A stretch of 64,000 nucleotides of DNA, taken from assembly GCF_024213555.1 (NCBI RefSeq), contig NZ_JANAVO010000001.1, forward strand, positions 1,054,001 to 1,118,000, read 5' to 3'. Both the position numbers and the translations under genes were made by a program. Source of the DNA: Allokutzneria sp. A3M-2-11 16. Its GTDB lineage: Bacteria > Actinomycetota > Actinomycetes > Mycobacteriales > Pseudonocardiaceae. The notes under the pieces are model-generated. The model had not been told where the DNA came from and did not search any database. It worked only from the letters and a program-made list of their open reading frames with translations. This document shows positions 1 through 64,000 of this stretch, piece after piece. Numbering within the stretch: the first letter of the stretch is position 1; each line of letters begins with the position of its first letter.

Positions 1-74
1 AGCGCGTCGAAGTCGACCTCCTCGCGCCCCGGATAAGGGCCGAAAGCGGCGAGTTCGAGCCGGTGCAACCTCAT
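1..74 (-). CDS. sbcC: Exonuclease SbcC, N-terminal fragment (runs off window start)
   Basis: The reverse strand from base 74 reads MRLHRLELAAFGPYPGREEV and continues past the edge. This is the usual opening of SbcC/Rad50-type SMC-like ATPases, whose first beta strand (LxLxxFGPY) precedes the Walker A motif, which would lie outside the window. Its ATG shares an ATGA overlap with the stop codon of sbcD, so the two are translationally coupled. Together they form the SbcCD nuclease that opens hairpin and palindromic DNA ends. Only about 24 codons are visible. Confidence 0.85.
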   Translation of the reverse strand, partial: MRLHRLELAAFGPYPGREEVDFDA

Positions 75-1231
75 ACCTGGACCTCGGTTTCCCGGACCGA
101 CTCGATCGCCGCGTCCAGCAGCCGCCGCTCCCGTTCGTTCGGTTCGGCGCCGCGGCAGTCATCGACGAAGCGACGGGAGATCTCGACATCACTGCGCCCG
201 CGCACCGCTTCCACGTAGCGCAGCGGCGCGTCGTCCGCACCGGCCGGGCGGAAGTCGATGTGCACCGCGTGCGGAAAGCGCTGGTGCAGTCGCCGCATCG
301 GGTCGAGCGGGCGCACCCGGTCGGTGAGCACGACGGACAGGTACCGGTCCTCCAGCTCCGAATACGCGGGATCGGCGAGGAGGTCGTCGATCGCACCGGA
401 CACGGTGGCGAGCCGACGTGGCACCGGGAGTTCCGCGCGCCGCACCCCGGCCAGCCCCGAGGCGTCCAGGTCGACCAGCCACACCGATTTGCGGTGCGTC
501 AGCTCGGAGAACGAGTACGCGAGCGGGCTGCCGGAGTAGCGGAGGTGGTCCGCGAGCACCTGTGGTCCGTGCAGGTGCCCGAGCGCGACGTAGTCGACAC
601 CGTCGAAGACCGCGCCGGGAACCTGTTCGACACCGCCGACCGCGATCGTGCGCTCGGAGTCGCTGCCCGCGCCGCCGGTGACGAAGGCGTGCGCGACCAC
701 CACCGACCGCGTCCCGGGAGCACGTCCACCCAGGTCCTCACGGACGCGACGCATCGCCTCGGTGAGGACGGCGGTGTGCCCCCGCCCCTCCGTCATTCCC
801 AGTGCTCTGCGCGCGGGATCCGGATCGAGGTAGGGAATGCCGTAGAACGCAACGGCTCCGTGCTCGTCGGCGAGCAGAACCGGTTGGTGCAGCGAGGAAA
901 TCCTGGTGCGCAGGTGCAGTCCGCCCGCCGCGGCGAACTCGGCGAACGCGCCCATCCTCGGCGCGGAGTCGTGGTTTCCCGAGGTGATCACGATCTGCGC
1001 ACCCGCGTCGCGCAGCGATCGCAGCACGAGCACGCACGTCTCGACCGCCTCGGCCGAGGGCACCGCACGGTCGTAGAGGTCACCCGCCACCACGACGACG
1101 TCGACCCGCTCCGCGGCCACCAGGTCGGCGAGACCGGTGAGCACGGCGGTCTGGTCGGCCAGCAGATCCCTTCCGTGGAAGGTGCGGCCGACGTGCCAGT
1201 CGGAGGTGTGCAGCACTCGCATGGCAGTCAC
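71..1231 (-). CDS. sbcD: Exonuclease SbcD, Mre11-type nuclease subunit
   Basis: A 386-residue calcineurin-like metallophosphoesterase. The metal-binding motifs appear in the family order: HTSDWHVG near residues 8-15, GDLYDR, SGNHD, a His in VVAHAF, and GHLHGP. SbcD is the nuclease partner of SbcC, processing DNA hairpins and protein-blocked ends. The reading frame opens at a GTG (1231); an ATG three codons later gives MRVLHTSDWH, the commoner SbcD start, so either is possible. It overlaps sbcC by four bases. Length is normal for the family. A nuclease of this class is of interest here because the window is rich in long palindromes. Confidence 0.95.
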   Translation of the reverse strand: MTAMRVLHTSDWHVGRTFHGRDLLADQTAVLTGLADLVAAERVDVVVVAGDLYDRAVPSAEAVETCVLVLRSLRDAGAQIVITSGNHDSAPRMGAFAEFAAAGGLHLRTRISSLHQPVLLADEHGAVAFYGIPYLDPDPARRALGMTEGRGHTAVLTEAMRRVREDLGGRAPGTRSVVVAHAFVTGGAGSDSERTIAVGGVEQVPGAVFDGVDYVALGHLHGPQVLADHLRYSGSPLAYSFSELTHRKSVWLVDLDASGLAGVRRAELPVPRRLATVSGAIDDLLADPAYSELEDRYLSVVLTDRVRPLDPMRRLHQRFPHAVHIDFRPAGADDAPLRYVEAVRGRSDVEISRRFVDDCRGAEPNERERRLLDAAIESVRETEVQV

Positions 1232-1499
1232 GTTAGGCCCACCCGCCGAGAATTCCCGGCAATACCAAGGGCAAGTCGCGGCCTGGGTGGAATTCCTCTC
1301 ACGGGAGTTGTCCGGCCATCGACTCGCGTTTTGTACTCACAGCGCGCTTTCTGCCCGGTCAGGGACTGTGTTGTGAGCAGGAAACGTTGCTCTCAGCGGC
1401 GCTTCTGGCTTCGGGTCGTTGTCTAGACACGGTGAAACAAATTCCACCCACACCCCACCCCGGCTGCACTTTGTCGGTCCGGCGGTCCATCATCGCCGT

Positions 1500-2495
1500 G
1501 TGACCTCCGTTGTGATCACCGCTCTCGCCGTGCTGGCCCTGCTGATGGCCGGCGCGCTGTTCATGCTGTGGCGGCTCTACACCGACGGCGTTCGGCGCAC
1601 CGACATGGCGATGGCCATGGTGGAGACCGAACGCGGCCGGGGCCGGGAACAGCAGGCCGCCCTGCGCAGGTACGAGGTGGCCTTCTCCTCGGTCAGCGGC
1701 CGGGGTGAGCTCGGCGAGCAGGTGCTGGTCGAGACCGCGCGGGCGCTGGGCCTGCGCGAGGGGTTGCACTTCACGCTGCAGACCGACCTCGCCGGTGGTG
1801 GATCGGCGAAGCCGGACCTGTTGCTGCTGGTCGGCGGCGACCGCAGGGTCCCGGTCGACGCCAAGGCCAGCATGGCCTGCTGGGCCGAGGCGGTGGAGAC
1901 TGACGACGCCGCCGAGCGGGCCGACGCCCTCCGGGTGCACGTGCGCAACATCCGGTCGAGGGCGGCGGACCTCGCGGGCAAGGGTTACCAGCGGTGGGCC
2001 GACGCGATCTACGGGACGATCATGTTCGTGCCGTCGGACGCGGCGGTGGTCGCGGCGCTGGACACCGATCCGAACCTGTTGCGGTGGTTGCTCGACCGGC
2101 GGATTTTCCTGTGCGGCCCAACGGGTTTCGCCGTCCTGGCCTCGGCGGCGCTGTTCGCCTCGACCGAGCGGACGCTGGTCGAGGACATGGAGAACGTGCG
2201 CGCGCAGGCGGCCCGCGCGCACCGGTCGGCGGGCAACGCGGTGGAGGCGGCCAACCTGGCGAGCACCCACCTCCAGCGGTTCCTGTCGGCGCGACGCCGG
2301 GAACTGGACGCCCTCGACAGCTTCCGCGGCGCGGCGCAGCCGCTGACCGAGGCGGCGGCCAGTCCGACACCGATCCCGGCCGTCCGCAACGCCGACGAGC
2401 TGTTCGGCACGGGCAACGGCGAGGTGGCGCGCGAGGGCGGCGGGATCGACGGGCAGGGGATCGACGGGCAGGGGGTGGTCGGCGACGGACGCTGA
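1500..2495 (+). CDS. rmuC: RmuC-family DNA recombination protein
   Basis: A protein of about 331 residues from the GTG at 1500; an upstream in-frame start at 1419 would add 27 residues without family character. An N-terminal membrane segment (VVITALAVLALLMAGALFML) is followed by a short coiled coil (METERGRGREQQ) and then the RmuC nuclease-like core, including KPDLLLLVGGDRRVPVDAKAS, which carries the Asp and Lys of the PD-(D/E)xK-like fold. RmuC proteins limit inversions at short inverted repeats in E. coli; that role is family knowledge. The last 30 residues are Gly/Gln-rich, with a repeated GIDGQG. Confidence 0.85.
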   Translation: MTSVVITALAVLALLMAGALFMLWRLYTDGVRRTDMAMAMVETERGRGREQQAALRRYEVAFSSVSGRGELGEQVLVETARALGLREGLHFTLQTDLAGGGSAKPDLLLLVGGDRRVPVDAKASMACWAEAVETDDAAERADALRVHVRNIRSRAADLAGKGYQRWADAIYGTIMFVPSDAAVVAALDTDPNLLRWLLDRRIFLCGPTGFAVLASAALFASTERTLVEDMENVRAQAARAHRSAGNAVEAANLASTHLQRFLSARRRELDALDSFRGAAQPLTEAAASPTPIPAVRNADELFGTGNGEVAREGGGIDGQGIDGQGVVGDGR

Positions 2496-2673
2496 CCGGG
2501 TGACCTGAGCGGCCGACATCACCGTTTCGGGTAAGCCCGGACTTCTCAATTGCGAACGCGTTCTTCATGTTCACGCGAATGCCGCTGGTGAATGACGTTC
2601 CGGCGGAGTGACCAAGTCTTCCGGATCACTCCATGCTGCGGACGTTGACTCCGCACGGACTAACGTGGAACGT

Positions 2674-3561
2674 GTGACCGCCACACGCGATCGTCGAAGC
2701 GACGCCGGGCCAGACCCGCGTTGGGCGCTGCGCTCCGCTTTCAGCGACAACGGCATACCGTGGTGGGCTGCCGCTTTGCTTGCCTTCGGTGTGTCGGCGG
2801 TCATCGCGCTCATAGCGGGACCGGACGGCTTCCTGTTCTCCGCGTTCTTCTTCCTCAGCTGTGCGGCCGCCGCGGTGATGGTGCAGCGCATCGCCATCTT
2901 CGGTCCGATGGTGCAGCCACCGCTGGTGATGGTGGGCGCGGTGCCGATCGTCGTGCTGCTCTCCGGTTCCGGCGGCGAAGGGCTGTCCGGCAAGGCGCTG
3001 AGCATCGGCAAGCCGCTCATCGAGTCGTTCCCGACGATGGCGCTGACCACCGCGGTCACCGTGGGCGTCGGCGTGTACCGCATGTTCAAGGAGCGCGCGC
3101 CCCTTGAGGACGACGTGGCCGAGGCGGAGCCGAGGCGCTCCTCGCGGCCGTCCTCCGCGCGGCCGACGCGGGACGAGCGGCGCGAGGACCGCTTCGACGA
3201 GCGCGGACGCGGGCGGGATGAGCGCGGTCAGGGCGAGCGCGGGCGCGACCAGCGTGTGCAGGGCGACCGCGCGCCGCGTGAGCGGGCCCCGAGGCCGCCG
3301 CAGGCGGACCGGCCGCGCCCGGCCGCGCGCGAGCGAGGCGAAGCCGACCGCGCGCCCAGGCCCGCGCGGGGTCAGCAGGACCCGCGTGGCGCTCGGCAAC
3401 AGCCACCGCCGTCGCGCGCGCCACGTCCGGGCGGACAGGGGCAGGGGCAGCAACCGCCCCCGCGCCAGCAACCGCCGCGCCCAGGACCGGCGGGCGGGCG
3501 ACCTCAGCGACCGGGTCAACAGCCACCACAACGGCGGCCCCGGCGGGACGACGACTACTGA
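2674..3561 (+). CDS. DUF6542 membrane protein with long disordered Arg/Pro/Gln tail
   Basis: About 295 residues from GTG 2674; a -10-like TAACGT at 2661-2666 sits seven bases upstream, which suggests a leaderless transcript, although an in-frame GTG at 2608 exists. The N-terminal half has four hydrophobic segments (WWAAALLAFGVSAVIALIA, then FLFSAFFFLSCAAAAVMV and two more), matching the DUF6542 family and mycobacterial Rv1111c. The C-terminal half, after about residue 155, is low complexity, with Arg/Asp/Glu first and Pro/Gln/Arg later, and is probably disordered in the cytoplasm. The function is unknown. It converges on ispH, as in mycobacteria. Confidence 0.8.
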   Translation: MTATRDRRSDAGPDPRWALRSAFSDNGIPWWAAALLAFGVSAVIALIAGPDGFLFSAFFFLSCAAAAVMVQRIAIFGPMVQPPLVMVGAVPIVVLLSGSGGEGLSGKALSIGKPLIESFPTMALTTAVTVGVGVYRMFKERAPLEDDVAEAEPRRSSRPSSARPTRDERREDRFDERGRGRDERGQGERGRDQRVQGDRAPRERAPRPPQADRPRPAARERGEADRAPRPARGQQDPRGARQQPPPSRAPRPGGQGQGQQPPPRQQPPRPGPAGGRPQRPGQQPPQRRPRRDDDY

Positions 3562-3578
3562 ACGGCCACAAGAACGAC

Positions 3579-3609
3579 GAGAGCCCGGTGACCGCGTCAC
3601 CGGGCTCTC
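3579..3609. terminator. Bidirectional terminator between DUF6542 gene and ispH
   Basis: A perfect inverted repeat: GAGAGCCCGGTGAC, a 3-base loop, then the complementary 14 bases. It lies between the converging stop codons of the DUF6542 gene and ispH, and lacks a T-tract, as is common for actinomycete terminators. Confidence 0.85.
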
Positions 3610-3622
3610 GCGTTGGTAGGGC

Positions 3623-4591
3623 TCAGGAGTTGGCGACCTGCTTCAGGTCGCGCTTCAGCTCACGCGGGAGCTGGAAGGTGATCCGCTCGTTCGCGGTGGT
3701 CACCAGCTCCACGTCCTCCCAGCCGCGCTTCTCCAGCATCGCCAGCAGGTCCATCACCAGGATGTCCGGCACGGACGCGCCACTGGTCACACCGATGGTG
3801 CCGACGCCGTCCAGCCAGGACTCGTCGACCTCCTTGGCGTAGTCGACCAGGTAGGCGGCCTTCGCGCCGTACTGCAGCGCGACCTCGACCAGCCGCACCG
3901 AGTTCGACGAGTTCTTCGAGCCGACCACGAGCACGAGGTCGCAGTCGGGAGCCATCGTCTTCACCGCGACCTGGCGGTTGGAGGTGGCGTAGCAGATGTC
4001 GTCGCTGGGCGGGTCCTGCATCTCCGGGAAGCGCTCGCGCAGCTGCTTCACCCGGACCATCGTCTCGTCGACGCTCAGCGTCGTCTGGGACAGCCAGACG
4101 ACCTTGGACGGGTCGCGGACCTCGACCTTGTCCGCGTCCTCGGCGGTGTCGACGAGCTGCACGTGGTCGGGGGCCTCACCGGCGGTGCCCTCGACCTCCT
4201 CGTGCCCCTCGTGCCCGATCAGCAGGATGTCGTAGTCGTCCCTGGCGAAGCGGCGGGCCTCGTTGTGCACCTTGGTCACCAGCGGGCAGGTCGCGTCGAT
4301 GGTGCGCAGGTTGCGCTCGGCGGCCTGGTCGTGCACCGCGGGCGAGACGCCGTGGGCGGAGAAGACGACGAGCGCGCCCTCCGGTACCTCGTCGGTCTCG
4401 TCGACGAAGATCGCGCCGCGGTCGCGCAGGGTCTCGACCACGTACTTGTTGTGGACGATCTCCTTGCGGACGTAGACCGGGGCGCCGTAGGTCTCCAGCG
4501 CCTTCTCGACGGTGATCACTGCCCGGTCCACGCCCGCGCAGTAGCCACGGGGGTTGGCCAGCAGCACACGCTTGGGCTTGGAGGTGGTCAT
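3623..4591 (-). CDS. ispH: 4-hydroxy-3-methylbut-2-enyl diphosphate reductase IspH
   Basis: A 322-residue enzyme from ATG 4591. It is the last step of the MEP pathway, reducing HMBPP to IPP and DMAPP with a [4Fe-4S] cluster. The three cluster cysteines are visible in NPRGYCAGV (Cys18), [11 protein letters not shown] and [11 protein letters not shown]. The SAHGVSP and EGTAGEAP segments are also family-typical. Longer in-frame extensions upstream of 4591 have no family character and are rejected. It is divergent from the Rv1109c-like gene and xseA, the arrangement seen in mycobacteria. It feeds isoprenoid precursors to UppS, encoded at 26.4 kb. Confidence 0.97.
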
Positions 4592-4715
4592 GCCCCCAGC
4601 GTACGGACGGCCGAACGGACGAGTCATCCCACCGTCGACTGAGCGCGCTGGGCCGAACGGGAACCGGCGGGCGCGCGAGTTCCCAGGCGAGACCGAACTG
4701 AGGCAGGCTAGGCGC

Positions 4716-5198
4716 ATGAAGTCCTTGCCACTGCCACTGCGCGTCGCCGCTGGTCTGGCGGTCACGGCCGTGGAACAAGCCCGGAAACTGCCGCAGTCCC
4801 TCGCCGGGCTGCCGGTCACCGTCGCGAGCGTCGCCATGCAGGCGTCCATGCGGGCGCAGCAGCACCTCACGGAGCTGGCGATCAAGGGCGATGAGGCGCT
4901 CGCCACGTTCCGCACCGCCGAGGAGGCCCCCGAATGGGCGACCTTCGACGAGGACGTCGACCTGAGCGAGCCCGCCGCCGAGGCGAAGGCCGAGGAACAG
5001 CCGGAGCCGGAGGAGGACGGCGGTCCCGAGGCCCTGCCCGGCTACGACGACCTCACCTTCGCGCAGCTGCGCGGCAGGCTGAAGTCGCTGACCGCCGAGC
5101 AGCTGGAGGAGGTGCTCGCCCACGAACGCGCGCGCGCCGACCGCGAGGCGTTCGTCCGGATGCTGACCAACCGGCTCACCACCGTCCGCGGCTCGTGA
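4716..5198 (+). CDS. Rv1109c-like conserved protein (lipid-droplet-associated type)
   Basis: A 160-residue protein starting [20 protein letters not shown]. The N-terminal 50 residues form an amphipathic or hydrophobic helical region, followed by an acidic linker ([15 protein letters not shown]) and a C-terminal helical region, [20 protein letters not shown], resembling the Rho-N/SAP-like helical hairpin. The gene overlaps xseA by GTGA, so it is the first gene of the exonuclease VII operon, as in mycobacteria. Homologues are annotated as lipid-droplet-associated proteins; nothing here proves that role. Confidence 0.75.
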
Positions 5199-6424
5199 CC
5201 TCTCCCAGCAGCGCCGAAGAGCCCTGGCCGGTACGCACGGTCGCCCGCAAGATCGCCGAGTGGATCAACCGCCTCGGCGCGGTGTGGGTGGAGGGCCAGG
5301 TCACCCAGATCTCCGCGCGCCCGGGAACCGGCACCGCCTTCCTGACGCTGCGCGATCCGGCCGCCGACATCTCGATCACGGTGACCTGTGCGCCCGCGCT
5401 GCTGCGCGGCATGGAGCTCGCCGAGGGCAGCCGGGTCGTCGTGCACGGCCGCCCCTCCTACTTCGCCGGTCGGGGCACGCTGAGCCTGCGCGTCGACGAG
5501 ATCCGCGCGGTCGGCGTCGGCGAACTGCTGGCGCGGATCGAGCGGCTGCGGCAGCTGCTGGGCGCGGAGGGCCTGTTCGACGCGCGGCGCAAGCGGAAGC
5601 TGCCGTTCCTCCCCGGCCGCGTCGGGCTGATCACCGGGCGCGCGTCCGCCGCGGAGCGGGACGTGCTGACCAACGCCCGCGCGCGCTGGCCGTCGGTGCA
5701 CTTCGAGGTCGTCAACGTGGCCGTGCAGGGCCCGACCGCGGTACCGCAGATCGTCGAGGCGCTGGCGAAGCTGGACGCCGACGCCGCGGTGGACGTGATC
5801 GTGCTGGCCAGGGGCGGCGGCAGCGTGGAGGACCTGCTGCCGTTCTCCGACGAGACCCTGTGCCGCGCGGTCGCCAGGTGCCGGACGCCGGTGGTCAGCG
5901 CCATCGGCCACGAGCCGGACACCCCGCTGGTCGACCACGTCGCGGACCTGCGCTGTTCCACGCCGACCGACGCGGGCAAGCGGGTGGTGCCCGATATGGC
6001 GGAGGAGAGCGAGCGCATCAGGCAACTGCGGAATCGGGCTCGCCGAGCTCTACACGGATGGGTGGATCGCGAGCACCGGTTGCTGGACGCGCTGCGCAGC
6101 AGGCCGGTGCTGGCCGATCCGATCACGCCGCTGCGGAACAGAGCTGACGAGGTACGCGGGCTGCGCGATCGGGCGCGCCGCGTGGTGCGCGCGGAGCTCA
6201 GCGCGGCTTACACCGGGCTAGAAGCGACTAAAGCACGCTTGACGACCTTGGGACCTGCGTCCACTCTGGCCCGCGGGTACGCGATCGTCCAACGCCTCGC
6301 ACCCGACGGGAGCACACACGTGCTGCGCCATGTGGCCGACGCTCCCCCGGGAACCAGTTTGCGCGTGCGGGTCGTTGACGGTTCGGTACATGCCGTCGTG
6401 CCCGAGGAGCCCGCAGAGCGCTGA
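5195..6424 (+). CDS. xseA: Exodeoxyribonuclease VII large subunit
   Basis: A 409-residue catalytic subunit of exonuclease VII, which degrades single-stranded DNA from either end. The GTG start overlaps the preceding stop (GTGA). An N-terminal OB fold ([21 protein letters not shown]) is followed by the catalytic core with [27 protein letters not shown] and [19 protein letters not shown], then a C-terminal coiled coil. The usual IGHE..TPL.D motif is intact. The small subunit is encoded two genes downstream, separated by a short gene of unknown role. Confidence 0.97.
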
Positions 6425-6437
6425 ACGGAGGTAGCCG

Positions 6438-6872
6438 GTGCCCTTTCCGGCCCGTGAACCGACGTTCCTGCCGTTGACCGTAGCGGCTGCCCGATCCGCC
6501 GCCGACAGCCAGGTCGGTCCACCGGAGCGCGGGAGTGCGCGCGTGGTGCAGCGGCGGGCCGAGGAGGCCAACGCGGCGGCGGCCGAGTGCTGGTCAGCGC
6601 TGCTGGGCGGCTGCGTGTCCGCCGCGCGGCTGGGTCTCCCGGCTAGGCTGCGTGCGTTGTCCGAGGCGACCTCGGTCTACGCCGGTGACACCTGGTGGCT
6701 CGGCGACGGTTCGGCGCACCGCAGGAGGGTGACGGCGGCCGAGGACCGGATCGGCGAGGCGCTCTTCGAGGGCGACGGCGCCGAGTTCGCCGAGGCGTTC
6801 ATCGGGTACGACCAGGCGGTCGCCACCGCGATGGTCCGGGTGCAGAGCAGGTTGGGGAGTCCCACAGCGTGA
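6438..6872 (+). CDS. Conserved hypothetical protein between xseA and xseB
   Basis: A 144-residue protein from a GTG with a strong ribosome site (ACGGAGGT, seven bases upstream). It is mostly predicted helix: AEEANAAAAECWSALLGG, AEDRIGEALFEGDGAEFAEA. There are no signal peptide, cysteine motifs or recognisable domain. Its stop codon overlaps the GTG of xseB by four bases, so it belongs to the same translationally coupled operon. Insertion of a helical protein between the two exonuclease VII subunits is unusual; an accessory role is only inference. Confidence 0.7.
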   Translation: MPFPAREPTFLPLTVAAARSAADSQVGPPERGSARVVQRRAEEANAAAAECWSALLGGCVSAARLGLPARLRALSEATSVYAGDTWWLGDGSAHRRRVTAAEDRIGEALFEGDGAEFAEAFIGYDQAVATAMVRVQSRLGSPTA

Positions 6873-7111
6873 ACGACAGCGGCGCGAGCACGGAGCTCGA
6901 TCCCGAACTGGCCGCGCTGAGCTATGAGGCCGCGCGCGAGCAGCTCGCCGACGTGGTGCGCAGGCTGGAGGCGGGCGGCCTCTCCCTGGAGGACTCGCTG
7001 GCGCTGTGGGAGCGCGGTGAGGCGCTGGCCAAGGTGTGCGACCGGCACCTCGCCGGGGCGCGGGAGCGCGTCGACCAAGCATTGGCCGCCGTCGAGGGTG
7101 ACGACCGCTAA
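6869..7111 (+). CDS. xseB: Exodeoxyribonuclease VII small subunit
   Basis: An 80-residue protein from GTG 6869. It has the XseB helical-hairpin signature: SYEAAREQLADVVRRLEAGG followed by LSLEDSLALWERGEALAKVC. It binds the coiled coil of XseA to form the active enzyme. Length is normal. It overlaps the preceding gene by GTGA. Confidence 0.95.
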   Translation: MNDSGASTELDPELAALSYEAAREQLADVVRRLEAGGLSLEDSLALWERGEALAKVCDRHLAGARERVDQALAAVEGDDR

Positions 7112-7176
7112 CCGGGGTCCCCCCCCGTAATCGATTCTTCCAGCGGTATCTGACGCCGCGGACACTCCCGGACGAG

Positions 7177-7216
7177 TTGTCCACAGGTTTGTCCACATTT
7201 GGGGTGGCTATCCACA
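7177..7216 (+). promoter_or_regulatory. Cluster of three DnaA-box-like sites upstream of glpX
   Basis: Within the 257-base gap between xseB and glpX there are TTGTCCACA at 7177-7185, TTGTCCACA at 7189-7197 and CTATCCACA at 7208-7216, all in the same orientation. TTGTCCACA is the actinobacterial DnaA box. Start-to-start spacings are 12 and 19 bases. No dnaA, dnaN or AT-rich unwinding element is nearby, so a regulatory or DnaA-titrating role is more likely than an origin. Confidence 0.6.
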
Positions 7217-7368
7217 GGCGCGTTAGGTTGGTCACCATCGGGGCCCACCACCTGGTTCGCGGCTGACTCGGTAGGTGCCTGATCTGCGAGGATCGATTTC
7301 GCGCGGTGCTCGATCCACCGCGCTGGCAGATCAACGGCGATCCGCTGCACCCACCAGGGAGGCGCGCA

Positions 7369-8415
7369 ATGAGCACCAGTTCGGCCCGTCGTCGGGAAGC
7401 CCCCGACCGCAACCTCGCCCTTGAGCTGGTCAGGGTGACCGAGGCCGCCGCGATGGCCGCGGGCCGCTGGGTGGGGCTCGGCGAGAAGAACCGCGGCGAC
7501 GGCGCGGCGGTGGACGCCATGCGCAAGCTCATCGGCACCGTCTCGATGCGCGGCGTCGTGGTGATCGGCGAGGGCGAGAAGGACGAGGCGCCCATGCTCT
7601 ACAACGGCGAGGAGGTCGGCAACGGCGACGGGCCGGAGTGCGACGTCGCCGTGGACCCGATCGACGGCACCACGCTGATGAGCAAGGGCATGCCCAACGC
7701 GCTCGCGGTGCTGGCGGTGGCCGAGCGCGGCGCGATGTACGACCCGTCCGCGGTGTTCTACATGGAGAAGCTCGCCGTGGGCCCGGAGGCCGCGGGCGTG
7801 GTGGACCTGGAGGCACCGGTCGCGGAGAACATCCGCAGGGTGGCCAAGGCGAAGTCCACCGACATCTCCGACGTCACCGTCTGCATCCTGGACCGCCCCC
7901 GGCACGAGCGGCTGGTGCACGAGGTGCGCAGGGCGGGCGCGCGGATCCACTTCGTCAGCGACGGCGACGTGGCGGGCGCGATCTCGGCCGCCAGGGCGAA
8001 CACCGGCGTGGACATGCTGCTGGGCATCGGCGGCACCCCCGAGGGCATCATCGCGGCGGCCGCGCTGAAGTGCGTCGGCGGCGAGATCCAGGGCCGCCTG
8101 TGGCCCAAGGACGACGAGGAGCGGCAGCGCGCCATCGACGCCGGTCACGACCTGGACCGCGTGCTCACCACCGACGACCTCGTGCGCGGCGACAACATCT
8201 TCTTCTGCGCGACCGGGGTGACGGACGGGGATCTTCTCCGTGGAGTCCACTACCGTTCGGGGGGTTGCACGACGCAGTCCATCGTGATGCGGTCCAAATC
8301 GGGCACCGTGCGGCTGATCGACGGTTACCACCGGTTGACGAAGCTGCGTGAGTACTCCTCCGTCGACTTCGACCGCACCGAGGACGAGGACGCCGAACCG
8401 CTGCCGCTGCCCTGA
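7369..8415 (+). CDS. glpX: Fructose-1,6-bisphosphatase class II
   Basis: A 348-residue GlpX-type enzyme from ATG 7369, with GGGAGG upstream. It dephosphorylates fructose 1,6-bisphosphate in gluconeogenesis. The lithium-sensitive phosphatase motif is present ([13 protein letters not shown]), preceded by [12 protein letters not shown], and followed by the GlpX-specific [17 protein letters not shown] and [12 protein letters not shown]. The acidic end [14 protein letters not shown] is an actinobacterial trait. In mycobacteria fum follows glpX directly; here about 5.7 kb, carrying four protease genes, an L,D-transpeptidase and a flavin reductase, separate the two. Confidence 0.96.
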
Positions 8416-8430
8416 CGAGCCGAGGCGTCG

Positions 8431-8466
8431 AGCCCGAACGGTCCACTCCGGAAGTCCGTTCGGGCT
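8431..8466 (+). terminator. Terminator after glpX
   Basis: AGCCCGAACGG pairs perfectly with CCGTTCGGGCT across a 14-base loop, 15 bases after the glpX stop codon. It separates glpX from the first protease gene. Confidence 0.75.
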
Positions 8467-8518
8467 GATACCTCCAGCGGGTTACCCCGAACGGATTAAG
8501 CACCCACGCTTCTTGTGA

Positions 8519-8541
8519 CTCCTGGCAGAGGGCGCCAGGGG
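8519..8541 (+). ncRNA. Protease leader hairpin, copy 1
   Basis: The stem CCTGGC/GCCAGG (8521-8526 with 8534-8539), extended by a T-G and a C-G pair, encloses the loop AGAGGGC. It lies 18 bases before the GTG of protease 1, upstream of the ribosome site. The loop and the two G-C pairs next to the closing pair are shared with the three other copies, while the rest of the stem differs by paired changes. Confidence 0.7.
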
Positions 8542-8559
8542 CGAAATGAGGAGTGATCA

Positions 8560-9321
8560 GTGCGTACTCGTTCTCTGATCGTCGGGGTCCTCGCAGCAGT
8601 CACCGCCATCGGCGGTCTCACCCTGCCCGCCGCCGCGGCGGCAACCCCGCAAGACGACGTCTCCGCTCGCATCATCGGCGGCAAGCCCGCCAGCGAGGAC
8701 TACTCGTTCATGGCTTCCCTGCAGGGCAGCTCCGGCAGGCACTCCTGCGGTGCCTCGCTGATCAAGGCCGACTGGGTCGTCACGGCCAAGCACTGCGTCG
8801 GTTCCGGCGCGGCCGGCATGCAGTTCCGGATCGGCACCAAGACCCACAACGCCGGTGGCACCGTGGTCAAGGCGGCCAAGGTCGTCACCCACGCCACCAT
8901 CGACATCGCGCTGGTCAAGCTGGCCAGCCCGGTGCAGGAGAAGACCATCGCGGTCGCCGACTCGGCGGGCGCGGAGGGCACCGCGACCAGGATCATCGGC
9001 TGGGGCCTGACCTGCCCGGTCCGCGGCTGCGGTGACGTGCCGGTGCAGTTGCAGGAGCTGGACACCAAGATCCGGCCGGACAGCGCGTGCACCGGCATCA
9101 CCGGCGCCCAGGAGATCTGCACCGACAACCCCGGCGGCAACTCCGGCGCCTGCTACGGCGACTCCGGCGGCCCGCAGGTGAAGAAGGTCGGGGGCGCGTG
9201 GCAGCTGATCGGCGCCACCAGCCGGGCCGGCAACGGCAACCCGACCTGCGCGACCGGTCCGTCGATCTACGTCGACGTGACCACCTTCAAGGACTGGATC
9301 GCCCAGAACACCGGGGCGTAG
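8560..9321 (+). CDS. Secreted S1-family serine protease 1
   Basis: A 253-residue preproprotein from GTG 8560. A Sec signal peptide ends near AAAAA (about residue 28), a short propeptide follows, and the mature chain starts at IIGG (residues 38-41), the usual zymogen cleavage motif. The catalytic triad is His78 (VVTAKHC), Asp115 (IDIALVK) and Ser202 (GDSGGP). The residue equivalent to chymotrypsin Asp189 is Gly196, so the pocket is not trypsin-like. Six cysteines allow three disulfides. It is the first of four tandem paralogues, each with its own leader hairpin and terminator. Confidence 0.95.
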   Translation: MRTRSLIVGVLAAVTAIGGLTLPAAAAATPQDDVSARIIGGKPASEDYSFMASLQGSSGRHSCGASLIKADWVVTAKHCVGSGAAGMQFRIGTKTHNAGGTVVKAAKVVTHATIDIALVKLASPVQEKTIAVADSAGAEGTATRIIGWGLTCPVRGCGDVPVQLQELDTKIRPDSACTGITGAQEICTDNPGGNSGACYGDSGGPQVKKVGGAWQLIGATSRAGNGNPTCATGPSIYVDVTTFKDWIAQNTGA

Positions 9322-9332
9322 GCGCCCGGGTA

Positions 9333-9368
9333 CTCGGCCCCGCCGTCCCCCGCGACGGCGGGGCCGAG
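9333..9368 (+). terminator. Terminator after protease 1
   Basis: CTCGGCCCCGCCGTC (9333-9347) is perfectly complementary to 9354-9368 across a six-base loop, starting 11 bases after the stop codon. Confidence 0.85.
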
Positions 9369-9446
9369 CCGTGCGCGGTGACGGTGGGTAGCCCCGCCCA
9401 AAGTAGGTGTCCCCCGAACGTGAGCGGGTGTTTACCTTTTCGTGAC

Positions 9447-9471
9447 CCTCCCGGCAGAGGGCGCCGGGAGG
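9447..9471 (+). ncRNA. Protease leader hairpin, copy 2
   Basis: A nine-base-pair stem CCTCCCGGC/GCCGGGAGG encloses the loop AGAGGGC (9456-9462). It ends 19 bases before the GTG of protease 2 and precedes the ribosome site AAAGGAG. Upstream, GTTTACCTTTTCG resembles GTTTACTTTTCG before copy 4, possibly part of a shared promoter. Confidence 0.75.
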
Positions 9472-9490
9472 CGCGAAAGGAGAGAGAACA

Positions 9491-10255
9491 GTGCGTACTC
9501 GTTCTCTGATCGTCGGTCTCCTGGCCGCCACCGCCACCGCGGTCGGCGGCTTCTCCCTGCCCGGTGTCGCGGCCGCGTCACCGGACGGCGATGTCAGCAC
9601 CATGATCGTCGGCGGCGGCAACGCCACCGAGACGTACTCGTTCATGGTGTCCCTGCAGCGCAACGGCGGGCACTTCTGCGGTGGTTCGCTGATCAAGGCG
9701 AACTGGGTGGTCACGGCCAAGCACTGCGTCCAGGGCACCAGCGCCCCGTCGATCCAGGCCCGGATCGGCAGCACCAACCGCACCAGTGGCGGCCAGGTGC
9801 TCGGCGCCAGCCGGATCGTGCTGCACCCGAGCGTCGACCTGGCGCTGGTCCAGCTCTCCGGCTCGTCCACCCAGCGGCCGGTGTCCATCGCGGCCAGCTC
9901 GGGCGCGGTCGGCACCCGGAGCCGGATCATGGGCTGGGGGCAGACCGTGGCCAGCGGCCCCGGTTCGGCCCCGATCACGCTCAAGGAGCTGAACACCTCG
10001 ATCCGCGCCGACGGCGACTGCCGGGGCATCAACGGCCCGGCCGAGATCTGCACCGACAACACCGGCGGCAACCAGGGAGCCTGCTACGGCGACTCCGGCG
10101 GCCCGCAGGTGAAGGGCAGCGCGGGCAACTGGACGCTGATCGGCGCGACCAGCCGCAGCGGCAACGGCAGCTCGATCTGCGCGACCGGCCCGTCGATCTA
10201 CGTCGACGTTCCCGCGCACGGCAGCTGGATCTCGTCCAACACCGGCGGTCGGTAA
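9491..10255 (+). CDS. Secreted S1-family serine protease 2
   Basis: A 254-residue paralogue of protease 1; the first nine residues (MRTRSLIVG) are identical. The signal peptide ends around VAAAS, and IVGG starts the mature chain. The triad is in VVTAKHC, VDLALVQ and GDSGGP. The 189-equivalent is again Gly (QGACYGDSGG). Only four cysteines are visible; the CPxxxGC loop before the active serine in proteases 1, 3 and 4 is replaced by VASGPGS, so this copy lacks one disulfide. The secretion target and natural substrate are unknown. Confidence 0.95.
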   Translation: MRTRSLIVGLLAATATAVGGFSLPGVAAASPDGDVSTMIVGGGNATETYSFMVSLQRNGGHFCGGSLIKANWVVTAKHCVQGTSAPSIQARIGSTNRTSGGQVLGASRIVLHPSVDLALVQLSGSSTQRPVSIAASSGAVGTRSRIMGWGQTVASGPGSAPITLKELNTSIRADGDCRGINGPAEICTDNTGGNQGACYGDSGGPQVKGSAGNWTLIGATSRSGNGSSICATGPSIYVDVPAHGSWISSNTGGR

Positions 10256-10261
10256 TTCGGC

Positions 10262-10303
10262 ACTGAGAGCCCCTTTCCGTCGAGGCGGAAAGGGGCTCTC
10301 AGT
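10262..10303 (+). terminator. Terminator after protease 2
   Basis: An 18-base-pair stem, ACTGAGAGCCCCTTTCCG paired with its complement across TCGAGG, six bases after the stop codon. Confidence 0.9.
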
Positions 10304-10437
10304 CACTTCCACAATTGCTGCGCCAAAGCGGTGAAGGGATGAGCGATTATGCGGCCGAGTGCCCCAGAGTTGTACATCCCCGACGCTGCCAACAGGCGGT
10401 ACTACGAACGTGGCGCGGATCACTAGCTTCATTCTCA

Positions 10438-10460
10438 GCTTCGGCAGAGGGCGCCGAAGC
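10438..10460 (+). ncRNA. Protease leader hairpin, copy 3
   Basis: The stem GCTTCGGC/GCCGAAGC (8 bp) encloses the loop AGAGGGC (10446-10452). It ends 15 bases before the GTG of protease 3. The outer stem (GCTTC/GAAGC) shares no sequence with copy 2 (CCTCCC/GGGAGG) yet keeps full pairing. Confidence 0.75.
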
Positions 10461-10475
10461 GAGAGGAGCACTTCC

Positions 10476-11240
10476 GTGAAGATTCGCGCACTTCTCGTCG
10501 GACTGCTCGCCACGGCCGCCGCCGCGCTCGGCATGGCCGGGACGGCGGCAGCCACCCCTGCGAGCCCTGGTGACGTCGGCACGATGATCGTCGGCGGCAC
10601 CAACGCCACCCAGACCTACTCGTTCATGGTGTCCCTGCAGAACACCTCGGGCGGGCACTTCTGCGGCGGTTCCCTGATCAAGGCCAACTGGGTGGTCACG
10701 GCCAAGCACTGCGTCCAGGGCAAGTCGCCCGCGTCGGTCAGGGCCAGGATCGGCACCACCAACCGCACCAGCGGCGGCAGCTACGTCGCCGCGGCCGCGA
10801 TCCACGTCCACCCGAGCTACGACATGGCCCTGGTGCGCCTGGCCAGCTCCGTGGCGCAGGCCCCGATCAAGGTCGCGGCCAGCTCCGGCGCGGTCGGCAC
10901 GGCCACCCGCATCATCGGCTGGGGCCAGACCTGCCCGAGCCCCGGCGGTTGCGGCGCGCCGATCACCCTGCAGCAGCTGAACACCTCGATCGTGGCCGAC
11001 GGCTCGTGCGGCGGCATCTACGGCTCGGTGGAGATCTGCACCAGCAACCCCGGCGGCGTCGCGGGCGCCTGCTACGGCGACTCCGGCGGCCCGCAGATCA
11101 AGATGGTCGGCGGCCAGTGGGAGCTCATCGGTGCCACCAGCCGCTCGGGCGGCGGGTCGACCTGCGCCGTGCGCCCGTCGATCTACGAGGACGTCCCCGC
11201 TTTCCGCAGCTGGATCAGCGGTATCGCGGGCGCCGTCTAA
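10476..11240 (+). CDS. Secreted S1-family serine protease 3
   Basis: A 254-residue protein from GTG 10476, placed seven bases after AGAGGAG; the longer in-frame opening upstream would run through the leader hairpin and is rejected. The signal peptide ends at TAAAT, then IVGG. The triad motifs are VVTAKHC, YDMALVR and GDSGGP, with Gly at the 189 position. It is closest to protease 2 in the N-terminal half (SFMVSLQ, GGHFCGGSLIKANW) but keeps the CPSPGGC disulfide loop of proteases 1 and 4, suggesting duplication with exchange between copies. Confidence 0.95.
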   Translation: MKIRALLVGLLATAAAALGMAGTAAATPASPGDVGTMIVGGTNATQTYSFMVSLQNTSGGHFCGGSLIKANWVVTAKHCVQGKSPASVRARIGTTNRTSGGSYVAAAAIHVHPSYDMALVRLASSVAQAPIKVAASSGAVGTATRIIGWGQTCPSPGGCGAPITLQQLNTSIVADGSCGGIYGSVEICTSNPGGVAGACYGDSGGPQIKMVGGQWELIGATSRSGGGSTCAVRPSIYEDVPAFRSWISGIAGAV

Positions 11241-11251
11241 CCGGTACCGGG

Positions 11252-11281
11252 AGTGGCCCGCCGGGAGCCCGGCGGGCCACT
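11252..11281 (+). terminator. Terminator after protease 3
   Basis: AGTGGCCCGCCGG pairs with CCGGCGGGCCACT across a four-base loop, 11 bases after the stop codon. Confidence 0.85.
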
Positions 11282-11414
11282 TCTCTACTGCATTCGGGCC
11301 ATCGCGGCGGCGCGATGCGCACAAAAGCCGCACTATGGACCATTGGGGGGACGGCGCATTCAATTCCCCTTTCGTCGGTACCACCCAATTCAAAACGGGC
11401 GTTTACTTTTCGTT

Positions 11415-11439
11415 CATCCCGGTTGAGGGCACCGGGATG
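11415..11439 (+). ncRNA. Protease leader hairpin, copy 4
   Basis: The stem CATCCCGGT/ACCGGGATG (9 bp) encloses the loop TGAGGGC, one base different from the AGAGGGC of the other three. The closing pair has changed from C-G to T-A as a pair. Confidence 0.75.
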
Positions 11440-11456
11440 GGAGGAGCGTGAACACC

Positions 11457-12245
11457 GTGCGAATGCGTTCTCTGCTCACCGCCGCGGTCGCCGTCGCGAT
11501 CACTCTGTTCGGCCAGGGAATGGCCGCCGCGACCCCGACCGGCGATGTCGGTTCCCGGATCGTGGGCGGCGGCGACGCCACCGAGACCTACTCGTTCATG
11601 GCTTCGATGCAGGCCAAGGCCACCGGCGCGCACCGCTGCGGCGCCTCCCTGATCGCTCCGCGGTGGCTGGTCACCGCGGCCCACTGCGTCGCCCAACAGA
11701 ACCCCGCCGACTACCAGTTCCGCATCGGCAGCACCAGCCGCACCGGCGGCGGTGAGCTGGTCGGCGCGGACAGGTTCGTCCAGCACCCCTGGTACATCCC
11801 GGTCTTCCTGGGCTGGAACGACATCGCCGTCGTGCACCTCACCGCACCGGTCGGCGCGGCGCCGATCAAGATCGCCGACGCCTCGCCCGCCGCGCAGACG
11901 GCCGCGCGGATCATCGGGTGGGGCCTGACCTGCCCGGAGCGCGGGTGCGGCCAGCCCCCGGTCACCCTCCAGGAACTGAACACCCGGATCGAGGCCGACA
12001 GCTCGTGTTCGGCCATCCCGTTCGACGCGCGGCACGAGCTCTGCGTCGACGCCCCGAACAACACCGCGAGCGCCTGCTTCGGCGACTCCGGCGGGCCCGC
12101 GCTGCTCAAGGCGGACGGGGTGTGGCGGCTGGCCGGGGCGACCAGTCGCGGACAGAGCCTGCGGTGCACTTCCGGCGACACCATCTACAGCGATGTGACG
12201 GCCCACCGAGACTGGATCAACCAGCAGCTCGGATCGATTCGGTAA
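11457..12245 (+). CDS. Secreted S1-family serine protease 4
   Basis: About 262 residues from GTG 11457, chosen because GGAGGAG lies 12 bases upstream and the encoded VRMRSLL matches the paralogue start; a GTG at 11448 is too close to that site. The mature chain starts at IVGG. The triad is in LVTAAHC, NDIAVVH and GDSGGP. This is the most divergent copy: it has the canonical TAAHC instead of TAKHC, a longer loop before the Asp (PWYIPVFLGWND), an insertion IPFDARHEL, and Ser at the 189-equivalent (ASACFGDSGG). Confidence 0.93.
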   Translation: MRMRSLLTAAVAVAITLFGQGMAAATPTGDVGSRIVGGGDATETYSFMASMQAKATGAHRCGASLIAPRWLVTAAHCVAQQNPADYQFRIGSTSRTGGGELVGADRFVQHPWYIPVFLGWNDIAVVHLTAPVGAAPIKIADASPAAQTAARIIGWGLTCPERGCGQPPVTLQELNTRIEADSSCSAIPFDARHELCVDAPNNTASACFGDSGGPALLKADGVWRLAGATSRGQSLRCTSGDTIYSDVTAHRDWINQQLGSIR

Positions 12246-12260
12246 AGGCCACCGAGACGG

Positions 12261-12291
12261 CTGGGGCCCGCAACCCTGCGGCGGGCCCCAG
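12261..12291 (+). terminator. Terminator after protease 4
   Basis: CTGGGGCCCGC pairs perfectly with GCGGGCCCCAG across a nine-base loop, 15 bases after the stop codon. Confidence 0.85.
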
Positions 12292-12429
12292 CCCATTCCC
12301 GCGTTTGCGCCTTGATCATTCCGGGTAAATCTTGTGTGAAGGCAACCCAGGCCGGATCCGTCGCGTCATGGAATACGAGCCAACAGTGCGGCTCGTGGTG
12401 CCGGTTCCGGCAGATCTTGGGGGTGCGAC

Positions 12430-13032
12430 GTGTACGTGCGTAAGACCGTGATGACCATGGCGACGCTGACCGCGACAGGGCTGTTGCTGACAGCCTGCGG
12501 CGGCGGGGCCGACGTGCAGAACGCCGCGCAGCAGAGCCCGTTGCCCAGTTCGTCGTCCGTTCAGCCGACGACGACGTCCTCGTCGACCACGCAGCCCACG
12601 ACCCAGCCGAGTTCCACGCAGCCGAAGCCGTCCGAGAAGCCCAAGCCGGAACCCAAGCCGGAGCCGAAGCCCACCGGCGAGGCCCCATGCACCAACATCG
12701 CGGCGAAGGCGTGCATCGACCTCTCGGCGAACAAGTCCTGGCTGCTGGAGGGCGGCAAGGTCGTCTACGGCCCGGTGCCGATCACCCACGGGCGCAAGGG
12801 TTATCGGACTCCGCCCGGCAGCTTCCGGGTGTTCCACAAGAACAGGAACCACAAGAGCAGCATCTTCAACAACGCGCCGATGCCGAACTCGGTGTTCTTC
12901 AACGGCGGCATCGCCTTCCACCAGGGCAGCCTGCGCCAGACCTCGCACGGCTGCATCCACCTGTCGATGGCGGCCTCGCAGAAGTACTACAGCTACCTCG
13001 GCTACGGCGACGTGGTTCAGGTCGTTCCGTAA
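12430..13032 (+). CDS. L,D-transpeptidase (YkuD domain) lipoprotein
   Basis: A 200-residue protein. The signal peptide ends with the lipobox LLTAC (Cys23), so it is probably a membrane-anchored lipoprotein. Residues 35-85 are a Ser/Thr/Pro-rich spacer with KPKPEPKPEPKP, suited to spanning the cell wall. The C-terminal YkuD domain carries GIAFHQGS and the catalytic SHGCIHLS with the nucleophile Cys. Such enzymes make 3-3 crosslinks in peptidoglycan or attach proteins to it. It lies between the protease island and the converging flavin reductase gene. Confidence 0.88.
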   Translation: MYVRKTVMTMATLTATGLLLTACGGGADVQNAAQQSPLPSSSSVQPTTTSSSTTQPTTQPSSTQPKPSEKPKPEPKPEPKPTGEAPCTNIAAKACIDLSANKSWLLEGGKVVYGPVPITHGRKGYRTPPGSFRVFHKNRNHKSSIFNNAPMPNSVFFNGGIAFHQGSLRQTSHGCIHLSMAASQKYYSYLGYGDVVQVVP

Positions 13033-13044
13033 GCGCGGCAACAC

Positions 13045-13080
13045 GAAGGGGCGTCTCCGGTTTGCGGAGGCGCCCCTTTC
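13045..13080. terminator. Bidirectional terminator between ldt and flavin reductase genes
   Basis: AAGGGGCGTCTCCG pairs with CGGAGGCGCCCCTT (one G-T pair) across a short loop; T-runs flank the right arm. The right arm overlaps the stop codon of the gene on the minus strand. Confidence 0.85.
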
Positions 13081-14026
13081 ACATGTTGCTGGAGTGCCCG
13101 GGGAACAGGTGCGCGGCGGGGTTGAGCGCGACCGCGATGTTGTTCACCGCCGTCGCCGCCTCGCCGAAGCCGGTGGCGATGAGCCGGACTTTTCCTTGGT
13201 ACTGCGCGACATCCCCGGCCGCGTAGACGAGCGGGCGCGAGGTCCGGCCGGTGGAGTCGGTGAGCACCGTGCGCTTGTCCAGCGCGAGCCCCCAGGACTC
13301 GATCGGCCCGAGGTCCGCGGTGAACCCGAGCGCGGCGACCACGGCCTGCGCGGGCAGCTCGGAGGTCTCCCCGTTCTTCGCCTTGAGCCGCACCGACGTG
13401 AGCGGATCGCCGACCAGCTCGACGACCTCCGTGTCGACGGTGATCGGCACGCCGAGTTCCCGGACCTGGCGCACGGTCGCCTGATGAGCCCGGAAAATCG
13501 CTCTGCGGTGGACGATAGTGACGCTGCGCGCGATCGAGTGCAGCGCGAGGGCCCAGTCGAACGCCGAGTCCCCACCGCCGACGATCACCACATCCTGTCC
13601 ACTGTGGACAGCCAGCTCCGGCACGAAGTACACGACACCCCGCTCCCCCGCTGGCAGCGGACGCGGCCGGAACTCGCCGAGCCCCGCGGTGACCAGAACC
13701 GCGCCCGCCCGCACCGAAGTGCCGTCCTCCATGCCGACGAGCAGCCGACCGTCCACATCGGACAGTGTGCGGGCTTTGCGGCCGAGCAGGTAGGCCGGTC
13801 GGTACTGCGCCGCCTGCTCGACGAGCCCGGCGATCAGGTCCCGCCCGCGCACGGCGGGGAACCCGGCCACGTCGTAGATCATCTTCTCCGGGTACATCGC
13901 GGTGACCTGGCCGCCCGGCTCCGGCAGCGAGTCGACCACCGCGACCCTCAAATCGCGGAACCCTGCGTAGTAGGCGGCGAACAACCCCGTGGGTCCCGCG
14001 CCAACGATCAACAGATCGAAATCCAC
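13079..14026 (-). CDS. NAD(P)H:ferredoxin reductase, thioredoxin-reductase-like (YumC type)
   Basis: A 315-residue FAD/NAD(P)-binding protein. GTG 14026 is chosen because GGAGGTGA lies just upstream. FAD-binding GAGPTGLFAAYYAG is near the N-terminus, the NADP-binding GGGDSAFDWALAL near the middle, and a C-terminal YAAGDVAQYQGK closes the FAD site. The CxxC redox pair of thioredoxin reductase is absent, which defines the ferredoxin/flavodoxin-NADP reductase type 2 family. It probably supplies electrons to ferredoxin-dependent enzymes. One of the 13-bp GTCCAC(A/T)GTGGAC palindromes lies inside the gene. Confidence 0.88.
   Translation of the reverse strand: MDFDLLIVGAGPTGLFAAYYAGFRDLRVAVVDSLPEPGGQVTAMYPEKMIYDVAGFPAVRGRDLIAGLVEQAAQYRPAYLLGRKARTLSDVDGRLLVGMEDGTSVRAGAVLVTAGLGEFRPRPLPAGERGVVYFVPELAVHSGQDVVIVGGGDSAFDWALALHSIARSVTIVHRRAIFRAHQATVRQVRELGVPITVDTEVVELVGDPLTSVRLKAKNGETSELPAQAVVAALGFTADLGPIESWGLALDKRTVLTDSTGRTSRPLVYAAGDVAQYQGKVRLIATGFGEAATAVNNIAVALNPAAHLFPGHSSNM
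13597..13609. repeat. Dispersed palindrome GTCCAC(A/T)GTGGAC, first of seven exact copies
   Basis: Exact copies lie at 13597-13609, 18846-18858, 20904-20916, 29615-29627, 33053-33065, 39048-39060 and 54902-54914. Six are inside genes and one is the core of the terminator after the sortase gene. In five genes the motif encodes Ser-Thr-Val-Asp using the rare codons ACA or ACT; in this copy it is read in another frame (Val-His-Ser-Gly-Gln). One-mismatch copies occur near 32308 and 41802. Confidence 0.75.
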
Positions 14027-14105
14027 GCTCACCTCCAGCAATTGCCCGACAGTACGTGCTGCTCCTCACGCTGCCCAGTCCTGATGATCGGAGAACACTG
14101 CGGGT

Positions 14106-15503
14106 ATGGCTGAGCACGAATACCGGATCGAGCACGACACGATGGGTGAGGTGCGGGTCCCCGCACAGGCGCTGTGGCGCGCGCAGACACAGCGCGCCGT
14201 GGAGAACTTCCCGATCTCCGGCCGCGGCCTGGAGCGGGCGCAGATCCGGGCGCTCGGTCTGGTCAAGGCCGCGTGCGCGCGGGTCAACGGGCGGCTCGGC
14301 GTGCTCGAAGCCGACCTCGCCGAAGCCATCGCCGCTGCCGCCGACGAGGTCGCGGAGGGCCGCCACGACGAGCACTTCCCCGTCGACGTCTTCCAGACCG
14401 GCTCCGGCACGTCCTCCAACATGAACGCCAACGAGGTCATCGCGACGCTGGCCACCCGCGCGCTGGGGCGGGACGTGCACCCCAACGACCACGTGAACGC
14501 CTCGCAGTCGTCCAACGACGTCTTCCCGACCACGATCCACCTCGCCGCCACCGAGGCGGTCACGGCCGACCTGCTGCCGTCCCTCGCGCACCTCCTCGCC
14601 ACCCTGGAACGCCGCGCGGAGGACTGGTCCGAGGTGGTCAAGGCGGGGCGCACGCACTTGATGGACGCCGTACCGGTGACGCTGGGCCAGGAGGCGGGCG
14701 CGTGGGCCACGCAGGTCCGCCACGGCATCGAACGGCTGCGCGAGTCCGTGCCCCGGCTCGGCCAGCTCGCGATCGGCGGCACTGCTGTCGGCAACGGGCT
14801 GAACACCCCGCGGGGCTTCGGCGCCGCCGTGGTCGCGGAACTGGTCGAGCAGACCGGGCTGGACGTCCGTGAGGCCACCGACCACTTCGAGGCGCAGGGC
14901 TCGCGGGACGGGCTGGTGGAGGCTTCCGGCCAGCTCCGCGCGGTCGCGGTGAGCCTGTTCAAGATCGCCAACGATCTGCGCTGGATGGGCAGCGGGCCGC
15001 GCACCGGGCTCGCCGAGCTGGCCCTGCCCGACCTCCAGCCCGGGTCGTCGATCATGCCGGGGAAGGTGAACCCGGTGATCTGCGAGGCCACGATGATGGT
15101 GGCGGCGCAGGTGATCGGCAACGACTCCACAGTCGCGTTCTCCGGGACGCAGGGCAACTTCGAGCTCAACGTGATGATGCCGGTGATGGCCCGCAACGTC
15201 CTGGAGTCGGCGCGGCTGCTCGCTTCGACGGCCACGTTGCTGGCGGACAAGGTCCTCGTAGGCGCGGAGCCGGACGTCGAGCGCGCACGGGAGTACGCCG
15301 AGTCCTCACCGTCGATCGTCACGCCGCTGAACCGCTACCTCGGCTATGAGGAGGCGGCCAGCATCGCGAAGCAGTCCTTGAAGGAGCGCCGCACGATCCG
15401 CGAGGTCGTAGTGGAGCGCGGACACGTCTCGGCGGGGCGGATCACCGAGGAGCAGCTGGACGAAGCTCTGGACGTTCTTCGCATGGCTCGCGGCGGTCAC
15501 TGA
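14106..15503 (+). CDS. fumC: Class II fumarate hydratase
   Basis: A 465-residue TCA-cycle enzyme interconverting fumarate and malate. The superfamily signature [11 protein letters not shown] is present near residue 315, together with [36 protein letters not shown] and the catalytic-site region [10 protein letters not shown]. Length is normal. It faces the flavin reductase gene across a short divergent promoter region. It overlaps the DMT transporter gene tail to tail by 62 bases. Confidence 0.97.
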
Positions 15504-16368
15504 CGACAGGCGGGGTGCGTGACGCGCGGAGGCCGATCACGCACCCCGTCGCCACAACGAGTGCGCCGAGCACCGCGACCACAGTCAGCTCCTGTCTGCC
15601 GAGCGCGACAGTTGCCAACAGTCCGAACACGGGCACGAGTCCGACCAACACCGCCGCGTTCGCCGCACCGAGCACGGACACGCAGTAGTACCAAATAACG
15701 AACGCCACAGCGGTCACCATCACCGCGAGGAACAGGATCGCGAACAGTTCGGTGGTCGTAGGAATCCGCCAGTCGCTCCCGAGCCCGACAAGCGCGGAAC
15801 CCAGTGCTGCGACCACGCACGAATACGCTGACACAGCAACGACTCCGAGCCGCGCGATGGCGCCGACCGCGAACAACGTGAACGACGCCTCGCCGAACAT
15901 CGCGAGCAACGCCAGCACGAGTCCTGGCCCGTGCCACGCGCCACCGCCGGACAGGATCACCACACCCAGCACTACGAGCGCGGTGCCCGCGAGCGCCTTC
16001 GCCACCGGGCGTTGCCTTATAAGCAGCGGAGCGACGACTGCGATCACAAGCGGGCTGCCGCCGATGACCGCCGCCACAAAGCCGCCGTCTGCGTACTGCT
16101 GCGCGTAGAGCACCGCGGCGCTGAAGCCAACCATTCCGGTCGTCGCGGTCGCGGTCAGCGCGAACACGTCGCGGAGTGAAGGTCGCGGTAACGGCCTGCG
16201 ACGCAAGACCATGAAGGAAAGCAGCAGAAACGCGGCGATGGCATAGCGAACGGCTTGGGCCGGGAACAACGGGTAGTCGGAGAGCAAGGCGGTCACCGGC
16301 ACCATGCCGCCGAGCATCACGGCGGTCGCCACACCGGCGAGCACCCCACTGGTCCGAGAACGTGTCAT
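15442..16368 (-). CDS. DMT-superfamily (EamA) exporter
   Basis: A 308-residue membrane protein with about ten hydrophobic segments arranged as two EamA repeats ([17 protein letters not shown] at the start; [17 protein letters not shown] late). The substrate is unknown; many relatives export amino acids or metabolites. ATG 16368 is chosen; the frame remains open upstream but runs through the operator and the regulator. The gene is divergent from a MocR regulator, the standard arrangement for a controlled transporter. The last 20 codons lie antisense to the end of fumC. Confidence 0.85.
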
Positions 16369-16386
16369 GCCATCAGCCTGACTCCG

Positions 16387-16436
16387 AAGTGGTCCAGTAT
16401 TAAGCTCCACTTTGATGGCGCAGAACTGGACCACTT
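16387..16436. promoter_or_regulatory. Candidate MocR operator: 12-bp inverted repeat
   Basis: AAGTGGTCCAGT (16387-16398) and ACTGGACCACTT (16425-16436) are perfect inverted repeats 26 bases apart. A partial half-site, CTCCACTTT, lies between them. MocR-type regulators commonly bind such spaced repeats in the gap shared with the gene they control. The right arm falls inside the first codons of the regulator gene, which fits autoregulation. Confidence 0.65.
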
Positions 16437-17815
16437 TGCGAGAGCTCCTGCTCCCGGCCCTTGACGGCTCGGCGCGGTCGACGGAACGCGCGCTGCGGGC
16501 GGCGGTGCGCACCGGCGGCCTGCGCGCGGGCACCCGGCTGCCGTCGAGCCGGGACCTGGCAGCGCAGCTCGGTGTCTCGCGCGGCACGGTCACCGCGGCG
16601 TACGAACAGCTGGTCGCGGAGGGCTACCTGATCAGCAAACGCGGCTCGGGGACCCGTGTCGCCGAGGCGGTGAACACGGCCGTCGCGCCGCAGGACACCC
16701 CGGTCGCCACTACGAGACAGTGGCGGTACGACCTGCGCTCAGGACTACCCGCGCTGAGCATGTTCCCGAGGGCGGCCTGGTTGGCCGCGGCAAGGGCCGC
16801 ACTGGCTGAGCTACCGGATGCCGCACTCGGTTATCCCGACCCGGCAGGGCTCGCAGAACTCCGCGCGGAGCTGGTCGGCTATCTGGGCCGCGTCCGCTCC
16901 GTGGTCGCATCGCCGAGCGACGTGCTGATCACACACGGTGCCTCCGAAGGCATGGCACTGCTCGCGAACGTGTTGCACCACAACGGACACACAAGCATCG
17001 CGGTCGAGCATCCGAGCCACGAGGGGCAGGCGAACCTCCTACGCTCGCATGGCCTGCACGTGGTCCCGATCGCGGTAGACGAACACGGTTTGCGGGTTGC
17101 GGACCTTGAAGCCACGGACTGTCGCGCGGTGCTTGTGACGTCCGCGCACCAGTTCCCACTAGGCGTTGCGTTGAGCCCGGAGCGGCGACACGCGCTGCTC
17201 GCGTGGGCGCGTGCGCGGGACGGCTTCGTGATCGAGGACGACTACGACGCGGAGCACCGCTACGACCGGCCCGCGGTCGGCGCGGTGCAAGCGATGGACC
17301 CGTCGCGCGTGGTGTACATGGGCAGCGTCAGCAAGACCCTCGCGCCCGCGCTGCGCCTGGGGTGGCTGGTCGCGCCGAGCCGCCTCTCGCAGGCGCTGGT
17401 CACCCGGAAGCTCATGCACGACCTGGGCTGCGGTCCGTTGCCCCAGGCCACCTTCGCGCGGTTCCTGCGCGAAGGTGGCTACGACCGGCACCTGCGCCGG
17501 ACCCGCTTGGTGTACCGGGAACGGCGGGACGCGCTGCTGTCCGCCATCCACGCGCACTTCCCGTCGTGGGCGGTCGTGGGCATCGCTGCCGGGCTCCACC
17601 TGGTCGTCCGGCTGCCAGAGGGGATGAACGACGACGAGGCCCAAGATCGCTTGGCGGCAAAGGGAATTCACGCGCTGGCGCTGTCGAAGCACTCGTGGGG
17701 GCTGCCGTCGCCATACCCCGGGCTGGTGCTCGGGTACGCGGCGCTGAGCCCGGACCGGCTGCGGGCGGCGGTGGCGGAGATGGCCGAGGCGCTGGGAAAC
17801 CACCCGAACGACTGA
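16415..17815 (+). CDS. MocR-family transcriptional regulator (GntR wHTH fused to aminotransferase fold)
   Basis: A 466-residue protein. The N-terminal winged helix is typical GntR (GTRLPSSRDLAAQLGVSRGTVTAAYEQLVAEGYL). From about residue 110 a type I aminotransferase fold follows, with ITHGASEGMALLANV, the Asp in VIEDDYDAEHRYD, and the PLP lysine in GSVSKTLAPALRLGW. These regulators sense PLP or an amino compound. ATG 16415 is used; a TTG directly before it is also possible. It is divergent from the DMT exporter, its likely target. Confidence 0.92.
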   Translation: MAQNWTTLRELLLPALDGSARSTERALRAAVRTGGLRAGTRLPSSRDLAAQLGVSRGTVTAAYEQLVAEGYLISKRGSGTRVAEAVNTAVAPQDTPVATTRQWRYDLRSGLPALSMFPRAAWLAAARAALAELPDAALGYPDPAGLAELRAELVGYLGRVRSVVASPSDVLITHGASEGMALLANVLHHNGHTSIAVEHPSHEGQANLLRSHGLHVVPIAVDEHGLRVADLEATDCRAVLVTSAHQFPLGVALSPERRHALLAWARARDGFVIEDDYDAEHRYDRPAVGAVQAMDPSRVVYMGSVSKTLAPALRLGWLVAPSRLSQALVTRKLMHDLGCGPLPQATFARFLREGGYDRHLRRTRLVYRERRDALLSAIHAHFPSWAVVGIAAGLHLVVRLPEGMNDDEAQDRLAAKGIHALALSKHSWGLPSPYPGLVLGYAALSPDRLRAAVAEMAEALGNHPND

Positions 17816-17862
17816 CCGGCGCGGACCGGCCGACTGTCAGACCCCCGATTCATGATGGGTCC

Positions 17863-19377
17863 ATGTTGCTCGCCGAGGTCGTCACCACGTCAGCGGCGGT
17901 GGGTGCCACCCGCTCCCGCCGCGCGAAGACCACCGCGCTCGCGGACCTGCTGCGCGCCGCGCTCAGCCCAGCGCTCGCCGGGCTGGTCGTCGCGCTGCTG
18001 ATCGGCGTGCCTCGGCAGGGGAAGATCGGCGTCGGCTGGCGGCTCCTGTCCGACCTGGAAGTCCCGCCCGCACCGGAGCCCGGACTGTCACTGTCCGATG
18101 TGGACGATTACCTGCAACGCGTCTCGGAGGTCGCGGGCAAGGGCTCGACCGAGCGCAGGAAGGGACTGCTGACCGAGCTGTTCGCGCGCGCAACCGAAGC
18201 CGAGCAACGGTTCCTGTTCCGATTACTCGTCGGCGAGCTGCGTCAGGGCGCCCTGGAGGGCGTCATGGTGGACGCGGTCGCCGCCGCCTACGAGGTGCCT
18301 GCCGAAGCGGTGCGGCGGGCACTGATGCTCAGCGGGGACCTCGTGGCGACTGCGGTGACGGCCCGCGCCGAGGGCGAACCGGGGCTGGGCGCGTTCCGGC
18401 TGCGGCTAGGCAGACCGGTGCGGCCGATGCTGGCCGCACCTGCGGATTCGCTGGACACGGCCATCGCCGACCAGGGCTCGTCCAGCGTGGAGTACAAACT
18501 CGACGGCGCGCGCATCCAGGTGCACCGCGACGGCGATGAGGTGCACGTCTACACCAGAACCCTGCGGGAGATCACCGCGAGCGTTCCCGAGCTGGTCGAA
18601 CTGGTGCGGGCGCTGCCGTGCCGGTCGGTGGTCCTGGACGGCGAGACGCTGGCGCTGACCGACGACGGCAGGCCCCGGCCGTTCCAGGAGACGATGAGCC
18701 GGTTCGGCGCGGCCGACCCGCGAGAACTGTTGCTGCGCCCGTACTTCTTCGACGTGCTGCACCTCGACGGGGTGGACCTGCTGGACGCTCCGTTGCGGGA
18801 ACGCCTTGCCGCGCTGGAGAAAGTGGCCGGAGCGCACCGCATACCGTCCACAGTGGACCCAACGGCCGACGAGGCGTCGGCGTTGCTGGACGCCGCGCTC
18901 GCCGCCGGGCACGAGGGGGTGATGGTCAAGGCGCTGGACTCCGGCTACGCGGCGGGCAGGCGGGGCCGGGCGTGGCAGAAGGTGAAACCGGTGCACACTC
19001 TCGACCTGGTGGTGCTGGCCGCGGAGTGGGGTCACGGCAGGCGGACCGGGTTCCTGTCCAACCTGCACCTCGGCGCGCGCGATCCGGACGGCGGGCCGCC
19101 GATCATGGTCGGCAAGACCTTCAAGGGGCTCACCGACGAGCTGCTCGCCTGGCAGACGAAGGAATTCCAGGAACGGGAGGTGAGCAGGGACTCCTACACC
19201 GTGCACCTGCGGCCGGAGCTGGTGGTGGAGATCGAACTGGACGGCGCGCAGGTCAGCCCGCGCTACCCCGGCGGGGTGGCACTGCGCTTCGCCAGGGTGC
19301 TGCGCTACCGGCCGGACAAGGACCCGGCCGACGCCGACACCATCGACGCGGTCCGCGCCCTCCTCGTCGGAGCCTGA
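17863..19377 (+). CDS. ligB: ATP-dependent DNA ligase (LigB type)
   Basis: A 504-residue ligase. The N-terminal helical DNA-binding domain is followed by the adenylation motif EYKLDGARIQVHRDG with the AMP-accepting Lys212, then motifs LDGETLAL, YFFDVLHLDG, GHEGVMVK and WQKVKP, and a C-terminal OB fold. It resembles mycobacterial LigB (Rv3062) rather than the LigC/LigD repair ligases, since no polymerase or nuclease domain is attached. It joins nicks using ATP; the housekeeping NAD-dependent LigA would be encoded elsewhere. It carries a rare TTA codon (codon 121) and one GTCCAC(A/T)GTGGAC copy. Confidence 0.93.
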   Translation: MLLAEVVTTSAAVGATRSRRAKTTALADLLRAALSPALAGLVVALLIGVPRQGKIGVGWRLLSDLEVPPAPEPGLSLSDVDDYLQRVSEVAGKGSTERRKGLLTELFARATEAEQRFLFRLLVGELRQGALEGVMVDAVAAAYEVPAEAVRRALMLSGDLVATAVTARAEGEPGLGAFRLRLGRPVRPMLAAPADSLDTAIADQGSSSVEYKLDGARIQVHRDGDEVHVYTRTLREITASVPELVELVRALPCRSVVLDGETLALTDDGRPRPFQETMSRFGAADPRELLLRPYFFDVLHLDGVDLLDAPLRERLAALEKVAGAHRIPSTVDPTADEASALLDAALAAGHEGVMVKALDSGYAAGRRGRAWQKVKPVHTLDLVVLAAEWGHGRRTGFLSNLHLGARDPDGGPPIMVGKTFKGLTDELLAWQTKEFQEREVSRDSYTVHLRPELVVEIELDGAQVSPRYPGGVALRFARVLRYRPDKDPADADTIDAVRALLVGA

Positions 19378-19486
19378 GGGGGTACGGGAAACCCCAGCAC
19401 GGGATCGGGGGCTTCCCTGATCCCCAGGGGCGCGCGCGGCGGGCAGAGTTGTCGATGACGGAACCGGCCACTCGCAGGAGGATCAC

Positions 19487-20254
19487 GTGGCACGCAGCAG
19501 GGGCACCATGGCCGCGGTCGCGGTGACGATGGGAGCACTCGCGCTGGTCGCGTGCGACACGCGGCCGCAGAAGAACGGCGCGGAGCCCCCCGCCACGACC
19601 ACCTTCCAGTTCCCCGGCCCGGAGCTGCGCGTGCACGTGCTCGACCGAGGTGACATCTCGATCGAACGCGGCACCGAGAAGTCCCTTGAGGTCACCCGGC
19701 ACCGGACGGGCGGGGGCAAGGACCGCGCCAACCGGCTCGCGCTGGAGAACTCCGACCTGTGGTTGGACGACGGCTGCCCGGAGACCTCGCGGGGCATCTG
19801 CGACAACCGCTACGTCATCAAGGTGCCACCGAAGGCGAACCTGGTGGTGGCCGTCGCAACCGGCGACGCCCGCGTCGAGAACGTCGAGGGCGGGCTGGAC
19901 CTGAAGGTGGACCGCGGCGATGTGCGGATCAACCAGGCGGCGGGCAAGCTCAAGATCATCGCGCGGGACGGGGACGTCTCGCTGACCGCGCTGAGCGGCG
20001 GGCAGGCCGAGGTGAACGCGGAGCACGGCGACGTCCGGGCCGAGTTCTCCACGCCCCCGGCCAAGGTCGACTTCCAGGTGGCGCGCGGCGATGTGCGGGT
20101 CGAGGTGCCCGCGGGCCAGGAGCGCTACCGGCTCGACGTGCGCCCCGACAAGGGCGAGCTGCACTCCAACCTGGACAGCGACGCGGCGAGCGAGCGCTCC
20201 GTCCGCGTGTCCGCCGGTGCCGGTGACATCTCCCTGGCCAAGGGGCAGGGATGA
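19487..20254 (+). CDS. DUF4097-type beta-helical lipoprotein
   Basis: A 255-residue protein from a GTG. The signal peptide ends with the lipobox ALVAC (Cys23), giving a membrane-anchored exported protein. The rest is a run of short repeats with the pattern GDVRINQ, GDVSLTA, GDVRAEF, GDVRVEV, GDISLAK, characteristic of the DUF4097 right-handed beta-helix. The function of the family is not established. The last codons overlap the next small gene by ATGA. Confidence 0.8.
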   Translation: MARSRGTMAAVAVTMGALALVACDTRPQKNGAEPPATTTFQFPGPELRVHVLDRGDISIERGTEKSLEVTRHRTGGGKDRANRLALENSDLWLDDGCPETSRGICDNRYVIKVPPKANLVVAVATGDARVENVEGGLDLKVDRGDVRINQAAGKLKIIARDGDVSLTALSGGQAEVNAEHGDVRAEFSTPPAKVDFQVARGDVRVEVPAGQERYRLDVRPDKGELHSNLDSDAASERSVRVSAGAGDISLAKGQG

Positions 20255-20444
20255 GCAGGCTCGGCGCGCTCGTGATCCTCGGCGCGGTCCTCGCCGGGGC
20301 GGCGGCCACCGACAGCGAGCCGGACCGACCGCTGGTCGAGGTGGTCGAGTCCGGCCCGGTCCTCCAGGCCGACCTGCGCACCCCGGTGGCAGGGGTGGCT
20401 GGCAACATCATTTCCGAGCGCGACCCGGCGATCAGGAGGACGGC

Positions 20445-20454
<10 letters not shown>
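20251..20454 (+). CDS. Small exported or membrane protein
   Basis: A 67-residue reading frame whose ATG overlaps the stop of the DUF4097 gene (ATGA). It starts with a hydrophobic stretch, LGALVILGAVLAGAAA, that fits a signal peptide or single membrane helix, followed by an acidic segment. No family is recognised. Its 3' end overlaps the next gene by ten bases. Tight coupling on both sides supports translation; nothing shows the role. Confidence 0.5.
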
Positions 20455-22239
<1,785 letters not shown>

Positions 22240-22264
22240 CCCCCGTCCCAGCCCAGGTTGGACA

Positions 22265-22386
22265 GTCTTCAAGTACCCCGAACCCCGCCTCCAACGACCA
22301 CTAACCGCCGCTAACCCCCGTCAGCTCGCGAGGGGGTTAGCGGCGGTTAGCGACCTCGGGGAAGGGGGTCGGGGGTACTTGAAGAC
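22265..22386. repeat. Nested palindrome element, copy 1 (122 bp)
   Basis: The outer arms GTCTTCAAGTACCCC (22265-22279) and GGGGTACTTGAAGAC (22372-22386) are perfectly complementary. The inner arms CTAACCGCCGCTAACCCCC (22301-22319) and 22332-22350 pair over 19 bases. It lies between the convergent guaB1 and phoH-like genes. Two relatives, at 39394 and 51358, share the outer arms but have different inner arms. Confidence 0.85.
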
Positions 22387-22395
22387 CGGCACACG

Positions 22396-22443
22396 CAACG
22401 CGAAGCGGCCCCCACCCGGATCGGTGAGGGCCGCTTCGCGTTG
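22396..22443 (-). terminator. Terminator after phoH-like gene
   Basis: CAACGCGAAGCGGCCC pairs with GGGCCGCTTCGCGTTG (16 bp) across a 16-base loop, just past the stop codon of the minus-strand phoH-like gene. It stands beside the nested palindrome, so that element is not the only termination signal here. Confidence 0.8.
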
Positions 22444-22448
22444 GTGCG

Positions 22449-23834
22449 TCAGGAGATGATGTCACCTTCCAGGAGGTCGGTGACCAGGGCCGCGATCGGC
22501 GAACGCTCCGAGCGGGTCAGCGTGACGTGCGCGAAGAGCGGGTGTCCCTTGAGCTTCTCGATCACCGCCGCGATGCCGTCGTAGCGCCCGACCCGGAGGT
22601 TGTCGCGCTGGGCGACGTCGTGGGTGAGCACCACCCGCGACCCCGAGCCGAGCCTGGAGAGCACCGTGAGCAACACGTTGCGCTCCAAGGACTGCGCCTC
22701 GTCCACGATCACGAACGAGTCGTGCAGCGACCGTCCGCGGATGTGGGTCAGCGGCAGCACCTCGAGCATCCCGCGGTCCATCACCTCGTCGATGACGTCC
22801 TTGCCCGCCAAGGCACCGAGCGTGTCGAAGACCGCCTGCGCCCACGGCTGCATCTTCTCGGCCTCCGAGCCGGGCAGGTACCCGAGCTCCTGGCCGCCGA
22901 CCGCGTAGACCGGCCGGAACACCACGACCTTGCGGTGCTGGCGGCGCTCCATCACCGCCTCCAGGCCCGCGCACAGCGCCAGCGCCGACTTGCCGGTCCC
23001 GGCCCGGCCACCGAGCGAGACGATGCCGATGTCCGGGTCCAGCAACAGGTCCAGCGCGATCCGCTGCTCCGCCGACCGACCGTGCAGCCCGAACGCCTCC
23101 CGGTCCCCGCGCACCAGCCGCACGCGCTTCTCGGGGGTCACCCTGGCCAGCGCGCTCGCCGAGCCCGCGAGCAGCCGCAGACCGGTGTGGCACGGCATGT
23201 CCCTGACCTCGTCCTGGTCGATGACGCTCTCCTTGAAGAGCGCGTCGACCGTGGCCGAGGTGACCTCCAGGTCGGCCATGCCGGTCCAGCCGGACGGCGT
23301 CACGTCCTGGGCGCGGTACTCGTCGGCGTCCAGGCCGACCGCACCCGCCTTGACCCGCAACGGCATGTCCTTGGTGACCAGCGTGACGGCGAGTCCCTCG
23401 GCGGCCAGGTTCAGCGCGCACGCGAGGATTCTGGCGTCGTTGGAGTCCGTCCGGAACCCGGCTGGCAGCACCTGGGGATCGGAGTGGTTGAGCTCGACGT
23501 GCAGGACTCCGCCCTGCTCGCCGACCGGCACCGGGGTGTCGAGTCGGCCGTGCCGCAACCGCAGTTCGTCGAGCAGGCGCAACGCCTCTCTCGCGAACCA
23601 GCCCAGTTCGGGGTGGTGTCGCTTCCCCTCCAACTCCCCGACCACGACGAGCGGCAGCACCACGGCGTGCTCGGCGAACCGGGTTATCGCCCACGGGTCG
23701 GACAGGAGCACCGAAGTGTCGATCACGTAGGTGCGCTGGGGGACGGCGCCTTCGGCCCCGTCCGGCTTCGGTGTGGTCCTGGAAGTGTTGGAGGAACTGT
23801 TGTTCGCCTGCGCCTGGGAACGTCGTGCTGTCAC
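22449..23834 (-). CDS. PhoH-family protein with N-terminal PIN domain (PhoH2 type)
   Basis: A 461-residue protein from GTG 23834, with GAGGGAG upstream. The N-terminal PIN ribonuclease domain has [21 protein letters not shown] and [12 protein letters not shown] acidic motifs. The C-terminal PhoH ATPase has Walker [18 protein letters not shown] and the Q-rich helicase-like end. PhoH2 of mycobacteria (Rv1095) is an RNA helicase and ribonuclease. The first 35 residues are Ser/Asn/Gln-rich and probably flexible. The gene has a long leader with a strong hairpin. Confidence 0.92.
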
Positions 23835-24183
23835 GGCAACTCCCTCACGAACGCGGCGTCCGCGTCCGCTTACCTCGGTGGGCCGGGCATCCGCCCCTGG
23901 TGCTTCCTTGGTGCGTGAAACCGGTGGGTCCGGTTTCACACCCCGCGGTCGCGAGGGCCGGGCGCCGGCCCCCTCGGGTGTCGTGTGGACGGAGTGACCG
24001 TCACGCAGTTGACAACCAAGACCAGGGCCTCCCGGGGCAGGCCGTTTCGGACACGACCTACCACATCGGAAGTTACCCCCGAACACTGGCCCCGCGCAGA
24101 GAGCCACACAGGTGATTCGCTAGATCGTCATCGCAACGCTACGTACCGCTTACACAGCGGCGGCGGCCCACGAGAGCCCCTGC
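23835..24183 (-). promoter_or_regulatory. Long 5' leader of phoH-like gene with hairpins
   Basis: This is a 349-base gap without a credible gene. On the minus strand it precedes the phoH-like start. A perfect hairpin GTGAAACCGG/CCGGTTTCAC with a five-base loop lies at 23915-23939. A second, G-C-rich stem (GAGGGCCGG with CCGGCCC plus CTC) lies at about 23953-23976. The leader could hold a structured RNA, but I recognise no known riboswitch class. Confidence 0.45.
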
Positions 24184-25104
24184 TCAGAGCGACGGTGCCG
24201 GACCCAAATCGACTACGGAGGGTAACCTCTCCAGCCAGCTCCGCGGCCCGGAGTGCTGCACCCTGAGCCCGGCGACACGGGCCGCAAACGCCAGGTGATC
24301 AGCCACTTTCCCGCCGCTCCAACCGCGGGCGGCGACCGCGTGGGCGAAGGCCCCGTGGAACACGTCACCGGCACCCAGCGTGTCCTGAACCGATACGACC
24401 GGCACCGGAACCTCGCCGCGGACGTCGTCGCGCCACCACACGATCGGATCATGTCCCCGGGTCATCGCCCCAACCGCCACCCGTTCGCCGAGTGCCCGAA
24501 TTGTCCGCTCCTCCTGCTCACAATTCGGTAACCGGTAGTCGCCCGAGCACACCGCGATGTCCACCCAGTCCAGCAACTGCTCGTGGTGCGGCTTGTAGCG
24601 ACCGGCGTCGAAGACCACCGCCACGCCGAGCCGGGCCGCGGTCTGCGCCGCCGCCAGCGCGAGCCGGGGGTGGTGCCCGTCGAGCAGCAACACGTCCGCC
24701 GACGACACCAGCCGCGTCAGCTCGGCGGGCGGGCACGGGTCCACGCCGCGGGCGTCGGCGGAGACGACGCTGCGCTCCCCCGTGCCCTCGTGCACCGCGA
24801 TCGCGGAGACCCCGGGCGCCTCGACGCGGTCGGGCGTGGCGTCGCGGACGCTGATCCGGAACGCGGTGAGCTCGTCGCGGATGGAGTGCGCCAGCGGGTG
24901 CGTCCCGAGCGCGGTCAGGAGCGTGACCCGCGACCCCAGCGCCGCCGCGGTGACGGCCGCGTTCGTGGCTGGCCCGCCCGCGGCCACGTCCTGCCGGGTC
25001 GAGGTGAGCTTGGTGTTCGCGGCGGGGAAGACCGGGACCCGGTGCACCACGTCGACCGTCGCCAGTCCGACGCACAGCACCGCTCCGGCCCGGTCAGCCA
25101 CCAC
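24184..25104 (-). CDS. PfkB-family sugar kinase
   Basis: A 306-residue ribokinase-like protein. N-terminal GLATVDVVHRV and AAGGPATNAAVTAAALG match the PfkB substrate-binding signature 1. The C-terminal DTLGAGDVFHGAFAHAVA is signature 2, with the catalytic Asp in GAGD. The substrate is unknown; the length and absence of a long lid are like ketohexokinase and other sugar or nucleoside kinases. It overlaps the DUF885 gene by 11 bases, so the two are co-translated. Confidence 0.88.
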   Translation of the reverse strand: MVADRAGAVLCVGLATVDVVHRVPVFPAANTKLTSTRQDVAAGGPATNAAVTAAALGSRVTLLTALGTHPLAHSIRDELTAFRISVRDATPDRVEAPGVSAIAVHEGTGERSVVSADARGVDPCPPAELTRLVSSADVLLLDGHHPRLALAAAQTAARLGVAVVFDAGRYKPHHEQLLDWVDIAVCSGDYRLPNCEQEERTIRALGERVAVGAMTRGHDPIVWWRDDVRGEVPVPVVSVQDTLGAGDVFHGAFAHAVAARGWSGGKVADHLAFAARVAGLRVQHSGPRSWLERLPSVVDLGPAPSL

Positions 25105-26329
25105 GCGGGACCACCGGAACGGCGGCGGCGAGCTCCTCGCGCACGGTCACCGGCACCAACGGCTCGTCGAGCAGTCTGCGGTAGCGCTCCGCGAGGTCCT
25201 GGCCGCTGGGACGCGCGTCGAGCCACGCGCGCAGCAGCCGGTAGCCCTCGACGTAGGTGGACGTGTAGGCGCGCCACAGCGGGTCGGACAGGAAGCGCAG
25301 CATCTGCTTGGCCCGCGCCTCGTTCACCAGCAGCCAGCGCTGGAGGAAGGCCGAGACCTCGTCCGGGTCGGCGCCGTGGTGGTGCAGCATCAGCGCCGCG
25401 TCCTGCCGCACGGACAGCAGCCCGCCGAGCGCGCCCTCCATCCGCTCGACCTGCTCGCCCTCCATGTGCAGGCCGAAGTCGCCGAGGACCTCCTGCGTCC
25501 ACGGGCCCCACCCGGCGCCGACGAGCGCGTGCAGGCCCAGATCGGCCAGCCCCTCCGCCATCAGGCACTGCGGGGTGTTCACCAGGAAGATCGTCTGCTC
25601 GCTCTGGCCGTGCTTGCCGACGAGCCCGGCCTCCTTGCGGCAGTGCTCGGTGTGGTGGCCCGGGTAGGACTCGTGCGCGATCAGGTGCGGCAGGTTCGCC
25701 ATCCGGTGCCCGAGATCGGCGTTGATCGCGACCTTCGACCGGTAGTCACCGAGGTAGTAGTTGAACCCGCTCCACGGCTTGTCGGTGACCACCTCGTACT
25801 GGACGGTCTCCTGCTCCGGTAGCCCGAAGACCGTGCGCGCCTTGTCCCGCAACACGCTGGAGAGCGCGTGCACGCACGGCTCCAGCTTCTCCGCGGGCAC
25901 CTCGTCGCGCTTGCGGAAGGCGCTGAGCCGCTCGCCGAGCGATCCGTCGCCGGGCAGCAGCCGGTCCAGCTCGCGGTGGGCCTCGCGGTAGCCGTCCTCC
26001 TCGCCGCGGGAGATCCGGACCTGGAAGTAGGCCTCGACCTCGTCGACGAAGCTGACGTCCTGCCCGGCGAGCTTGCGGCCGGAGCACTCCAGCGCGACGA
26101 GGTGGGCGTCGAGGAAGCGGACGCGCTCGGGCGCGAGGTCGATCCCGGCCAGCTCACCGCGCAGGTCCCTGGCGCGGGCGGCCAGCGCCTCCGGATCGGG
26201 CGCTGGCTCGTTCTCCACCTGCCTGCGCAGCGCGGGATCGCCCGTGTACGCGTCGACGAAGCCCTCAACGAGGCGATCAAACCGCAGGCCGAGCAGCAGG
26301 TACTCGCGAACGAGCTGGGTTCCCTCCAC
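25094..26329 (-). CDS. DUF885 family protein, putative metal-dependent peptidase
   Basis: A 411-residue protein. The motif IAHESYPGHHTEHC resembles the HExxxPGHH zinc-binding site of DUF885 proteins, followed about 30 residues later by MAEGLADLGLHAL, which supplies a possible third ligand (Glu). The protein is largely helical, cytoplasmic, and without a signal peptide. Other members of the family are described as carboxypeptidase-like; no substrate can be read from the sequence. It is upstream of and overlaps the PfkB kinase gene. Confidence 0.8.
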   Translation of the reverse strand: MEGTQLVREYLLLGLRFDRLVEGFVDAYTGDPALRRQVENEPAPDPEALAARARDLRGELAGIDLAPERVRFLDAHLVALECSGRKLAGQDVSFVDEVEAYFQVRISRGEEDGYREAHRELDRLLPGDGSLGERLSAFRKRDEVPAEKLEPCVHALSSVLRDKARTVFGLPEQETVQYEVVTDKPWSGFNYYLGDYRSKVAINADLGHRMANLPHLIAHESYPGHHTEHCRKEAGLVGKHGQSEQTIFLVNTPQCLMAEGLADLGLHALVGAGWGPWTQEVLGDFGLHMEGEQVERMEGALGGLLSVRQDAALMLHHHGADPDEVSAFLQRWLLVNEARAKQMLRFLSDPLWRAYTSTYVEGYRLLRAWLDARPSGQDLAERYRRLLDEPLVPVTVREELAAAVPVVPRGG

Positions 26330-26353
26330 GGCGCGGGAGCTTACGAGCCTTCG

Positions 26354-27142
26354 CTAGTTCCCGAAACGGCGGTGCCGCGCGCCGAACTCGCGCAGCGCGC
26401 GCAGGAAGTCGACGCGGCGGAAGTCCGGCCAGTACGCGTCGCAGAACCAGAACTCCGAGTGCGCCGACTGCCAGAGCAGGAAACCCGAAAGGCGCTGTTC
26501 ACCGGAGGTGCGGATGACCAGGTCCGGGTCGGGCTGACCGGAGGTGTAGAGGTGCTCGGCGATGTGGTCGACGTCGAGGACCTCCGCCAGCTCCTCGATG
26601 CTGGTGCCCGCCTCGGCGTGCTTGAGCAGCAGCTTGCGCACGGCGTCGGCGATCTCCTGCCGCCCGCCGTAGCCGACGGCGATGTTGACCTGCATGCCGG
26701 TGCGGTTCTTGGTGCGCACGGAGGCGGAGGAGAGCCGGTGGGCGATCTCCTCCGGCAGCTTGTCCAGCGTGCCGACGATGCGCACCTGCCACGGCGTCTC
26801 CGGCGCGGCCAGCTCGTCGACCACCCCGGCGATGATCTCCAGCAGCGGCTGGAGCTCCGACGCCTCGCGGTTGAGGTTGTCGGTGGACAGCAACCAGAGC
26901 GTCGCGACCTCGACCCCGGCGTCCTGGCACCAGTTCAGCAGGTGCGCGATCCGGTCGGCGCCCGCGCGGTGGCCGTCGTTGACGTCGTCGAGCCCGGCCT
27001 CGCGGGCCCACCGGCGGTTCCCGTCGAGCATGACGCCGACGTGGCGCGGGTGCTGCTGACCGACAACGGCCCGGCTGAGCCGCCATTCGTAGCCCTTGTA
27101 GACGATGTCCCGGGCCCGTTTCCACAACCGCGTATCGCGCAC
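26354..27142 (-). CDS. uppS: Isoprenyl (cis-prenyl) diphosphate synthase
   Basis: About 262 residues from GTG 27142 (an in-frame GTG two codons upstream is also possible). The catalytic loop HVGVMLDGNRRWA has the essential Asp, followed by HRAGADRI and LWLLSTDNLNR. The C-terminal DLVIRTSGEQRLSGFLLWQSAHSEFWF is the IPP-binding signature. The family makes Z-configured polyprenyl diphosphates that carry cell-wall precursors. Mycobacteria have two such genes; this one corresponds to the Rv1086 neighbourhood (near hemolysin III), whose product is the short Z,E-farnesyl diphosphate synthase, so chain length is uncertain. Confidence 0.95.
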   Translation of the reverse strand: MRDTRLWKRARDIVYKGYEWRLSRAVVGQQHPRHVGVMLDGNRRWAREAGLDDVNDGHRAGADRIAHLLNWCQDAGVEVATLWLLSTDNLNREASELQPLLEIIAGVVDELAAPETPWQVRIVGTLDKLPEEIAHRLSSASVRTKNRTGMQVNIAVGYGGRQEIADAVRKLLLKHAEAGTSIEELAEVLDVDHIAEHLYTSGQPDPDLVIRTSGEQRLSGFLLWQSAHSEFWFCDAYWPDFRRVDFLRALREFGARHRRFGN

Positions 27143-27227
27143 ACCCACGTCTGAAAAGGGTACGCCGGGTGTAGGAGGCACCCGAACCGGCCACACTCGA
27201 CACATGAGCGGACACGGAGAGTCAGCG

Positions 27228-27617
27228 ATGATGGAGCAGGTCCTGCGGTCCATGCGGACGATCGCGGTGGTCGGCGCGAGCGACCGCCCCGACCGGCCGA
27301 GCCACGGCGTCGCGACCTACCTCCAGCGCGCCGGGTTCCAGGTGTTCGCGGTCAACCCGAAGCTCTCCGGTGAGCTGTTCGGCAACCCCGTCCACGCCGC
27401 GCTCGAAGACATCCCGGAGCCGATCGACGTGGTGGACGTGTTCCGCCGCCCCTCGGATGTGCCGCCCGTGGTCGAGTCCGCGATCGCCGTGCGCGCGAAG
27501 GCCGTCTGGCTCCAGCTGGGCATCACCAACGCCAACGCGGAGGCCCGGGCAAGGGACGCGGGCCTGTCCGTCATCGCCAACCGATGCCTCAAGGTCGAGC
27601 ACGCCCGCCTCCCCTGA
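27228..27617 (+). CDS. CoA-binding domain protein (YccU type)
   Basis: About 129 residues from ATG 27228, where GGAGAG provides a ribosome site; an ATG at 27204 has none. A Rossmann fold is indicated by TIAVVGASDRPDRPSHGVATYL, FAVNPKLSGELFG and VWLQLGITNANAEARARDAG. It ends NRCLKVEHARL, the typical C-terminus of this family. These single-domain proteins bind CoA; their role is unknown. The gene is divergent from uppS. Confidence 0.88.
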   Translation: MMEQVLRSMRTIAVVGASDRPDRPSHGVATYLQRAGFQVFAVNPKLSGELFGNPVHAALEDIPEPIDVVDVFRRPSDVPPVVESAIAVRAKAVWLQLGITNANAEARARDAGLSVIANRCLKVEHARLP

Positions 27618-27636
27618 CCCTCCACCCAGCCCCCAC

Positions 27637-27933
27637 CAATGCCTCGTTTGTCCCGTTGAACGTGCTGAATGAGTCATTCGGTGCGCTCAGCCGCCCCAAT
27701 GACTCATTCAGCACGTTCGGCCTCGGTCCCCGAACGGCTCGTTTGGGGCGTTGAGGTCCCCGAACGACTCGTTCAGGGCGCTGGAAGTACCCCAATGACT
27801 CGTTTGGGGCGTTGGAGTCCCTGAACGAGTCGTTGAGGGCGTTGAGGTCCCTGAACGGGTCGTTCGGGGCGGCCGGAAGTACCTGAATGAGTCATTGGGG
27901 GAGCTGGAGTACCTCAATGACTCATTCAGTGCG
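27637..27933. repeat. Array of about ten 30-bp pseudo-palindromic units
   Basis: Units such as CCCCGAACGACTCGTTCAGG, CCCTGAACGAGTCGTTGAGG and CCTGAATGAGTCATTGGGG recur about every 30 bases. The centre is GA(A/G)TC-like with AAYG/CRTT flanks. Spacers are short and similar (GTTGAGGT, GCTGGAGTAC). The first two full units form a perfect 21-base inverted repeat, 27658-27678 with 27698-27718. A three-unit array of the same family lies at 42809-42891. Nothing else is seen in the gap up to 27969. Confidence 0.85.
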
Positions 27934-27969
27934 GAAGACCACTCCTGGGAGGACTGTGATATCGACCAG

Positions 27970-27999
27970 GGTTACTTGCACGTAACCTACGGTGCCGTA
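27970..27999 (+). promoter_or_regulatory. Overlapping palindromes before hemolysin III gene
   Basis: GGTTAC and GTAACC form an inverted repeat (27970-27987, six-base spacer). It is followed by TACGGTGCCGTA (27988-27999), arms TACGG/CCGTA. They lie 11 bases before the GTG start and probably overlap the promoter, so they are candidate operator sites. No regulator gene is adjacent. Confidence 0.5.
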
Positions 28000-28010
28000 A
28001 CCTTGGGGGC

Positions 28011-28691
28011 GTGACCACGGAATCCCTTGCCACGACGGTGGAACCGGCCTTCGAGAAGCCGCGGATGCGGGGCTGGATCCACTTCTGGTCCTTCTGGATC
28101 TCATTCGCCACCGGCGCCACGCTGATCGCGTTCGCCGCGTCCACCGTGGGCGCGAAGGCCGCGCTCGGCACCTCCGTCTACGCGGTGACCGTGCTCGGCC
28201 TGTTCGGGATCAGCGCGCTCTACCACCGGCGGGACTGGCTGACCAGCCAGGCGCGGGTGTGGATGAAGCGGCTGGACCACTCGATGATCTTCGTGTTCAT
28301 CGCGGGCACGTACACGCCGTTCTCCCTGCTGGCCATGCCGCCGGAGACCGGGACGACGGTGCTCGCCGTGGTCTGGGGCGGAGCTGTCGCCGGCGTCGCG
28401 CTGAAGCTCGCGTGGCCGACCGCGCCGCGCTGGCTGGGCACGCCGATCTACATCGCGCTCGGCTGGGTGGCCGTGTTCGTGCTGCCGGACATCCTGGCAA
28501 CGGGCGGTGTCACCGCGCTGGTGCTGCTGCTGGTCGGCGGCGGCTTCTACACGATCGGCGGCGTGCTCTACGCGACCTCGTGGCCGAACCCGTGGCCGAA
28601 GACCTTCGGGCACCACGAGTTCTTCCACGCCGCGACCGTGCTCGCCGCGATCTGCCACTACGTGGCGATCTGGTTCGTCTTGTACCCCTAG
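28011..28691 (+). CDS. Hemolysin III / PAQR-family membrane protein
   Basis: A 226-residue protein with seven predicted membrane helices. The PAQR metal-site residues are visible: GISALYHR (Ser/His), MKRLDHSMIFVFIAGTYTPF (Asp-His) and FGHHEFFHAATVLAAICHYVAI (His cluster near the C-terminus). PAQR proteins are thought to be zinc-dependent hydrolases acting on lipids; the hemolysin name is historical. The mycobacterial counterpart lies between uppS and the YyaL-like gene, as here. The stop codon overlaps that of the convergent kinase gene. Confidence 0.93.
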   Translation: MTTESLATTVEPAFEKPRMRGWIHFWSFWISFATGATLIAFAASTVGAKAALGTSVYAVTVLGLFGISALYHRRDWLTSQARVWMKRLDHSMIFVFIAGTYTPFSLLAMPPETGTTVLAVVWGGAVAGVALKLAWPTAPRWLGTPIYIALGWVAVFVLPDILATGGVTALVLLLVGGGFYTIGGVLYATSWPNPWPKTFGHHEFFHAATVLAAICHYVAIWFVLYP

Positions 28692-30475
28692 GCGGGCGGC
28701 AGCTTCGCGGTGGCCGAGCGGGCCAGCTCGACAGCCGTCGCGCAGCGCTGGGCGAGCGGTTGGCTGCCGCTGACGCGGATGCTCAGCAGTTCGATCCGCT
28801 TCCCGTACGCGCGGTGGGGCACACGGATCGCGCAGGTGTCGTCGTCCTCACCCTCCTCCTGTTTGAAGTACGCCTCGCGGCCGCCGATCCGGACCAGTTG
28901 CCCGTCGTCGGCGGCCAGCGGCGTCGCCCGGTCGAAGATGACCGTCACACCGATGGTGGGTTCGCTGTTGCGCCAACGGCATTCCCAGTCGGCGAAGGCG
29001 GTGTCCGGGCGGCGGGGGTCGATACCCGGAACCCGGTTGAGGGCCTCGGCGTCGAGCAGTCCGCAGGCGCCCACCGTGGCGAGCGAGTTCGGCGCGAACG
29101 GGGTCGTGCGCCGCGGCAAACCGCCCTGCCGTTCCAGCACCGAAATGGCGTGACCGGACACCGCGTCGGCCAGCGCGCACAGGTTCGCCGCCCCCCGCTT
29201 GGACCGTTCCACGCCGATGACGACCCGGTTCCGGTCGGCCAGGACGATCGTGTGCACGCAGAGGGTTCCGGTGTACGACTCCCGGGCGATCCCCACATCG
29301 CCCCGCTCTTCGTAGGTCCCCGGCGGGTTCAGACCGGGTGGCAACGCGTCTTCGAGGCGCAGCTGGACGTCGACCTTGATCCCGTCGAACATCCGCACGT
29401 CCAGATCGCAGCGGCTGAAGACGCCGCGGTCCTCGACCAGGGTGGCCGTGCCGAAACCCTTGAGGGCGGCGGGATCCAGCAATGCGCAGGGATCGGCCGT
29501 CCGCTGGTCGCCCGCCCCCAGCACCCGGCCGGACCCGCCCCAGAAGTACACCAGCGCGGCGACGATCGCGATCACCAGGCCCACAGCCGCAACGAGCACG
29601 CCGCGTCGCGGTCTGTCCACAGTGGACTTCTCCGGCGCGGGCTCGCCCAGGACCGCCCTGAGCATCCGCAGCGCCTCGGCCGCGTCCGGCCGGTCCTCGG
29701 GCTCCGGGCGGAGCAACGCCTTCAGCACCGGCGCCAGCTCGCCCGCCTTGCCCGGCGACGAGATCTTCCCCCGGCTCGCCCTGTGCAGCATCGCCCGCGC
29801 GTTGCCCGTCGATCCGTACGGCGACTCCCCCTCCACGGCCGCGAAAAGCGTTGCCCCGAGCGAGAAGACGTCCGACGCGGAAGTCGGCTTGTCGTGCCGG
29901 GCCACCTCGGGAGCCACGTAGGCGGGAGTGCCGCTGACCAGGCCGGTGTCGGTCAGCGTCACCGCTGCGCCGATCACGTGCGAGATGCCGAAGTCGGTCA
30001 GCTTGGCGGTGTCGTCCTCGGTGACGAGCACGTTGCCCGGCTTGACGTCTCCGTGCACGACCCCGTGCGCGTGCACGGCGCGCAGCGCGTCGGCGATCTG
30101 CGCCCCGATCCGCGCGGCCCGCCGCGGCGGCAGCGAGCCCTCGTCCTCCAGGATCTCGGCCAGGCTCCGCGAGGGCACGTACTCCAGCACGAGCCAGTGG
30201 TCAGCCCCGTCCTGGACCACGTCGAACAACGTGACCACGTGCGGGTGGTGCAGGGCTGCCGCGATCCGCGCCTCGTCCTTGAGTCGGGCGAGATCGCGCT
30301 CGCCCGCCCCGGGTAATGCCCGCTTCAGCGCGACGACGCGGCCCAGTTGCTCGTCGGTGGCGCGCGAGACGACGCCCTTGCCACCCGCACCGATCCGCTC
30401 CTGGAGCCGGAACCGGCCGGCGATCAGCTGATCCGCCACGCGGCCGGATGGTACTGGGCGTGTGCTCACCACCAC
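28688..30475 (-). CDS. Membrane Ser/Thr protein kinase with tandem extracellular domains
   Basis: A 595-residue PknB-like receptor kinase. The kinase domain (about 20-275) has a glycine loop IGAGGKGVV, VALKRAL (Lys), HGDVKPGNVLV, DFGISH and GTPAYVAPE. The catalytic loop is HGD rather than HRD, so it is a non-RD kinase. One membrane helix (GVLVAAVGLVIAIVAALVYF) is followed by two DUF3558-like repeats, each starting with a Cys-Leu-Leu motif (DPCALLD, GACGLLDAEAL), probably outside the cell. The start is uncertain: GTG 30439 would remove 12 residues. Confidence 0.9.
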   Translation of the reverse strand: MVVSTRPVPSGRVADQLIAGRFRLQERIGAGGKGVVSRATDEQLGRVVALKRALPGAGERDLARLKDEARIAAALHHPHVVTLFDVVQDGADHWLVLEYVPSRSLAEILEDEGSLPPRRAARIGAQIADALRAVHAHGVVHGDVKPGNVLVTEDDTAKLTDFGISHVIGAAVTLTDTGLVSGTPAYVAPEVARHDKPTSASDVFSLGATLFAAVEGESPYGSTGNARAMLHRASRGKISSPGKAGELAPVLKALLRPEPEDRPDAAEALRMLRAVLGEPAPEKSTVDRPRRGVLVAAVGLVIAIVAALVYFWGGSGRVLGAGDQRTADPCALLDPAALKGFGTATLVEDRGVFSRCDLDVRMFDGIKVDVQLRLEDALPPGLNPPGTYEERGDVGIARESYTGTLCVHTIVLADRNRVVIGVERSKRGAANLCALADAVSGHAISVLERQGGLPRRTTPFAPNSLATVGACGLLDAEALNRVPGIDPRRPDTAFADWECRWRNSEPTIGVTVIFDRATPLAADDGQLVRIGGREAYFKQEEGEDDDTCAIRVPHRAYGKRIELLSIRVSGSQPLAQRCATAVELARSATAKLPPA

Positions 30476-30533
30476 GGGCAGTCATCAACGCCTCTGGCGA
30501 ACACCTGACTTCCGGCGCGTAGGGTGCCGAGCC

Positions 30534-30866
30534 GTGAAGGCCCGCAGCCACCTCGACTGTTGCCAGGCTCCCGCGCTGGAGCGACTGCGCGTCCTGGACG
30601 AGTCGACGCACGATCTGGAAGCCGTCATGCGGTGCACCGCGTGCGGCTCGTACTGGTTCTACCGCTTCTTGGAGTACGTCAACTGGGCCGGCGGTGACGA
30701 CGACCTGACCAGCTGGTTCGCCCCGCTCACCGAAGCCGAGGGGACGAACCTGCTGGAGGCAGCCGATCGCTCAGCCATGGACCTGTCCTTCCTCACCACC
30801 CGGGCGAGCTGGATGGACGACAACGAAGGCGTGCGCCGCGTGCCCGGCCTGCCCGGCTACCGCTAG
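30534..30866 (+). CDS. Small cysteine-motif protein of unknown function
   Basis: A 110-residue protein from GTG 30534, starting VKARSHLDCCQAPALERL. A second pair, MRCTACGSYWFYRF, completes a likely zinc site (His/Cys-Cys with Cys-x2-Cys). The C-terminal half is acidic. No family is recognised. It is divergent from the kinase gene and overlaps the next, convergent, gene by four bases. Confidence 0.65.
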   Translation: MKARSHLDCCQAPALERLRVLDESTHDLEAVMRCTACGSYWFYRFLEYVNWAGGDDDLTSWFAPLTEAEGTNLLEAADRSAMDLSFLTTRASWMDDNEGVRRVPGLPGYR

Positions 30867-31462
30867 AGCGCGGGCCCCTTCGCGCGCAGTTCGTCCACCT
30901 TGGACATCGCTTCGCGCAGCTCACCGAGCCAGCTCTCCGCATGATCGCCGACCAGCCGGACCGCCCACGCGAGCGCCTCGGAGCGCGACCGCGCGATTCC
31001 CGCGTCCACCAAGGTGTCCAGCACCAGGCGCTCCGGCTGGCGCAGCCGCGTCATCACCGGAACGGACAGCGTGGTGAACAGCTCCTCGGTGTCGCCGAGC
31101 CGCGCACCCCACGCCACCTTGCGCCCGTAGCGGTGCTCGGCTTGGCGGGCGATCTCGATCCGCTCCTCGCGGGTCTGCTCGCGGAACCGGGCGATCCGGC
31201 CCGCCTCCGCCGCGGCGCGCCCGGCCTCGTCGGGCTGGTCACCGTCCAGCGCGGGCAGCTCGCCCACCACCACGATCTCCTCGCGGTCCACCGTCACCGC
31301 GGGCGCGCCGGTGAACCAGCCGTCCGGCAGGCGTCCGGCGAACCAGCCCGCCGCGTCCTCGGCCGAGGGCAGGTCGGCCTGCTGCCAGCCACCCCGGCCG
31401 CGGCCTCCGCCACCGCCCCATCCGCGCCGGTCCCTGGCCGTCAGCACAAATCGTCCGTGCAT
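30863..31462 (-). CDS. Conserved hypothetical protein with Gly-rich N-terminus
   Basis: A 199-residue protein starting MHGRFVLTARDRRGWGGGGG. A central region (VTVDREEIVVVGELPAL) is followed by a long charged helix (AEAGRIARFREQTREERIEI). The C-terminal part, MTRLRQPERLVLDTLVDAGI followed by ARSRSEALAWAVRLVGDH, resembles ribbon-helix-helix DNA-binding proteins. This resemblance is weak and the function is unknown. An A+T-rich promoter with AAAGGAGAG directly precedes the ATG. Confidence 0.7.
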   Translation of the reverse strand: MHGRFVLTARDRRGWGGGGGRGRGGWQQADLPSAEDAAGWFAGRLPDGWFTGAPAVTVDREEIVVVGELPALDGDQPDEAGRAAAEAGRIARFREQTREERIEIARQAEHRYGRKVAWGARLGDTEELFTTLSVPVMTRLRQPERLVLDTLVDAGIARSRSEALAWAVRLVGDHAESWLGELREAMSKVDELRAKGPAL

Positions 31463-31495
31463 CTCACTCTCCTTTGATTACATAATTACACCTCT
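31463..31495 (-). promoter_or_regulatory. A+T-rich promoter with GTAAT direct repeat
   Basis: On the minus strand the sequence GTGTAATTATGTAATCAAAG directly precedes the ribosome site AAAGGAGAG of the Gly-rich hypothetical gene. It contains two GTAAT copies separated by TAT, and is strikingly A+T-rich against the G+C-rich surroundings. It may combine a -10 element (TAATTAT) with an operator. Confidence 0.45.
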
Positions 31496-31535
31496 ACAAA
31501 CGTAACACCATCAACGACTGTTCCCTGGCACGAAA

Positions 31536-31563
31536 AACGCCCCCGGGCGGACCCGGGGGCGTT
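31536..31563 (-). terminator. Intrinsic terminator of YyaL-like gene
   Basis: AACGCCCCCGGG pairs with CCCGGGGGCGTT across a four-base loop. On the minus strand it is followed by a T-run, giving a classic Rho-independent terminator just after the stop codon at 31574. Confidence 0.92.
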
Positions 31564-31573
31564 CCGACCAGCG

Positions 31574-33580
31574 CTACGACAGGGCACTCGTCACCTCATC
31601 GACGCTGGTCACCGGCCTGTCGCAGACGTAGCCGCGGCACACGTACGCCGCTGGGCCGTCGTCGACGAGCGGCCTGTTCGCCAACAGCGGACCGTCGTCC
31701 GGCTCGCCCACGAGCAACAGAGCACCGCCCGGCAGCGCGCTCAGCGCCGCGCGCGCGAGCTCCTGACGTCGCTCGTCCCCCGCCGCGCCGACGATCGCGA
31801 CCTGGAGCGGTCCGCGCTCCCGCGCCTCCGCCACCGCGAGCCACCACCCCGCGAACCGCGGCGCACGGGCGGCCAGCAACCCGGCGCGGGCGATCGCGTG
31901 CTCGGCGGCGTCCCGATAGCGCGCGGCGCGGTCGGCTCCGGCGAGCGCGGACGCGGTCAGCAACGCGCCAGCCAGGGACGAACTGCCGCAGGGGCTGGCG
32001 TTGTCGGAGACGTCGGAGGGACGACGGACCAGCTTCTCCGCGTCGTCGGCCGTGTCGTAGAAGACGCCGACGGCGTTGGGGTCGGCGAACCGGTCGAGCG
32101 ACGTGTCGAGCAGGTGCATCGCGATGTGCAGCCACTTCGGCGTGGTCGTCGCCTGGTACAGCGCGAGCAAGCCCTCGGCGAGGCACCCGTAGTCTTCAAG
32201 AACACCCGCCGCGCGTCCCGCGACACCGTCCCGGGAACTCCGCAGCAGCCGTCCGTCCACATAGTGCTTCCGCAGCAACAGATCCGCGGCCGATATCGCC
32301 GCTTCAATCCACTGTGGACGATCCAGTGCGGCACCCGCGTCGGCCAGCGCGGCGATGGCCATGCCGTTCCACGCGGTCACCACCTTGTCGTCCCGGCCCG
32401 GTTGCGGACGACCCGCGCGAGCGCCGAGCAGCTGCGCCCGGACGCGTTCCCACCGTTCGGCGTTGTCCGGGTCGGAGCGCAGTTGCAGCGTGGACATCCC
32501 GTCCTCGAAGGTCCCCTCTCCGGTGACCTCCAACAGAAGCGCGGCCCATTCACCGTCCTCCGCGCCAAGCACTTCCGTCAGCTGTGCGGGCGTCCAGGCG
32601 TATGTGAGCCCTTCGACGCCTTCGGTGTCCGCATCGAGCGACGCGGCGAACCCGCCCTCCGGCGTCAACATCTCACCGATCAGGAACTCGGCCGTCTCGG
32701 CCGCGACCCTGCGCGCGAGCGAGGAGCCAGTCCTCCTGGCCAGATGGGCATAGCCGCGCAACAGCAAAGCGTTGTCGTACAACATCTTCTCGAAGTGCGG
32801 CACCACCCACGACGCGTCGACGCTGTAGCGCGCGAAGCCGCCCGCGAGCTGGTCGTACATGCCGCCTCGGGCCATCGCCTCGAAGGTGTCCTCCGCCATG
32901 GTCAACGCCTCGACGGAGCCCGTGCGCTCGTGGTGGCGCAGCAGGAACTCCAGCACCATCGACGGCGGGAACTTCGGCGCGGCACCGAAACCGCCGTTGC
33001 TCGCGTCGAAGTCGGTCATCAGTCGCGACACCGCCCCCGACAGCACTGCACTGTCCACAGTGGACACGGGCAGCGGGGAAGCCTGCTCGGTGAGCTGGGT
33101 GACGATGCGCGTGGCCGCCTCGCGGACCTCCTCGCCGCGCTCCCGCCAGGCTTCGCCCACCGCTTGCAGGAGCTGGGCGAAGGACGGCATGCCCTGGCGC
33201 GGCGCGGGCGGGTAGTAGGTGCCGCAGTGGAAAGGCTCGCCATCGGGGGTGAGGAAGCAGGTCATCGGCCAGCCGCCGTGGCCGGTCATGGCCTGCGTCG
33301 CCTCCATGTAGACGGCGTCGACGTCCGGCCGCTCCTCGCGGTCGACCTTGACGTTGACGAAGTTCGCGTTCATCAGCTCGGCGGTGGCAGGGTCCTCGAA
33401 GGACTCGTGCGCCATCACGTGGCACCAGTGACAGGCCGCGTACCCGACGGACAGCAGCACCGGCACCTCGCGGCGCCGGGCCTCGGCGAACGCCTCCTCG
33501 CCCCAGGGCCACCAGTCCACGGGGTTGTCGGCGTGCTGCAACAGGTACGGACTGGTGGATTCGGCGAGCCGGTTCGGCAT
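31574..33580 (-). CDS. Thioredoxin-domain protein YyaL (DUF255 with six-hairpin domain)
   Basis: A 668-residue protein from ATG 33580. The N-terminal DUF255 thioredoxin-like domain starts [20 protein letters not shown], with the CxxC-like [10 protein letters not shown]. It is followed by an alpha/alpha six-hairpin glycosidase-like region ([49 protein letters not shown]). The C-terminus has a CRGYVCDRP Cys pair. The family is widespread (human SPATA20); its biochemical role is unclear. It sits in the same neighbourhood as mycobacterial Rv1084 and carries one GTCCAC(A/T)GTGGAC copy. Confidence 0.92.
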
Positions 33581-33640
33581 CGGCGTCCCTTCGCTGCGGG
33601 GTCGAGTCTCCTGATTACCCGTTTTGGCACAGTAGCGACC

Positions 33641-34426
33641 ATGAGCCAGTCCTCCAGGATCGTCCGCCCAGAAGAGCACGGCCCCTTCGACGTGATCGGT
33701 GACGTGCACGGCTGCCAGGAGGAACTGGTCGCGCTGTTGGAGACGCTGCGCTACGAACTGGTCCGCGACGCACAGGGCCGCCCTGTCGACGCCGCGCACC
33801 GCAGGGGCCGCAAGGCTGTCTTCGTCGGCGACCTGGTGGACCGCGGGCCGGACACCCCGGGCGTGCTGCGCCTGGTCATGGGCATGGTCGACTCCGGCAA
33901 CGCGCTGATGGTGTGCGGCAACCACGACCTGAAGCTGGCGCGGGCGCTGCGCGGCGACAAGGTCTCGGCGCGGCACGGGCTGGCCGAGTCACTGGAACAG
34001 CTGGCCAAGCAGTCCGAGGGGTTCCGCGAGCGAGTGCTGGAGTTCCTGCTCGACCTGCCGGTCCACCTGGTGCTCGACGACGGCAGGCTGGTGATCGCGC
34101 ACGCGGGCCTGCCAGAGCGGCTGCACGGCGTGGAATCCGGCCGCGCCAAGGCGTTCGCGCTGTACGGGGACACCACGGGCGAGACCGACGCCAACGGCCT
34201 GCCGGTGCGCCTGCCCTGGGCGGAGAAGTACCGGGGCGCGGCCACGGTGCTCTACGGCCACACCCCGGTCACCGAGGCGAAGTGGGTCAACAACGCGATG
34301 TGCCTGGACACCGGCTGTGTCTTCGGCGGCAGGCTCACCGCGTTCCGCTACCCCGAGCAGGAGATCGTCGACATCGCCGCGCGCCGCGTCTGGTACCGGC
34401 ACGCGGTGTACGGCGCCCTGTTCTGA
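33641..34426 (+). CDS. PrpE-like metallophosphoesterase
   Basis: A 261-residue calcineurin-like phosphoesterase. All metal motifs are present: [52 protein letters not shown] and [11 protein letters not shown]. This set resembles bis(5'-nucleosyl)-tetraphosphatase PrpE and the phosphatase half of Pnkp-type RNA repair enzymes. The substrate is unproven. It is divergent from the YyaL-like gene and converges on the mca operon. Confidence 0.88.
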
Positions 34427-34427
34427 C

Positions 34428-34664
34428 TCAGCTGTCCTGCTTGTCCTCGCTCGCGGGCTCGGCGGGCTTGTCGAACGTCGCCGGGACCTTGCGCAGGTGC
34501 TTGTTCATCGACCGCGCCAGGAAGGCCACCGCGACGAAGAACAGGATCAGCAGGAGCAGGCCGACCGGCGCGGCCTTGCCGAAGTCCTCACCCCGGCCGC
34601 CCGGGTCGTCCGGTTGCGGTGGCGCCTGAACGACCAGCGCCACCGTTCCGTTGTAACCAGTCAC
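34428..34664 (-). CDS. Small single-pass membrane protein (Rv1083-like)
   Basis: A 78-residue protein. A short N-terminal region precedes one membrane helix ([20 protein letters not shown]), and then a positively charged segment ([17 protein letters not shown]) that would lie inside the cell. Its ATG overlaps the stop of mca (ATGA), so it is co-translated with mca. The mycobacterial order mca-Rv1083 is the same. The function is unknown. Confidence 0.8.
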
Positions 34665-35542
34665 GCACTGACCTTCTCATGCACCCCGGTGAACAGGTCA
34701 TCCTCGGGCAGCGTGGTGTCCACCAACGACCTGGCCAGCTCGTACTCCTCGGTGGACCACAGCTCGCGCTCCAGGTCCCTCGGCATGGCGAACCAGCGGC
34801 TGGTCGGGTCGATCTGGGTGGCGTGCGCGATCAGCGCGTCGTCCCGCTGCTGGAAGTACGCGCCGCACTCGACCTGGGTGGTGACCCGCTCCATCACGTC
34901 GGGCCGGTCGGCGGCCCAGCGCTCCAGCCACTCCCCGTAGGGCGACTCGCCGTCCCTGGCCAGCAGCGCCTCGTGGAACTTGGTCATCTTCGCCCGGGAG
35001 AAGCCGTGCGAGTAGTACAGCTTCAGCGGCTGCCAGGGCTCGCCCGCGTCGGGGAACCGGTCCGGGTCACCGGCCGCGTCGAAGGCGGCGACGGAGACCT
35101 CGTGGCAGCGGATGTGGTCCGGGTGCGGGTACCCGCCGTTCTCGTCGTAGGTGATGATCACGTGCGGCCGGAACTCCCGGACCACGCGGACCAGCTCCTC
35201 GGTGGAGACCTCCAGCGGGACCAGCGCGAAGCAGTCCTCCGGCAGCGGCGGCAACGGGTCGCCCTCGGGGAACCCGGAGTCGATGAAGCCCAGCCAGCGG
35301 TGCTGGACGCCGAGGATCTCGGCGGCGCGGGCCATCTCCCCCCTGCGCACCTCGCCCATGTTGGCCTCGACCTCGGGGCGCTCCATCGCGGGGTTGAGGA
35401 TGCTGCCCCGCTCACCGCCGGTGCAGGTGACCACCATCACCTCGTGCCCCTCGGCGACGTACCGCGCCGTGGTGGCGGCACCCTTGCTCGACTCGTCGTC
35501 CGGGTGCGCGTGCACCGTCATCAAACGCAGCTTCTCAGCCAT
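34661..35542 (-). CDS. mca: Mycothiol S-conjugate amidase
   Basis: A 293-residue LmbE/PIG-L family zinc hydrolase. It cleaves mycothiol conjugates of toxins to mercapturic acids for export. The zinc site is seen in [14 protein letters not shown] and in [24 protein letters not shown] and the length separate Mca from the related deacetylase MshB only by overall resemblance, but the neighbourhood (DUF4307 upstream, Rv1083-like gene downstream) supports Mca. Its presence implies that the cell makes mycothiol, an actinobacterial thiol. Confidence 0.93.
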
Positions 35543-35698
35543 AGGTAGGCGTGGTCCCTCCTGCTCACAGTCGTCCGGCCAGGGCCAGACGCAGAGGGCG
35601 GACCCCCCTGTGTCTGTCTGCCCTGGGATACTCAACTCCGACGACCACACCCATTGTTCCTACAAGGACTGACAATCTCGGCGAGGAGCTGGCCCGAC

Positions 35699-36136
35699 GT
35701 GAGCGAACAGGCACTTCCGCCGGGGCGCTACGGCCGCGACCGGGACCGCCGGATGCCGCGCTGGGCCCAGGTCTCACTCCTGGTGTTCTTCCTGTCACTG
35801 GGCGTGGCCGTCACGGTGGTCGGTTTCCTGAACCTCGGCACCCAGCCGATCAGCACCGAGCGGACCGCGTTCACGGTCCTCGACGACGCCAACGTCAAGA
35901 TCGACTTTCAGGTGATCCGGGACGAGCCGGAACGGGCCGCGGCGTGCGTCGTGCGGGCCCGTTCGGCCGACGGCGACGAGGTCGGCAGGAAAGAGGTCTA
36001 CGTGCCGCCCGCACGCGATCTTTCTTTGCGAACAACGGTTATCCGCACTTCGAAACGACCCGTTACCGGTGAGGTTTTCGGCTGCTCATACCAGGTCCCG
36101 GAGTATCTGGCACCTACCCCACGGCCAAGTGGGTGA
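35699..36136 (+). CDS. DUF4307 membrane protein
   Basis: A 145-residue protein from GTG 35699. A basic N-terminus (PPGRYGRDRDRRMPRW) precedes one membrane helix (VSLLVFFLSLGVAVTVVGF) and an external domain of about 90 residues with two cysteines (AACVVRA, FGCSYQVP) that could form a disulfide. It matches DUF4307 and mycobacterial Rv1081c, found between mca and greA. The function is not known. Confidence 0.85.
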   Translation: MSEQALPPGRYGRDRDRRMPRWAQVSLLVFFLSLGVAVTVVGFLNLGTQPISTERTAFTVLDDANVKIDFQVIRDEPERAAACVVRARSADGDEVGRKEVYVPPARDLSLRTTVIRTSKRPVTGEVFGCSYQVPEYLAPTPRPSG

Positions 36137-36212
36137 ACTGGGATAACGAGGACCCGGCAGCCCGGAAAACCCGGGCGTCGGCACCCCCAAACGTGCTACC
36201 CTCGGTCGATGG

Positions 36213-36241
36213 CACGGCCTCTTTCGCGAGGCCGTGTTTTT
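36213..36241 (+). terminator. Terminator-like hairpin in the greA leader
   Basis: CACGGCCTC pairs with GAGGCCGTG across TTTCGC and is followed by TTTTT. It lies 77 bases after the DUF4307 gene and 84 bases before greA. An extended -10, TGCTACCCT (36194-36202), lies just upstream, so transcripts started there would meet this terminator before reaching greA. Confidence 0.75.
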
Positions 36242-36324
36242 CCGTTCGTGCCCACAAGCCTTAGGGCGCGAATGCTGCCGGCCCCACATCCGTGGGGCCC
36301 GGGAGGAGACGAGGAGTGGTAACC

Positions 36325-36813
36325 GTGACCGAGACCCCGGTGACTTGGCTGACCCAAGACGCGCACGACAGGCTCAAGCAGGAGCTTGACGAGCACATCG
36401 CCAGGCGCCCGGTGATCGCCGCGGAGATCAACGCTCGCCGGGAAGAGGGCGACCTCAAGGAGAACGGCGGCTACCACGCGGCCCGCGAGGAGCAGGGCCA
36501 GCTGGAGGCGCGGATCCGCCAGCTCCAGGAGTTGCTGCGCAGCGCCAAGGTGGGCGAGGCGCCGAGCGACTCCGGGGTCGTGCAGCCCGGCATGGTGCTG
36601 ACCGTCCGCTACCAGGGCGACGACGAGACCGAGACCTTCCTGCTGGGCGCCCGCGAGGAGGGTTCGCACGGCGGACTGGAGACCTACTCGCCGAACTCGC
36701 CGCTGGGCAAGGCCCTGCTCGGCGCCAAGAAGGGCGAGACCCGCGAGTACGAGCTGCCCAACGGCAACAAGGCCGCGGTCACCCTGACCTCCGTGAAGCC
36801 CTACACCGGCTGA
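36325..36813 (+). CDS. greA: Transcript cleavage factor GreA
   Basis: A 162-residue factor that rescues backtracked RNA polymerase by stimulating RNA cleavage. GTG 36325 is chosen because GAGGAG lies eight bases upstream. The N-terminal coiled coil has [28 protein letters not shown]; its tip carries the acidic residues used for cleavage (EEGDLKEN). The C-terminal FKBP-like domain is complete, ending [13 protein letters not shown]. It may be controlled by the leader terminator. Confidence 0.95.
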
Positions 36814-36826
36814 CGACGCTGACGCG

Positions 36827-36857
36827 AGACCCGGTCGCCGCAGCGGCCGGGTCTTTT
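36827..36857 (+). terminator. Terminator after greA
   Basis: AGACCCGG pairs with CCGGGTCT, with further pairing inside, followed by a TTTT run; 13 bases after the stop codon. Confidence 0.85.
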
Positions 36858-36869
36858 GCGTGCCAGGAG

Positions 36870-36917
36870 CCACCACGTGGTGGTGCACACAAATGCACCA
36901 CCATCTGGTGTTACCCT
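36870..36917 (+). promoter_or_regulatory. Toxin-antitoxin promoter with overlapping palindromes
   Basis: CCACCACGTGGTGG (36870-36883) is a perfect 14-base palindrome. Overlapping it, TGGTGGTGCA (36878-36887) and TGCACCACCA (36894-36903) form a perfect 10-base inverted repeat. A -10-like TACCCT (36912-36917) ends six bases before the antitoxin ATG, so the mRNA is probably leaderless. These are likely operators for the antitoxin. Confidence 0.65.
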
Positions 36918-36923
36918 TGGTGT

Positions 36924-37208
36924 ATGACGAAGCGCATGTCGATCTCCCTCAGCGAACTCGACGCGGAGACGATCGAGGTCGCACGCGACTCGGCCAACTT
37001 CGAGTTACTCGCCAAGGCGGTCGCTCCACTGGGCATCACCCTCACCGAGGACGCCTCAGAAGCGGCCATCCTGCGTGCGCTGATGCACCTCGGCGCGGTT
37101 CGGCTCCAGGAGCAGGCACTCGAACGGGGTTACGCCGAACTCGCCGAGGTCTGGGACGAGGTAAGCGATGTGCCCGAGGCCCGCGCACGGCGACGAGGTG
37201 GCAGGTGA
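36924..37208 (+). CDS. Antitoxin of MazEF-like module
   Basis: A 94-residue protein. The start MTKRMSISLSELDAETIEVA fits a ribbon-helix-helix beta strand and helix, followed by a helical region and an Arg-rich end (EARARRRGGR). Antitoxins of this type repress their own promoter and wrap the toxin with their C-terminal tail. The stop overlaps the toxin GTG (GTGA). Codon 28 is a TTA. It has no close resemblance to named MazE families that I can verify. Confidence 0.75.
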   Translation: MTKRMSISLSELDAETIEVARDSANFELLAKAVAPLGITLTEDASEAAILRALMHLGAVRLQEQALERGYAELAEVWDEVSDVPEARARRRGGR

Positions 37209-37525
37209 GCGCACCTGTTCTCCGCGGCCAGATCTACTGGTCCGACATCGGTTTCGGCAACAAGCCATGGTTGGTGGTCTCGAACAACATGCGAAACCGG
37301 GCCATCCCCAGCCTGCTGGCGGTTCGTATCACCACCACCAGCAAGAATGTCGGGCTGCCGACGTTCGTGCCGCTCTCGCCGTCCGATCCGATGGTCGGTG
37401 TGATCAACGTCGACGATCTCCAGCAGCTGGCCCACGAAGAACTCGGTGAGCAGGCGGGAGCTGTCACGCCGCAGACCCTGATGAAGGTCAACACGGCATT
37501 GAAGGTCGCGCTCGCCCTTCCTTGA
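37205..37525 (+). CDS. MazF/PemK-family endoribonuclease toxin
   Basis: A 106-residue protein from GTG 37205. The PemK/MazF fold is shown by LRGQIYWSDIGFGNKPWLVVSN (beta strand 1-2 region), LLAVRITTTSK and the VINVDDLQQLA segment, and ends with a helix, TLMKVNTALKVALAL. MazF toxins cut mRNA at short sequences. The gene is translationally coupled to its antitoxin. Length is normal, so the pair looks intact. Confidence 0.85.
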   Translation: MSAPVLRGQIYWSDIGFGNKPWLVVSNNMRNRAIPSLLAVRITTTSKNVGLPTFVPLSPSDPMVGVINVDDLQQLAHEELGEQAGAVTPQTLMKVNTALKVALALP

Positions 37526-37535
37526 GCCGGGCGTG

Positions 37536-38027
37536 TCAGGAGTCGGCGAGCAGGCGTTCCAGCAGCGGGCGCACCCGCGGCGGGATCGGCGTGGAGAGCG
37601 CGATGGCGGTGGAGGTGCGCTGCACCCCGTCCGCGCCGACCACCTCGTCGATGACCCGCTGCAGGTCGTCGTTGGACCGCGCCACCATCCGCACCAGCAG
37701 GTCGCCCTGGCCGGTGGTGGCGTGCACCTCGCAGACCTCGTCGATGGCGGAGAGCCGCTCGGCGACCTCCTGCCTGCGGCCCTGGGCGATCTCCAGGATG
37801 GCGAAGGCCGTCAGCCCGTAGCCCATCTCGGCCAGGTCCAGAGCGGGCGGGAAGCCGCCGAGCACACCCCGCCGCACCAGCCGGTCCAGCCGCGCCTGCA
37901 CGGTCCCCCGCGCCACCCCGAGCCGCCGCGAGCACTCCAGCACGCCCAGCCGGGGCTCGTCGGTGAGCAGCAGCAGCAACCGCGCGTCCAACGCGTCGAG
38001 CGGGTCCTCGGCAACGCCCTCGGTCAT
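37536..38027 (-). CDS. Lrp/AsnC-family transcriptional regulator
   Basis: A 163-residue regulator from ATG 38027, with GGAGGAG upstream. An N-terminal helix-turn-helix (LDARLLLLLTDEPRLGVLECSRRLGVARGTVQARLDRL, shown in part) precedes the RAM ligand-binding domain (AFAILEIAQG, EVCEVHATTGQGDLLVRMVA). It is divergent from the HPPD gene; in several actinobacteria such a regulator controls tyrosine degradation, so it probably senses an aromatic amino acid or product. That is inference from position. Confidence 0.9.
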   Translation of the reverse strand: MTEGVAEDPLDALDARLLLLLTDEPRLGVLECSRRLGVARGTVQARLDRLVRRGVLGGFPPALDLAEMGYGLTAFAILEIAQGRRQEVAERLSAIDEVCEVHATTGQGDLLVRMVARSNDDLQRVIDEVVGADGVQRTSTAIALSTPIPPRVRPLLERLLADS

Positions 38028-38082
38028 GGCGGGCTCCTCCTGGGCAGGCTGCTCGATCTGACGGCTGTTTCCGTGAAGATAC

Positions 38083-39363
<1,281 letters not shown>

Positions 39364-39393
39364 CGCCGAGGCGCCATCACCACTCGGGTTGGA

Positions 39394-39515
39394 GCGTCTT
39401 CAAGACCACCCAACCCCGGTCACAGCGGTCGCCAACCGCTACAAACCCCCGCGAGCGCCGAGGTTTGTAGCGGTTGACGATCGTCAGCGCGGGGGTCGGG
39501 GGTACTTGAAGACGC
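39394..39515. repeat. Nested palindrome element, copy 2 (122 bp)
   Basis: Outer arms GCGTCTTCAAG (39394-39404) and CTTGAAGACGC (39505-39515); inner arms CAACCGCTACAAACC (39433-39447) and 39462-39476, perfectly complementary over 15 bases. It lies between the convergent hppD and MFS genes. The left arm has GACCACC where copy 1 has TACCCC. Confidence 0.82.
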
Positions 39516-39573
39516 CCGAACCCCGCGGGCGACGCTATGGGTGTCGCCAGGTTGGCCAATCCTGACGACGCTT

Positions 39574-40704
39574 TTATGCGCGACGGCTGGCGGGGCGCAG
39601 TGCGAGGGAGATCGCCACGGCGAGCACGGCGGCGGCCAGCATGATGCCGGTGAAGCCGATGACGTCGGCCCCGATGCCCGCGAGCAGCGGCGCGATCAGC
39701 AGGCCGCTGGTGTAAGCGACGCTGTACAACGCGTACGCCGCACCATAAGCGGGCGGGGACTGCGCGTCGGCCAGCTCGGCGATCAGGGTCAGGGTCGGCG
39801 CGAGGACGAACTGGCCGCCGACAGCGACCACGGTGAGGCCGACACCGGTCAGCCAAACCGATCCCGCCACGGCGACGATGAGCAGCCCGGCCGCGGCAAG
39901 GACGGCGCCGCCGATCGCGAGCGCGACCCTCGACAAGCGGTCGGCCAGGCTTCCGGCGAGCGGAGCGGCGAACGCGCACACCAGTGTCGCGACGGCGAAA
40001 AGCACGCCGATGGTGGTCGGCGAAGCGTCGAAGCCCTGCACGACGCGCAGCGGGAGAATGGCTTCCAGGAAGGCGATCAGCCCCGCCCCGAGCGCGGTGA
40101 CGCCGAACAGGGCGGGCGTCGCGGGATGACGCCAGACCTGCGGAGAAGTCTCCCGAACGGTGTCCTCGTCCCGTACGAGGAAGATCCGCAGAAGCCCATC
40201 GGCGAAGGCCACTGCGGCGGCGCACAGGAAAGGCGCGCTGGTGCCGAACGCGTCGGCGAGCAGACCACCGGCGATCGGACCCATGAGCACGCCGATGCTC
40301 ATGGAGGACAATGCGATTCCCATGACCTTGCCGCGTTCTTCCGGCTCGTGCGTCGCGGCGATGAGCGCGAGTCCGGCCGTCCAGGAGACCGCGGCGGCAA
40401 CGCCTTGCAGGGCTCGCGCGATGAGCATTCCGGCGAATGACTGCGCGTAGGCGAACAACAGCGTGGCGGCTGCGAGGCCAAAAAGGCCGACCAGCATTGG
40501 CTTTCTAGTTCCGACCCGGTCGACGGCTTTGCCGACCAAAGGCGTCGCGATGAGCATGGTGGCCGCGTAGACCGCGAAGAGAACACCGATCTGAGTGGGT
40601 GATGTTCCGGCTATGCGGGGCAGAACGGGAATGGCGACGCCGTAGGCGAACATGTCGGTGGCTATGGCGACCGAAGCGACCGTGGCCGCCGTGGATTTCT
40701 TCAC
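39574..40704 (-). CDS. MFS multidrug-type transporter
   Basis: A 376-residue transporter with 11-12 membrane segments. The GTG start overlaps the stop of the MMPL gene (GTGA). The loop 2-3 motif LVGKAVDRVGTRKPMLVG matches the MFS signature A, and RALQGVAAAVSWTAGLALIA is typical of helix 4-5 of drug exporters. The substrate is unknown. It is co-transcribed with the MMPL gene, suggesting a joint export or resistance role. Confidence 0.88.
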   Translation of the reverse strand: MKKSTAATVASVAIATDMFAYGVAIPVLPRIAGTSPTQIGVLFAVYAATMLIATPLVGKAVDRVGTRKPMLVGLFGLAAATLLFAYAQSFAGMLIARALQGVAAAVSWTAGLALIAATHEPEERGKVMGIALSSMSIGVLMGPIAGGLLADAFGTSAPFLCAAAVAFADGLLRIFLVRDEDTVRETSPQVWRHPATPALFGVTALGAGLIAFLEAILPLRVVQGFDASPTTIGVLFAVATLVCAFAAPLAGSLADRLSRVALAIGGAVLAAAGLLIVAVAGSVWLTGVGLTVVAVGGQFVLAPTLTLIAELADAQSPPAYGAAYALYSVAYTSGLLIAPLLAGIGADVIGFTGIMLAAAVLAVAISLALRPASRRA

Positions 40705-42734
40705 TGGTTTTCCTTGATTCCGAGCCGGGCGTGCACCCGGCGAAGCAGGGGCGGGGCCCACCAGTTGGCGCGACCCGCGATCTTCATGAATGCGGGGACG
40801 AGCACTCCGCGGACGAGCACGGCGTCGACGAGGACCGCGAGGAACAGCCCGAGCCCCAGGAGTTTGAGCACGGACATCTCCGAGGTCACCAGCGCGAGCA
40901 GCACCACGCCGATGAGCAAGGCGGCGGAGCTGATCACCGAGCCGGTCTTCGCAAGGCCAGCCACGACAGCCCGCGCGTTGTCGCCGGTCGCCAGGTACTC
41001 CTCGCGAATCCTGGCGAGCAGGAAGACCTCGTAGTCCATGGACAATCCGAAGGCGACGCAGAACATCAGCACCGGAACGGTCACGTCCAGGTAGCCCGTT
41101 GCCGTGAAGTCGCCGACGAGCCAGGCGAGGTTGCCGTCCTGGAAGACGAAGACCATCGCGCCGAAGCTCGCGGTGAGGCTCAACGCTCCGAACAGCAACG
41201 CTTTCACCGCGACGAGCAGGCCGCCGGTGAACAGGAACAGCAGCACGAACATCGCGACGCAGATGAGCGCGAGCGCGTACGGAATGCGCTCGGCGATCAC
41301 GTCCTTCGTGTGCGCGAACGCGACGGAGGGCCCGGTGCGAAGCACTTCTCCGGAAGCCGGACGCAACTCGGAGAGCTTGCGCGCCAACCGTTCTCCCTCA
41401 TTGGAGTACGGCGGCACGGACAATGCGACCGAGACGCGGTGCACATCACCACGCCTCTCAACGTCCACATTGGACACTCCCGGCTCACGTTGCAACGCGA
41501 TGTACGGACCCGGATCCGACACCCCGATGAGCACGGCCGTCAGCGGATCGAAAGACGCTCGGCCGAACTCGCGCTCAATGGCGACAGCGGTGGCCCGAAC
41601 CGGGCTGTCCGGCGGCAGAATGCGCTCGTCGGTCAGGCCGAACTTCGCATGGCCGAACGGAATCGCCAGGAACAGCAGACCGAGCACGACGGGGACCGCC
41701 CAGGACACCGGCCTGCGCATGATCAGCGCGGCCAGCCTGCCCCAGACCGGGCCCTTCGCCGAACGCGGAAGGAAGCGCGAGATGTCGCCGCGCTCCAGCC
41801 ACTGTCCACAGAGGACAACAAGCGCGGGGAGCACGGTCACCGCCGTCAAGCCCGCGATCAGGACCACGGGAATCGCCGCGATGGCAAGGGAACTGAGGAA
41901 GTAGAGCGGGAAGATCAGCAGCGCGCTCACCGAGATCGCCACGGTGACCGCCGAGAACAGCACCGTGCGCGCGGCCGAACGCACGTCCCCGTCCTCGCGG
42001 TGACGGACGAGGACGAACAGGCTGTAGTCGATCGCCAGGCCGAATCCGAGCAGCGTGGTGATGTTCAGCGCGAATGTGGAGACCTCGGTGAACTCGGCGA
42101 CGATCCGGAGCACGGCCATCGTGGACACCACGGACACCACTCCGACGACGAACGGGAGCAACGCGGCCAGCGGAGTCCTGAACACCAGCAACAGGATCAG
42201 CAGGATCATCGGGGCCGCGGTGAGTTCGGCGGTCACCAGGTCCGCGTCTCCCTGGTCGAGCGCCTCCGCGTTGCCGGGAGCCTCTCCGGTAGCCGCGATC
42301 GCCAGCGGACCGTGGCGCCCGACGAAGTCGCGCACGATCTGCCGTGCCGTCCGCTGTGCCGCGTTCTCGTCGCCGCCCAGGCGCAGCGCGACGATCGCCG
42401 AGCCACCACCGGGGGATTTGAGCCGCGGGTCTCCGGCGCTCCAGTACGAGTGCGCCGAGACCACCCCCGGCAGCGCCTCGAGACGTCGAGTGAGGTCACT
42501 CCCCGCTCGAACGACCGCGGGCTCGTCGGCCGGGGCCGTCACGTGGAGCAGCATGTTGGGCCGCTCCACGCCGAAGGTCTCGCGCAGCACCCGCTCCGCG
42601 CGCTCGGACTCGGCGGAACTCGCCACGTAGCCGCCGTTCGCGAGGTGGCCAGCCACGTCCGCGCCAACCCAGGCCGCGAAGCCGACACCGAGAACGGCGA
42701 GCAACACGATCAGACGAGCGCGGGTCCCTGACAT
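40701..42734 (-). CDS. MMPL-family RND transporter
   Basis: A 677-residue protein from ATG 42734. It has the MMPL layout: one helix, a first external loop, five helices (LLGFGLAIDYSLFVLVRHRE is the conserved proton-relay region), a second external loop, and five more helices (VAFGLSMDYEVFLLARIREEY). Relatives export lipids, polyketides or drugs. The promoter overlaps an inverted repeat; no regulator is next to it. One degenerate copy of the 13-bp palindrome lies inside. Confidence 0.92.
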   Translation of the reverse strand: MSGTRARLIVLLAVLGVGFAAWVGADVAGHLANGGYVASSAESERAERVLRETFGVERPNMLLHVTAPADEPAVVRAGSDLTRRLEALPGVVSAHSYWSAGDPRLKSPGGGSAIVALRLGGDENAAQRTARQIVRDFVGRHGPLAIAATGEAPGNAEALDQGDADLVTAELTAAPMILLILLLVFRTPLAALLPFVVGVVSVVSTMAVLRIVAEFTEVSTFALNITTLLGFGLAIDYSLFVLVRHREDGDVRSAARTVLFSAVTVAISVSALLIFPLYFLSSLAIAAIPVVLIAGLTAVTVLPALVVLCGQWLERGDISRFLPRSAKGPVWGRLAALIMRRPVSWAVPVVLGLLFLAIPFGHAKFGLTDERILPPDSPVRATAVAIEREFGRASFDPLTAVLIGVSDPGPYIALQREPGVSNVDVERRGDVHRVSVALSVPPYSNEGERLARKLSELRPASGEVLRTGPSVAFAHTKDVIAERIPYALALICVAMFVLLFLFTGGLLVAVKALLFGALSLTASFGAMVFVFQDGNLAWLVGDFTATGYLDVTVPVLMFCVAFGLSMDYEVFLLARIREEYLATGDNARAVVAGLAKTGSVISSAALLIGVVLLALVTSEMSVLKLLGLGLFLAVLVDAVLVRGVLVPAFMKIAGRANWWAPPLLRRVHARLGIKENQ

Positions 42735-42746
42735 GCCCGCGAAGTT

Positions 42747-42768
42747 ACATACACACACGAATGTATGT
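42747..42768 (-). promoter_or_regulatory. Promoter and operator of the MMPL-MFS operon
   Basis: ACATACA (42747-42753) and TGTATGT (42762-42768) are perfect inverted repeats eight bases apart, the shape of a TetR-family operator. On the minus strand a consensus -35, TTGACA, overlaps the first arm, and a weak -10 (TATGTA or GTAACT) lies at the other, so bound repressor would block transcription. Confidence 0.6.
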
Positions 42769-42808
42769 CAATCACCCCAGCTCAACGCCTCACTCACCAC
42801 GTGGGATT

Positions 42809-42891
42809 CCCTGAACGAGTCATTCGGGGCGTTGAGCGCCCTGAACGGGTCGTTGGGGGCGTTAGATTCCCCGAACGACCCGTTCAGGGCT
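42809..42891. repeat. Array of three 30-bp pseudo-palindromic units
   Basis: Three units of exactly 30-base period: CCCTGAACGAGTCATTCGGG, CCCTGAACGGGTCGTTGGGG and CCCCGAACGACCCGTTCAGG. They belong to the same family as the larger array at 27637-27933. They stand between the stop of ilvA and the MMPL promoter, where they could also end ilvA transcription. Confidence 0.8.
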
Positions 42892-42904
42892 TAAACGGCG
42901 GGGG

Positions 42905-44116
42905 TCAGAGTTGGCGGGAGACGGTGTAGCCGACTTGGCGGAGCGTGGTGACGACCTGCTGGCAGTGCTCGGCTCCGCGGGTTTCCAGGTTCAGCGCCAC
43001 GACGACCTCGCCGAGGGCCAGCGCGCCGGAGACGCGCGTGTGCTCGACGTCCAGCACGTTGGCGCCGAGCGCGCCGATCCTGGTCAGCAGCGCGCCGAGC
43101 GAGCCGGGCTTGTCGGGCACGCGCACCCGCAGCGACAGGTACCGGCCCGCCGCGTTCAGACCGTGCTGGATCACGTGCAGCAGCAACAGCGGGTCCACGT
43201 TGCCACCGGAGAGGACCACTGCGACCGGGCCGGGGAACCGCCCTGGATGGTCGAGCACGGCTGCCATCGCGGCGGCGCCCGCGGGCTCCACGACGAGCTT
43301 CTGCCGTTCCAGGCACATCAGCAGCGCCCGCGACAGCGACTCCTCGCTGACCGTGAGGATGTCGTCGACGAGCGCGGACACGTGCGCGAAGGTCACTTCG
43401 CCGGGGATGCCGACCGCGATGCCGTCGGCGATGGTGTGCATCTCCGGCAGCTTCGTCGGGGCGCCGTTGGTCAGCGACGGGGGCCAGGTCGCGGCCTGCT
43501 CCGCCTGCACGCCGATCACCCGGCAGTCCGGCTTGATCGCCTTCACCGCCGCGGCGACCCCGCCGACCAGCCCACCGCCGCCGCAGCCGACCAGGATGGT
43601 GCGGACATCGGGCAGCTGGTCCAGGATCTCCAGCCCGATGGTGCCCTGACCGGCGATCACGTCGTTGTGGTCGAAGGGGTGGATGAACTCCGCGCCGGTC
43701 TTCTCCGCGAACAGCTTCGCCTCGGTCAGTGCCTCGTCGACGGTCGCGCCGTGCAGGTGCACCTCGGCGCCGTAGGAACGCGTCGCGGCGAGCTTGGGCA
43801 GCGGTGCCCCGGTCGGCATGTAAACGGTCGCCTGGCAGCCGAGCAGCGACGCGGCGAGCGCGACGCCCTGCGCGTGGTTGCCCGCGCTCGCGGCGACGAC
43901 CCCGCGCGACCGCTGCTCCTCGGAGAGGCCGTGGATGCGCACGTAGGCGCCCCGGAGCTTGAACGAGCCAGTGCGCTGGAGGTTCTCGCACTTGAGGTAG
44001 ACCGGCGTTCCGTGCAGCCGCTCCAGCACGCCGGAGAGCTCAAGCGGGGTGTGCCGAACCACGCCCGCCAGCAACTTCTGCGCCGCGTGGATGCGGTCGA
44101 GACTGACCAGCTCCAT
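42905..44116 (-). CDS. ilvA: Threonine ammonia-lyase with C-terminal ACT domain
   Basis: A 403-residue PLP enzyme making 2-oxobutanoate from threonine for isoleucine synthesis or threonine breakdown. The PLP lysine is in RTGSFKLRGAYVR; SAGNHAQGVALAA and the glycine loop GCGGGGLVGGVAA follow. One ACT-like domain (YLSLRVRVPDKPGSLGALLTRI) ends the protein, rather than the two of enterobacterial biosynthetic IlvA. This short form is common in actinobacteria. Confidence 0.93.
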   Translation of the reverse strand: MELVSLDRIHAAQKLLAGVVRHTPLELSGVLERLHGTPVYLKCENLQRTGSFKLRGAYVRIHGLSEEQRSRGVVAASAGNHAQGVALAASLLGCQATVYMPTGAPLPKLAATRSYGAEVHLHGATVDEALTEAKLFAEKTGAEFIHPFDHNDVIAGQGTIGLEILDQLPDVRTILVGCGGGGLVGGVAAAVKAIKPDCRVIGVQAEQAATWPPSLTNGAPTKLPEMHTIADGIAVGIPGEVTFAHVSALVDDILTVSEESLSRALLMCLERQKLVVEPAGAAAMAAVLDHPGRFPGPVAVVLSGGNVDPLLLLHVIQHGLNAAGRYLSLRVRVPDKPGSLGALLTRIGALGANVLDVEHTRVSGALALGEVVVALNLETRGAEHCQQVVTTLRQVGYTVSRQL

Positions 44117-44265
44117 GTCGGGAGATCCTGCCAGGCCATCGGCACTCGGGACACGGCTCGACCGGGCGGGTACCCTCTGCTACGAGGTCGGTGCGCGCTT
44201 CGTGCTCGCGTGACAGCCCGATCCCGCAGGCCGATCGCGGCCGAGATGACCCCTGGAGCGAGCGG

Positions 44266-44529
44266 ATGGCTCACATGACGCGCAGCGGTGGGACGCTCTC
44301 CCTGATCGCGGCCCTGGCCGCGGCCGGAGCGCTGACGTTCACGGCGGTGTACACCGTCGTGCAGACGGGTTGTGCGGATCAGGGTGAGATCGTCCAGCGC
44401 GGTTCGGTGCTGGAACTCGTCGGCGGCTGCGTCGAACACGGCGATCTGCCGGTCGGGCCGCAGCAGCCCAAGGACCCCGGAGCCGACCAGGCCGAGGGCA
44501 AGCAGACGCCTGGCAAGATCCGCCCCTGA
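44266..44529 (+). CDS. Small exported protein
   Basis: An 87-residue protein from ATG 44266 (a second ATG lies at codon 4). A hydrophobic segment, LSLIAALAAAGALTFTAVYTVV, could be a signal peptide or anchor. The rest is short, with two cysteines (TGCADQG, VGGCVEHG) that may form a disulfide, and a Pro/Gln/Lys-rich end. No family is recognised. It is divergent from ilvA and converges on metB. Confidence 0.65.
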   Translation: MAHMTRSGGTLSLIAALAAAGALTFTAVYTVVQTGCADQGEIVQRGSVLELVGGCVEHGDLPVGPQQPKDPGADQAEGKQTPGKIRP

Positions 44530-44541
44530 CGCACGGACGAC

Positions 44542-44575
44542 GAAGGGCGCCAACCTGAACCGGTTGGCGCCCTTC
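44542..44575. terminator. Bidirectional terminator before metB
   Basis: GAAGGGCGCCAACC pairs perfectly with its 14-base complement across TGAACC, between two convergent stop codons. Confidence 0.9.
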
Positions 44576-44595
44576 ATGTTTCAGCCCAGTGGTGT

Positions 44596-45735
44596 TCAGC
44601 CCAGCGCCGAGCGCAGGTCCTCGACCAGGTCCTCGCCGTCCTCGATGCCGACCGAGATCCGCACCAGGTCCGCGGGCACCTGGAGCAGCGAGCCCGCGGT
44701 GCTCGCGTGGGTCATCCGGCCGGGGTGCTCGATCAGCGACTCGACGCCGCCGAGCGACTCGGCCAGCGTGAACAGCCGGGTGCGCGAGCAGACGTCCAGC
44801 GCGGCCTGCTCCCCGCCCGCGACGGTGAACGAGATCATCCCGCCGAAGCGCCGCATCTGCTTCGCCGCGACGTCGTGCCCGGGGTGCTCCGGCAGGCCCG
44901 GGTAGTACACCTTCGTCACCTTCGGGTGCCGGGTCAGCACCTCGACCACGCGCTCGGCGTTGTCGCTGTGCTTCTCCATCCGCAGCGCCAGGGTCTTCAC
45001 CCCGCGCAGCGTCAGCCACGCGTCGAACGGACCGGGCACCGCGCCGCCGCCGTTCTGCAGGAAGGCGAACTGCTCGGCCAGCTCATCGCTGTTGGTCACC
45101 AGCGCCCCGCCGACGACGTCGGAGTGGCCGCCGACGTACTTGGTGGTGGAGTGCAGCACCACGTCGGCGCCGAGCTCCAACGGGTTCTGCAGGTACGGCG
45201 AGGCGAAGGTGTTGTCCACCACCAGCTTCGCGCCCGCGCCGTGCGCCACCTGGGCGAGCGCGGCGATGTCGGCGATGTTCAGCAGCGGGTTGGTCGGCGT
45301 CTCGCACCAGAGCACCTTGGTGTTCGGCCGGATCGCCGCGCGCACAGCGTCCACATCGGACAGTGGGACCGGGGTGTGCTCGATGCCCCAGTGCCTCAGG
45401 ACCTTGTCGATCAGCCGGAACGTGCCGCCGTAGGCGTCGTTCGGGATGACGATGTGGTCCCCGGGGCGGCAGAGCGAGCGCAGCGCCACGTCCGTGGCCG
45501 ACATGCCGGAGGCGAACGCACGGCCGTGCCTGCCGCTCTCCAGCGAGGCCAGGCAGGTCTCTAGCGCCGTCCGCGTCGGGTTGCCGGTCCGGGAGTACTC
45601 GTAGCCCTCGCGCAGCCCGCCGACGCCGTCCTGGGCGTAGGTCGAGGTGGCGTGGATGGGCACGATGACCGACCCGGTGTGCGGGTCGGGTTCCTGACCG
45701 GCGTGGATAGCCCTGGTCGCGAAGCCGTCACTCAT
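44596..45735 (-). CDS. metB: Cystathionine gamma-synthase
   Basis: A 379-residue PLP enzyme of the Cys/Met metabolism family. The PLP lysine is in LHSTTKYVGGHSDVVGG; YEYSRTGNPTRTALE and NTFASPYLQNPLELGAD are family motifs. MetB joins an activated homoserine with cysteine; gamma-lyases and O-acyl homoserine sulfhydrylases are similar, but the neighbourhood (greA, pra, cbs) matches mycobacterial metB. It overlaps a frameshifted small membrane gene by eight bases. Confidence 0.93.
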   Translation of the reverse strand: MSDGFATRAIHAGQEPDPHTGSVIVPIHATSTYAQDGVGGLREGYEYSRTGNPTRTALETCLASLESGRHGRAFASGMSATDVALRSLCRPGDHIVIPNDAYGGTFRLIDKVLRHWGIEHTPVPLSDVDAVRAAIRPNTKVLWCETPTNPLLNIADIAALAQVAHGAGAKLVVDNTFASPYLQNPLELGADVVLHSTTKYVGGHSDVVGGALVTNSDELAEQFAFLQNGGGAVPGPFDAWLTLRGVKTLALRMEKHSDNAERVVEVLTRHPKVTKVYYPGLPEHPGHDVAAKQMRRFGGMISFTVAGGEQAALDVCSRTRLFTLAESLGGVESLIEHPGRMTHASTAGSLLQVPADLVRISVGIEDGEDLVEDLRSALG

Positions 45736-46112
45736 GCGACGAGCCTACGCACTCCCCCGCCCCTGTCGACCCGATGTACGCCACACCGCTTCGCCGGAAT
45801 ACGGCACCGCGCCCGCTACTGACCCGGCCACCCTGCTGGGGACGCTGCTGGCCCCACCCCTTGCCCCTGCCCGCGAATCCGGCGAACACGCCGAGCGCGG
45901 CATGGGCCACGAGGCCGCTGATCACCAACGTCAACCCGAGGTACAGACGGCGATTGGTGGCCGCCGCTTCGGCAAGTTCCTCAGGAAACTTCACGGCCAC
46001 CCTGTCGAGGTCTGCGACGGAGACTTCGGCGGATGCCCCGACTGCGGGGCTGACAACCCCACTGCTGCGGGTACCAACCGTTCTGGTTGTTCGGTGGATG
46101 CGGACCGGTCAC
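45728..46112 (-). pseudogene. Small membrane protein gene split by a frameshift
   Basis: From GTG 46112 (preceded by AAGGGGGA) the frame reads VTGPHPPNNQNGWYPQQWG and then runs into a stop near 46042. The adjoining frame continues as SPAVGASAEVSVADLDRVAV, KFPEELAEAAATNRRLYLG, LTLVISGLVAHAALGVFAG, an evident membrane protein, down to 45728. Removing one G from the run GGGG at 46057-46060 joins the two. It may be a true lesion, a sequencing error, or a programmed +1 shift. If intact it would be about 127 residues with one membrane helix. A GTG at 46000 could express the second part alone. Confidence 0.55.
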
Positions 46113-46140
46113 CGAAGTTCCCCCTTGGTTCGACGGTGAA

Positions 46141-46181
46141 ACGACGTCAGCCCCCGGCGGAGTGCCGGGGGCTGACGTCGT
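46141..46181 (-). terminator. Terminator after pra-like gene
   Basis: ACGACGTCAGCCCCCGGC pairs with its exact 18-base complement across GGAGT, just after the stop codon of the pra-like gene. Confidence 0.9.
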
Positions 46182-46203
46182 GGAGCTGGTGGAACGACTC
46201 GGC

Positions 46204-47397
46204 CTACTGCTGGCCGGGCCACCCCTGCTGCTGACCCGGCTGGCCGGGCTGCTGCGGCTGCTGACCCCACTGCTGCTGGGGCTGCTGCGGAGCCTGCTGG
46301 CCCCACTGCTGCTGCGGCTGCTGCTGCTGTTGGGGCTGACCCCACTGGCCCTGCTGCTGGGGCTGCTGCTGACCCCACTGGCCCTGCTGCTGCCCCCAGG
46401 CCTGCGCCTGGTGGCCGCCGCCCCCGCCGATGACCGGCGTGCCGATACCGGCGGCGGTCTGCGGGAGGAACCAGATCACGGCGAGCGCGGAGTTGAGGAT
46501 GATCCCCACCCACACCCCGCCGCCCATGACCGCGCCCAGCATGATGGCGACGATGATGCCGATCGCCGCGATACCGGCGGCGGCGCCACCGGCGATGAGC
46601 CGGCCCTGGGCCTTGCACTTGATCCCGGCCCAGAAGGCACCGAACGCCAGCAACGGGTACAGCGCGATCTGCACGAACGCGAGGATGAGCCCGAAGGTGA
46701 GCGTGCCGGAGCTGGGGAACGACCTACCGGCGATCCGGCCACCGGAGAACGAACCGAGGCTGCCGATCGCGTCCATCGCGGCGAACAGGCTCGGCAGCTG
46801 GGTCAGCCCCAGGATGAGACCGAGACCGCCGATGACGAAGCTCGCCCACGTGGCGATCGCCAGGAACGGCGGGCCGTTGGACGCGGCGGGCTGACCCCAG
46901 CCCTGCTGCTGCGGGTGACCCCACTGCTGCTGCTGGCCCCACTGGCCCTGCGGCTGCGCGCCGGGCTGCTGCTGGGCGCCCCAGGCCGGCTGCTGGAAGC
47001 CGCCGGAGGGGGTGCCGGGCTGCTGCGGGGGCTGCTGACCCCACTGCTGCTGCGGCTGCTGGGCACCCCACTGCGGCTGCTGCTGGGCGCCGGGCTGCTG
47101 CCCGTAGCCCTGCTGCGGCTGCTGCGCGGAGGCACCGCCCGCGACCACCTGGGTCGCGTCGGAGGACGCGTCGGCAGGCGCCGCCTGCTGCTGACCGGAC
47201 GGCGACACCACCTGGGTCGCGTCCGAGCCTTCGCCGGGGGAACCGCCGAGGGCGGAGGTGATCCCCTGGCCCTCCTGGCCGGCGCCATGCGTTGTCGTGG
47301 GGAGGTCTCCCGCGGCACCTCCCTTGTTCTCGTTGTTCTCGCCTGGTGCCTGCTGGCCGCCCTGGTTCTGGTTCTCGGGCGGCTGAGGAGCGGTCAT
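46204..47397 (-). CDS. Pra-like membrane protein with Gln/Pro/Trp-rich tails
   Basis: A 397-residue protein. About 165 N-terminal residues and 85 C-terminal residues are low complexity, built on variants of QQPQQQWGQ; the two tails flank a core of about four membrane helices (FLAIATWASFVIGGLGLILG; LILAFVQIALYPLLAFGAF; GIAAIGIIVAIMLGAVMGG). It stands between cbs and metB like the mycobacterial proline-rich antigen gene (Rv1078), so it is probably its counterpart. Both tails would be on the cytoplasmic side if there are four helices. The function is unknown. Confidence 0.75.
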   Translation of the reverse strand: MTAPQPPENQNQGGQQAPGENNENKGGAAGDLPTTTHGAGQEGQGITSALGGSPGEGSDATQVVSPSGQQQAAPADASSDATQVVAGGASAQQPQQGYGQQPGAQQQPQWGAQQPQQQWGQQPPQQPGTPSGGFQQPAWGAQQQPGAQPQGQWGQQQQWGHPQQQGWGQPAASNGPPFLAIATWASFVIGGLGLILGLTQLPSLFAAMDAIGSLGSFSGGRIAGRSFPSSGTLTFGLILAFVQIALYPLLAFGAFWAGIKCKAQGRLIAGGAAAGIAAIGIIVAIMLGAVMGGGVWVGIILNSALAVIWFLPQTAAGIGTPVIGGGGGHQAQAWGQQQGQWGQQQPQQQGQWGQPQQQQQPQQQWGQQAPQQPQQQWGQQPQQPGQPGQQQGWPGQQ

Positions 47398-47509
47398 CGG
47401 GTTCCTACCCCCTTGGCCTGGCCGGTAAGTCCGTGGGCGGCAACGCTAGCGGATGCTCCGAACGGACGAGAGGCGCATTGGCTGTGGTCGGATGTGTCGA
47501 TCTTCACGG

Positions 47510-48880
47510 TCAACGGCCGGCGAGGAAACCCAGCACGTCCTGCCGGGTCACCACGCCTGCCGGTTTGCCATCCTCCAGCACCATCGCTCCGTCCGCATCG
47601 GACAGTGCCTTCATCGCGGTGCTGATGGCCTCACCGGCGCCGATGGTCGGCAGCGGCGGGGACATGTGCTGTTCGACGCGGTCGGTCAACTGGGCGTTCC
47701 CGGTGAACAGGGCGTCGAGCAGATCGCGCTCGTTGAGCGCTCCGGCGACCTCGGCCGCCATGATCGGTGGCTCGGCGTTCACCACGGGCATCTGGGAGAC
47801 ACCGAACTCCCTGAGCACCGCGATGGCGTCGGCCACCGTCTCGTTGGGGTGTGCGTGCACCAGCTCGGGCAGCGTGCCGTCCTTGCGGCGCAGCACATCC
47901 CCGACGGTGTGGCTGTTCTGGTCCGGCGGCAGGAAGCCGTAGGAGGACATCCAGGAGTCGTTGAACACCTTGGACAGGTAGCCGCGCCCGCCGTCCGGCA
48001 GCAGCACGACGACGACGGCGTCCGGGCCGAGCTTCGCGGCCACCCGCAGCGCCGCGGCGGCGGCCATCCCGCAGGAGCCGCCGACCAGCAGGCCCTCCTC
48101 GCGGGCGAGGCGGCGGGTCACGTCGAAGGAGTGCCCGTCGGAGATCGCCACGATCTCGTCGCAGATCTCGCGGTCGTACGCGGTCGGCCAGAAGTCCTCG
48201 CCGACGCCCTCGACCAGGTACGGGCGGCCGGAACCGCCGGAGTAGACCGAGCCCTCCGGGTCGGCGCCGATGATCTGGACCTTGCCGCCGGAGATCTCCT
48301 TGAGGTAGCGCCCGGTCCCGGAGATGGTGCCGCCGGTGCCGATGCCCGCGACGAAGTGGGTGATCTTCCCGTCCGTCTGCCGCCACAGCTCGGGGCCGGT
48401 GGAGTGGTAGTGGCTCTCCGGGTTCTGCGGGTTGGAGTACTGGTCGGGCTTCCAGGCGCCCGGGATCTCCCGCACCAGGCGGTCGGAGACGTTGTAGTAG
48501 GAGTCCGGGTGCTCGGGCGCGACGGCGGTCGGGCAGACCACGACCTCGGCGCCGTAGGCCTTCAGGACGTTGCGCTTGTCCTCGCTGACCTTGTCCGGGC
48601 AGACGAAGACGCACTTGTAGCCCTTGCGCTGGGCGACGAGCGCGAGGCCGACGCCGGTGTTGCCGGAGGTGGGCTCGACGATGGTGCCGCCGGGGCGGAG
48701 CTCACCGGAGCGCTCGGCCGCCTCGACCATGCGCAGCGCGATGCGGTCCTTCACGCTGCCGCCGGGGTTGAAGTACTCGACCTTGGCCAGCACGGTCGGT
48801 GCCAGGCCCTCGGCCAGGGAGTTCAGCTTGACCAGCGGGGTGTTGCCCACGAGGTCGACAATGTGTTCGGCGTACTCCAC
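47510..48880 (-). CDS. cbs: Cystathionine beta-synthase
   Basis: A 456-residue enzyme from GTG 48880, with GAGAGGG upstream. The N-terminal fold type II PLP domain has VEYFNPGGSVKDRIA (PLP lysine), PTSGNTGVGLA and GIGTGGTISGTGR. Two CBS domains (LPELVHAHPNETVADAIAVL; GEAISTAMKALSDADGA) end the protein. It condenses homocysteine with serine, the first step of reverse transsulfuration, and works opposite to MetB. The heme-binding N-terminal extension of animal enzymes is absent. Confidence 0.94.
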   Translation of the reverse strand: MEYAEHIVDLVGNTPLVKLNSLAEGLAPTVLAKVEYFNPGGSVKDRIALRMVEAAERSGELRPGGTIVEPTSGNTGVGLALVAQRKGYKCVFVCPDKVSEDKRNVLKAYGAEVVVCPTAVAPEHPDSYYNVSDRLVREIPGAWKPDQYSNPQNPESHYHSTGPELWRQTDGKITHFVAGIGTGGTISGTGRYLKEISGGKVQIIGADPEGSVYSGGSGRPYLVEGVGEDFWPTAYDREICDEIVAISDGHSFDVTRRLAREEGLLVGGSCGMAAAAALRVAAKLGPDAVVVVLLPDGGRGYLSKVFNDSWMSSYGFLPPDQNSHTVGDVLRRKDGTLPELVHAHPNETVADAIAVLREFGVSQMPVVNAEPPIMAAEVAGALNERDLLDALFTGNAQLTDRVEQHMSPPLPTIGAGEAISTAMKALSDADGAMVLEDGKPAGVVTRQDVLGFLAGR

Positions 48881-49126
48881 CGGTGCTTCCCTCTCAGCTG
48901 TCTGCGCGACCGCGCGCGGGGGGTGCCCGCCCGCGCGGCCTGTGGCGTGCCGAGGGTAGTCGCAGCCACCACCAGCGCGAAGTCCGGTATGGGCGGTCGT
49001 GGCCGACCGGTGCCCCGTTCGGGCCCGATGCGGAACAATCGGCGGCGAGTTCTGCGTCTTCTGGGGGAGTCGGCCGATACTCGTCAGCGGTGGTCGGGGT
49101 CGGCGGGCGGAGGGAGGTACTCGGCA

Positions 49127-50068
49127 GTGGCTGGTCTGCGCGCACTGCGGATCGCGGCGGCGGCCGCCGGAGCCCTCGGCGGGCTCTCCGGCGCTGTGTA
49201 CAGCCTGTTGAACGAGCAGTCTCGGCGGGCGCGGCGGATCATCGGCCTGCCCGAGGCGCCACCGCCGCGGGCGGACGGGGTGTACCTGCCGACCGGCGAG
49301 GGACCGCTGGCACCGGAGGATCCCGCGGTGCCGGAGCCCCCGTTGCTCTTCGCGGTGATCGGCGACTCGATCGCGGCCGGACTCGGCGTGGACACCCCGG
49401 CGGACCTGCCCTCGGTGCTGCTGGCCAAGGGACTGGCCGAGGAGTCGGAGCTGCCGGTCCAGCTGACCACCTACGCGGTCAGCGGCTCGACCAGCCGGGA
49501 GCTGGAAGGGCAGGTGGACCTGGCGCTGCGGCGGCCGCCCGACCTGGCGCTGGTGATCATCGGCGGCAACGACGTCACCACCCAGATCCCGATCAGGACC
49601 TCGGCGGCGCTGCTGGAGAAGCACGTGGGCAGGCTGCGCGCGGCGGGCGCGGCGGTGGTCGCCGGCACCTGCCCGGACCTGGGCGCGGTGCGGCCGATCC
49701 CGCAGCCGCTGCGCTCGCTGGTGCGCTCGTGGAGCCTGCTGCTGGCCAAGACGCAGCACCGCGCGATCGAGAAGGCCGGTGGGGTCCCGGTCCCGCTCGC
49801 CGACCTGCTCTCGCCGGAGTTCCTGACCCGCCCGGCAGAGCTGTTCAGCGCGGACCGCTTCCACCCCTCCGCTGCCGGTTATCTGATCTGCGTCGAGGTG
49901 CTGCTGCCCGCGCTGTGCAGCGCCATCGGCGTGTGGCAGGGCGGGCCGATAGCCGATCCGCCGACCCGGTCGGCCGCGGCGGAGGCGATGCGGCCGAGCA
50001 GGCGGATAGCCGCGCGGATCGAGGCGGCGCGGATCAAGCGGTCGCACCGCCACCATGGGCGTTACTGA
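49127..50068 (+). CDS. SGNH/GDSL-type hydrolase, exported or membrane-anchored
   Basis: A 313-residue protein from GTG 49127, with AGGGAGGT upstream. The N-terminal hydrophobic stretch (LRIAAAAAGALGGLSGAVYS) is a signal anchor. Block I is FAVIGDSIAAGLGV (nucleophile Ser), followed by VSGSTSRE (Gly block), VIIGGNDVTT (Asn block) and ADRFHPSAAGY (Asp-x2-His). It corresponds to mycobacterial Rv1075c, an exported esterase. A basic C-terminus follows. Confidence 0.9.
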   Translation: MAGLRALRIAAAAAGALGGLSGAVYSLLNEQSRRARRIIGLPEAPPPRADGVYLPTGEGPLAPEDPAVPEPPLLFAVIGDSIAAGLGVDTPADLPSVLLAKGLAEESELPVQLTTYAVSGSTSRELEGQVDLALRRPPDLALVIIGGNDVTTQIPIRTSAALLEKHVGRLRAAGAAVVAGTCPDLGAVRPIPQPLRSLVRSWSLLLAKTQHRAIEKAGGVPVPLADLLSPEFLTRPAELFSADRFHPSAAGYLICVEVLLPALCSAIGVWQGGPIADPPTRSAAAEAMRPSRRIAARIEAARIKRSHRHHGRY

Positions 50069-50111
50069 CCGGTAGGGTCGGGGCTGCCGCCTCGGATGAA
50101 GGAGTCCTGCG

Positions 50112-51332
50112 ATGCCAGAAGCCGTGATCGTCGCCGCCGCGCGCTCGCCCATCGGCCGGGCGGGCAAGGGATCGCTGGTCGACGTCCGCCCCGACGACCT
50201 CGCGGCGCAGGTGATCACCGCGACCCTCGGCCAGGTCCCGCAGCTCGACCCGCGCGAGATCGACGACCTGATGCTGGGCTGCGGCCTGCCCGGCGGTGAG
50301 CAGGGCTTCAACCTGGGGCGCGTGGTCTCGGTGCTGCTCGGCCACGACCACCTGCCCGGCTGCACGGTGACCCGCTACTGCGCCTCCAGCCTGCAGACCA
50401 CGCGGATGGCGCTGCACGCGATCAAGGCGAGCGAGGGCGATGTGTTCATCAGCGCGGGCGTGGAGATGGTCTCGCGCTTCGCCAAGGGCAACTCCGACGC
50501 GTGGCCGGACACCCGCAACCCGATCTTCGCCGAAGCCGAGGCCCGGACGCAGCAGGTAGCGGAGCAAGGTGCGGGCCAGTGGCACGACCCGCGCGAGGAC
50601 GGCGCGGTGCCGGACGTCTACATCGCGATGGGCCAGACCGCGGAGAACCTGGCGCTGCTCAAGGGCGTCAGCCGCGAGGAGATGGACCACTTCGGCGTCC
50701 GCTCGCAGAACCTGGCGGAGCAGGCGATCGCCAACGGCTTCTGGGCCAGGGAGATCACCCCGGTGACGAAGCCGGACGGCACCGTGGTGAGCGCCGACGA
50801 CGGCCCGCGCGCCGGGGTCACCTACGAGAAGACCGCGACGCTCAAGCCGGTGTTCCGCCCGGACGGCCGGATCACCGCGGGCAACTGCTGCCCGCTCAAC
50901 GACGGCGCCGCGGCCCTGGTGATCATGAGCGACACCAAGGCGGAGCAGCTGGGCGTCACCCCGCTGGCCCGGGTCGTCTCGACCGGCGTCTCCGGTCTCT
51001 CCCCCGAGATCATGGGCCTCGGTCCGGTGGAGGCGTCCAGGCGCGCGCTGGCGCTGGCGGGCATGTCCGTCGGCGACATCGACCTCGTCGAGATCAACGA
51101 GGCGTTCGCGGCCCAGGTCATCCCGTCCTACCAGGAGCTGGGCATCGACCTGGACCGGCTCAACGTCAACGGCGGCGCGATCGCGGTCGGCCACCCGTTC
51201 GGCATGACCGGGGCCAGGATCACCACCACGCTGATCAACTCGCTGCGCTTCCACGACAAGCAGTTCGGCCTGGAGACGATGTGCGTCGGCGGCGGCCAGG
51301 GCATGGCGATGGTGCTGGAGCGCCTGAGCTGA
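50112..51332 (+). CDS. fadA3: Acetyl-CoA C-acyltransferase (thiolase, FadA3-like)
   Basis: A 406-residue thiolase. The first catalytic Cys is in TRYCASSLQTTRMAL, and the C-terminal half has INEAFAAQVIPS, NVNGGAIAVGHPFGMTGAR (His) and MCVGGGQGMAMV (second Cys). It would cleave 3-ketoacyl-CoA in fatty acid breakdown. Position next to the SGNH hydrolase gene matches mycobacterial fadA3. A nested palindrome follows the stop codon. Confidence 0.95.
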   Translation: MPEAVIVAAARSPIGRAGKGSLVDVRPDDLAAQVITATLGQVPQLDPREIDDLMLGCGLPGGEQGFNLGRVVSVLLGHDHLPGCTVTRYCASSLQTTRMALHAIKASEGDVFISAGVEMVSRFAKGNSDAWPDTRNPIFAEAEARTQQVAEQGAGQWHDPREDGAVPDVYIAMGQTAENLALLKGVSREEMDHFGVRSQNLAEQAIANGFWAREITPVTKPDGTVVSADDGPRAGVTYEKTATLKPVFRPDGRITAGNCCPLNDGAAALVIMSDTKAEQLGVTPLARVVSTGVSGLSPEIMGLGPVEASRRALALAGMSVGDIDLVEINEAFAAQVIPSYQELGIDLDRLNVNGGAIAVGHPFGMTGARITTTLINSLRFHDKQFGLETMCVGGGQGMAMVLERLS

Positions 51333-51357
51333 CCGCACCACACCGGCGGGTTCGGTG

Positions 51358-51477
51358 GTCTTCAAGTACACCCGACCCCCGCTCCAGCAGTCTCAAACCG
51401 CCCCCAACCCCGGAGGCGCGCTCGGGGTTGGGGGCGGTTTGCGGTGATCGAACCGGGGGTTCGGGGTACTTGAAGAC
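51358..51477. repeat. Nested palindrome element, copy 3 (120 bp)
   Basis: Outer arms GTCTTCAAGTAC (51358-51369) and GTACTTGAAGAC (51466-51477); inner arms CAAACCGCCCCCAACCCCG (51394-51412) and 51423-51441, perfectly complementary over 19 bases. It lies between the convergent thiolase and Bax inhibitor-like genes. Confidence 0.85.
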
Positions 51478-51564
51478 TCGGGAACCCTGGCGACGAGAAC
51501 GGCCCCGGTCGGAGTGACCGGGGCCGTTGCGCGTCGTCGTGCGGAGTGCGTCGTGCGGAGTGCC

Positions 51565-52344
51565 TTATTCCTCGCGGAACAGGGCCAGCAGGCGCAGGAT
51601 CTCGACGTAGAGCCAGACCAGCGAGGCCACCAGCCCGAAGGCGGTGAACCAGGCCCACTTGGCCGGGTAGCCCGCGCGGACCATCTCGTCGGCCTGGTCG
51701 AACTCCAACAGCAGGGTGAACGCCGCGATCACGATGAACAGCACACCGATGCCGATGCCCAGCCAGCCGCTGCGGATGCCGAGGCCGCCCGGGTTGAAGA
51801 AGCCCACCAGCAGGTTGGCCAGCATCAGCACACCGGCGCCGATGACACCGGCGACGACCATCTTGGTCAGGCGCGGGGTGACCCGGATGGCGCCCGTCTT
51901 GTAGACGATCAGCATGCCGACGAACACCGCCGCCGTGCCCACCACCGCCTGGAAGCCCAGGCCGGGGCCCGCGTAGCGCTCCACCATCACGGTGATCGCA
52001 CCGAGGACGATGCCCTGGGCCGCCGAGTAGATCAGCGTCAGCGCACCGCTCGGCTTGGGGCGGAAGCACATGAACAGCGCGATGCCGATGCCGACGAGGG
52101 CGGCGGGCAGCGCGAGCCCGAGCATTGCCGGGCCGCTCATCGCGGTCAGCACACCCGCGAGGATCACGGTTCCCAGCGACATCGTGGTCTTGATGACCAC
52201 GTCGTCCACGGTGATCGGCCGTTCGGCGGTGGGGGGCGCCGACGGGTAGGGGTCGTAGCCGGTGGCCTGGCCACCGTGCTGGAACGAGGCGTATCCGCCG
52301 CTGCTCGGCAGGTTGCGGAACGCCGGGTTGCTCGAAGTGCGCAC
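51565..52344 (-). CDS. Bax inhibitor-1 / YccA family membrane protein
   Basis: A 259-residue protein from GTG 52344. The N-terminal 45 residues are soluble and Pro/Ser-rich, followed by seven membrane helices (GTVILAGVLTAMSGPAMLGLA onward). The C-terminal FDQADEMVRAGYPAKWAWFTAFG is the conserved end of the actinobacterial branch. Bacterial relatives include a pH-sensitive calcium leak channel (BsYetJ); the role here is unproven. Confidence 0.9.
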   Translation of the reverse strand: MRTSSNPAFRNLPSSGGYASFQHGGQATGYDPYPSAPPTAERPITVDDVVIKTTMSLGTVILAGVLTAMSGPAMLGLALPAALVGIGIALFMCFRPKPSGALTLIYSAAQGIVLGAITVMVERYAGPGLGFQAVVGTAAVFVGMLIVYKTGAIRVTPRLTKMVVAGVIGAGVLMLANLLVGFFNPGGLGIRSGWLGIGIGVLFIVIAAFTLLLEFDQADEMVRAGYPAKWAWFTAFGLVASLVWLYVEILRLLALFREE

Positions 52345-52730
52345 CTCAGTCCTCCAGGAACGTGTTTCACACCGTCCGCCGAGTACAACGTCGGTCGACG
52401 CGGTGGGGTTCCCGGGACGGTTAAAGGCGACTTTACTCTCGGCGACCGGGCGGCACCCCCGGGTCCGATCAAACGACGCTGATCTTTATTCTTCGATGTC
52501 CGCTGCGCCACATACCGGCGGTACGTGTCGATCTCCAGCGGCCATTCGTGGATCTTGATACGACTGGGTGTACCAGCGAATTAGCCCGAATGTGCTAATT
52601 CACCAACGCAACGCGCACGTTGTCCTCCTCGGGTTGTCGCCCCGACGGTGGCTTGTGACCGGTCTGGGGTGCGGAAACCATCGTCGCGGGTGCCGCACTT
52701 GATCGGCATCAAGATCAACCGAGGAGCCGT
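52345..52730. promoter_or_regulatory. Gap with inverted repeat before surface protein gene
   Basis: A 386-base gap shared by two divergent genes, without a credible gene. GAATTAGC (52578-52585) and GCTAATTC (52594-52601) form a perfect inverted repeat eight bases apart, in an A+T-richer stretch 130 bases upstream of the surface protein gene. It may be an operator. The rest shows no clear promoter to me. Confidence 0.45.
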
Positions 52731-54155
52731 ATGTCTGGCCAACGGCTGGGCCACCGCAGGCTGCTCGCGGGAATCACCGCGAGCGCACTGCTCACCATCG
52801 CCGGATCGCTGGCACTGCCCGCGGTCGCGGGCGCGTCCGGAGAGAAGCTGGGGCAGCACACCGACGCCCAGCCCTACAAGAACAACCCGGAGCCGAAGGA
52901 CTGGCTCGGGTCCTACGACTGGCGCGGCAAGCAGGTGTGGTGCGTGCGCTTCGGGCTCAACGTGCCCGACGACGGCACCGAGTACACGCAGGCGAACGGT
53001 CCGCTGACGAACAAGTGGGGCGAGCCGCTCGGCAAGGACGTCGCGGCCAAGATCTCCTACCTGCTGCTGCGCAACCAGGACACCAGCGCGGCGCACGAGG
53101 CAGCCGCGCTCGCGCACGTGCTGCACGTGTGGACCTCGGGCACCACCGACCCGGGCAGGCTCGACCCGGGCAACACCTTCGACACCGTCGGCTACGACGA
53201 GAAGTTCCACTTCGACCGGCTCACCGAGGAGGCCAAGACCTCCGTGCGGGCGCTGCGCGAGGACGCGGACGCGCACTTCGGGCCGTGGAAGGTCGAGCTG
53301 ACCGCGCCCAAGGGCGACCAGATCATCGGCAAGCCGGGCAAGTGGCAGCTGACCGTGGTCTCGGCGACGGGCAAGCCGGTCGGCGACGTCCCGGTGAAGC
53401 TGGCGGCCACCGACGGGACGCTGGGCGGCGGGGAAGCCGCCCGGACCCCGAAGGACGGCAAGCCGCTGAGCATCGCGCTCACCCCCACCGGCGAGGCGCC
53501 GAAGCTGACCGCCTCGGTGGAGAACCCGAACGCCGACCCGGTGCTGCTGATCCCGTCCAACCCGAAGGCGCAGCAGATCATCACCACCGGTGGGCAGAGC
53601 ACCGCGAAGGCCGAGGCGGAGACCACGGCCCGCACCGCGCCCGGCGTGGTCAAGCTCAGCAAGATCGACGCGGCGACCGCGAAGGCCGTCGCGGGCGTGG
53701 CGCTGCGGGTGACCGCGGCGGACAGGACCTCGGCACTGGTCAAGCAGGACGGCTCGAAGCTCGTCGGCGCGGACGGCAAGCCCGCGGTGCTGCAGACCGG
53801 GCAGGATGGGGTGGTGACCATCGCCGACCTGAAGACGCCCCAGGAGGCGTGCCTCATCGAGGTGGCCCCCGCGCCCGGGTACGAGGAGGGCTTCGACCCC
53901 GCGGCACCGCCGTCCGTGTGCGGCAAGCTCGCTCCGGGGGCGACGCTCGCGCTGACCATGACCAACAAGCCGAACACACCGAAGATCACCGTGCCGAAGA
54001 CCATCCCCGCCGGTGACCTCGGCGACCTGGCCCTGGTCAACGGCGCCACCACGACCAGCGTGGACACCCACGCGCTCGCCGGGACCGGAGTGCTCGGCGC
54101 CACCGCGGGCGCGCTCGGTCTGCTGGTGTGGCGGAGGAGGGACGCGCGCCGGTGA
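52731..54155 (+). CDS. LAGTG-anchored surface protein with SpaA-like domain
   Basis: A 474-residue protein. A signal peptide ends near VAGAS. Residues about 65-140 (VWCVRFGLN, TNKWGEPLG, HEAAALAHVLHVWTSG) resemble thioester domains of surface adhesins, with the Cys but no clear Gln partner. A bacterial Ig-like region follows (KPGKWQLTVVSATGKPVGDV), then a SpaA-type domain beginning VVKLSKIDAATAKAVAGVAL and ending ALTMTNKP. The C-terminus has LAGTG, a hydrophobic helix and RRRDARR, a sorting signal of the LAxTG type. The next gene is a sortase. Confidence 0.82.
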   Translation: MSGQRLGHRRLLAGITASALLTIAGSLALPAVAGASGEKLGQHTDAQPYKNNPEPKDWLGSYDWRGKQVWCVRFGLNVPDDGTEYTQANGPLTNKWGEPLGKDVAAKISYLLLRNQDTSAAHEAAALAHVLHVWTSGTTDPGRLDPGNTFDTVGYDEKFHFDRLTEEAKTSVRALREDADAHFGPWKVELTAPKGDQIIGKPGKWQLTVVSATGKPVGDVPVKLAATDGTLGGGEAARTPKDGKPLSIALTPTGEAPKLTASVENPNADPVLLIPSNPKAQQIITTGGQSTAKAEAETTARTAPGVVKLSKIDAATAKAVAGVALRVTAADRTSALVKQDGSKLVGADGKPAVLQTGQDGVVTIADLKTPQEACLIEVAPAPGYEEGFDPAAPPSVCGKLAPGATLALTMTNKPNTPKITVPKTIPAGDLGDLALVNGATTTSVDTHALAGTGVLGATAGALGLLVWRRRDARR

Positions 54156-54889
54156 TGGCGAAGGAACAGGCGCTCTACCCCAGCTGGTCCGGCCGAGGTG
54201 CTCGCACCAAGGCCGGTATCGGCCTGTTCGTCGTCGCCGCGGCCGCGGTGGCGATGGGGATCGCCGGACTGGACCTGCGGACCTCGGTCACCGGTGAGGC
54301 GGTCGACTCCGCGGAGCGGCCGCCGGTGCGGCTGCTGCCGGGGACGGACCTGAGCGACTCCACGACGAGCGTGCGCCGCTGGGGCCTGCCCGGCGGGGTG
54401 GTGAGCGCTCCGGCGCCGCCCGCGCCCGAGGCTCCGGCGCCGTCCGGGCAGAAGCCGGGCACGGTGCGGTTACCGGGCGGCGGCACGGCGACGTTGGTGC
54501 GCAAGGAGGTCGGGCCCGACGCGACCCTTCCGGTGCCCGAGGGCGTCCGGGAGGCGACGTGGTGGGGCGCGGGCCTCGGCGCGGCGAACGGGGCGATCCT
54601 GCTGGCCGGTCACGTGAACTTCCGCGGCGCGGTCGGGCCGTTCAACGAGCTGTGGAAGGCCGAGCCGGGTCAGGACGTCACGGTGTCGGACTCCGGCAGC
54701 AAGGTGTTCCGTTACAAGATCAGCGAGATCGTCACGCTGCACAAGAACGAGCTGCCCGACTCCGCGGAACGGCTGTTCTCCCAGCAGGGGCCGCACCGGC
54801 TGGTGCTGGTGACCTGCGGAGGGCGCTGGGTCGGCGGCGATCTCGGTTACAACGAGAACCGGATCGTCGTCGCAACACCCCAGGTGTGA
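54155..54889 (+). CDS. Actinobacterial sortase (class F/E type)
   Basis: A 244-residue membrane-anchored transpeptidase. ATG 54155 overlaps the preceding stop by one base. An N-terminal helix (GIGLFVVAAAAVAMGIAGL) precedes a Pro-rich linker and the catalytic domain: the His in ILLAGHVNFRG, the Cys in LVLVTCGGRW and the Arg in NENRIVVATP. Direct coupling to a gene with a sorting signal suggests a dedicated enzyme-substrate pair. Codon 106 is a TTA. Confidence 0.88.
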   Translation: MAKEQALYPSWSGRGARTKAGIGLFVVAAAAVAMGIAGLDLRTSVTGEAVDSAERPPVRLLPGTDLSDSTTSVRRWGLPGGVVSAPAPPAPEAPAPSGQKPGTVRLPGGGTATLVRKEVGPDATLPVPEGVREATWWGAGLGAANGAILLAGHVNFRGAVGPFNELWKAEPGQDVTVSDSGSKVFRYKISEIVTLHKNELPDSAERLFSQQGPHRLVLVTCGGRWVGGDLGYNENRIVVATPQV

Positions 54890-54892
54890 CGA

Positions 54893-54923
54893 CGGGCCGG
54901 AGTCCACTGTGGACTCCGGCCCG
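54893..54923. terminator. Terminator between sortase and sugar dehydrogenase genes
   Basis: CGGGCCGGAGTCCAC pairs perfectly with its 15-base complement around a single central T. Its core is an exact copy of the 13-bp palindrome GTCCAC(A/T)GTGGAC. Confidence 0.85.
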
Positions 54924-54934
54924 CGTTCGCCCCG

Positions 54935-55939
54935 TCAGTTGCCGTCAGCGCGGTGGATCTCGCTCGGCGTCATCACGTAGAGCGAGCCGTCCGGTGCCGC
55001 CTCGACGGCGCGGGTCCGGCCGAGGCTGGTGTAGAGCTTCGAGCCCGCACCGCTGGTGGTCAGCTTGTACGTGCCGCCCTTGAGCGAGGCCATGTACAGG
55101 CTGCCCTTGAAGTACTCCAGCCCGCTCGGCGTCGCCGAGGAGGTCGCCCACGACTTCACCGGGTTGGTCATGCCCGCCGTGCTGCAACTGCCCTCGCAGG
55201 TCGGCCAGCCGTAGTTCTTCCCCGGCTCCACCTTGTTCAGCTCGTCGAGCTTGCTGGAGCCGATATCGCTGACGTAGAGCTGGTTCCCGACCCACGCCAG
55301 GCCCTGCACGTTGCGGAAACCCTTGGCGTAGACCACGGAGTCGGCCTTCGGGTTGCCCGGCGCGGGCTTGCCGTCCTTGGTCATCCGCAGCACCTTGCCG
55401 CCGAGTGACTTGTCGTTCTGGGAGTTGGAGCCCTTCTGGGCGTCACCGGTGCCCGCGTGCAGGTGGCCGTCCGGGCCGAACTCCAGCCTGCCGCCCTGGT
55501 GGTTCTCGGCGCCCCTGGGGATGCCGGTGAGGATCGGCTGCGGGGTCTGCCCCAGCTTGAGCTTGGCGATCCGGTTGTCGGAGGCGGCGGTGTAGTAGAC
55601 GAACACGGTCTGGTCGGTGGCGTAGTCCGGCGACACCGCGATGCCGAGCAGTCCGCCCTCGTTGGACGTCGACACCCCCGGGATCTTCTGCACGTCGGTG
55701 ACCTTGCCCGCCTTGTCTAGCTTGCGGATCTTCGCGGTGTTCTTCTCGGTGAACAGCGCGCTGCCGTCCGGGAGGAAGTCCAGTGCCCACGCCTGGCTCA
55801 ACCCGCTGACGATCTGCTTGATCGCTCTCGGTTCCACGTCCTCGGCGGCCGCGTGCCCCGCCGTGAGCGTTCCGAGCGCCACCAGGGCCGCCACCGAACC
55901 GACGACCACGCCGCGACGCGCCCCAATCTTCTGGTTCAT
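54935..55939 (-). CDS. Secreted PQQ-dependent sugar dehydrogenase (soluble aldose type)
   Basis: A 334-residue protein with a signal peptide (GARRGVVVGSVAALVALGTL, twin Arg possible; ends HAAA). The six-bladed propeller of the glucose/sorbosone dehydrogenase family is indicated by LSQAWALDFLPDGSALFTEK, GAENHQGGRLEFGPDGHL (catalytic His and substrate loop), VYAKGFRNVQGLAW and PGKNYGWPTCEGSC. PQQ and calcium are the expected cofactors. It is divergent from the pqq operon, so cofactor and enzyme are probably made together. Confidence 0.88.
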   Translation of the reverse strand: MNQKIGARRGVVVGSVAALVALGTLTAGHAAAEDVEPRAIKQIVSGLSQAWALDFLPDGSALFTEKNTAKIRKLDKAGKVTDVQKIPGVSTSNEGGLLGIAVSPDYATDQTVFVYYTAASDNRIAKLKLGQTPQPILTGIPRGAENHQGGRLEFGPDGHLHAGTGDAQKGSNSQNDKSLGGKVLRMTKDGKPAPGNPKADSVVYAKGFRNVQGLAWVGNQLYVSDIGSSKLDELNKVEPGKNYGWPTCEGSCSTAGMTNPVKSWATSSATPSGLEYFKGSLYMASLKGGTYKLTTSGAGSKLYTSLGRTRAVEAAPDGSLYVMTPSEIHRADGN

Positions 55940-56163
55940 TACCTCTCCTCGCTAGCCTCATCAGCCGCGCGGATTGCGCAGGGGACGGATTCAGGTACAT
56001 AAACTTCAATACGAATCCGGTTAATCAGGGAAGCGCTTGCCGGATGCGCAGGTCAAGAGGTAAAGGTAGTTTCCGAAAGGTTCTTCCGGGGTCTGGCGTT
56101 CCACGCCCCGTCGAACTACGGTTGTGACGTCCACCATGTGAAGTTGATCGACGGGAGTGGTCA

Positions 56164-56256
56164 GTGGAGAACACCGAACACCTTGAGTGGGTCATGCCCG
56201 ACTTCACCGAGTACGACACTCCGATGGAGGTCACCGCGTACGCGGCGCGTGCATGA
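56164..56256 (+). CDS. pqqA: PQQ precursor peptide PqqA
   Basis: A 30-residue peptide from GTG 56164: it contains DFTEYDTPMEVTAYAAR. Glu22 and Tyr26, in the motif EVTAY, have the E-x3-Y spacing of known PqqA peptides, where PqqE crosslinks the two residues to make PQQ. GGGAG precedes the start. An internal ATG would give 20 residues and keep the motif. The length is normal for PqqA (20-40). It is the first gene of the operon and is separated from pqqC by an attenuator-like hairpin. Confidence 0.9.
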   Translation: MENTEHLEWVMPDFTEYDTPMEVTAYAARA

Positions 56257-56283
56257 GCGCTCTGGTGCGGTGATGGTCGAGCG

Positions 56284-56336
56284 CCGCGCGTGGCGACGGA
56301 GAACTGGCGGCGGTCTGGTCGCCACGCGCGGTTTTT
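56284..56336 (+). terminator. Attenuator-like terminator between pqqA and pqqC
   Basis: CCGCGCGTGGCGAC (56284-56297) pairs with its exact complement at 56318-56331, 20-base loop, followed by TTTTT. It starts 28 bases after the pqqA stop and ends 19 bases before pqqC. It would let pqqA be transcribed in excess over the enzyme genes. Confidence 0.85.
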
Positions 56337-56354
56337 ATTCGGGCGGGGAGTTCG

Positions 56355-57059
56355 GTGGGCACTGGACTGTTGACAGAAGAAGAATTCGTAACCGCATTAC
56401 GAGATCTGGCTCCGCATTACTGGGGATCACACCCGTTTCACCATCGTTTGCATTCGGGCGACCTGAGTCGGGACGAGTTGCGGCGGTGGGCGGCGAACCG
56501 TTGGTACTACCAGTGCATGCTGCCGCAGAAAGACGCCGCGATCATTTCCAACTGCCCGTTGCCCGAGGTCAGGCGCCTGTGGGTGGACCGCATCGTCTAC
56601 CACGACGGCGTGGCGGACGGCGAGGGCGGCGCGGAGAAGTGGCTGCGGCTGTGCGAGGCGGTCGGGCTGAGCCGGGACGAGGTGCTGGACCAGCGGCACG
56701 TGCTGCCCGGGGTGCGCTTCGCCGTGGACGCCTACGTGGACTTCGCCAGGCACAAGCCCTGGGTCGAGGCGGTCGCCTCCGGGTTGACCGAGATGTTCTC
56801 CGGACACCTGATGCGGCGCCGGGTCACCGACATGCTGGCGAACTACGACTGGATCGACCGCGCGGACCTGGCGTACTTCACCACCCGGATCGACGCGGTC
56901 TCCGGTGAGGGCAAGCAGACCCTGGACCTGGTGGTGAAGCACAGCGTGACGCGCGAGCAGCAGGACCTCGCGATCAAGGCGCTGTCCTTCAAGTGCGATG
57001 TGCTGTGGAGCATCCTGGACGCGCTCGAACTCGCTGGGGCACAACGTGATCGGAGTTGA
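56355..57059 (+). CDS. pqqC: Pyrroloquinoline-quinone synthase PqqC
   Basis: A 234-residue cofactorless oxidase that performs the final ring closure and eight-electron oxidation of PQQ synthesis. The family motifs HPFHHRLHSGDLSRDELRRW, NRWYYQCMLPQKDAAIISNC and the His-rich helix HDGVADGEGGAEKWLRL are intact. The start is GTG 56355. Codon 15 is TTA, rare in G+C-rich actinomycetes. It overlaps pqqD by 14 bases. Confidence 0.95.
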   Translation: MGTGLLTEEEFVTALRDLAPHYWGSHPFHHRLHSGDLSRDELRRWAANRWYYQCMLPQKDAAIISNCPLPEVRRLWVDRIVYHDGVADGEGGAEKWLRLCEAVGLSRDEVLDQRHVLPGVRFAVDAYVDFARHKPWVEAVASGLTEMFSGHLMRRRVTDMLANYDWIDRADLAYFTTRIDAVSGEGKQTLDLVVKHSVTREQQDLAIKALSFKCDVLWSILDALELAGAQRDRS

Positions 57060-57318
57060 GCAGCGCCCTCGGCTGCGGCGCGGGGTCAGGCTGAGCTTCG
57101 ACCGGGTGCGGCAGGCCCACGTGCTGCTGTTCCCGGAGGGCGTGGTCATGCCCAACGCGACCGCGGTGGCCGTGCTCGAACTCTGCGACGGCGAACGCAC
57201 CGTCGCGGAGATCGTCACCGCGCTGTCCGGGACGTACTCCGGTGTTCGGGTCGAGGATGTGCAGAACGTGTTGGCGCGCTTCGTGGAACGACACGTGGTG
57301 GAGGTGCTCGGTGGCTGA
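57046..57318 (+). CDS. pqqD: PQQ biosynthesis peptide chaperone PqqD
   Basis: A 90-residue protein from GTG 57046, inside the end of pqqC. PRLRRGVRLSFDRVRQAHVLLFPEG is split by conserved residues of the PqqD winged-helix fold (shown as PRLRRGVRL and VLLFPEG); LNATA-like MPNATAVAVLELCDGERTV follows. PqqD binds PqqA and presents it to PqqE. Its stop codon lies inside the start of pqqE (8-base overlap). Confidence 0.92.
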   Translation: MIGVEQRPRLRRGVRLSFDRVRQAHVLLFPEGVVMPNATAVAVLELCDGERTVAEIVTALSGTYSGVRVEDVQNVLARFVERHVVEVLGG

Positions 57319-58396
57319 GGTAGCCGCTCCGCTCGGCCTGCTCGCCGAGCTGACCCATCGCTGCCCGCTGCACTGCCCGTACTGCTCCAACCCGCTCGAA
57401 CTCATCGCGCGCCAACAGGAACTCAGCACCGAGCAGTGGTGCTCCGTGCTCGACCAGGCCCGCGATCTCGGCGTGTTGCAGGTGCACCTGTCGGGCGGGG
57501 AACCGTTGGCGCGCAACGATCTTCCCGAGATCGTCAGCCACGCCAGGGGCCTCGGCTGCTACGTGAACCTGGTGACCTCGGGAGTCGGCCTGACCACACC
57601 GCGCCTGGCCGATCTCGTCGAGCGCGGCATCGACCACGTGCAGCTCTCGCTCCAAGGGGCGTCGGAGGCCGGCAACGACGCCATCGCGGGCGCGCGGGTG
57701 TTCAAGCACAAGCTCATCGCGGCCGAGGCGATCGCCGAAGTCGGCGTGCCGCTCACGGTGAACACCGTGCTGCACCGGCGAAACCACGGTGAGATCGCCG
57801 ACCTGATCGCGACGGCGGAACGACTCGGGGCAGAACGGCTCGAACTCGCCAACACCCAGTACTACGGCTGGGCGCTGCGGAACCGGACGGCGTTGATGCC
57901 GACGCGGGAACAGCTCGACGCCGCGGAGCCGATCGTGCGCGAGGCGACCGAACGGCTCGCGGGCAAGATGCAGATCGTGTACGTGGTGGCCGACTACGCC
58001 GACGCGCATCCCAAGCCCTGCATGCACGGCTGGGGCGCGCGGCAGCTCACCGTCGCCCCGGACGGCACCGTGCTCCCCTGCCCCGCCGCCACCGCGATCA
58101 CGACGCTCGAACTGTCCTCCGTCGTGGACACCCCGCTCGCCGAGATCTGGTACTCGTCCAGTTCCTTCAACGCTTTCCGCGGCACGGAGTGGATGAGCGA
58201 GCCCTGCCGGAGCTGCCCGCGCAAGGAGACCGACTTCGGCGGCTGCCGGTGCCAGGCGTTCCTGCTGACCGGCGATGCCGCCGCCACCGACCCGGTCTGC
58301 TCGCTCTCGCCGAACCGCGGCCTGGTCGATGAAATCCTTGCCCAACAACCGGTCGTGGATGTGGAACTCACGATGCGCGCGCCCGGGAGGGCCTGA
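57311..58396 (+). CDS. pqqE: PqqA peptide cyclase PqqE (radical SAM, SPASM)
   Basis: A 361-residue radical SAM enzyme. The cluster motif is Cys18-x3-Cys22-x2-Cys25 (RCPLHCPYC), and HLSGGEPLARNDLPEI binds SAM. The C-terminal SPASM cysteines are in PKPCMHGWG, VLPCPAA, EPCRSCPRK and GGCRCQAF. It forms the carbon-carbon bond between Glu and Tyr of PqqA. The GTG start overlaps pqqD and the stop overlaps pqqB (TGATG). Confidence 0.95.
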   Translation: MAEVAAPLGLLAELTHRCPLHCPYCSNPLELIARQQELSTEQWCSVLDQARDLGVLQVHLSGGEPLARNDLPEIVSHARGLGCYVNLVTSGVGLTTPRLADLVERGIDHVQLSLQGASEAGNDAIAGARVFKHKLIAAEAIAEVGVPLTVNTVLHRRNHGEIADLIATAERLGAERLELANTQYYGWALRNRTALMPTREQLDAAEPIVREATERLAGKMQIVYVVADYADAHPKPCMHGWGARQLTVAPDGTVLPCPAATAITTLELSSVVDTPLAEIWYSSSSFNAFRGTEWMSEPCRSCPRKETDFGGCRCQAFLLTGDAAATDPVCSLSPNRGLVDEILAQQPVVDVELTMRAPGRA

Positions 58397-59310
58397 TGAA
58401 GGTGGTTCTGCTCGGAACGGCGGCGGGCGGCGGTTTCCCGCAGTGGAACTGCGCGTGCCGGATGTGCGCCGCGTGCCGTACCGGGGAAGTCACCACGCGC
58501 ACCCAGGACTGCATCGCCGTGAGCCCGACCGGGCGCGGATGGTTCCTGGTCAACGCCTCCCCCGACATCCGAGCGCAGATCGTGTCCACGCCGGAGTTCA
58601 CGCCCAGTCCCGGCCCGCGCGACACCCCGCTGAGCGGAGTCCTGCTCACCGACGCGGAGCTGGACCACGCGCTCGGCCTGGTGATGCTGCGCGAAGGCGG
58701 AGGGCTGCGCGTGTGGGCGCCGCCCGCAGTCGCACACGCGCTGGAGCACGACTTCGGCGTGCGCGGAGTGGTGGCGCGATACCGGCAGTGGGACTGGGAG
58801 ATCGCCGAGCCCGGCACGGAGTTCGAGGTCGTCGAGCCCGGCGGCGAGCGCCTGCTGGTGACCGCGATCCCGGTGAGCGGCAAGCGCCCGCGCTACGCGA
58901 CCGAGTCCGCCGCCGAGGGGCCCTGGGTGTGCGCGTACCGGATCAGCGACCCGGCGACCGGCGGAACGCTGCTCTACGCGCCCTGCCTGGCGGCCTGGCC
59001 CGAGGGATTCGACGAACTGGTGGCAGGCGTGGACTGCGTCGTCCTGGACGGCACCTTCCACTCTGCGGAGGAGATGCCCGGTGCGACAGGGAGCGCGGTC
59101 GGCGGCGGGGAGCAGAAGTCCATGGGGCACATCCCGATCGGCGGTCCAGGCGGCAGTCTGGAGCTGCTGCGCGCCCATCCCCGGGTGCGACGGATCTACA
59201 CGCACCTGAACAACACGAATCCGGTGCTGGACAAGGGTTCCCCGGAGCACGCGGAGCTGGCCGCGGCGGGCGTCGAGGTCCCGCCGGACGGGACCACCTT
59301 CGAACTCTGA
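58396..59310 (+). CDS. pqqB: PQQ biosynthesis protein PqqB
   Basis: A 304-residue metallo-beta-lactamase-fold protein. MKVVLLGTAAGGGFPQWNC is its typical opening, followed by the CRMCAACRTG zinc knuckle, NASPDIRAQI, LTDAELDHALGL and the C-terminal YTHLNNTNPVLD. PqqB hydroxylates the tyrosine-derived part of the intermediate. It is last in the order A-C-D-E-B; no PqqF/PqqG peptidase gene is in the window, so precursor trimming must rely on proteins encoded elsewhere. Confidence 0.95.
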   Translation: MKVVLLGTAAGGGFPQWNCACRMCAACRTGEVTTRTQDCIAVSPTGRGWFLVNASPDIRAQIVSTPEFTPSPGPRDTPLSGVLLTDAELDHALGLVMLREGGGLRVWAPPAVAHALEHDFGVRGVVARYRQWDWEIAEPGTEFEVVEPGGERLLVTAIPVSGKRPRYATESAAEGPWVCAYRISDPATGGTLLYAPCLAAWPEGFDELVAGVDCVVLDGTFHSAEEMPGATGSAVGGGEQKSMGHIPIGGPGGSLELLRAHPRVRRIYTHLNNTNPVLDKGSPEHAELAAAGVEVPPDGTTFEL

Positions 59311-59564
59311 GCGCAGTGATCGAGATCACCCGGTCGGCCCAGTGCGACACGGTTCGACGTCGCCCGAACCCGCCGAGCCGCCCGCCTCGCGAACCGGGCT
59401 CACGATCCGTGTTCGGTGCGCACGAACGAGTGCGCTACCAAGATCAACTAAGCGCACTGGATGCTACGTGCAGTGACCCCTGAAACGCGGCGCTGACCAG
59501 CGACGGAAGGGTTCTGCTAGGGTTCTGGACGATCTTGGTCCGCGTGTTCGGGCCAGCGTCTCCA

Positions 59565-59641
59565 TGGTGCCCCCGATCGGATTCGAACCGACACTCTGAC
59601 CCTTTTAAGGGGCCTGCCTCTACCGATTGGGCTACGGGGGC
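59565..59641 (-). tRNA. tRNA with UAA anticodon, leucine-like but without long variable arm
   Basis: A complete cloverleaf on the minus strand from 59641 to 59565 with encoded CCA. Acceptor GCCCCCG/CGGGGGC; T arm GTCGG-TTCGAAT-CCGAT; anticodon stem GGCCC/GGGTC with loop CTTAAAA, so the anticodon is UAA (decodes UUA, Leu). The D loop AATCGGTAGA with a three-pair stem and discriminator A resemble leucine tRNAs, yet the variable region is only five bases (AGAGT), not the long arm of tRNA-Leu. The amino acid is therefore uncertain. Confidence 0.85.
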
Positions 59642-59752
59642 AGCGGGCAGCCTAAGCCGTCGACCCCGCTTTGCGGGAGCCGTACGTGACAAGTCGCCCA
59701 TGAGGCCCAATTTCTGTAACGCGCCCGACCCGCCATCCGGCGGTAGGTGCGA

Positions 59753-60898
59753 TCAGCGCGCGCCCCTGGCCGCCCCGAGTTCGGCGAACCGCGTCGCGAC
59801 CCACTCGTGCACCGCCTCGGACACGTCCGGGCTGCCCGCCCGGTGCTCGAACCAGCGCCAGTCGCAGCTGACGTTGACCTCCAGGAAGACGTGCTCCGAA
59901 CCGGTCACCAGCAGGTCGAACGCCGCCACCTGGACCCGCCAGTGCCGCGCGAGCGCGAGCAGCCGCTGCGCCAGCGTGTCCGGGATCTCCGCCCTGGTCA
60001 CCGTCACCGCGTCCGGGTCGACCCAGAGCTGCGCCGGGTCGAGCTTGTCCACCCGGTAGGCGATCAGCTTCTCGCCCACCACGAAGACCCGCAGCTCGCC
60101 CTCGGCGGAGACGTACTGCTGCACGATCACCGGAGCCGATTCGGGGACGTCGCCCGCCCTGCTGGTGTCCAGCGGGCGCGGGAAGAGGCCGTGCAGCGCG
60201 CCGGGCCGCGGTTCGAGCAGGTGGTGCCCCGCGGTCTTGACGATGCACTGGCCGCCGCCGGGCCTGCTCCGGCCGGGCTGGGTGGTCACGGCGGTCCTCG
60301 GCACGCGTAAGCCGAAGGACTGCGCGTCGGTGAGCTGGGTCAGCCGGTCCAGGTGGCAGGTCGCCCGCGTCGGGTTGACGTGCTCCCAGTCGGTCCGGCC
60401 GGAGAGCCAGTTGGCCACCGAGCGCCACTGGTCCACCGAGTACGACCCGTTGATCGTGCGCGGGTCGACCGGGACGGCCGTCAGGTCGAAGTGCCTGCGC
60501 CACACCAGCATCGGCCGCAGCAGCCGCTGGTCGAGCTCGACCAGCGGGGCGTCGGTGTAGACGGTCATGGCGAGGTTGAGGCAGCGGTCGGCGTCGATGC
60601 GGGCCATCCGGATACCGCGTTCGGCCAGTGCCAGGGAGAGCTCGTTCATCTCCATGTCGGCCGCCCTGGCGAGCACCAGGACGCACGGCACCGGGTCGCC
60701 GTCGTCGTCGACGAGGCCCATCTCGTGCACCCGCTCCTGGAAGTCCAGGCAGGTGCTGGGAGATCGGTAGTAGTAGTCCTGGCCCTGCAGCAGCAGCGGA
60801 GCGGGCCGGGGAGAGGTGGTGGCGGGGGCGACCGGTTCGGCGACCGGCTGGTGGGGTGGGAACAGGGCGCCCTCCTGCTCCCACCCGACACTCGACAT
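59753..60898 (-). CDS. MvdD/TgmB-like ATP-grasp enzyme (putative peptide maturase)
   Basis: A 381-residue ATP-grasp protein. The N-terminal pre-ATP-grasp domain (VPCVLVLARAADMEMNELSL, RGIRMARIDADRC) and the order of the ATP-grasp motifs (CIVKTAGHH, VIVQQYVSAEGELRVFVVG, LLALARHWRVQVAAFDLLV, VFLEVNVSCDWRWFE) match enzymes that install ester or amide crosslinks in graspetides. The Asp and Glu/Asn metal ligands are present (AAFDLL, LEVN). The ATG lies two bases after the stop of a 39-residue peptide gene. The product is unknown. Confidence 0.8.
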   Translation of the reverse strand: MSSVGWEQEGALFPPHQPVAEPVAPATTSPRPAPLLLQGQDYYYRSPSTCLDFQERVHEMGLVDDDGDPVPCVLVLARAADMEMNELSLALAERGIRMARIDADRCLNLAMTVYTDAPLVELDQRLLRPMLVWRRHFDLTAVPVDPRTINGSYSVDQWRSVANWLSGRTDWEHVNPTRATCHLDRLTQLTDAQSFGLRVPRTAVTTQPGRSRPGGGQCIVKTAGHHLLEPRPGALHGLFPRPLDTSRAGDVPESAPVIVQQYVSAEGELRVFVVGEKLIAYRVDKLDPAQLWVDPDAVTVTRAEIPDTLAQRLLALARHWRVQVAAFDLLVTGSEHVFLEVNVSCDWRWFEHRAGSPDVSEAVHEWVATRFAELGAARGAR

Positions 60899-60900
60899 CT

Positions 60901-61020
60901 CTAGTCGTCCTTCTTGCGGAAGACCTTCCGCGCCTTGGCGTACTCCGAGGCGTAGTCGGCGAGCGCGCTGTCGTCGGCTCTGCCCTGGCGGACCAGGGCG
61001 GCCAACTCCTTGATCGACAT
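60901..61020 (-). CDS. 39-residue peptide, candidate substrate of the ATP-grasp enzyme
   Basis: From ATG 61020, preceded by GAGGTGA, the frame encodes MSIKELAALVRQGRADDSAL followed by ADYASEYAKARKVFRKKDD and a TAG stop. The N-terminal half looks like an amphipathic leader helix; the C-terminal half mixes Asp/Glu with Lys/Ser, the residues joined in graspetides. It sits directly before the ATP-grasp gene (two-base gap), as precursors do. It could instead be a small helical adaptor. It does not resemble graspetide precursor families that I know. Confidence 0.6.
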   Translation of the reverse strand: MSIKELAALVRQGRADDSALADYASEYAKARKVFRKKDD

Positions 61021-61217
61021 AGCGGTCACCTCTTCTCCGGTGTGATGCCTCACACGTTCAGGTGATGCACCTCGCGTAGTCTCGGTTTCAACCTAACGCA
61101 ATGTCAAGGCAACCTTAAATTACCGTCCACTGTCCGGGCTGTCGATGCGAGCCGTCCGGACCAACGTGACGGCGGATGCCGCACAAGATCGCTACCACGC
61201 CGTACCCAGCACTGTAG

Positions 61218-62543
61218 TCAGCTCCTAGCTGCGCGAACAAAATCCGCCTTGGGGTCGTTGATCTGCCCCAGGGAGACCACCTCGCGCCGGAACAGCAGGG
61301 CCAGGGTCCAGTCCATAACGATTCGGAACTTGCGGTTGAAGGTGGGCATCCGGCTCATGTGGTAGGTCCGGTGGATGAACCAGGCCGGGAAACCCTTGAC
61401 CCGCACGCCGAACAGCTCGGCGACACCGCGGTAGAGACCGAGGCTGGCCACCGACCCGACGTGCTTGTGCCGGTAGGGCTTCGGCTGCTTCCCGCGCAGC
61501 ACCGCGACGATGTTGTCGGCCATCTGCCGCGCCTGCCGCACCGCGTGCTGGGCGGACGGGCTGCAGGTCGCCTGCGGGTCCTGCTCGATCTTGGCGAGGT
61601 CCGGGACGGCGGAGCAGTCCCCGGCCGACCACGCGTCGCGCAGCCCCTCGATCTGGGTAGTGGAGGTGCAGCGCACCCGGCCCCGCGAATCCCTCGGCAG
61701 GTCGGTGTTCTCCAGCACCGGGTTGGCCTTCACCCCGGCGGTCCAGATGATCGTCTCCGAGTCGAACTCGGTGCCGTCGTCGAGCACCACGTGGCCGTCG
61801 ACCATGCTCTTCACCCGGGTGTCCAGGTAGACCTGGATCCCGCGCTCCTGGAGCCGCTCCACGGTGTAGACGCCCATCCTGGGGCTGACCTCGGGCATGA
61901 CCCGGCCGGTCGCCTCGACCAGCACCCAGCGCATGTCCTGCGGCTTGATGTTCTCGTAGTAGCGGGTCGCGTAGCGCGACATGTCCTCCAGCTCGGCCAG
62001 CGCCTCGATGCCCGCGTACCCGCCGCCGATGACCACGAAGGTCAGCAGCTTGCGGCGCAGCTCCGGGTCGACGGTGGTCGCGGCGAGGTCCATCCGCGAG
62101 AGCACGTGGTTGCGCAGCAGGATCGCCTCGCCCACGGTCTTGAAGCCGATGCCCCGCTCGGCCAGCCCGGGGATCGGCAGCGTCCTGGCGACCGAGCCGA
62201 GCGCGGAGACGAGCACGTCGTAGCCCAGCTCCTCGACGTGGCCGTCCGGCAGCTCGACGGTGGCCGTCTTGTCAGCGTGGCTGATCTTGGTGACCCGGCC
62301 GGTCAGCACGTGGCAGCGCTTGAGCGCCTTGCGCAGCGGGACCACGACGTGCCGGGGCTCGATGGAACCAGCGGCCGCCTCGGGGAGGAAGGGCTGGTAG
62401 GTCATGTGCGGCTGCGGGTCGACCACGGTGACCGAGGCTTCCCCGGCTTTCAGCTTGGACTGCAGCCGCAGCGCGGTGTACATGCCGACGTAACCGCCGC
62501 CGACGACCAGAATGCGAGTGGGTTGAGACCTCACAGCAGCCAT
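61218..62543 (-). CDS. ndh: Type II NADH dehydrogenase
   Basis: A 441-residue flavoprotein from ATG 62543. It transfers electrons from NADH to menaquinone without pumping protons. FAD site RILVVGGGYVGMYTALRL, NAD site FVVIGGGYAGIEALAELE, and a second FAD motif AWSAGDCSAVPD are present; AQHAVRQARQMADNI is the quinone-site helix of the family. The C-terminal amphipathic helices (FRIVMDWTLALLFRREVV) anchor it to the membrane. Confidence 0.93.
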   Translation of the reverse strand: MAAVRSQPTRILVVGGGYVGMYTALRLQSKLKAGEASVTVVDPQPHMTYQPFLPEAAAGSIEPRHVVVPLRKALKRCHVLTGRVTKISHADKTATVELPDGHVEELGYDVLVSALGSVARTLPIPGLAERGIGFKTVGEAILLRNHVLSRMDLAATTVDPELRRKLLTFVVIGGGYAGIEALAELEDMSRYATRYYENIKPQDMRWVLVEATGRVMPEVSPRMGVYTVERLQERGIQVYLDTRVKSMVDGHVVLDDGTEFDSETIIWTAGVKANPVLENTDLPRDSRGRVRCTSTTQIEGLRDAWSAGDCSAVPDLAKIEQDPQATCSPSAQHAVRQARQMADNIVAVLRGKQPKPYRHKHVGSVASLGLYRGVAELFGVRVKGFPAWFIHRTYHMSRMPTFNRKFRIVMDWTLALLFRREVVSLGQINDPKADFVRAARS

Positions 62544-62669
62544 ACACAAATGGTCGCACCCGTGCACCGCCAACGCTGAACAAATCGCACGTGTTCTGCC
62601 CCTCAGGGCGAGGCGAACCCGCAGGTCGCCCTGCGAACGTGGCCAGCGGCACACGCCCACGTGGACCTG

Positions 62670-63536
62670 TCAACTGAATCGGTCCACCGCCCCGTGATCA
62701 CTTCGCCACCCCGCGTCACCGCACGCTCGCAGCAGTTCGTCGATGAGCAGCGTCGTGGAAACAGCGATCCTCTCCTCGTCGTCGAGGCCCGAGACCGCGG
62801 AGGCGGCCGCCGACGCGATCGGCCCGTTCGCGTCTCTGCCGTGCTCGGCCAGGGCGTTCAACGCCGATGTCGTGACCTGACCCGCGAGCCGGTCCGACGC
62901 CAGCATCCGCAACCGACCGGCGACCTCGTTCATGTCGATCACCTGGAGGAGCCGCAGCACGTCGAGTCCGTCCTTGGGCTTCTGCCGATGCGGTGTCGCT
63001 CGACGCTCCTCGAGCTTCACGATCTTCGCCACCAGCAGCGCCGCCGGACCGGCCACCCGAAGCCGAGCGCGCCGAGGATCGTCCGGGTCCAACGCGGCGA
63101 TCCCATGCCACGCGCTGTCGACGAGTGCGGGCTCCAGGCCGAGCGTTCGACGGGCGACCCTGTTGCCGTGCACCGCCAGCCGAGCGCCCCGCCTGCCCCC
63201 GGACCCGCTCAGCGCCTCCGGAACCTTGATGTCGATGGGGATGCCGCTTCGGCCGCACCAGGTGCCCGGATTGGCGCCCGGGATGAAACCCGCCGCGTTG
63301 AGGGCGTCGGCGAGCAAGGGCTCGTCGCACAGGAGATCCGGGGCCAGCGCGACGTCCGCGTCGGTCGTCGTGGGCGCGACCGCGAGATCACTGCCCCCGG
63401 TGTGGAAGTAGACGGCCTGCGCCCCGACGAGGACGACGGCGTCCAGGTGAGCCGACAGAGCATCAAGCGCGTCCAGCAGAACGGCGCGAGCCTCGATGTA
63501 CTCGCGCGGCGGTTCGAGGTGGGTCACAAAGTCCAT
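62670..63536 (-). CDS. AbiEii-like nucleotidyltransferase
   Basis: A 288-residue protein. VVLVGAQAVYFHTGG and TTDADVALAPDLL give the GS-x(n)-DxD-like core of nucleotidyltransferase folds used by AbiEii/MenT toxins (here GA instead of GS; DAD for the acidic pair). IPIDIKVPEAL supplies a possible third acidic residue. VAGPAALLVAKIVKLEER and DGLDVLRLL fit the helical C-terminal half. It overlaps the preceding gene by 13 bases. AbiE-like pairs act in phage defence or as toxin-antitoxin modules; activity is inferred. Confidence 0.72.
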   Translation of the reverse strand: MDFVTHLEPPREYIEARAVLLDALDALSAHLDAVVLVGAQAVYFHTGGSDLAVAPTTTDADVALAPDLLCDEPLLADALNAAGFIPGANPGTWCGRSGIPIDIKVPEALSGSGGRRGARLAVHGNRVARRTLGLEPALVDSAWHGIAALDPDDPRRARLRVAGPAALLVAKIVKLEERRATPHRQKPKDGLDVLRLLQVIDMNEVAGRLRMLASDRLAGQVTTSALNALAEHGRDANGPIASAAASAVSGLDDEERIAVSTTLLIDELLRACGDAGWRSDHGAVDRFS

Positions 63537-64000
63537 CCGGGGTCGTCAGTGGCCAGAACGTCCATGAGCTGTTCCGCTTCCTCGCTCGATCGCCCTGGTC
63601 CGGTCAGGAGATCTGCCACGACCTGACAGGCGGGCGCACACCGCAACCGATCACGGGTCTGGGCGCCTTCCAGGACCACCGCGTTGAAGGGGCGGACGAG
63701 CAGCACGTTCGCCCCACGCTCCGTGGCCCTCAGACCAAGGTCTCGTTCCAGCACGCCCGGTGCGCGGGTGTAGACCGTCAGCACCGTCAACGGGACGACG
63801 GAAAGCGCCGCTGGTGGCAAGTACGCCCGTGCCGCCGCGGAACCGGTCAGCACGTGGTCGTCGCCGAGGTCTCGAAGCTCGCTGAGAGCGTGGTCGACTC
63901 CCCGCGGATCGATCATGCGCACGATCTCGTGCGAGGTCATCAGGCCGTAGTCCTGAACCCACCGTCGAACCAGGGACTTCTTGCGCACCAACTCGACCTC
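63524..64000 (-). CDS. AbiEi-like partner protein, N-terminus outside the window
   Basis: The frame is open to the window end. The visible part starts EVELVRKKSLVRRWVQDYGL, a winged-helix-like segment, and continues with VDHALSELRDLGDDHVLTGS, VLTVYTRAPG and ANVLLVRPFNAVVLEGAQ, as in the C-terminal part of AbiEi-like or DUF-type antitoxins. It precedes and overlaps the nucleotidyltransferase gene, the order expected of an antitoxin. The true start cannot be seen. Confidence 0.6.
   Translation of the reverse strand, partial: EVELVRKKSLVRRWVQDYGLMTSHEIVRMIDPRGVDHALSELRDLGDDHVLTGSAAARAYLPPAALSVVPLTVLTVYTRAPGVLERDLGLRATERGANVLLVRPFNAVVLEGAQTRDRLRCAPACQVVADLLTGPGRSSEEAEQLMDVLATDDPGWTL

Follow-up and report, generated by a model that had tools for sequence, protein, structure and literature searches.

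Hairpins with conserved loops precede secreted S1 protease genes in Allokutzneria and other Pseudonocardiaceae

The tandem protease locus and its four hairpins

The window, the whole 64,000-nt stretch of Allokutzneria DNA that was analyzed, contains four tandem genes for secreted S1 proteases, each preceded by a hairpin and a putative −10 box (Table 1). Coordinates re-read from the sequence place the hairpins where a preliminary description had put them, between 8519 and 11439, and the hairpin-to-start spacing, given there as 15 to 19 nt, measures 18, 19, 15, and 17 nt for genes 1 to 4. The stem pair changes listed in that description are all correct, and pair 7 of copy 1, which was not on its list, is a G.U wobble. 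The start of gene 4 at 11457 is favored over 11448 because an ATG is found there in both same-genus relatives. The box of gene 1 has no TAnnnT match and is the weakest of the four.

Table 1. Features of the tandem S1 protease locus, in window coordinates.
Feature	Position	Strand	Details
Putative −10 box position, gene 1	8505..8510	+	CACGCT, placed via alignment to hairpin
Hairpin 1	8519..8541	+	CTCCTGGC-AGAGGGC-GCCAGGGG, 8 bp including one G.U
Hairpin 1 loop	8527-8533	+	AGAGGGC; the whole hairpin has R1 E = 0.0115 and is an R1 training sequence
S1 (trypsin-type) secreted protease gene 1	8560..9321	+	PF00089, 126.4 bits
Putative −10 box, gene 2	9433..9438	+	TACCTT, from sequence and box alignment
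Hairpin 2	9447..9471	+	CCTCCCGGC-AGAGGGC-GCCGGGAGG, 9 bp
Hairpin 2 loop	9456-9462	+	AGAGGGC; the whole hairpin has R1 E = 7.9e-4 and is an R1 training sequence
S1 protease gene 2	9491..10255	+	PF00089, 126.9 bits
Putative −10 box, gene 3	10424..10429	+	TAGCTT, from sequence and box alignment
Hairpin 3	10438..10460	+	GCTTCGGC-AGAGGGC-GCCGAAGC, 8 bp
Hairpin 3 loop	10446-10452	+	AGAGGGC; the whole hairpin has R1 E = 0.00493 and is an R1 training sequence
S1 protease gene 3	10476..11240	+	PF00089, 131.1 bits
Putative −10 box, gene 4	11404..11409	+	TACTTT, from sequence and box alignment
Hairpin 4	11415..11439	+	CATCCCGGT-TGAGGGC-ACCGGGATG, 9 bp; 11413..11441 with two G.U pairs
Hairpin 4 loop	11424-11430	+	TGAGGGC; the whole hairpin has R1 E = 0.00171 and is an R1 training sequence
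S1 protease gene 4	11457..12245	+	PF00089, 126.7 bits (scan began at 11448)

The hairpins were compared with the background of the window and the genome. When stems are scored with weights for G-C and A-T pairs, 1 of 47 other genes called in the window reaches the weakest of the four hairpins (score 20), and stem length alone (at least 8 bp, G.U allowed) qualifies 4 of the 47. The pattern GRYWGAGGGCRYC has 11 matches in the 8.8-Mb genome, and the stem is extended in the four window hairpins only. The leaders of copies 1 to 4 fold with z-scores of −1.65, −4.50, −2.79, and −3.97; folding energy alone is thus no proof for copy 1. An Rfam scan of the 64-kb window at the gathering score returned one tRNA only. 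A second scan, at E ≤ 5 over 8380-11500, gave two matches below threshold, both of them away from the hairpins. The two scans agree with the initial judgment that no RNA family of this form has been described, as does a literature search that found no description of the element among the matches listed, in the portions of text that these sources offered.

Loop classes and distribution

Like hairpins lie 5' of S1 genes in many Pseudonocardiaceae, and their loops are of either the (N)GAGGGC or the (A)CCCTGC class. The original observation is confirmed as correct and was understated. GAGGGC occurs 33 times in 198 S1 leaders, a set in which a few genes are counted twice with different starts and from which L152 is absent. 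All but one of these occurrences (32 of 33) belong to a loop that is closed by 6 bp or more, with loop length (7 or 8 nt) picked per sequence for the longest stem here and in the stem-position table and tree-aware covariation below; the exception is L094. CCCTGC is tied to hairpins less than GAGGGC. An uninterrupted stem of at least 5 bp is present at 33 of 56 CCCTGC occurrences, and at 3 of 14 in genome G008, where the motif is enriched (14 of 29 S1 leaders versus 7 of 157 controls).

Hairpins with GAGGG or CCCTG in the loop are enriched before S1 genes, with 35 cases among the 153 S1 leaders left after de-duplication versus 0 among 342 controls from which genes with an early IVGG or IIGG had been removed; gene starts and control genes came from our own simple gene caller. 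Identical loops are carried on unrelated stems 5' of divergent S1 genes in the Allokutzneria genome (L138, L140, and L152), and these three genes are contained in the 192 own-genome controls of an earlier enrichment test. The element is absent from many S1 genes: this genome has 28 S1 matches, and of the 21 leaders read, 7 show the loop motif within a hairpin of 6 bp or longer. In Saccharopolyspora, part of Amycolatopsis, and others, the equivalent place is occupied by hairpins with other loops.

In 200 genomes of the family, 19 of 22 hits of covariance model R1 at E ≤ 0.0145 precede S1 genes, the concentration that the preliminary description had proposed to look for, with 16 of the 19 being training sequences or near-identical counterparts from Allokutzneria, Streptoalloteichus, Longimycelium, and Crossiella; the other three (L112, L115, and L120) lie beyond the training set. 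The weaker hits of models R2 and R3 are largely chance, with 13 of 30 (E ≤ 0.0109) and 11 of 28 (E ≤ 0.0105), respectively, not 5' of proteases. A further 39 hits, hand-picked from the lists and hence non-random, include two M4 genes and L453, the S1 orthologue of L138. In two genera, an M4 metalloprotease gene (one orthologous pair) also has such a hairpin 5' of it, in leaders whose folding does not surpass that of shuffled sequences (z = −0.46 and −0.98), and another precedes one S8 subtilase gene (E = 0.116). The M4 and S8 occurrences may be due to chance. Among 197 genomes of the class, own genome included, R1 under stricter filters had a hit at E ≤ 0.1 in six others, none followed by an S1 gene in an ORF check. 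Sixteen S1 homologues taken from the class search yielded 15 leaders, several with doubtful starts, and in none did either of the two best hairpins have a loop with GAGGGC or CCCTGC. These searches suggest that the element is absent outside Pseudonocardiaceae.

Stem covariation, orientation, and position after a promoter-like box

The preliminary description argued for a functional RNA over leftover homology, and the analysis supports that claim well. In set A6 (13 sequences), eight of nine pairs have double changes, and the covariation score is 0.645, whereas shuffles give 0.240 and slid registers no more than 0.147. The scores of A10 (8 sequences) and A9 (9 sequences) are 0.586 versus 0.162 and 0.427 versus 0.135. 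The count of further pair types is matched by 54 of 500 shuffles for A6, 47 for A9, and 12 for A10. A tree-aware null was run on 32 members (L094 dropped) with a protein tree and a purpose-written script that follows the idea of R-scape but is not R-scape; two stem pairs reach E < 0.004 and so remain significant in this larger set, and stem pairs account for 8 of the 10 that rank highest among 190 column pairs. Across pairs 1 to 7, 20 double changes (19 from one standard pair to another) and 8 single changes end paired, and the three events that end unpaired (one double, two single) are all at pair 7. The stem thus displays the hallmark of a cis-regulatory RNA element, which is conserved pairing with compensatory change beyond phylogeny.

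Pairing among the 26 distinct GAGGGC-class stems (L094 included) is kept in 25 at position 6, 19 at position 7, 17 at position 8, 12 at position 9, and 17 at position 10. The corresponding CCCTGC-class table leaves out 18 loci that lack a register-clean CCCTGC hairpin, and its percentages lean upward. In pairs 1 to 6, G.U outnumbers A.C by 5 to 0 in the GAGGGC class and 6 to 2 in the CCCTGC class, an excess that weakly favors a sense RNA; pair 7 of the GAGGGC class runs opposite, with A.C (5) exceeding G.U (2). Both loops are nearly always sense-oriented: in the 198 S1 leaders, GAGGGC occurs 33 times versus 2 for GCCCTC, and CCCTGC 56 times versus 2 for GCAGGG.

The hairpins follow a promoter-like box. 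In 54 of 68 leaders, TAnnnT precedes the stem by 13 to 16 nt (mean of 7 and maximum of 11 in shuffles), a percentage that leans upward with the omission of L094 and the same 18 loci, and in 25 of 36 leaders of a de-duplicated set (shuffles, mean 1.6 and maximum 5). Because this distance is fixed, the mRNA probably has the hairpin at its very 5' terminus; the box serves as an indirect check on transcription starts downstream of the hairpin, which the preliminary description had named as a counter-indication. The predicted distance from the 5' end to the stem is 0 to 4 nt in 27 leaders, in modeling that admitted offsets of 0 to 5 only. By eye, a GGTACC-like site also recurs in the promoter region.

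A proposed 5'-terminal stem-loop and its alternatives

The recurrence of these hairpins before related protease genes in relatives points to an RNA signal, not described so far, that would control protease secretion. The favored explanation, to which we give an even chance, is a 5'-terminal RNA stem-loop with a recognized loop that governs the decay or translation of exported-protease mRNAs. Each gene would have its own promoter, and its mRNA would start a few nucleotides from a stable stem-loop. The stem would be free to drift in sequence while paired, its role being to block the mRNA 5' end and present a fixed open loop. A trans-acting factor, either a protein or a small RNA, would read the GAGGGC-class or CCCUGC-class loop, and stem and loop together would tune mRNA lifetime and translation so that exported proteases are co-controlled. 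The two loop classes are unlike each other, which would therefore mean either two factors or a loop identity secondary to presentation. The lack of TAnnnT in copy 1 and the many S1 genes without the element count against the explanation, as do the two unlike loops, the looser tie of CCCTGC to hairpins, the A.C excess at pair 7, the shuffles that match the count of further pair types, and the M4 and S8 cases that may be chance. A wider version is more tentative and somewhat doubtful: a loop code in which 5'-terminal hairpins with swappable stems and two fixed loops tag S1, M4, and S8 secreted-protease mRNAs in Pseudonocardiaceae as one post-transcriptional regulon with a putative loop-reading factor.

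Control of exported enzymes in actinomycetes is described mostly via transcription factors. If the favored explanation is true, a conserved RNA leader on many secreted protease genes would mean post-transcriptional control. The leader would serve as bait for the putative RNA-binding factor, and as a small, easily mutated element it might tune secretion in industrial actinomycetes.

Known systems share parts of this arrangement. In the Bacillus subtilis aprE leader, a 5' stem-loop plus ribosome binding reportedly determines mRNA stability (Hambraeus, 2002). It too is a 5' stem-loop before a secreted protease gene, with an effect on stability like the one proposed here, but aprE is a Firmicutes subtilisin gene, and the present element combines a fixed loop with a variable stem and is carried by many paralogous genes. 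To our knowledge, the aprE leader has no conserved loop common to a regulon. The 5'-terminal stem-loops of E. coli ompA and papA and synthetic ones, reportedly the work of Emory, Bouvet, and Bricker, resemble the predicted 0 to 4 nt geometry, which hinders RppH and RNase E; they come from a different phylum, and we know of no conserved loop in them. The proposed regulator reading loops near the SD of a leader set would work like CsrA/RsmA. A CsrA site requires GGA in the loop, and a CsrA/RsmA target was rejected since GAGGGC and CCCUGC contain none. The Actino-pnp, msiK, mraW, and pheA structures are larger than the present hairpin. These actinobacterial motifs of the 104-RNA catalogue are likewise structured 5' leader RNAs from comparative genomics but carry the names of other genes, and "protease" and "peptidase" have zero occurrences in the main text as available (PMC2864571).

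It is unlikely that the element is a plain 5' stabilizing stem-loop in which the stem alone counts and loop conservation reflects descent within clades. The other-loop hairpins at the same place fit this reading, and 5' stem-loops are known mRNA stabilizers according to the available part of PMC3997798. Against it, divergent S1 genes and an M4 gene share these loops although their stems are unrelated, CCCTGC is enriched in G008 mostly without a clean stem, and motif-loop hairpins are missing from all 342 controls.

Quite unlikely is a longer switch with the hairpin as its core, in which an upstream pyrimidine-rich stretch pairs with the SD to act as a thermometer or to switch translation off. 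In the predicted folds of all four window leaders, an outer helix covers the SD region, and the median SD pairing probability in the 27 leaders is 0.78 if the folded sequence starts 20 nt before the predicted +1; counted from the predicted +1, it falls to 0.35. The pyrimidine-rich stretch and the −10-like box overlap, and the outer pairs are less kept across genera (from position 6 to position 9). The outer helix was rejected as the main reading on these two grounds and is retained as a rival.

Slightly less likely again is an inverted repeat that serves as a double-stranded DNA operator near +1 for a dimeric transcription factor, with RNA structure unneeded. Repressors frequently bind right after the −10 box, where the repeat lies, and CCGG-N-CCGG half-sites (by eye, in several genera) and the GGTACC-like site are recurrent. 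Against an operator, the arms covary through the 19 standard-to-standard changes, the GAGGGC-class spacer is fixed while the arms are not (in a set gathered by its GAGGGC), and loop length shifts by 1 nt. The motif is asymmetric and has a single orientation, not the conserved, strand-symmetric half-sites of a palindromic operator.

Metabolite riboswitches have a conserved aptamer with junctions or a larger core, and this class was rejected because aligned conservation in the GAGGGC class is limited to one hairpin of ~25 nt with pairing that decays outward. The AdpA-type site (consensus TGGCSNGWWY) is partially resembled in copy 1 and in no other copy. A loop-downstream pseudoknot was dismissed, with no loop complement visible by eye in the window leaders. 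The two M4 leaders contain GCCCT, complementary to the loop, 5' of the SD.

Hairpins before the tandem S1 protease genes

Four tandem genes for secreted S1 proteases, with PF00089 scores of 126-131 bits, each carry one hairpin 15-19 nt 5' of the start (table). Relative to copy 2, identity is 58% for copy 1, 68% for copy 3 and 49% for copy 4. Of the 47 further genes called in the window, 1 has a hairpin whose score reaches that of the weakest of the four, and 4 have a stem of at least 8 bp. The 8.8-Mb genome matches the pattern GRYWGAGGGCRYC at 11 places, and the extended stem is found only at the four before these proteases. All four hairpins are kept in both same-genus genomes, and in one of them (G002), whose cluster is near-identical, copies 2 and 3 differ by double changes of C-G to T-A at orthologous positions.

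Features of the protease array and other own-genome S1 leaders with the element
Feature	Window coordinates	Strand	Family or hairpin	Remark
glpX	7372-8415			flanks array on one side
S1 (trypsin-type) secreted protease gene 1	8560-9321	+	PF00089
S1 (trypsin-type) secreted protease gene 2	9491-10255	+	PF00089
S1 (trypsin-type) secreted protease gene 3	10476-11240	+	PF00089
S1 (trypsin-type) secreted protease gene 4	11457-12245	+	PF00089
L,D-transpeptidase gene	12430-13032			flanks array on other side
L138			CCCCGGG[TGAGGG]CCCGGGG	own-genome S1 leader
L140			CCTCGT[TCGAGGGC]ACGAGG	own-genome S1 leader
L152			GAAACCGC[ACCCCTGC]GCGGTTTC	own-genome S1 leader

The genome has 28 PF00089 matches, and 21 leaders were read (17 plus the window's four). 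The element is present in seven of the 21: the window's four and L138, L140 and L152, whose genes have diverged from those four (scores of 116-131 bits with the four-gene profile), whose stems are unrelated and which represent both loop classes, GAGGGC and CCCTGC. The same genome holds another array, of three tandem S1 proteases (G000:C11:270411-273090), and a GAGGG-loop hairpin precedes one of them.

Gene 4 has two in-frame GTG starts (11448-11457), the second of which is ATG in both same-genus relatives. A terminator-like hairpin 3' of this gene (12262-12290), also present in both same-genus genomes, has the second-class loop AACCCTGC (E = 0.018 with covariance model R3). CCCU in this loop is able to pair with AGGG in the 5' loop; this is probably chance.

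Distribution and specificity in Pseudonocardiaceae

S1 gene regions were read from 80 Pseudonocardiaceae loci (95 regions; the best 80 of at least 525 relatives) and from the window, L004 and L014 (a further 10). Leaders from 15 family genomes sampled with PF00089 (60 by region, 26 by locus), 19 own-genome leaders and 5 Crossiella-like loci brought the total to 198 distinct S1 leaders. The hairpin lies at about -45 to -20 in genera of both classes: the (N)GAGGGC loop in Allokutzneria, Crossiella, Streptoalloteichus, Longimycelium, Actinokineospora and Actinophytocola, and the (A)CCCTGC loop in Lentzea, Saccharothrix, Umezawaea and Actinosynnema. Six Saccharothrix leaders have a bulged stem. 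Other loops are seen in the hairpins of Saccharopolyspora and of some Amycolatopsis, and some of the S1 leaders read lack the hairpin. GAGGGC is enclosed as loop sequence by a stem of at least 6 bp in 32 of its 33 occurrences (exception, L094), and an uninterrupted stem of at least 5 bp encloses CCCTGC in 33 of 56.

A hairpin with GAGGG or CCCTG in the loop is present in 35 of 153 de-duplicated S1 leaders versus none among 342 controls taken from two genomes; for any strong hairpin (score ≥18) the counts are 40/153 and 24/342. CCCTGC is the most enriched hexamer in the family member G008 (14/29 S1 leaders versus 7/157 controls, Fisher 1.2e-8), with a clean stem in just 3 of the 14, and GAGGGC is absent from the 29 leaders. 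In 200 family genomes, 19 of 22 R1 matches at E ≤ 0.0145 lie before S1 genes, 16 of these being training sequences or near-identical, and training sequences match their own model by construction. R2 gave 30 matches at E ≤ 0.0109 (16 before S1 genes, 1 before an M4 gene, 13 neither) and R3 gave 28 at E ≤ 0.0105 (17 before S1 genes, 11 elsewhere); matches outside training include L344 (R3) and L395, L409, L410 and L411 (R2).

Other protease types also appear. CCCCCG(A/G)[TCGAGGGC]TCGGGGG stands just 5' of the Shine-Dalgarno sequence (SD) of M4 thermolysin-type genes at L431 (G131, E 0.0069) and L434 (G032, E 0.025). Both genes encode the FTP propeptide family, and a longer reading of the G131 gene (L454) contains catalytic Peptidase_M4 and M4_C domains; these two leaders fold no better than shuffles. 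CCCCGCC[AACCCTGC]GGCGGGG precedes a secreted S8 subtilase in the own genome (L356, C2:169934, E 0.116; PF00082, 132 bits), the one instance in 16 S8 leaders read from 20 S8 matches. These M4 and S8 cases are leads, not proof.

At E ≤ 1e-20, G008 yields 53 S1 protease matches, of which many stand in tandem, and one S1 gene there (L231, G008:C13) follows a perfect 19-bp stem with loop AACCCTGC, far longer than usual. A Longimycelium hairpin, ACCCGGT[TCGAGGGC]ACCGGGG (L399, minus strand, 1500-1527), has the same promoter layout and no recognisable protease gene downstream; it could be a relic leader or a small RNA.

Covariation of the stem

Thirteen loop-anchored sequences have 90.6% paired cells, double changes in 8 of 9 pairs and a covariation of 0.645 versus 0.240 in shuffles. 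The values are 0.586 versus 0.162 for the CCCTGC class (8 sequences) and 0.427 versus 0.135 for an 8-nt-loop class (9 sequences) in which the two outer pairs are mostly broken. Mapped onto a protein tree with 32 members, changes in pairs 1-7, numbered outward from the loop, comprise 20 double and 8 single ones that end paired versus 1 double and 2 single ones that end unpaired. Against null alignments with substitutions re-placed branch by branch, two stem pairs reach E < 0.004; stem pairs make up 8 of the 10 best among 190 column pairs, the other six of these eight singly having E > 1. Judged from these alignments, stem pairing is under selection.

In the GAGGGC class (25 distinct stems), pairs 1-6 comprise 145 Watson-Crick cells, 5 G·U and 0 A·C; with pair 7 the counts are 7 G·U and 5 A·C, and pairs 1-6 of the CCCTGC class have 6 G·U and 2 A·C. 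These counts weakly favor RNA over DNA. Loop orientation argues more strongly for RNA, with GAGGGC 33 times versus 2 for its reverse complement in the 198 leaders and CCCTGC 56 versus 2.

Predicted place in the transcript and possible function

In 54 of 68 leaders, the first base of a TAnnnT box is 13-16 nt 5' of the seven-bp stem (shuffle mean 7, maximum 11), which is 24/32 and 30/36 by loop class; among de-duplicated leaders the count is 25 of 36 (shuffle mean 1.6, maximum 5). With transcription modelled to start at the seventh base after the box, the 5' end lies 0-4 nt from the stem in 27 leaders, a set that distances of 0-5 alone could enter. The SD is mostly open from this start (median pairing 0.35) and mostly closed when the 5' end is extended by 20 nt (0.78); the start position would thus separate the two main RNA models.

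No Rfam family matched the hairpin. A fixed loop on interchangeable stems, common to many genes, is not known from the stabilising 5' stem-loops cited below and suggests a putative factor that reads the loop. By analogy, the element may work like mRNA-stabilising 5' stem-loops. In B. subtilis, according to PMC3997798, long regions downstream can be stabilised by a hairpin that lies at the 5' end or close to it; in E. coli, the same paper states, RppH conversion is impeded by a 5' hairpin. Among its references is the aprE leader of B. subtilis, which likewise belongs to a secreted protease.

By eye, many GAGGGC-class leaders show a recurrent GGTACC-like site some 19-20 nt 5' of the -10-like box, often with CGAAC 3' of it in Allokutzneria; it is possibly a -35 or activator site. 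The window sites are at 8480-8495, 9404-9421, 10398-10410 and 11378-11400, degenerate in copies 1 and 2.
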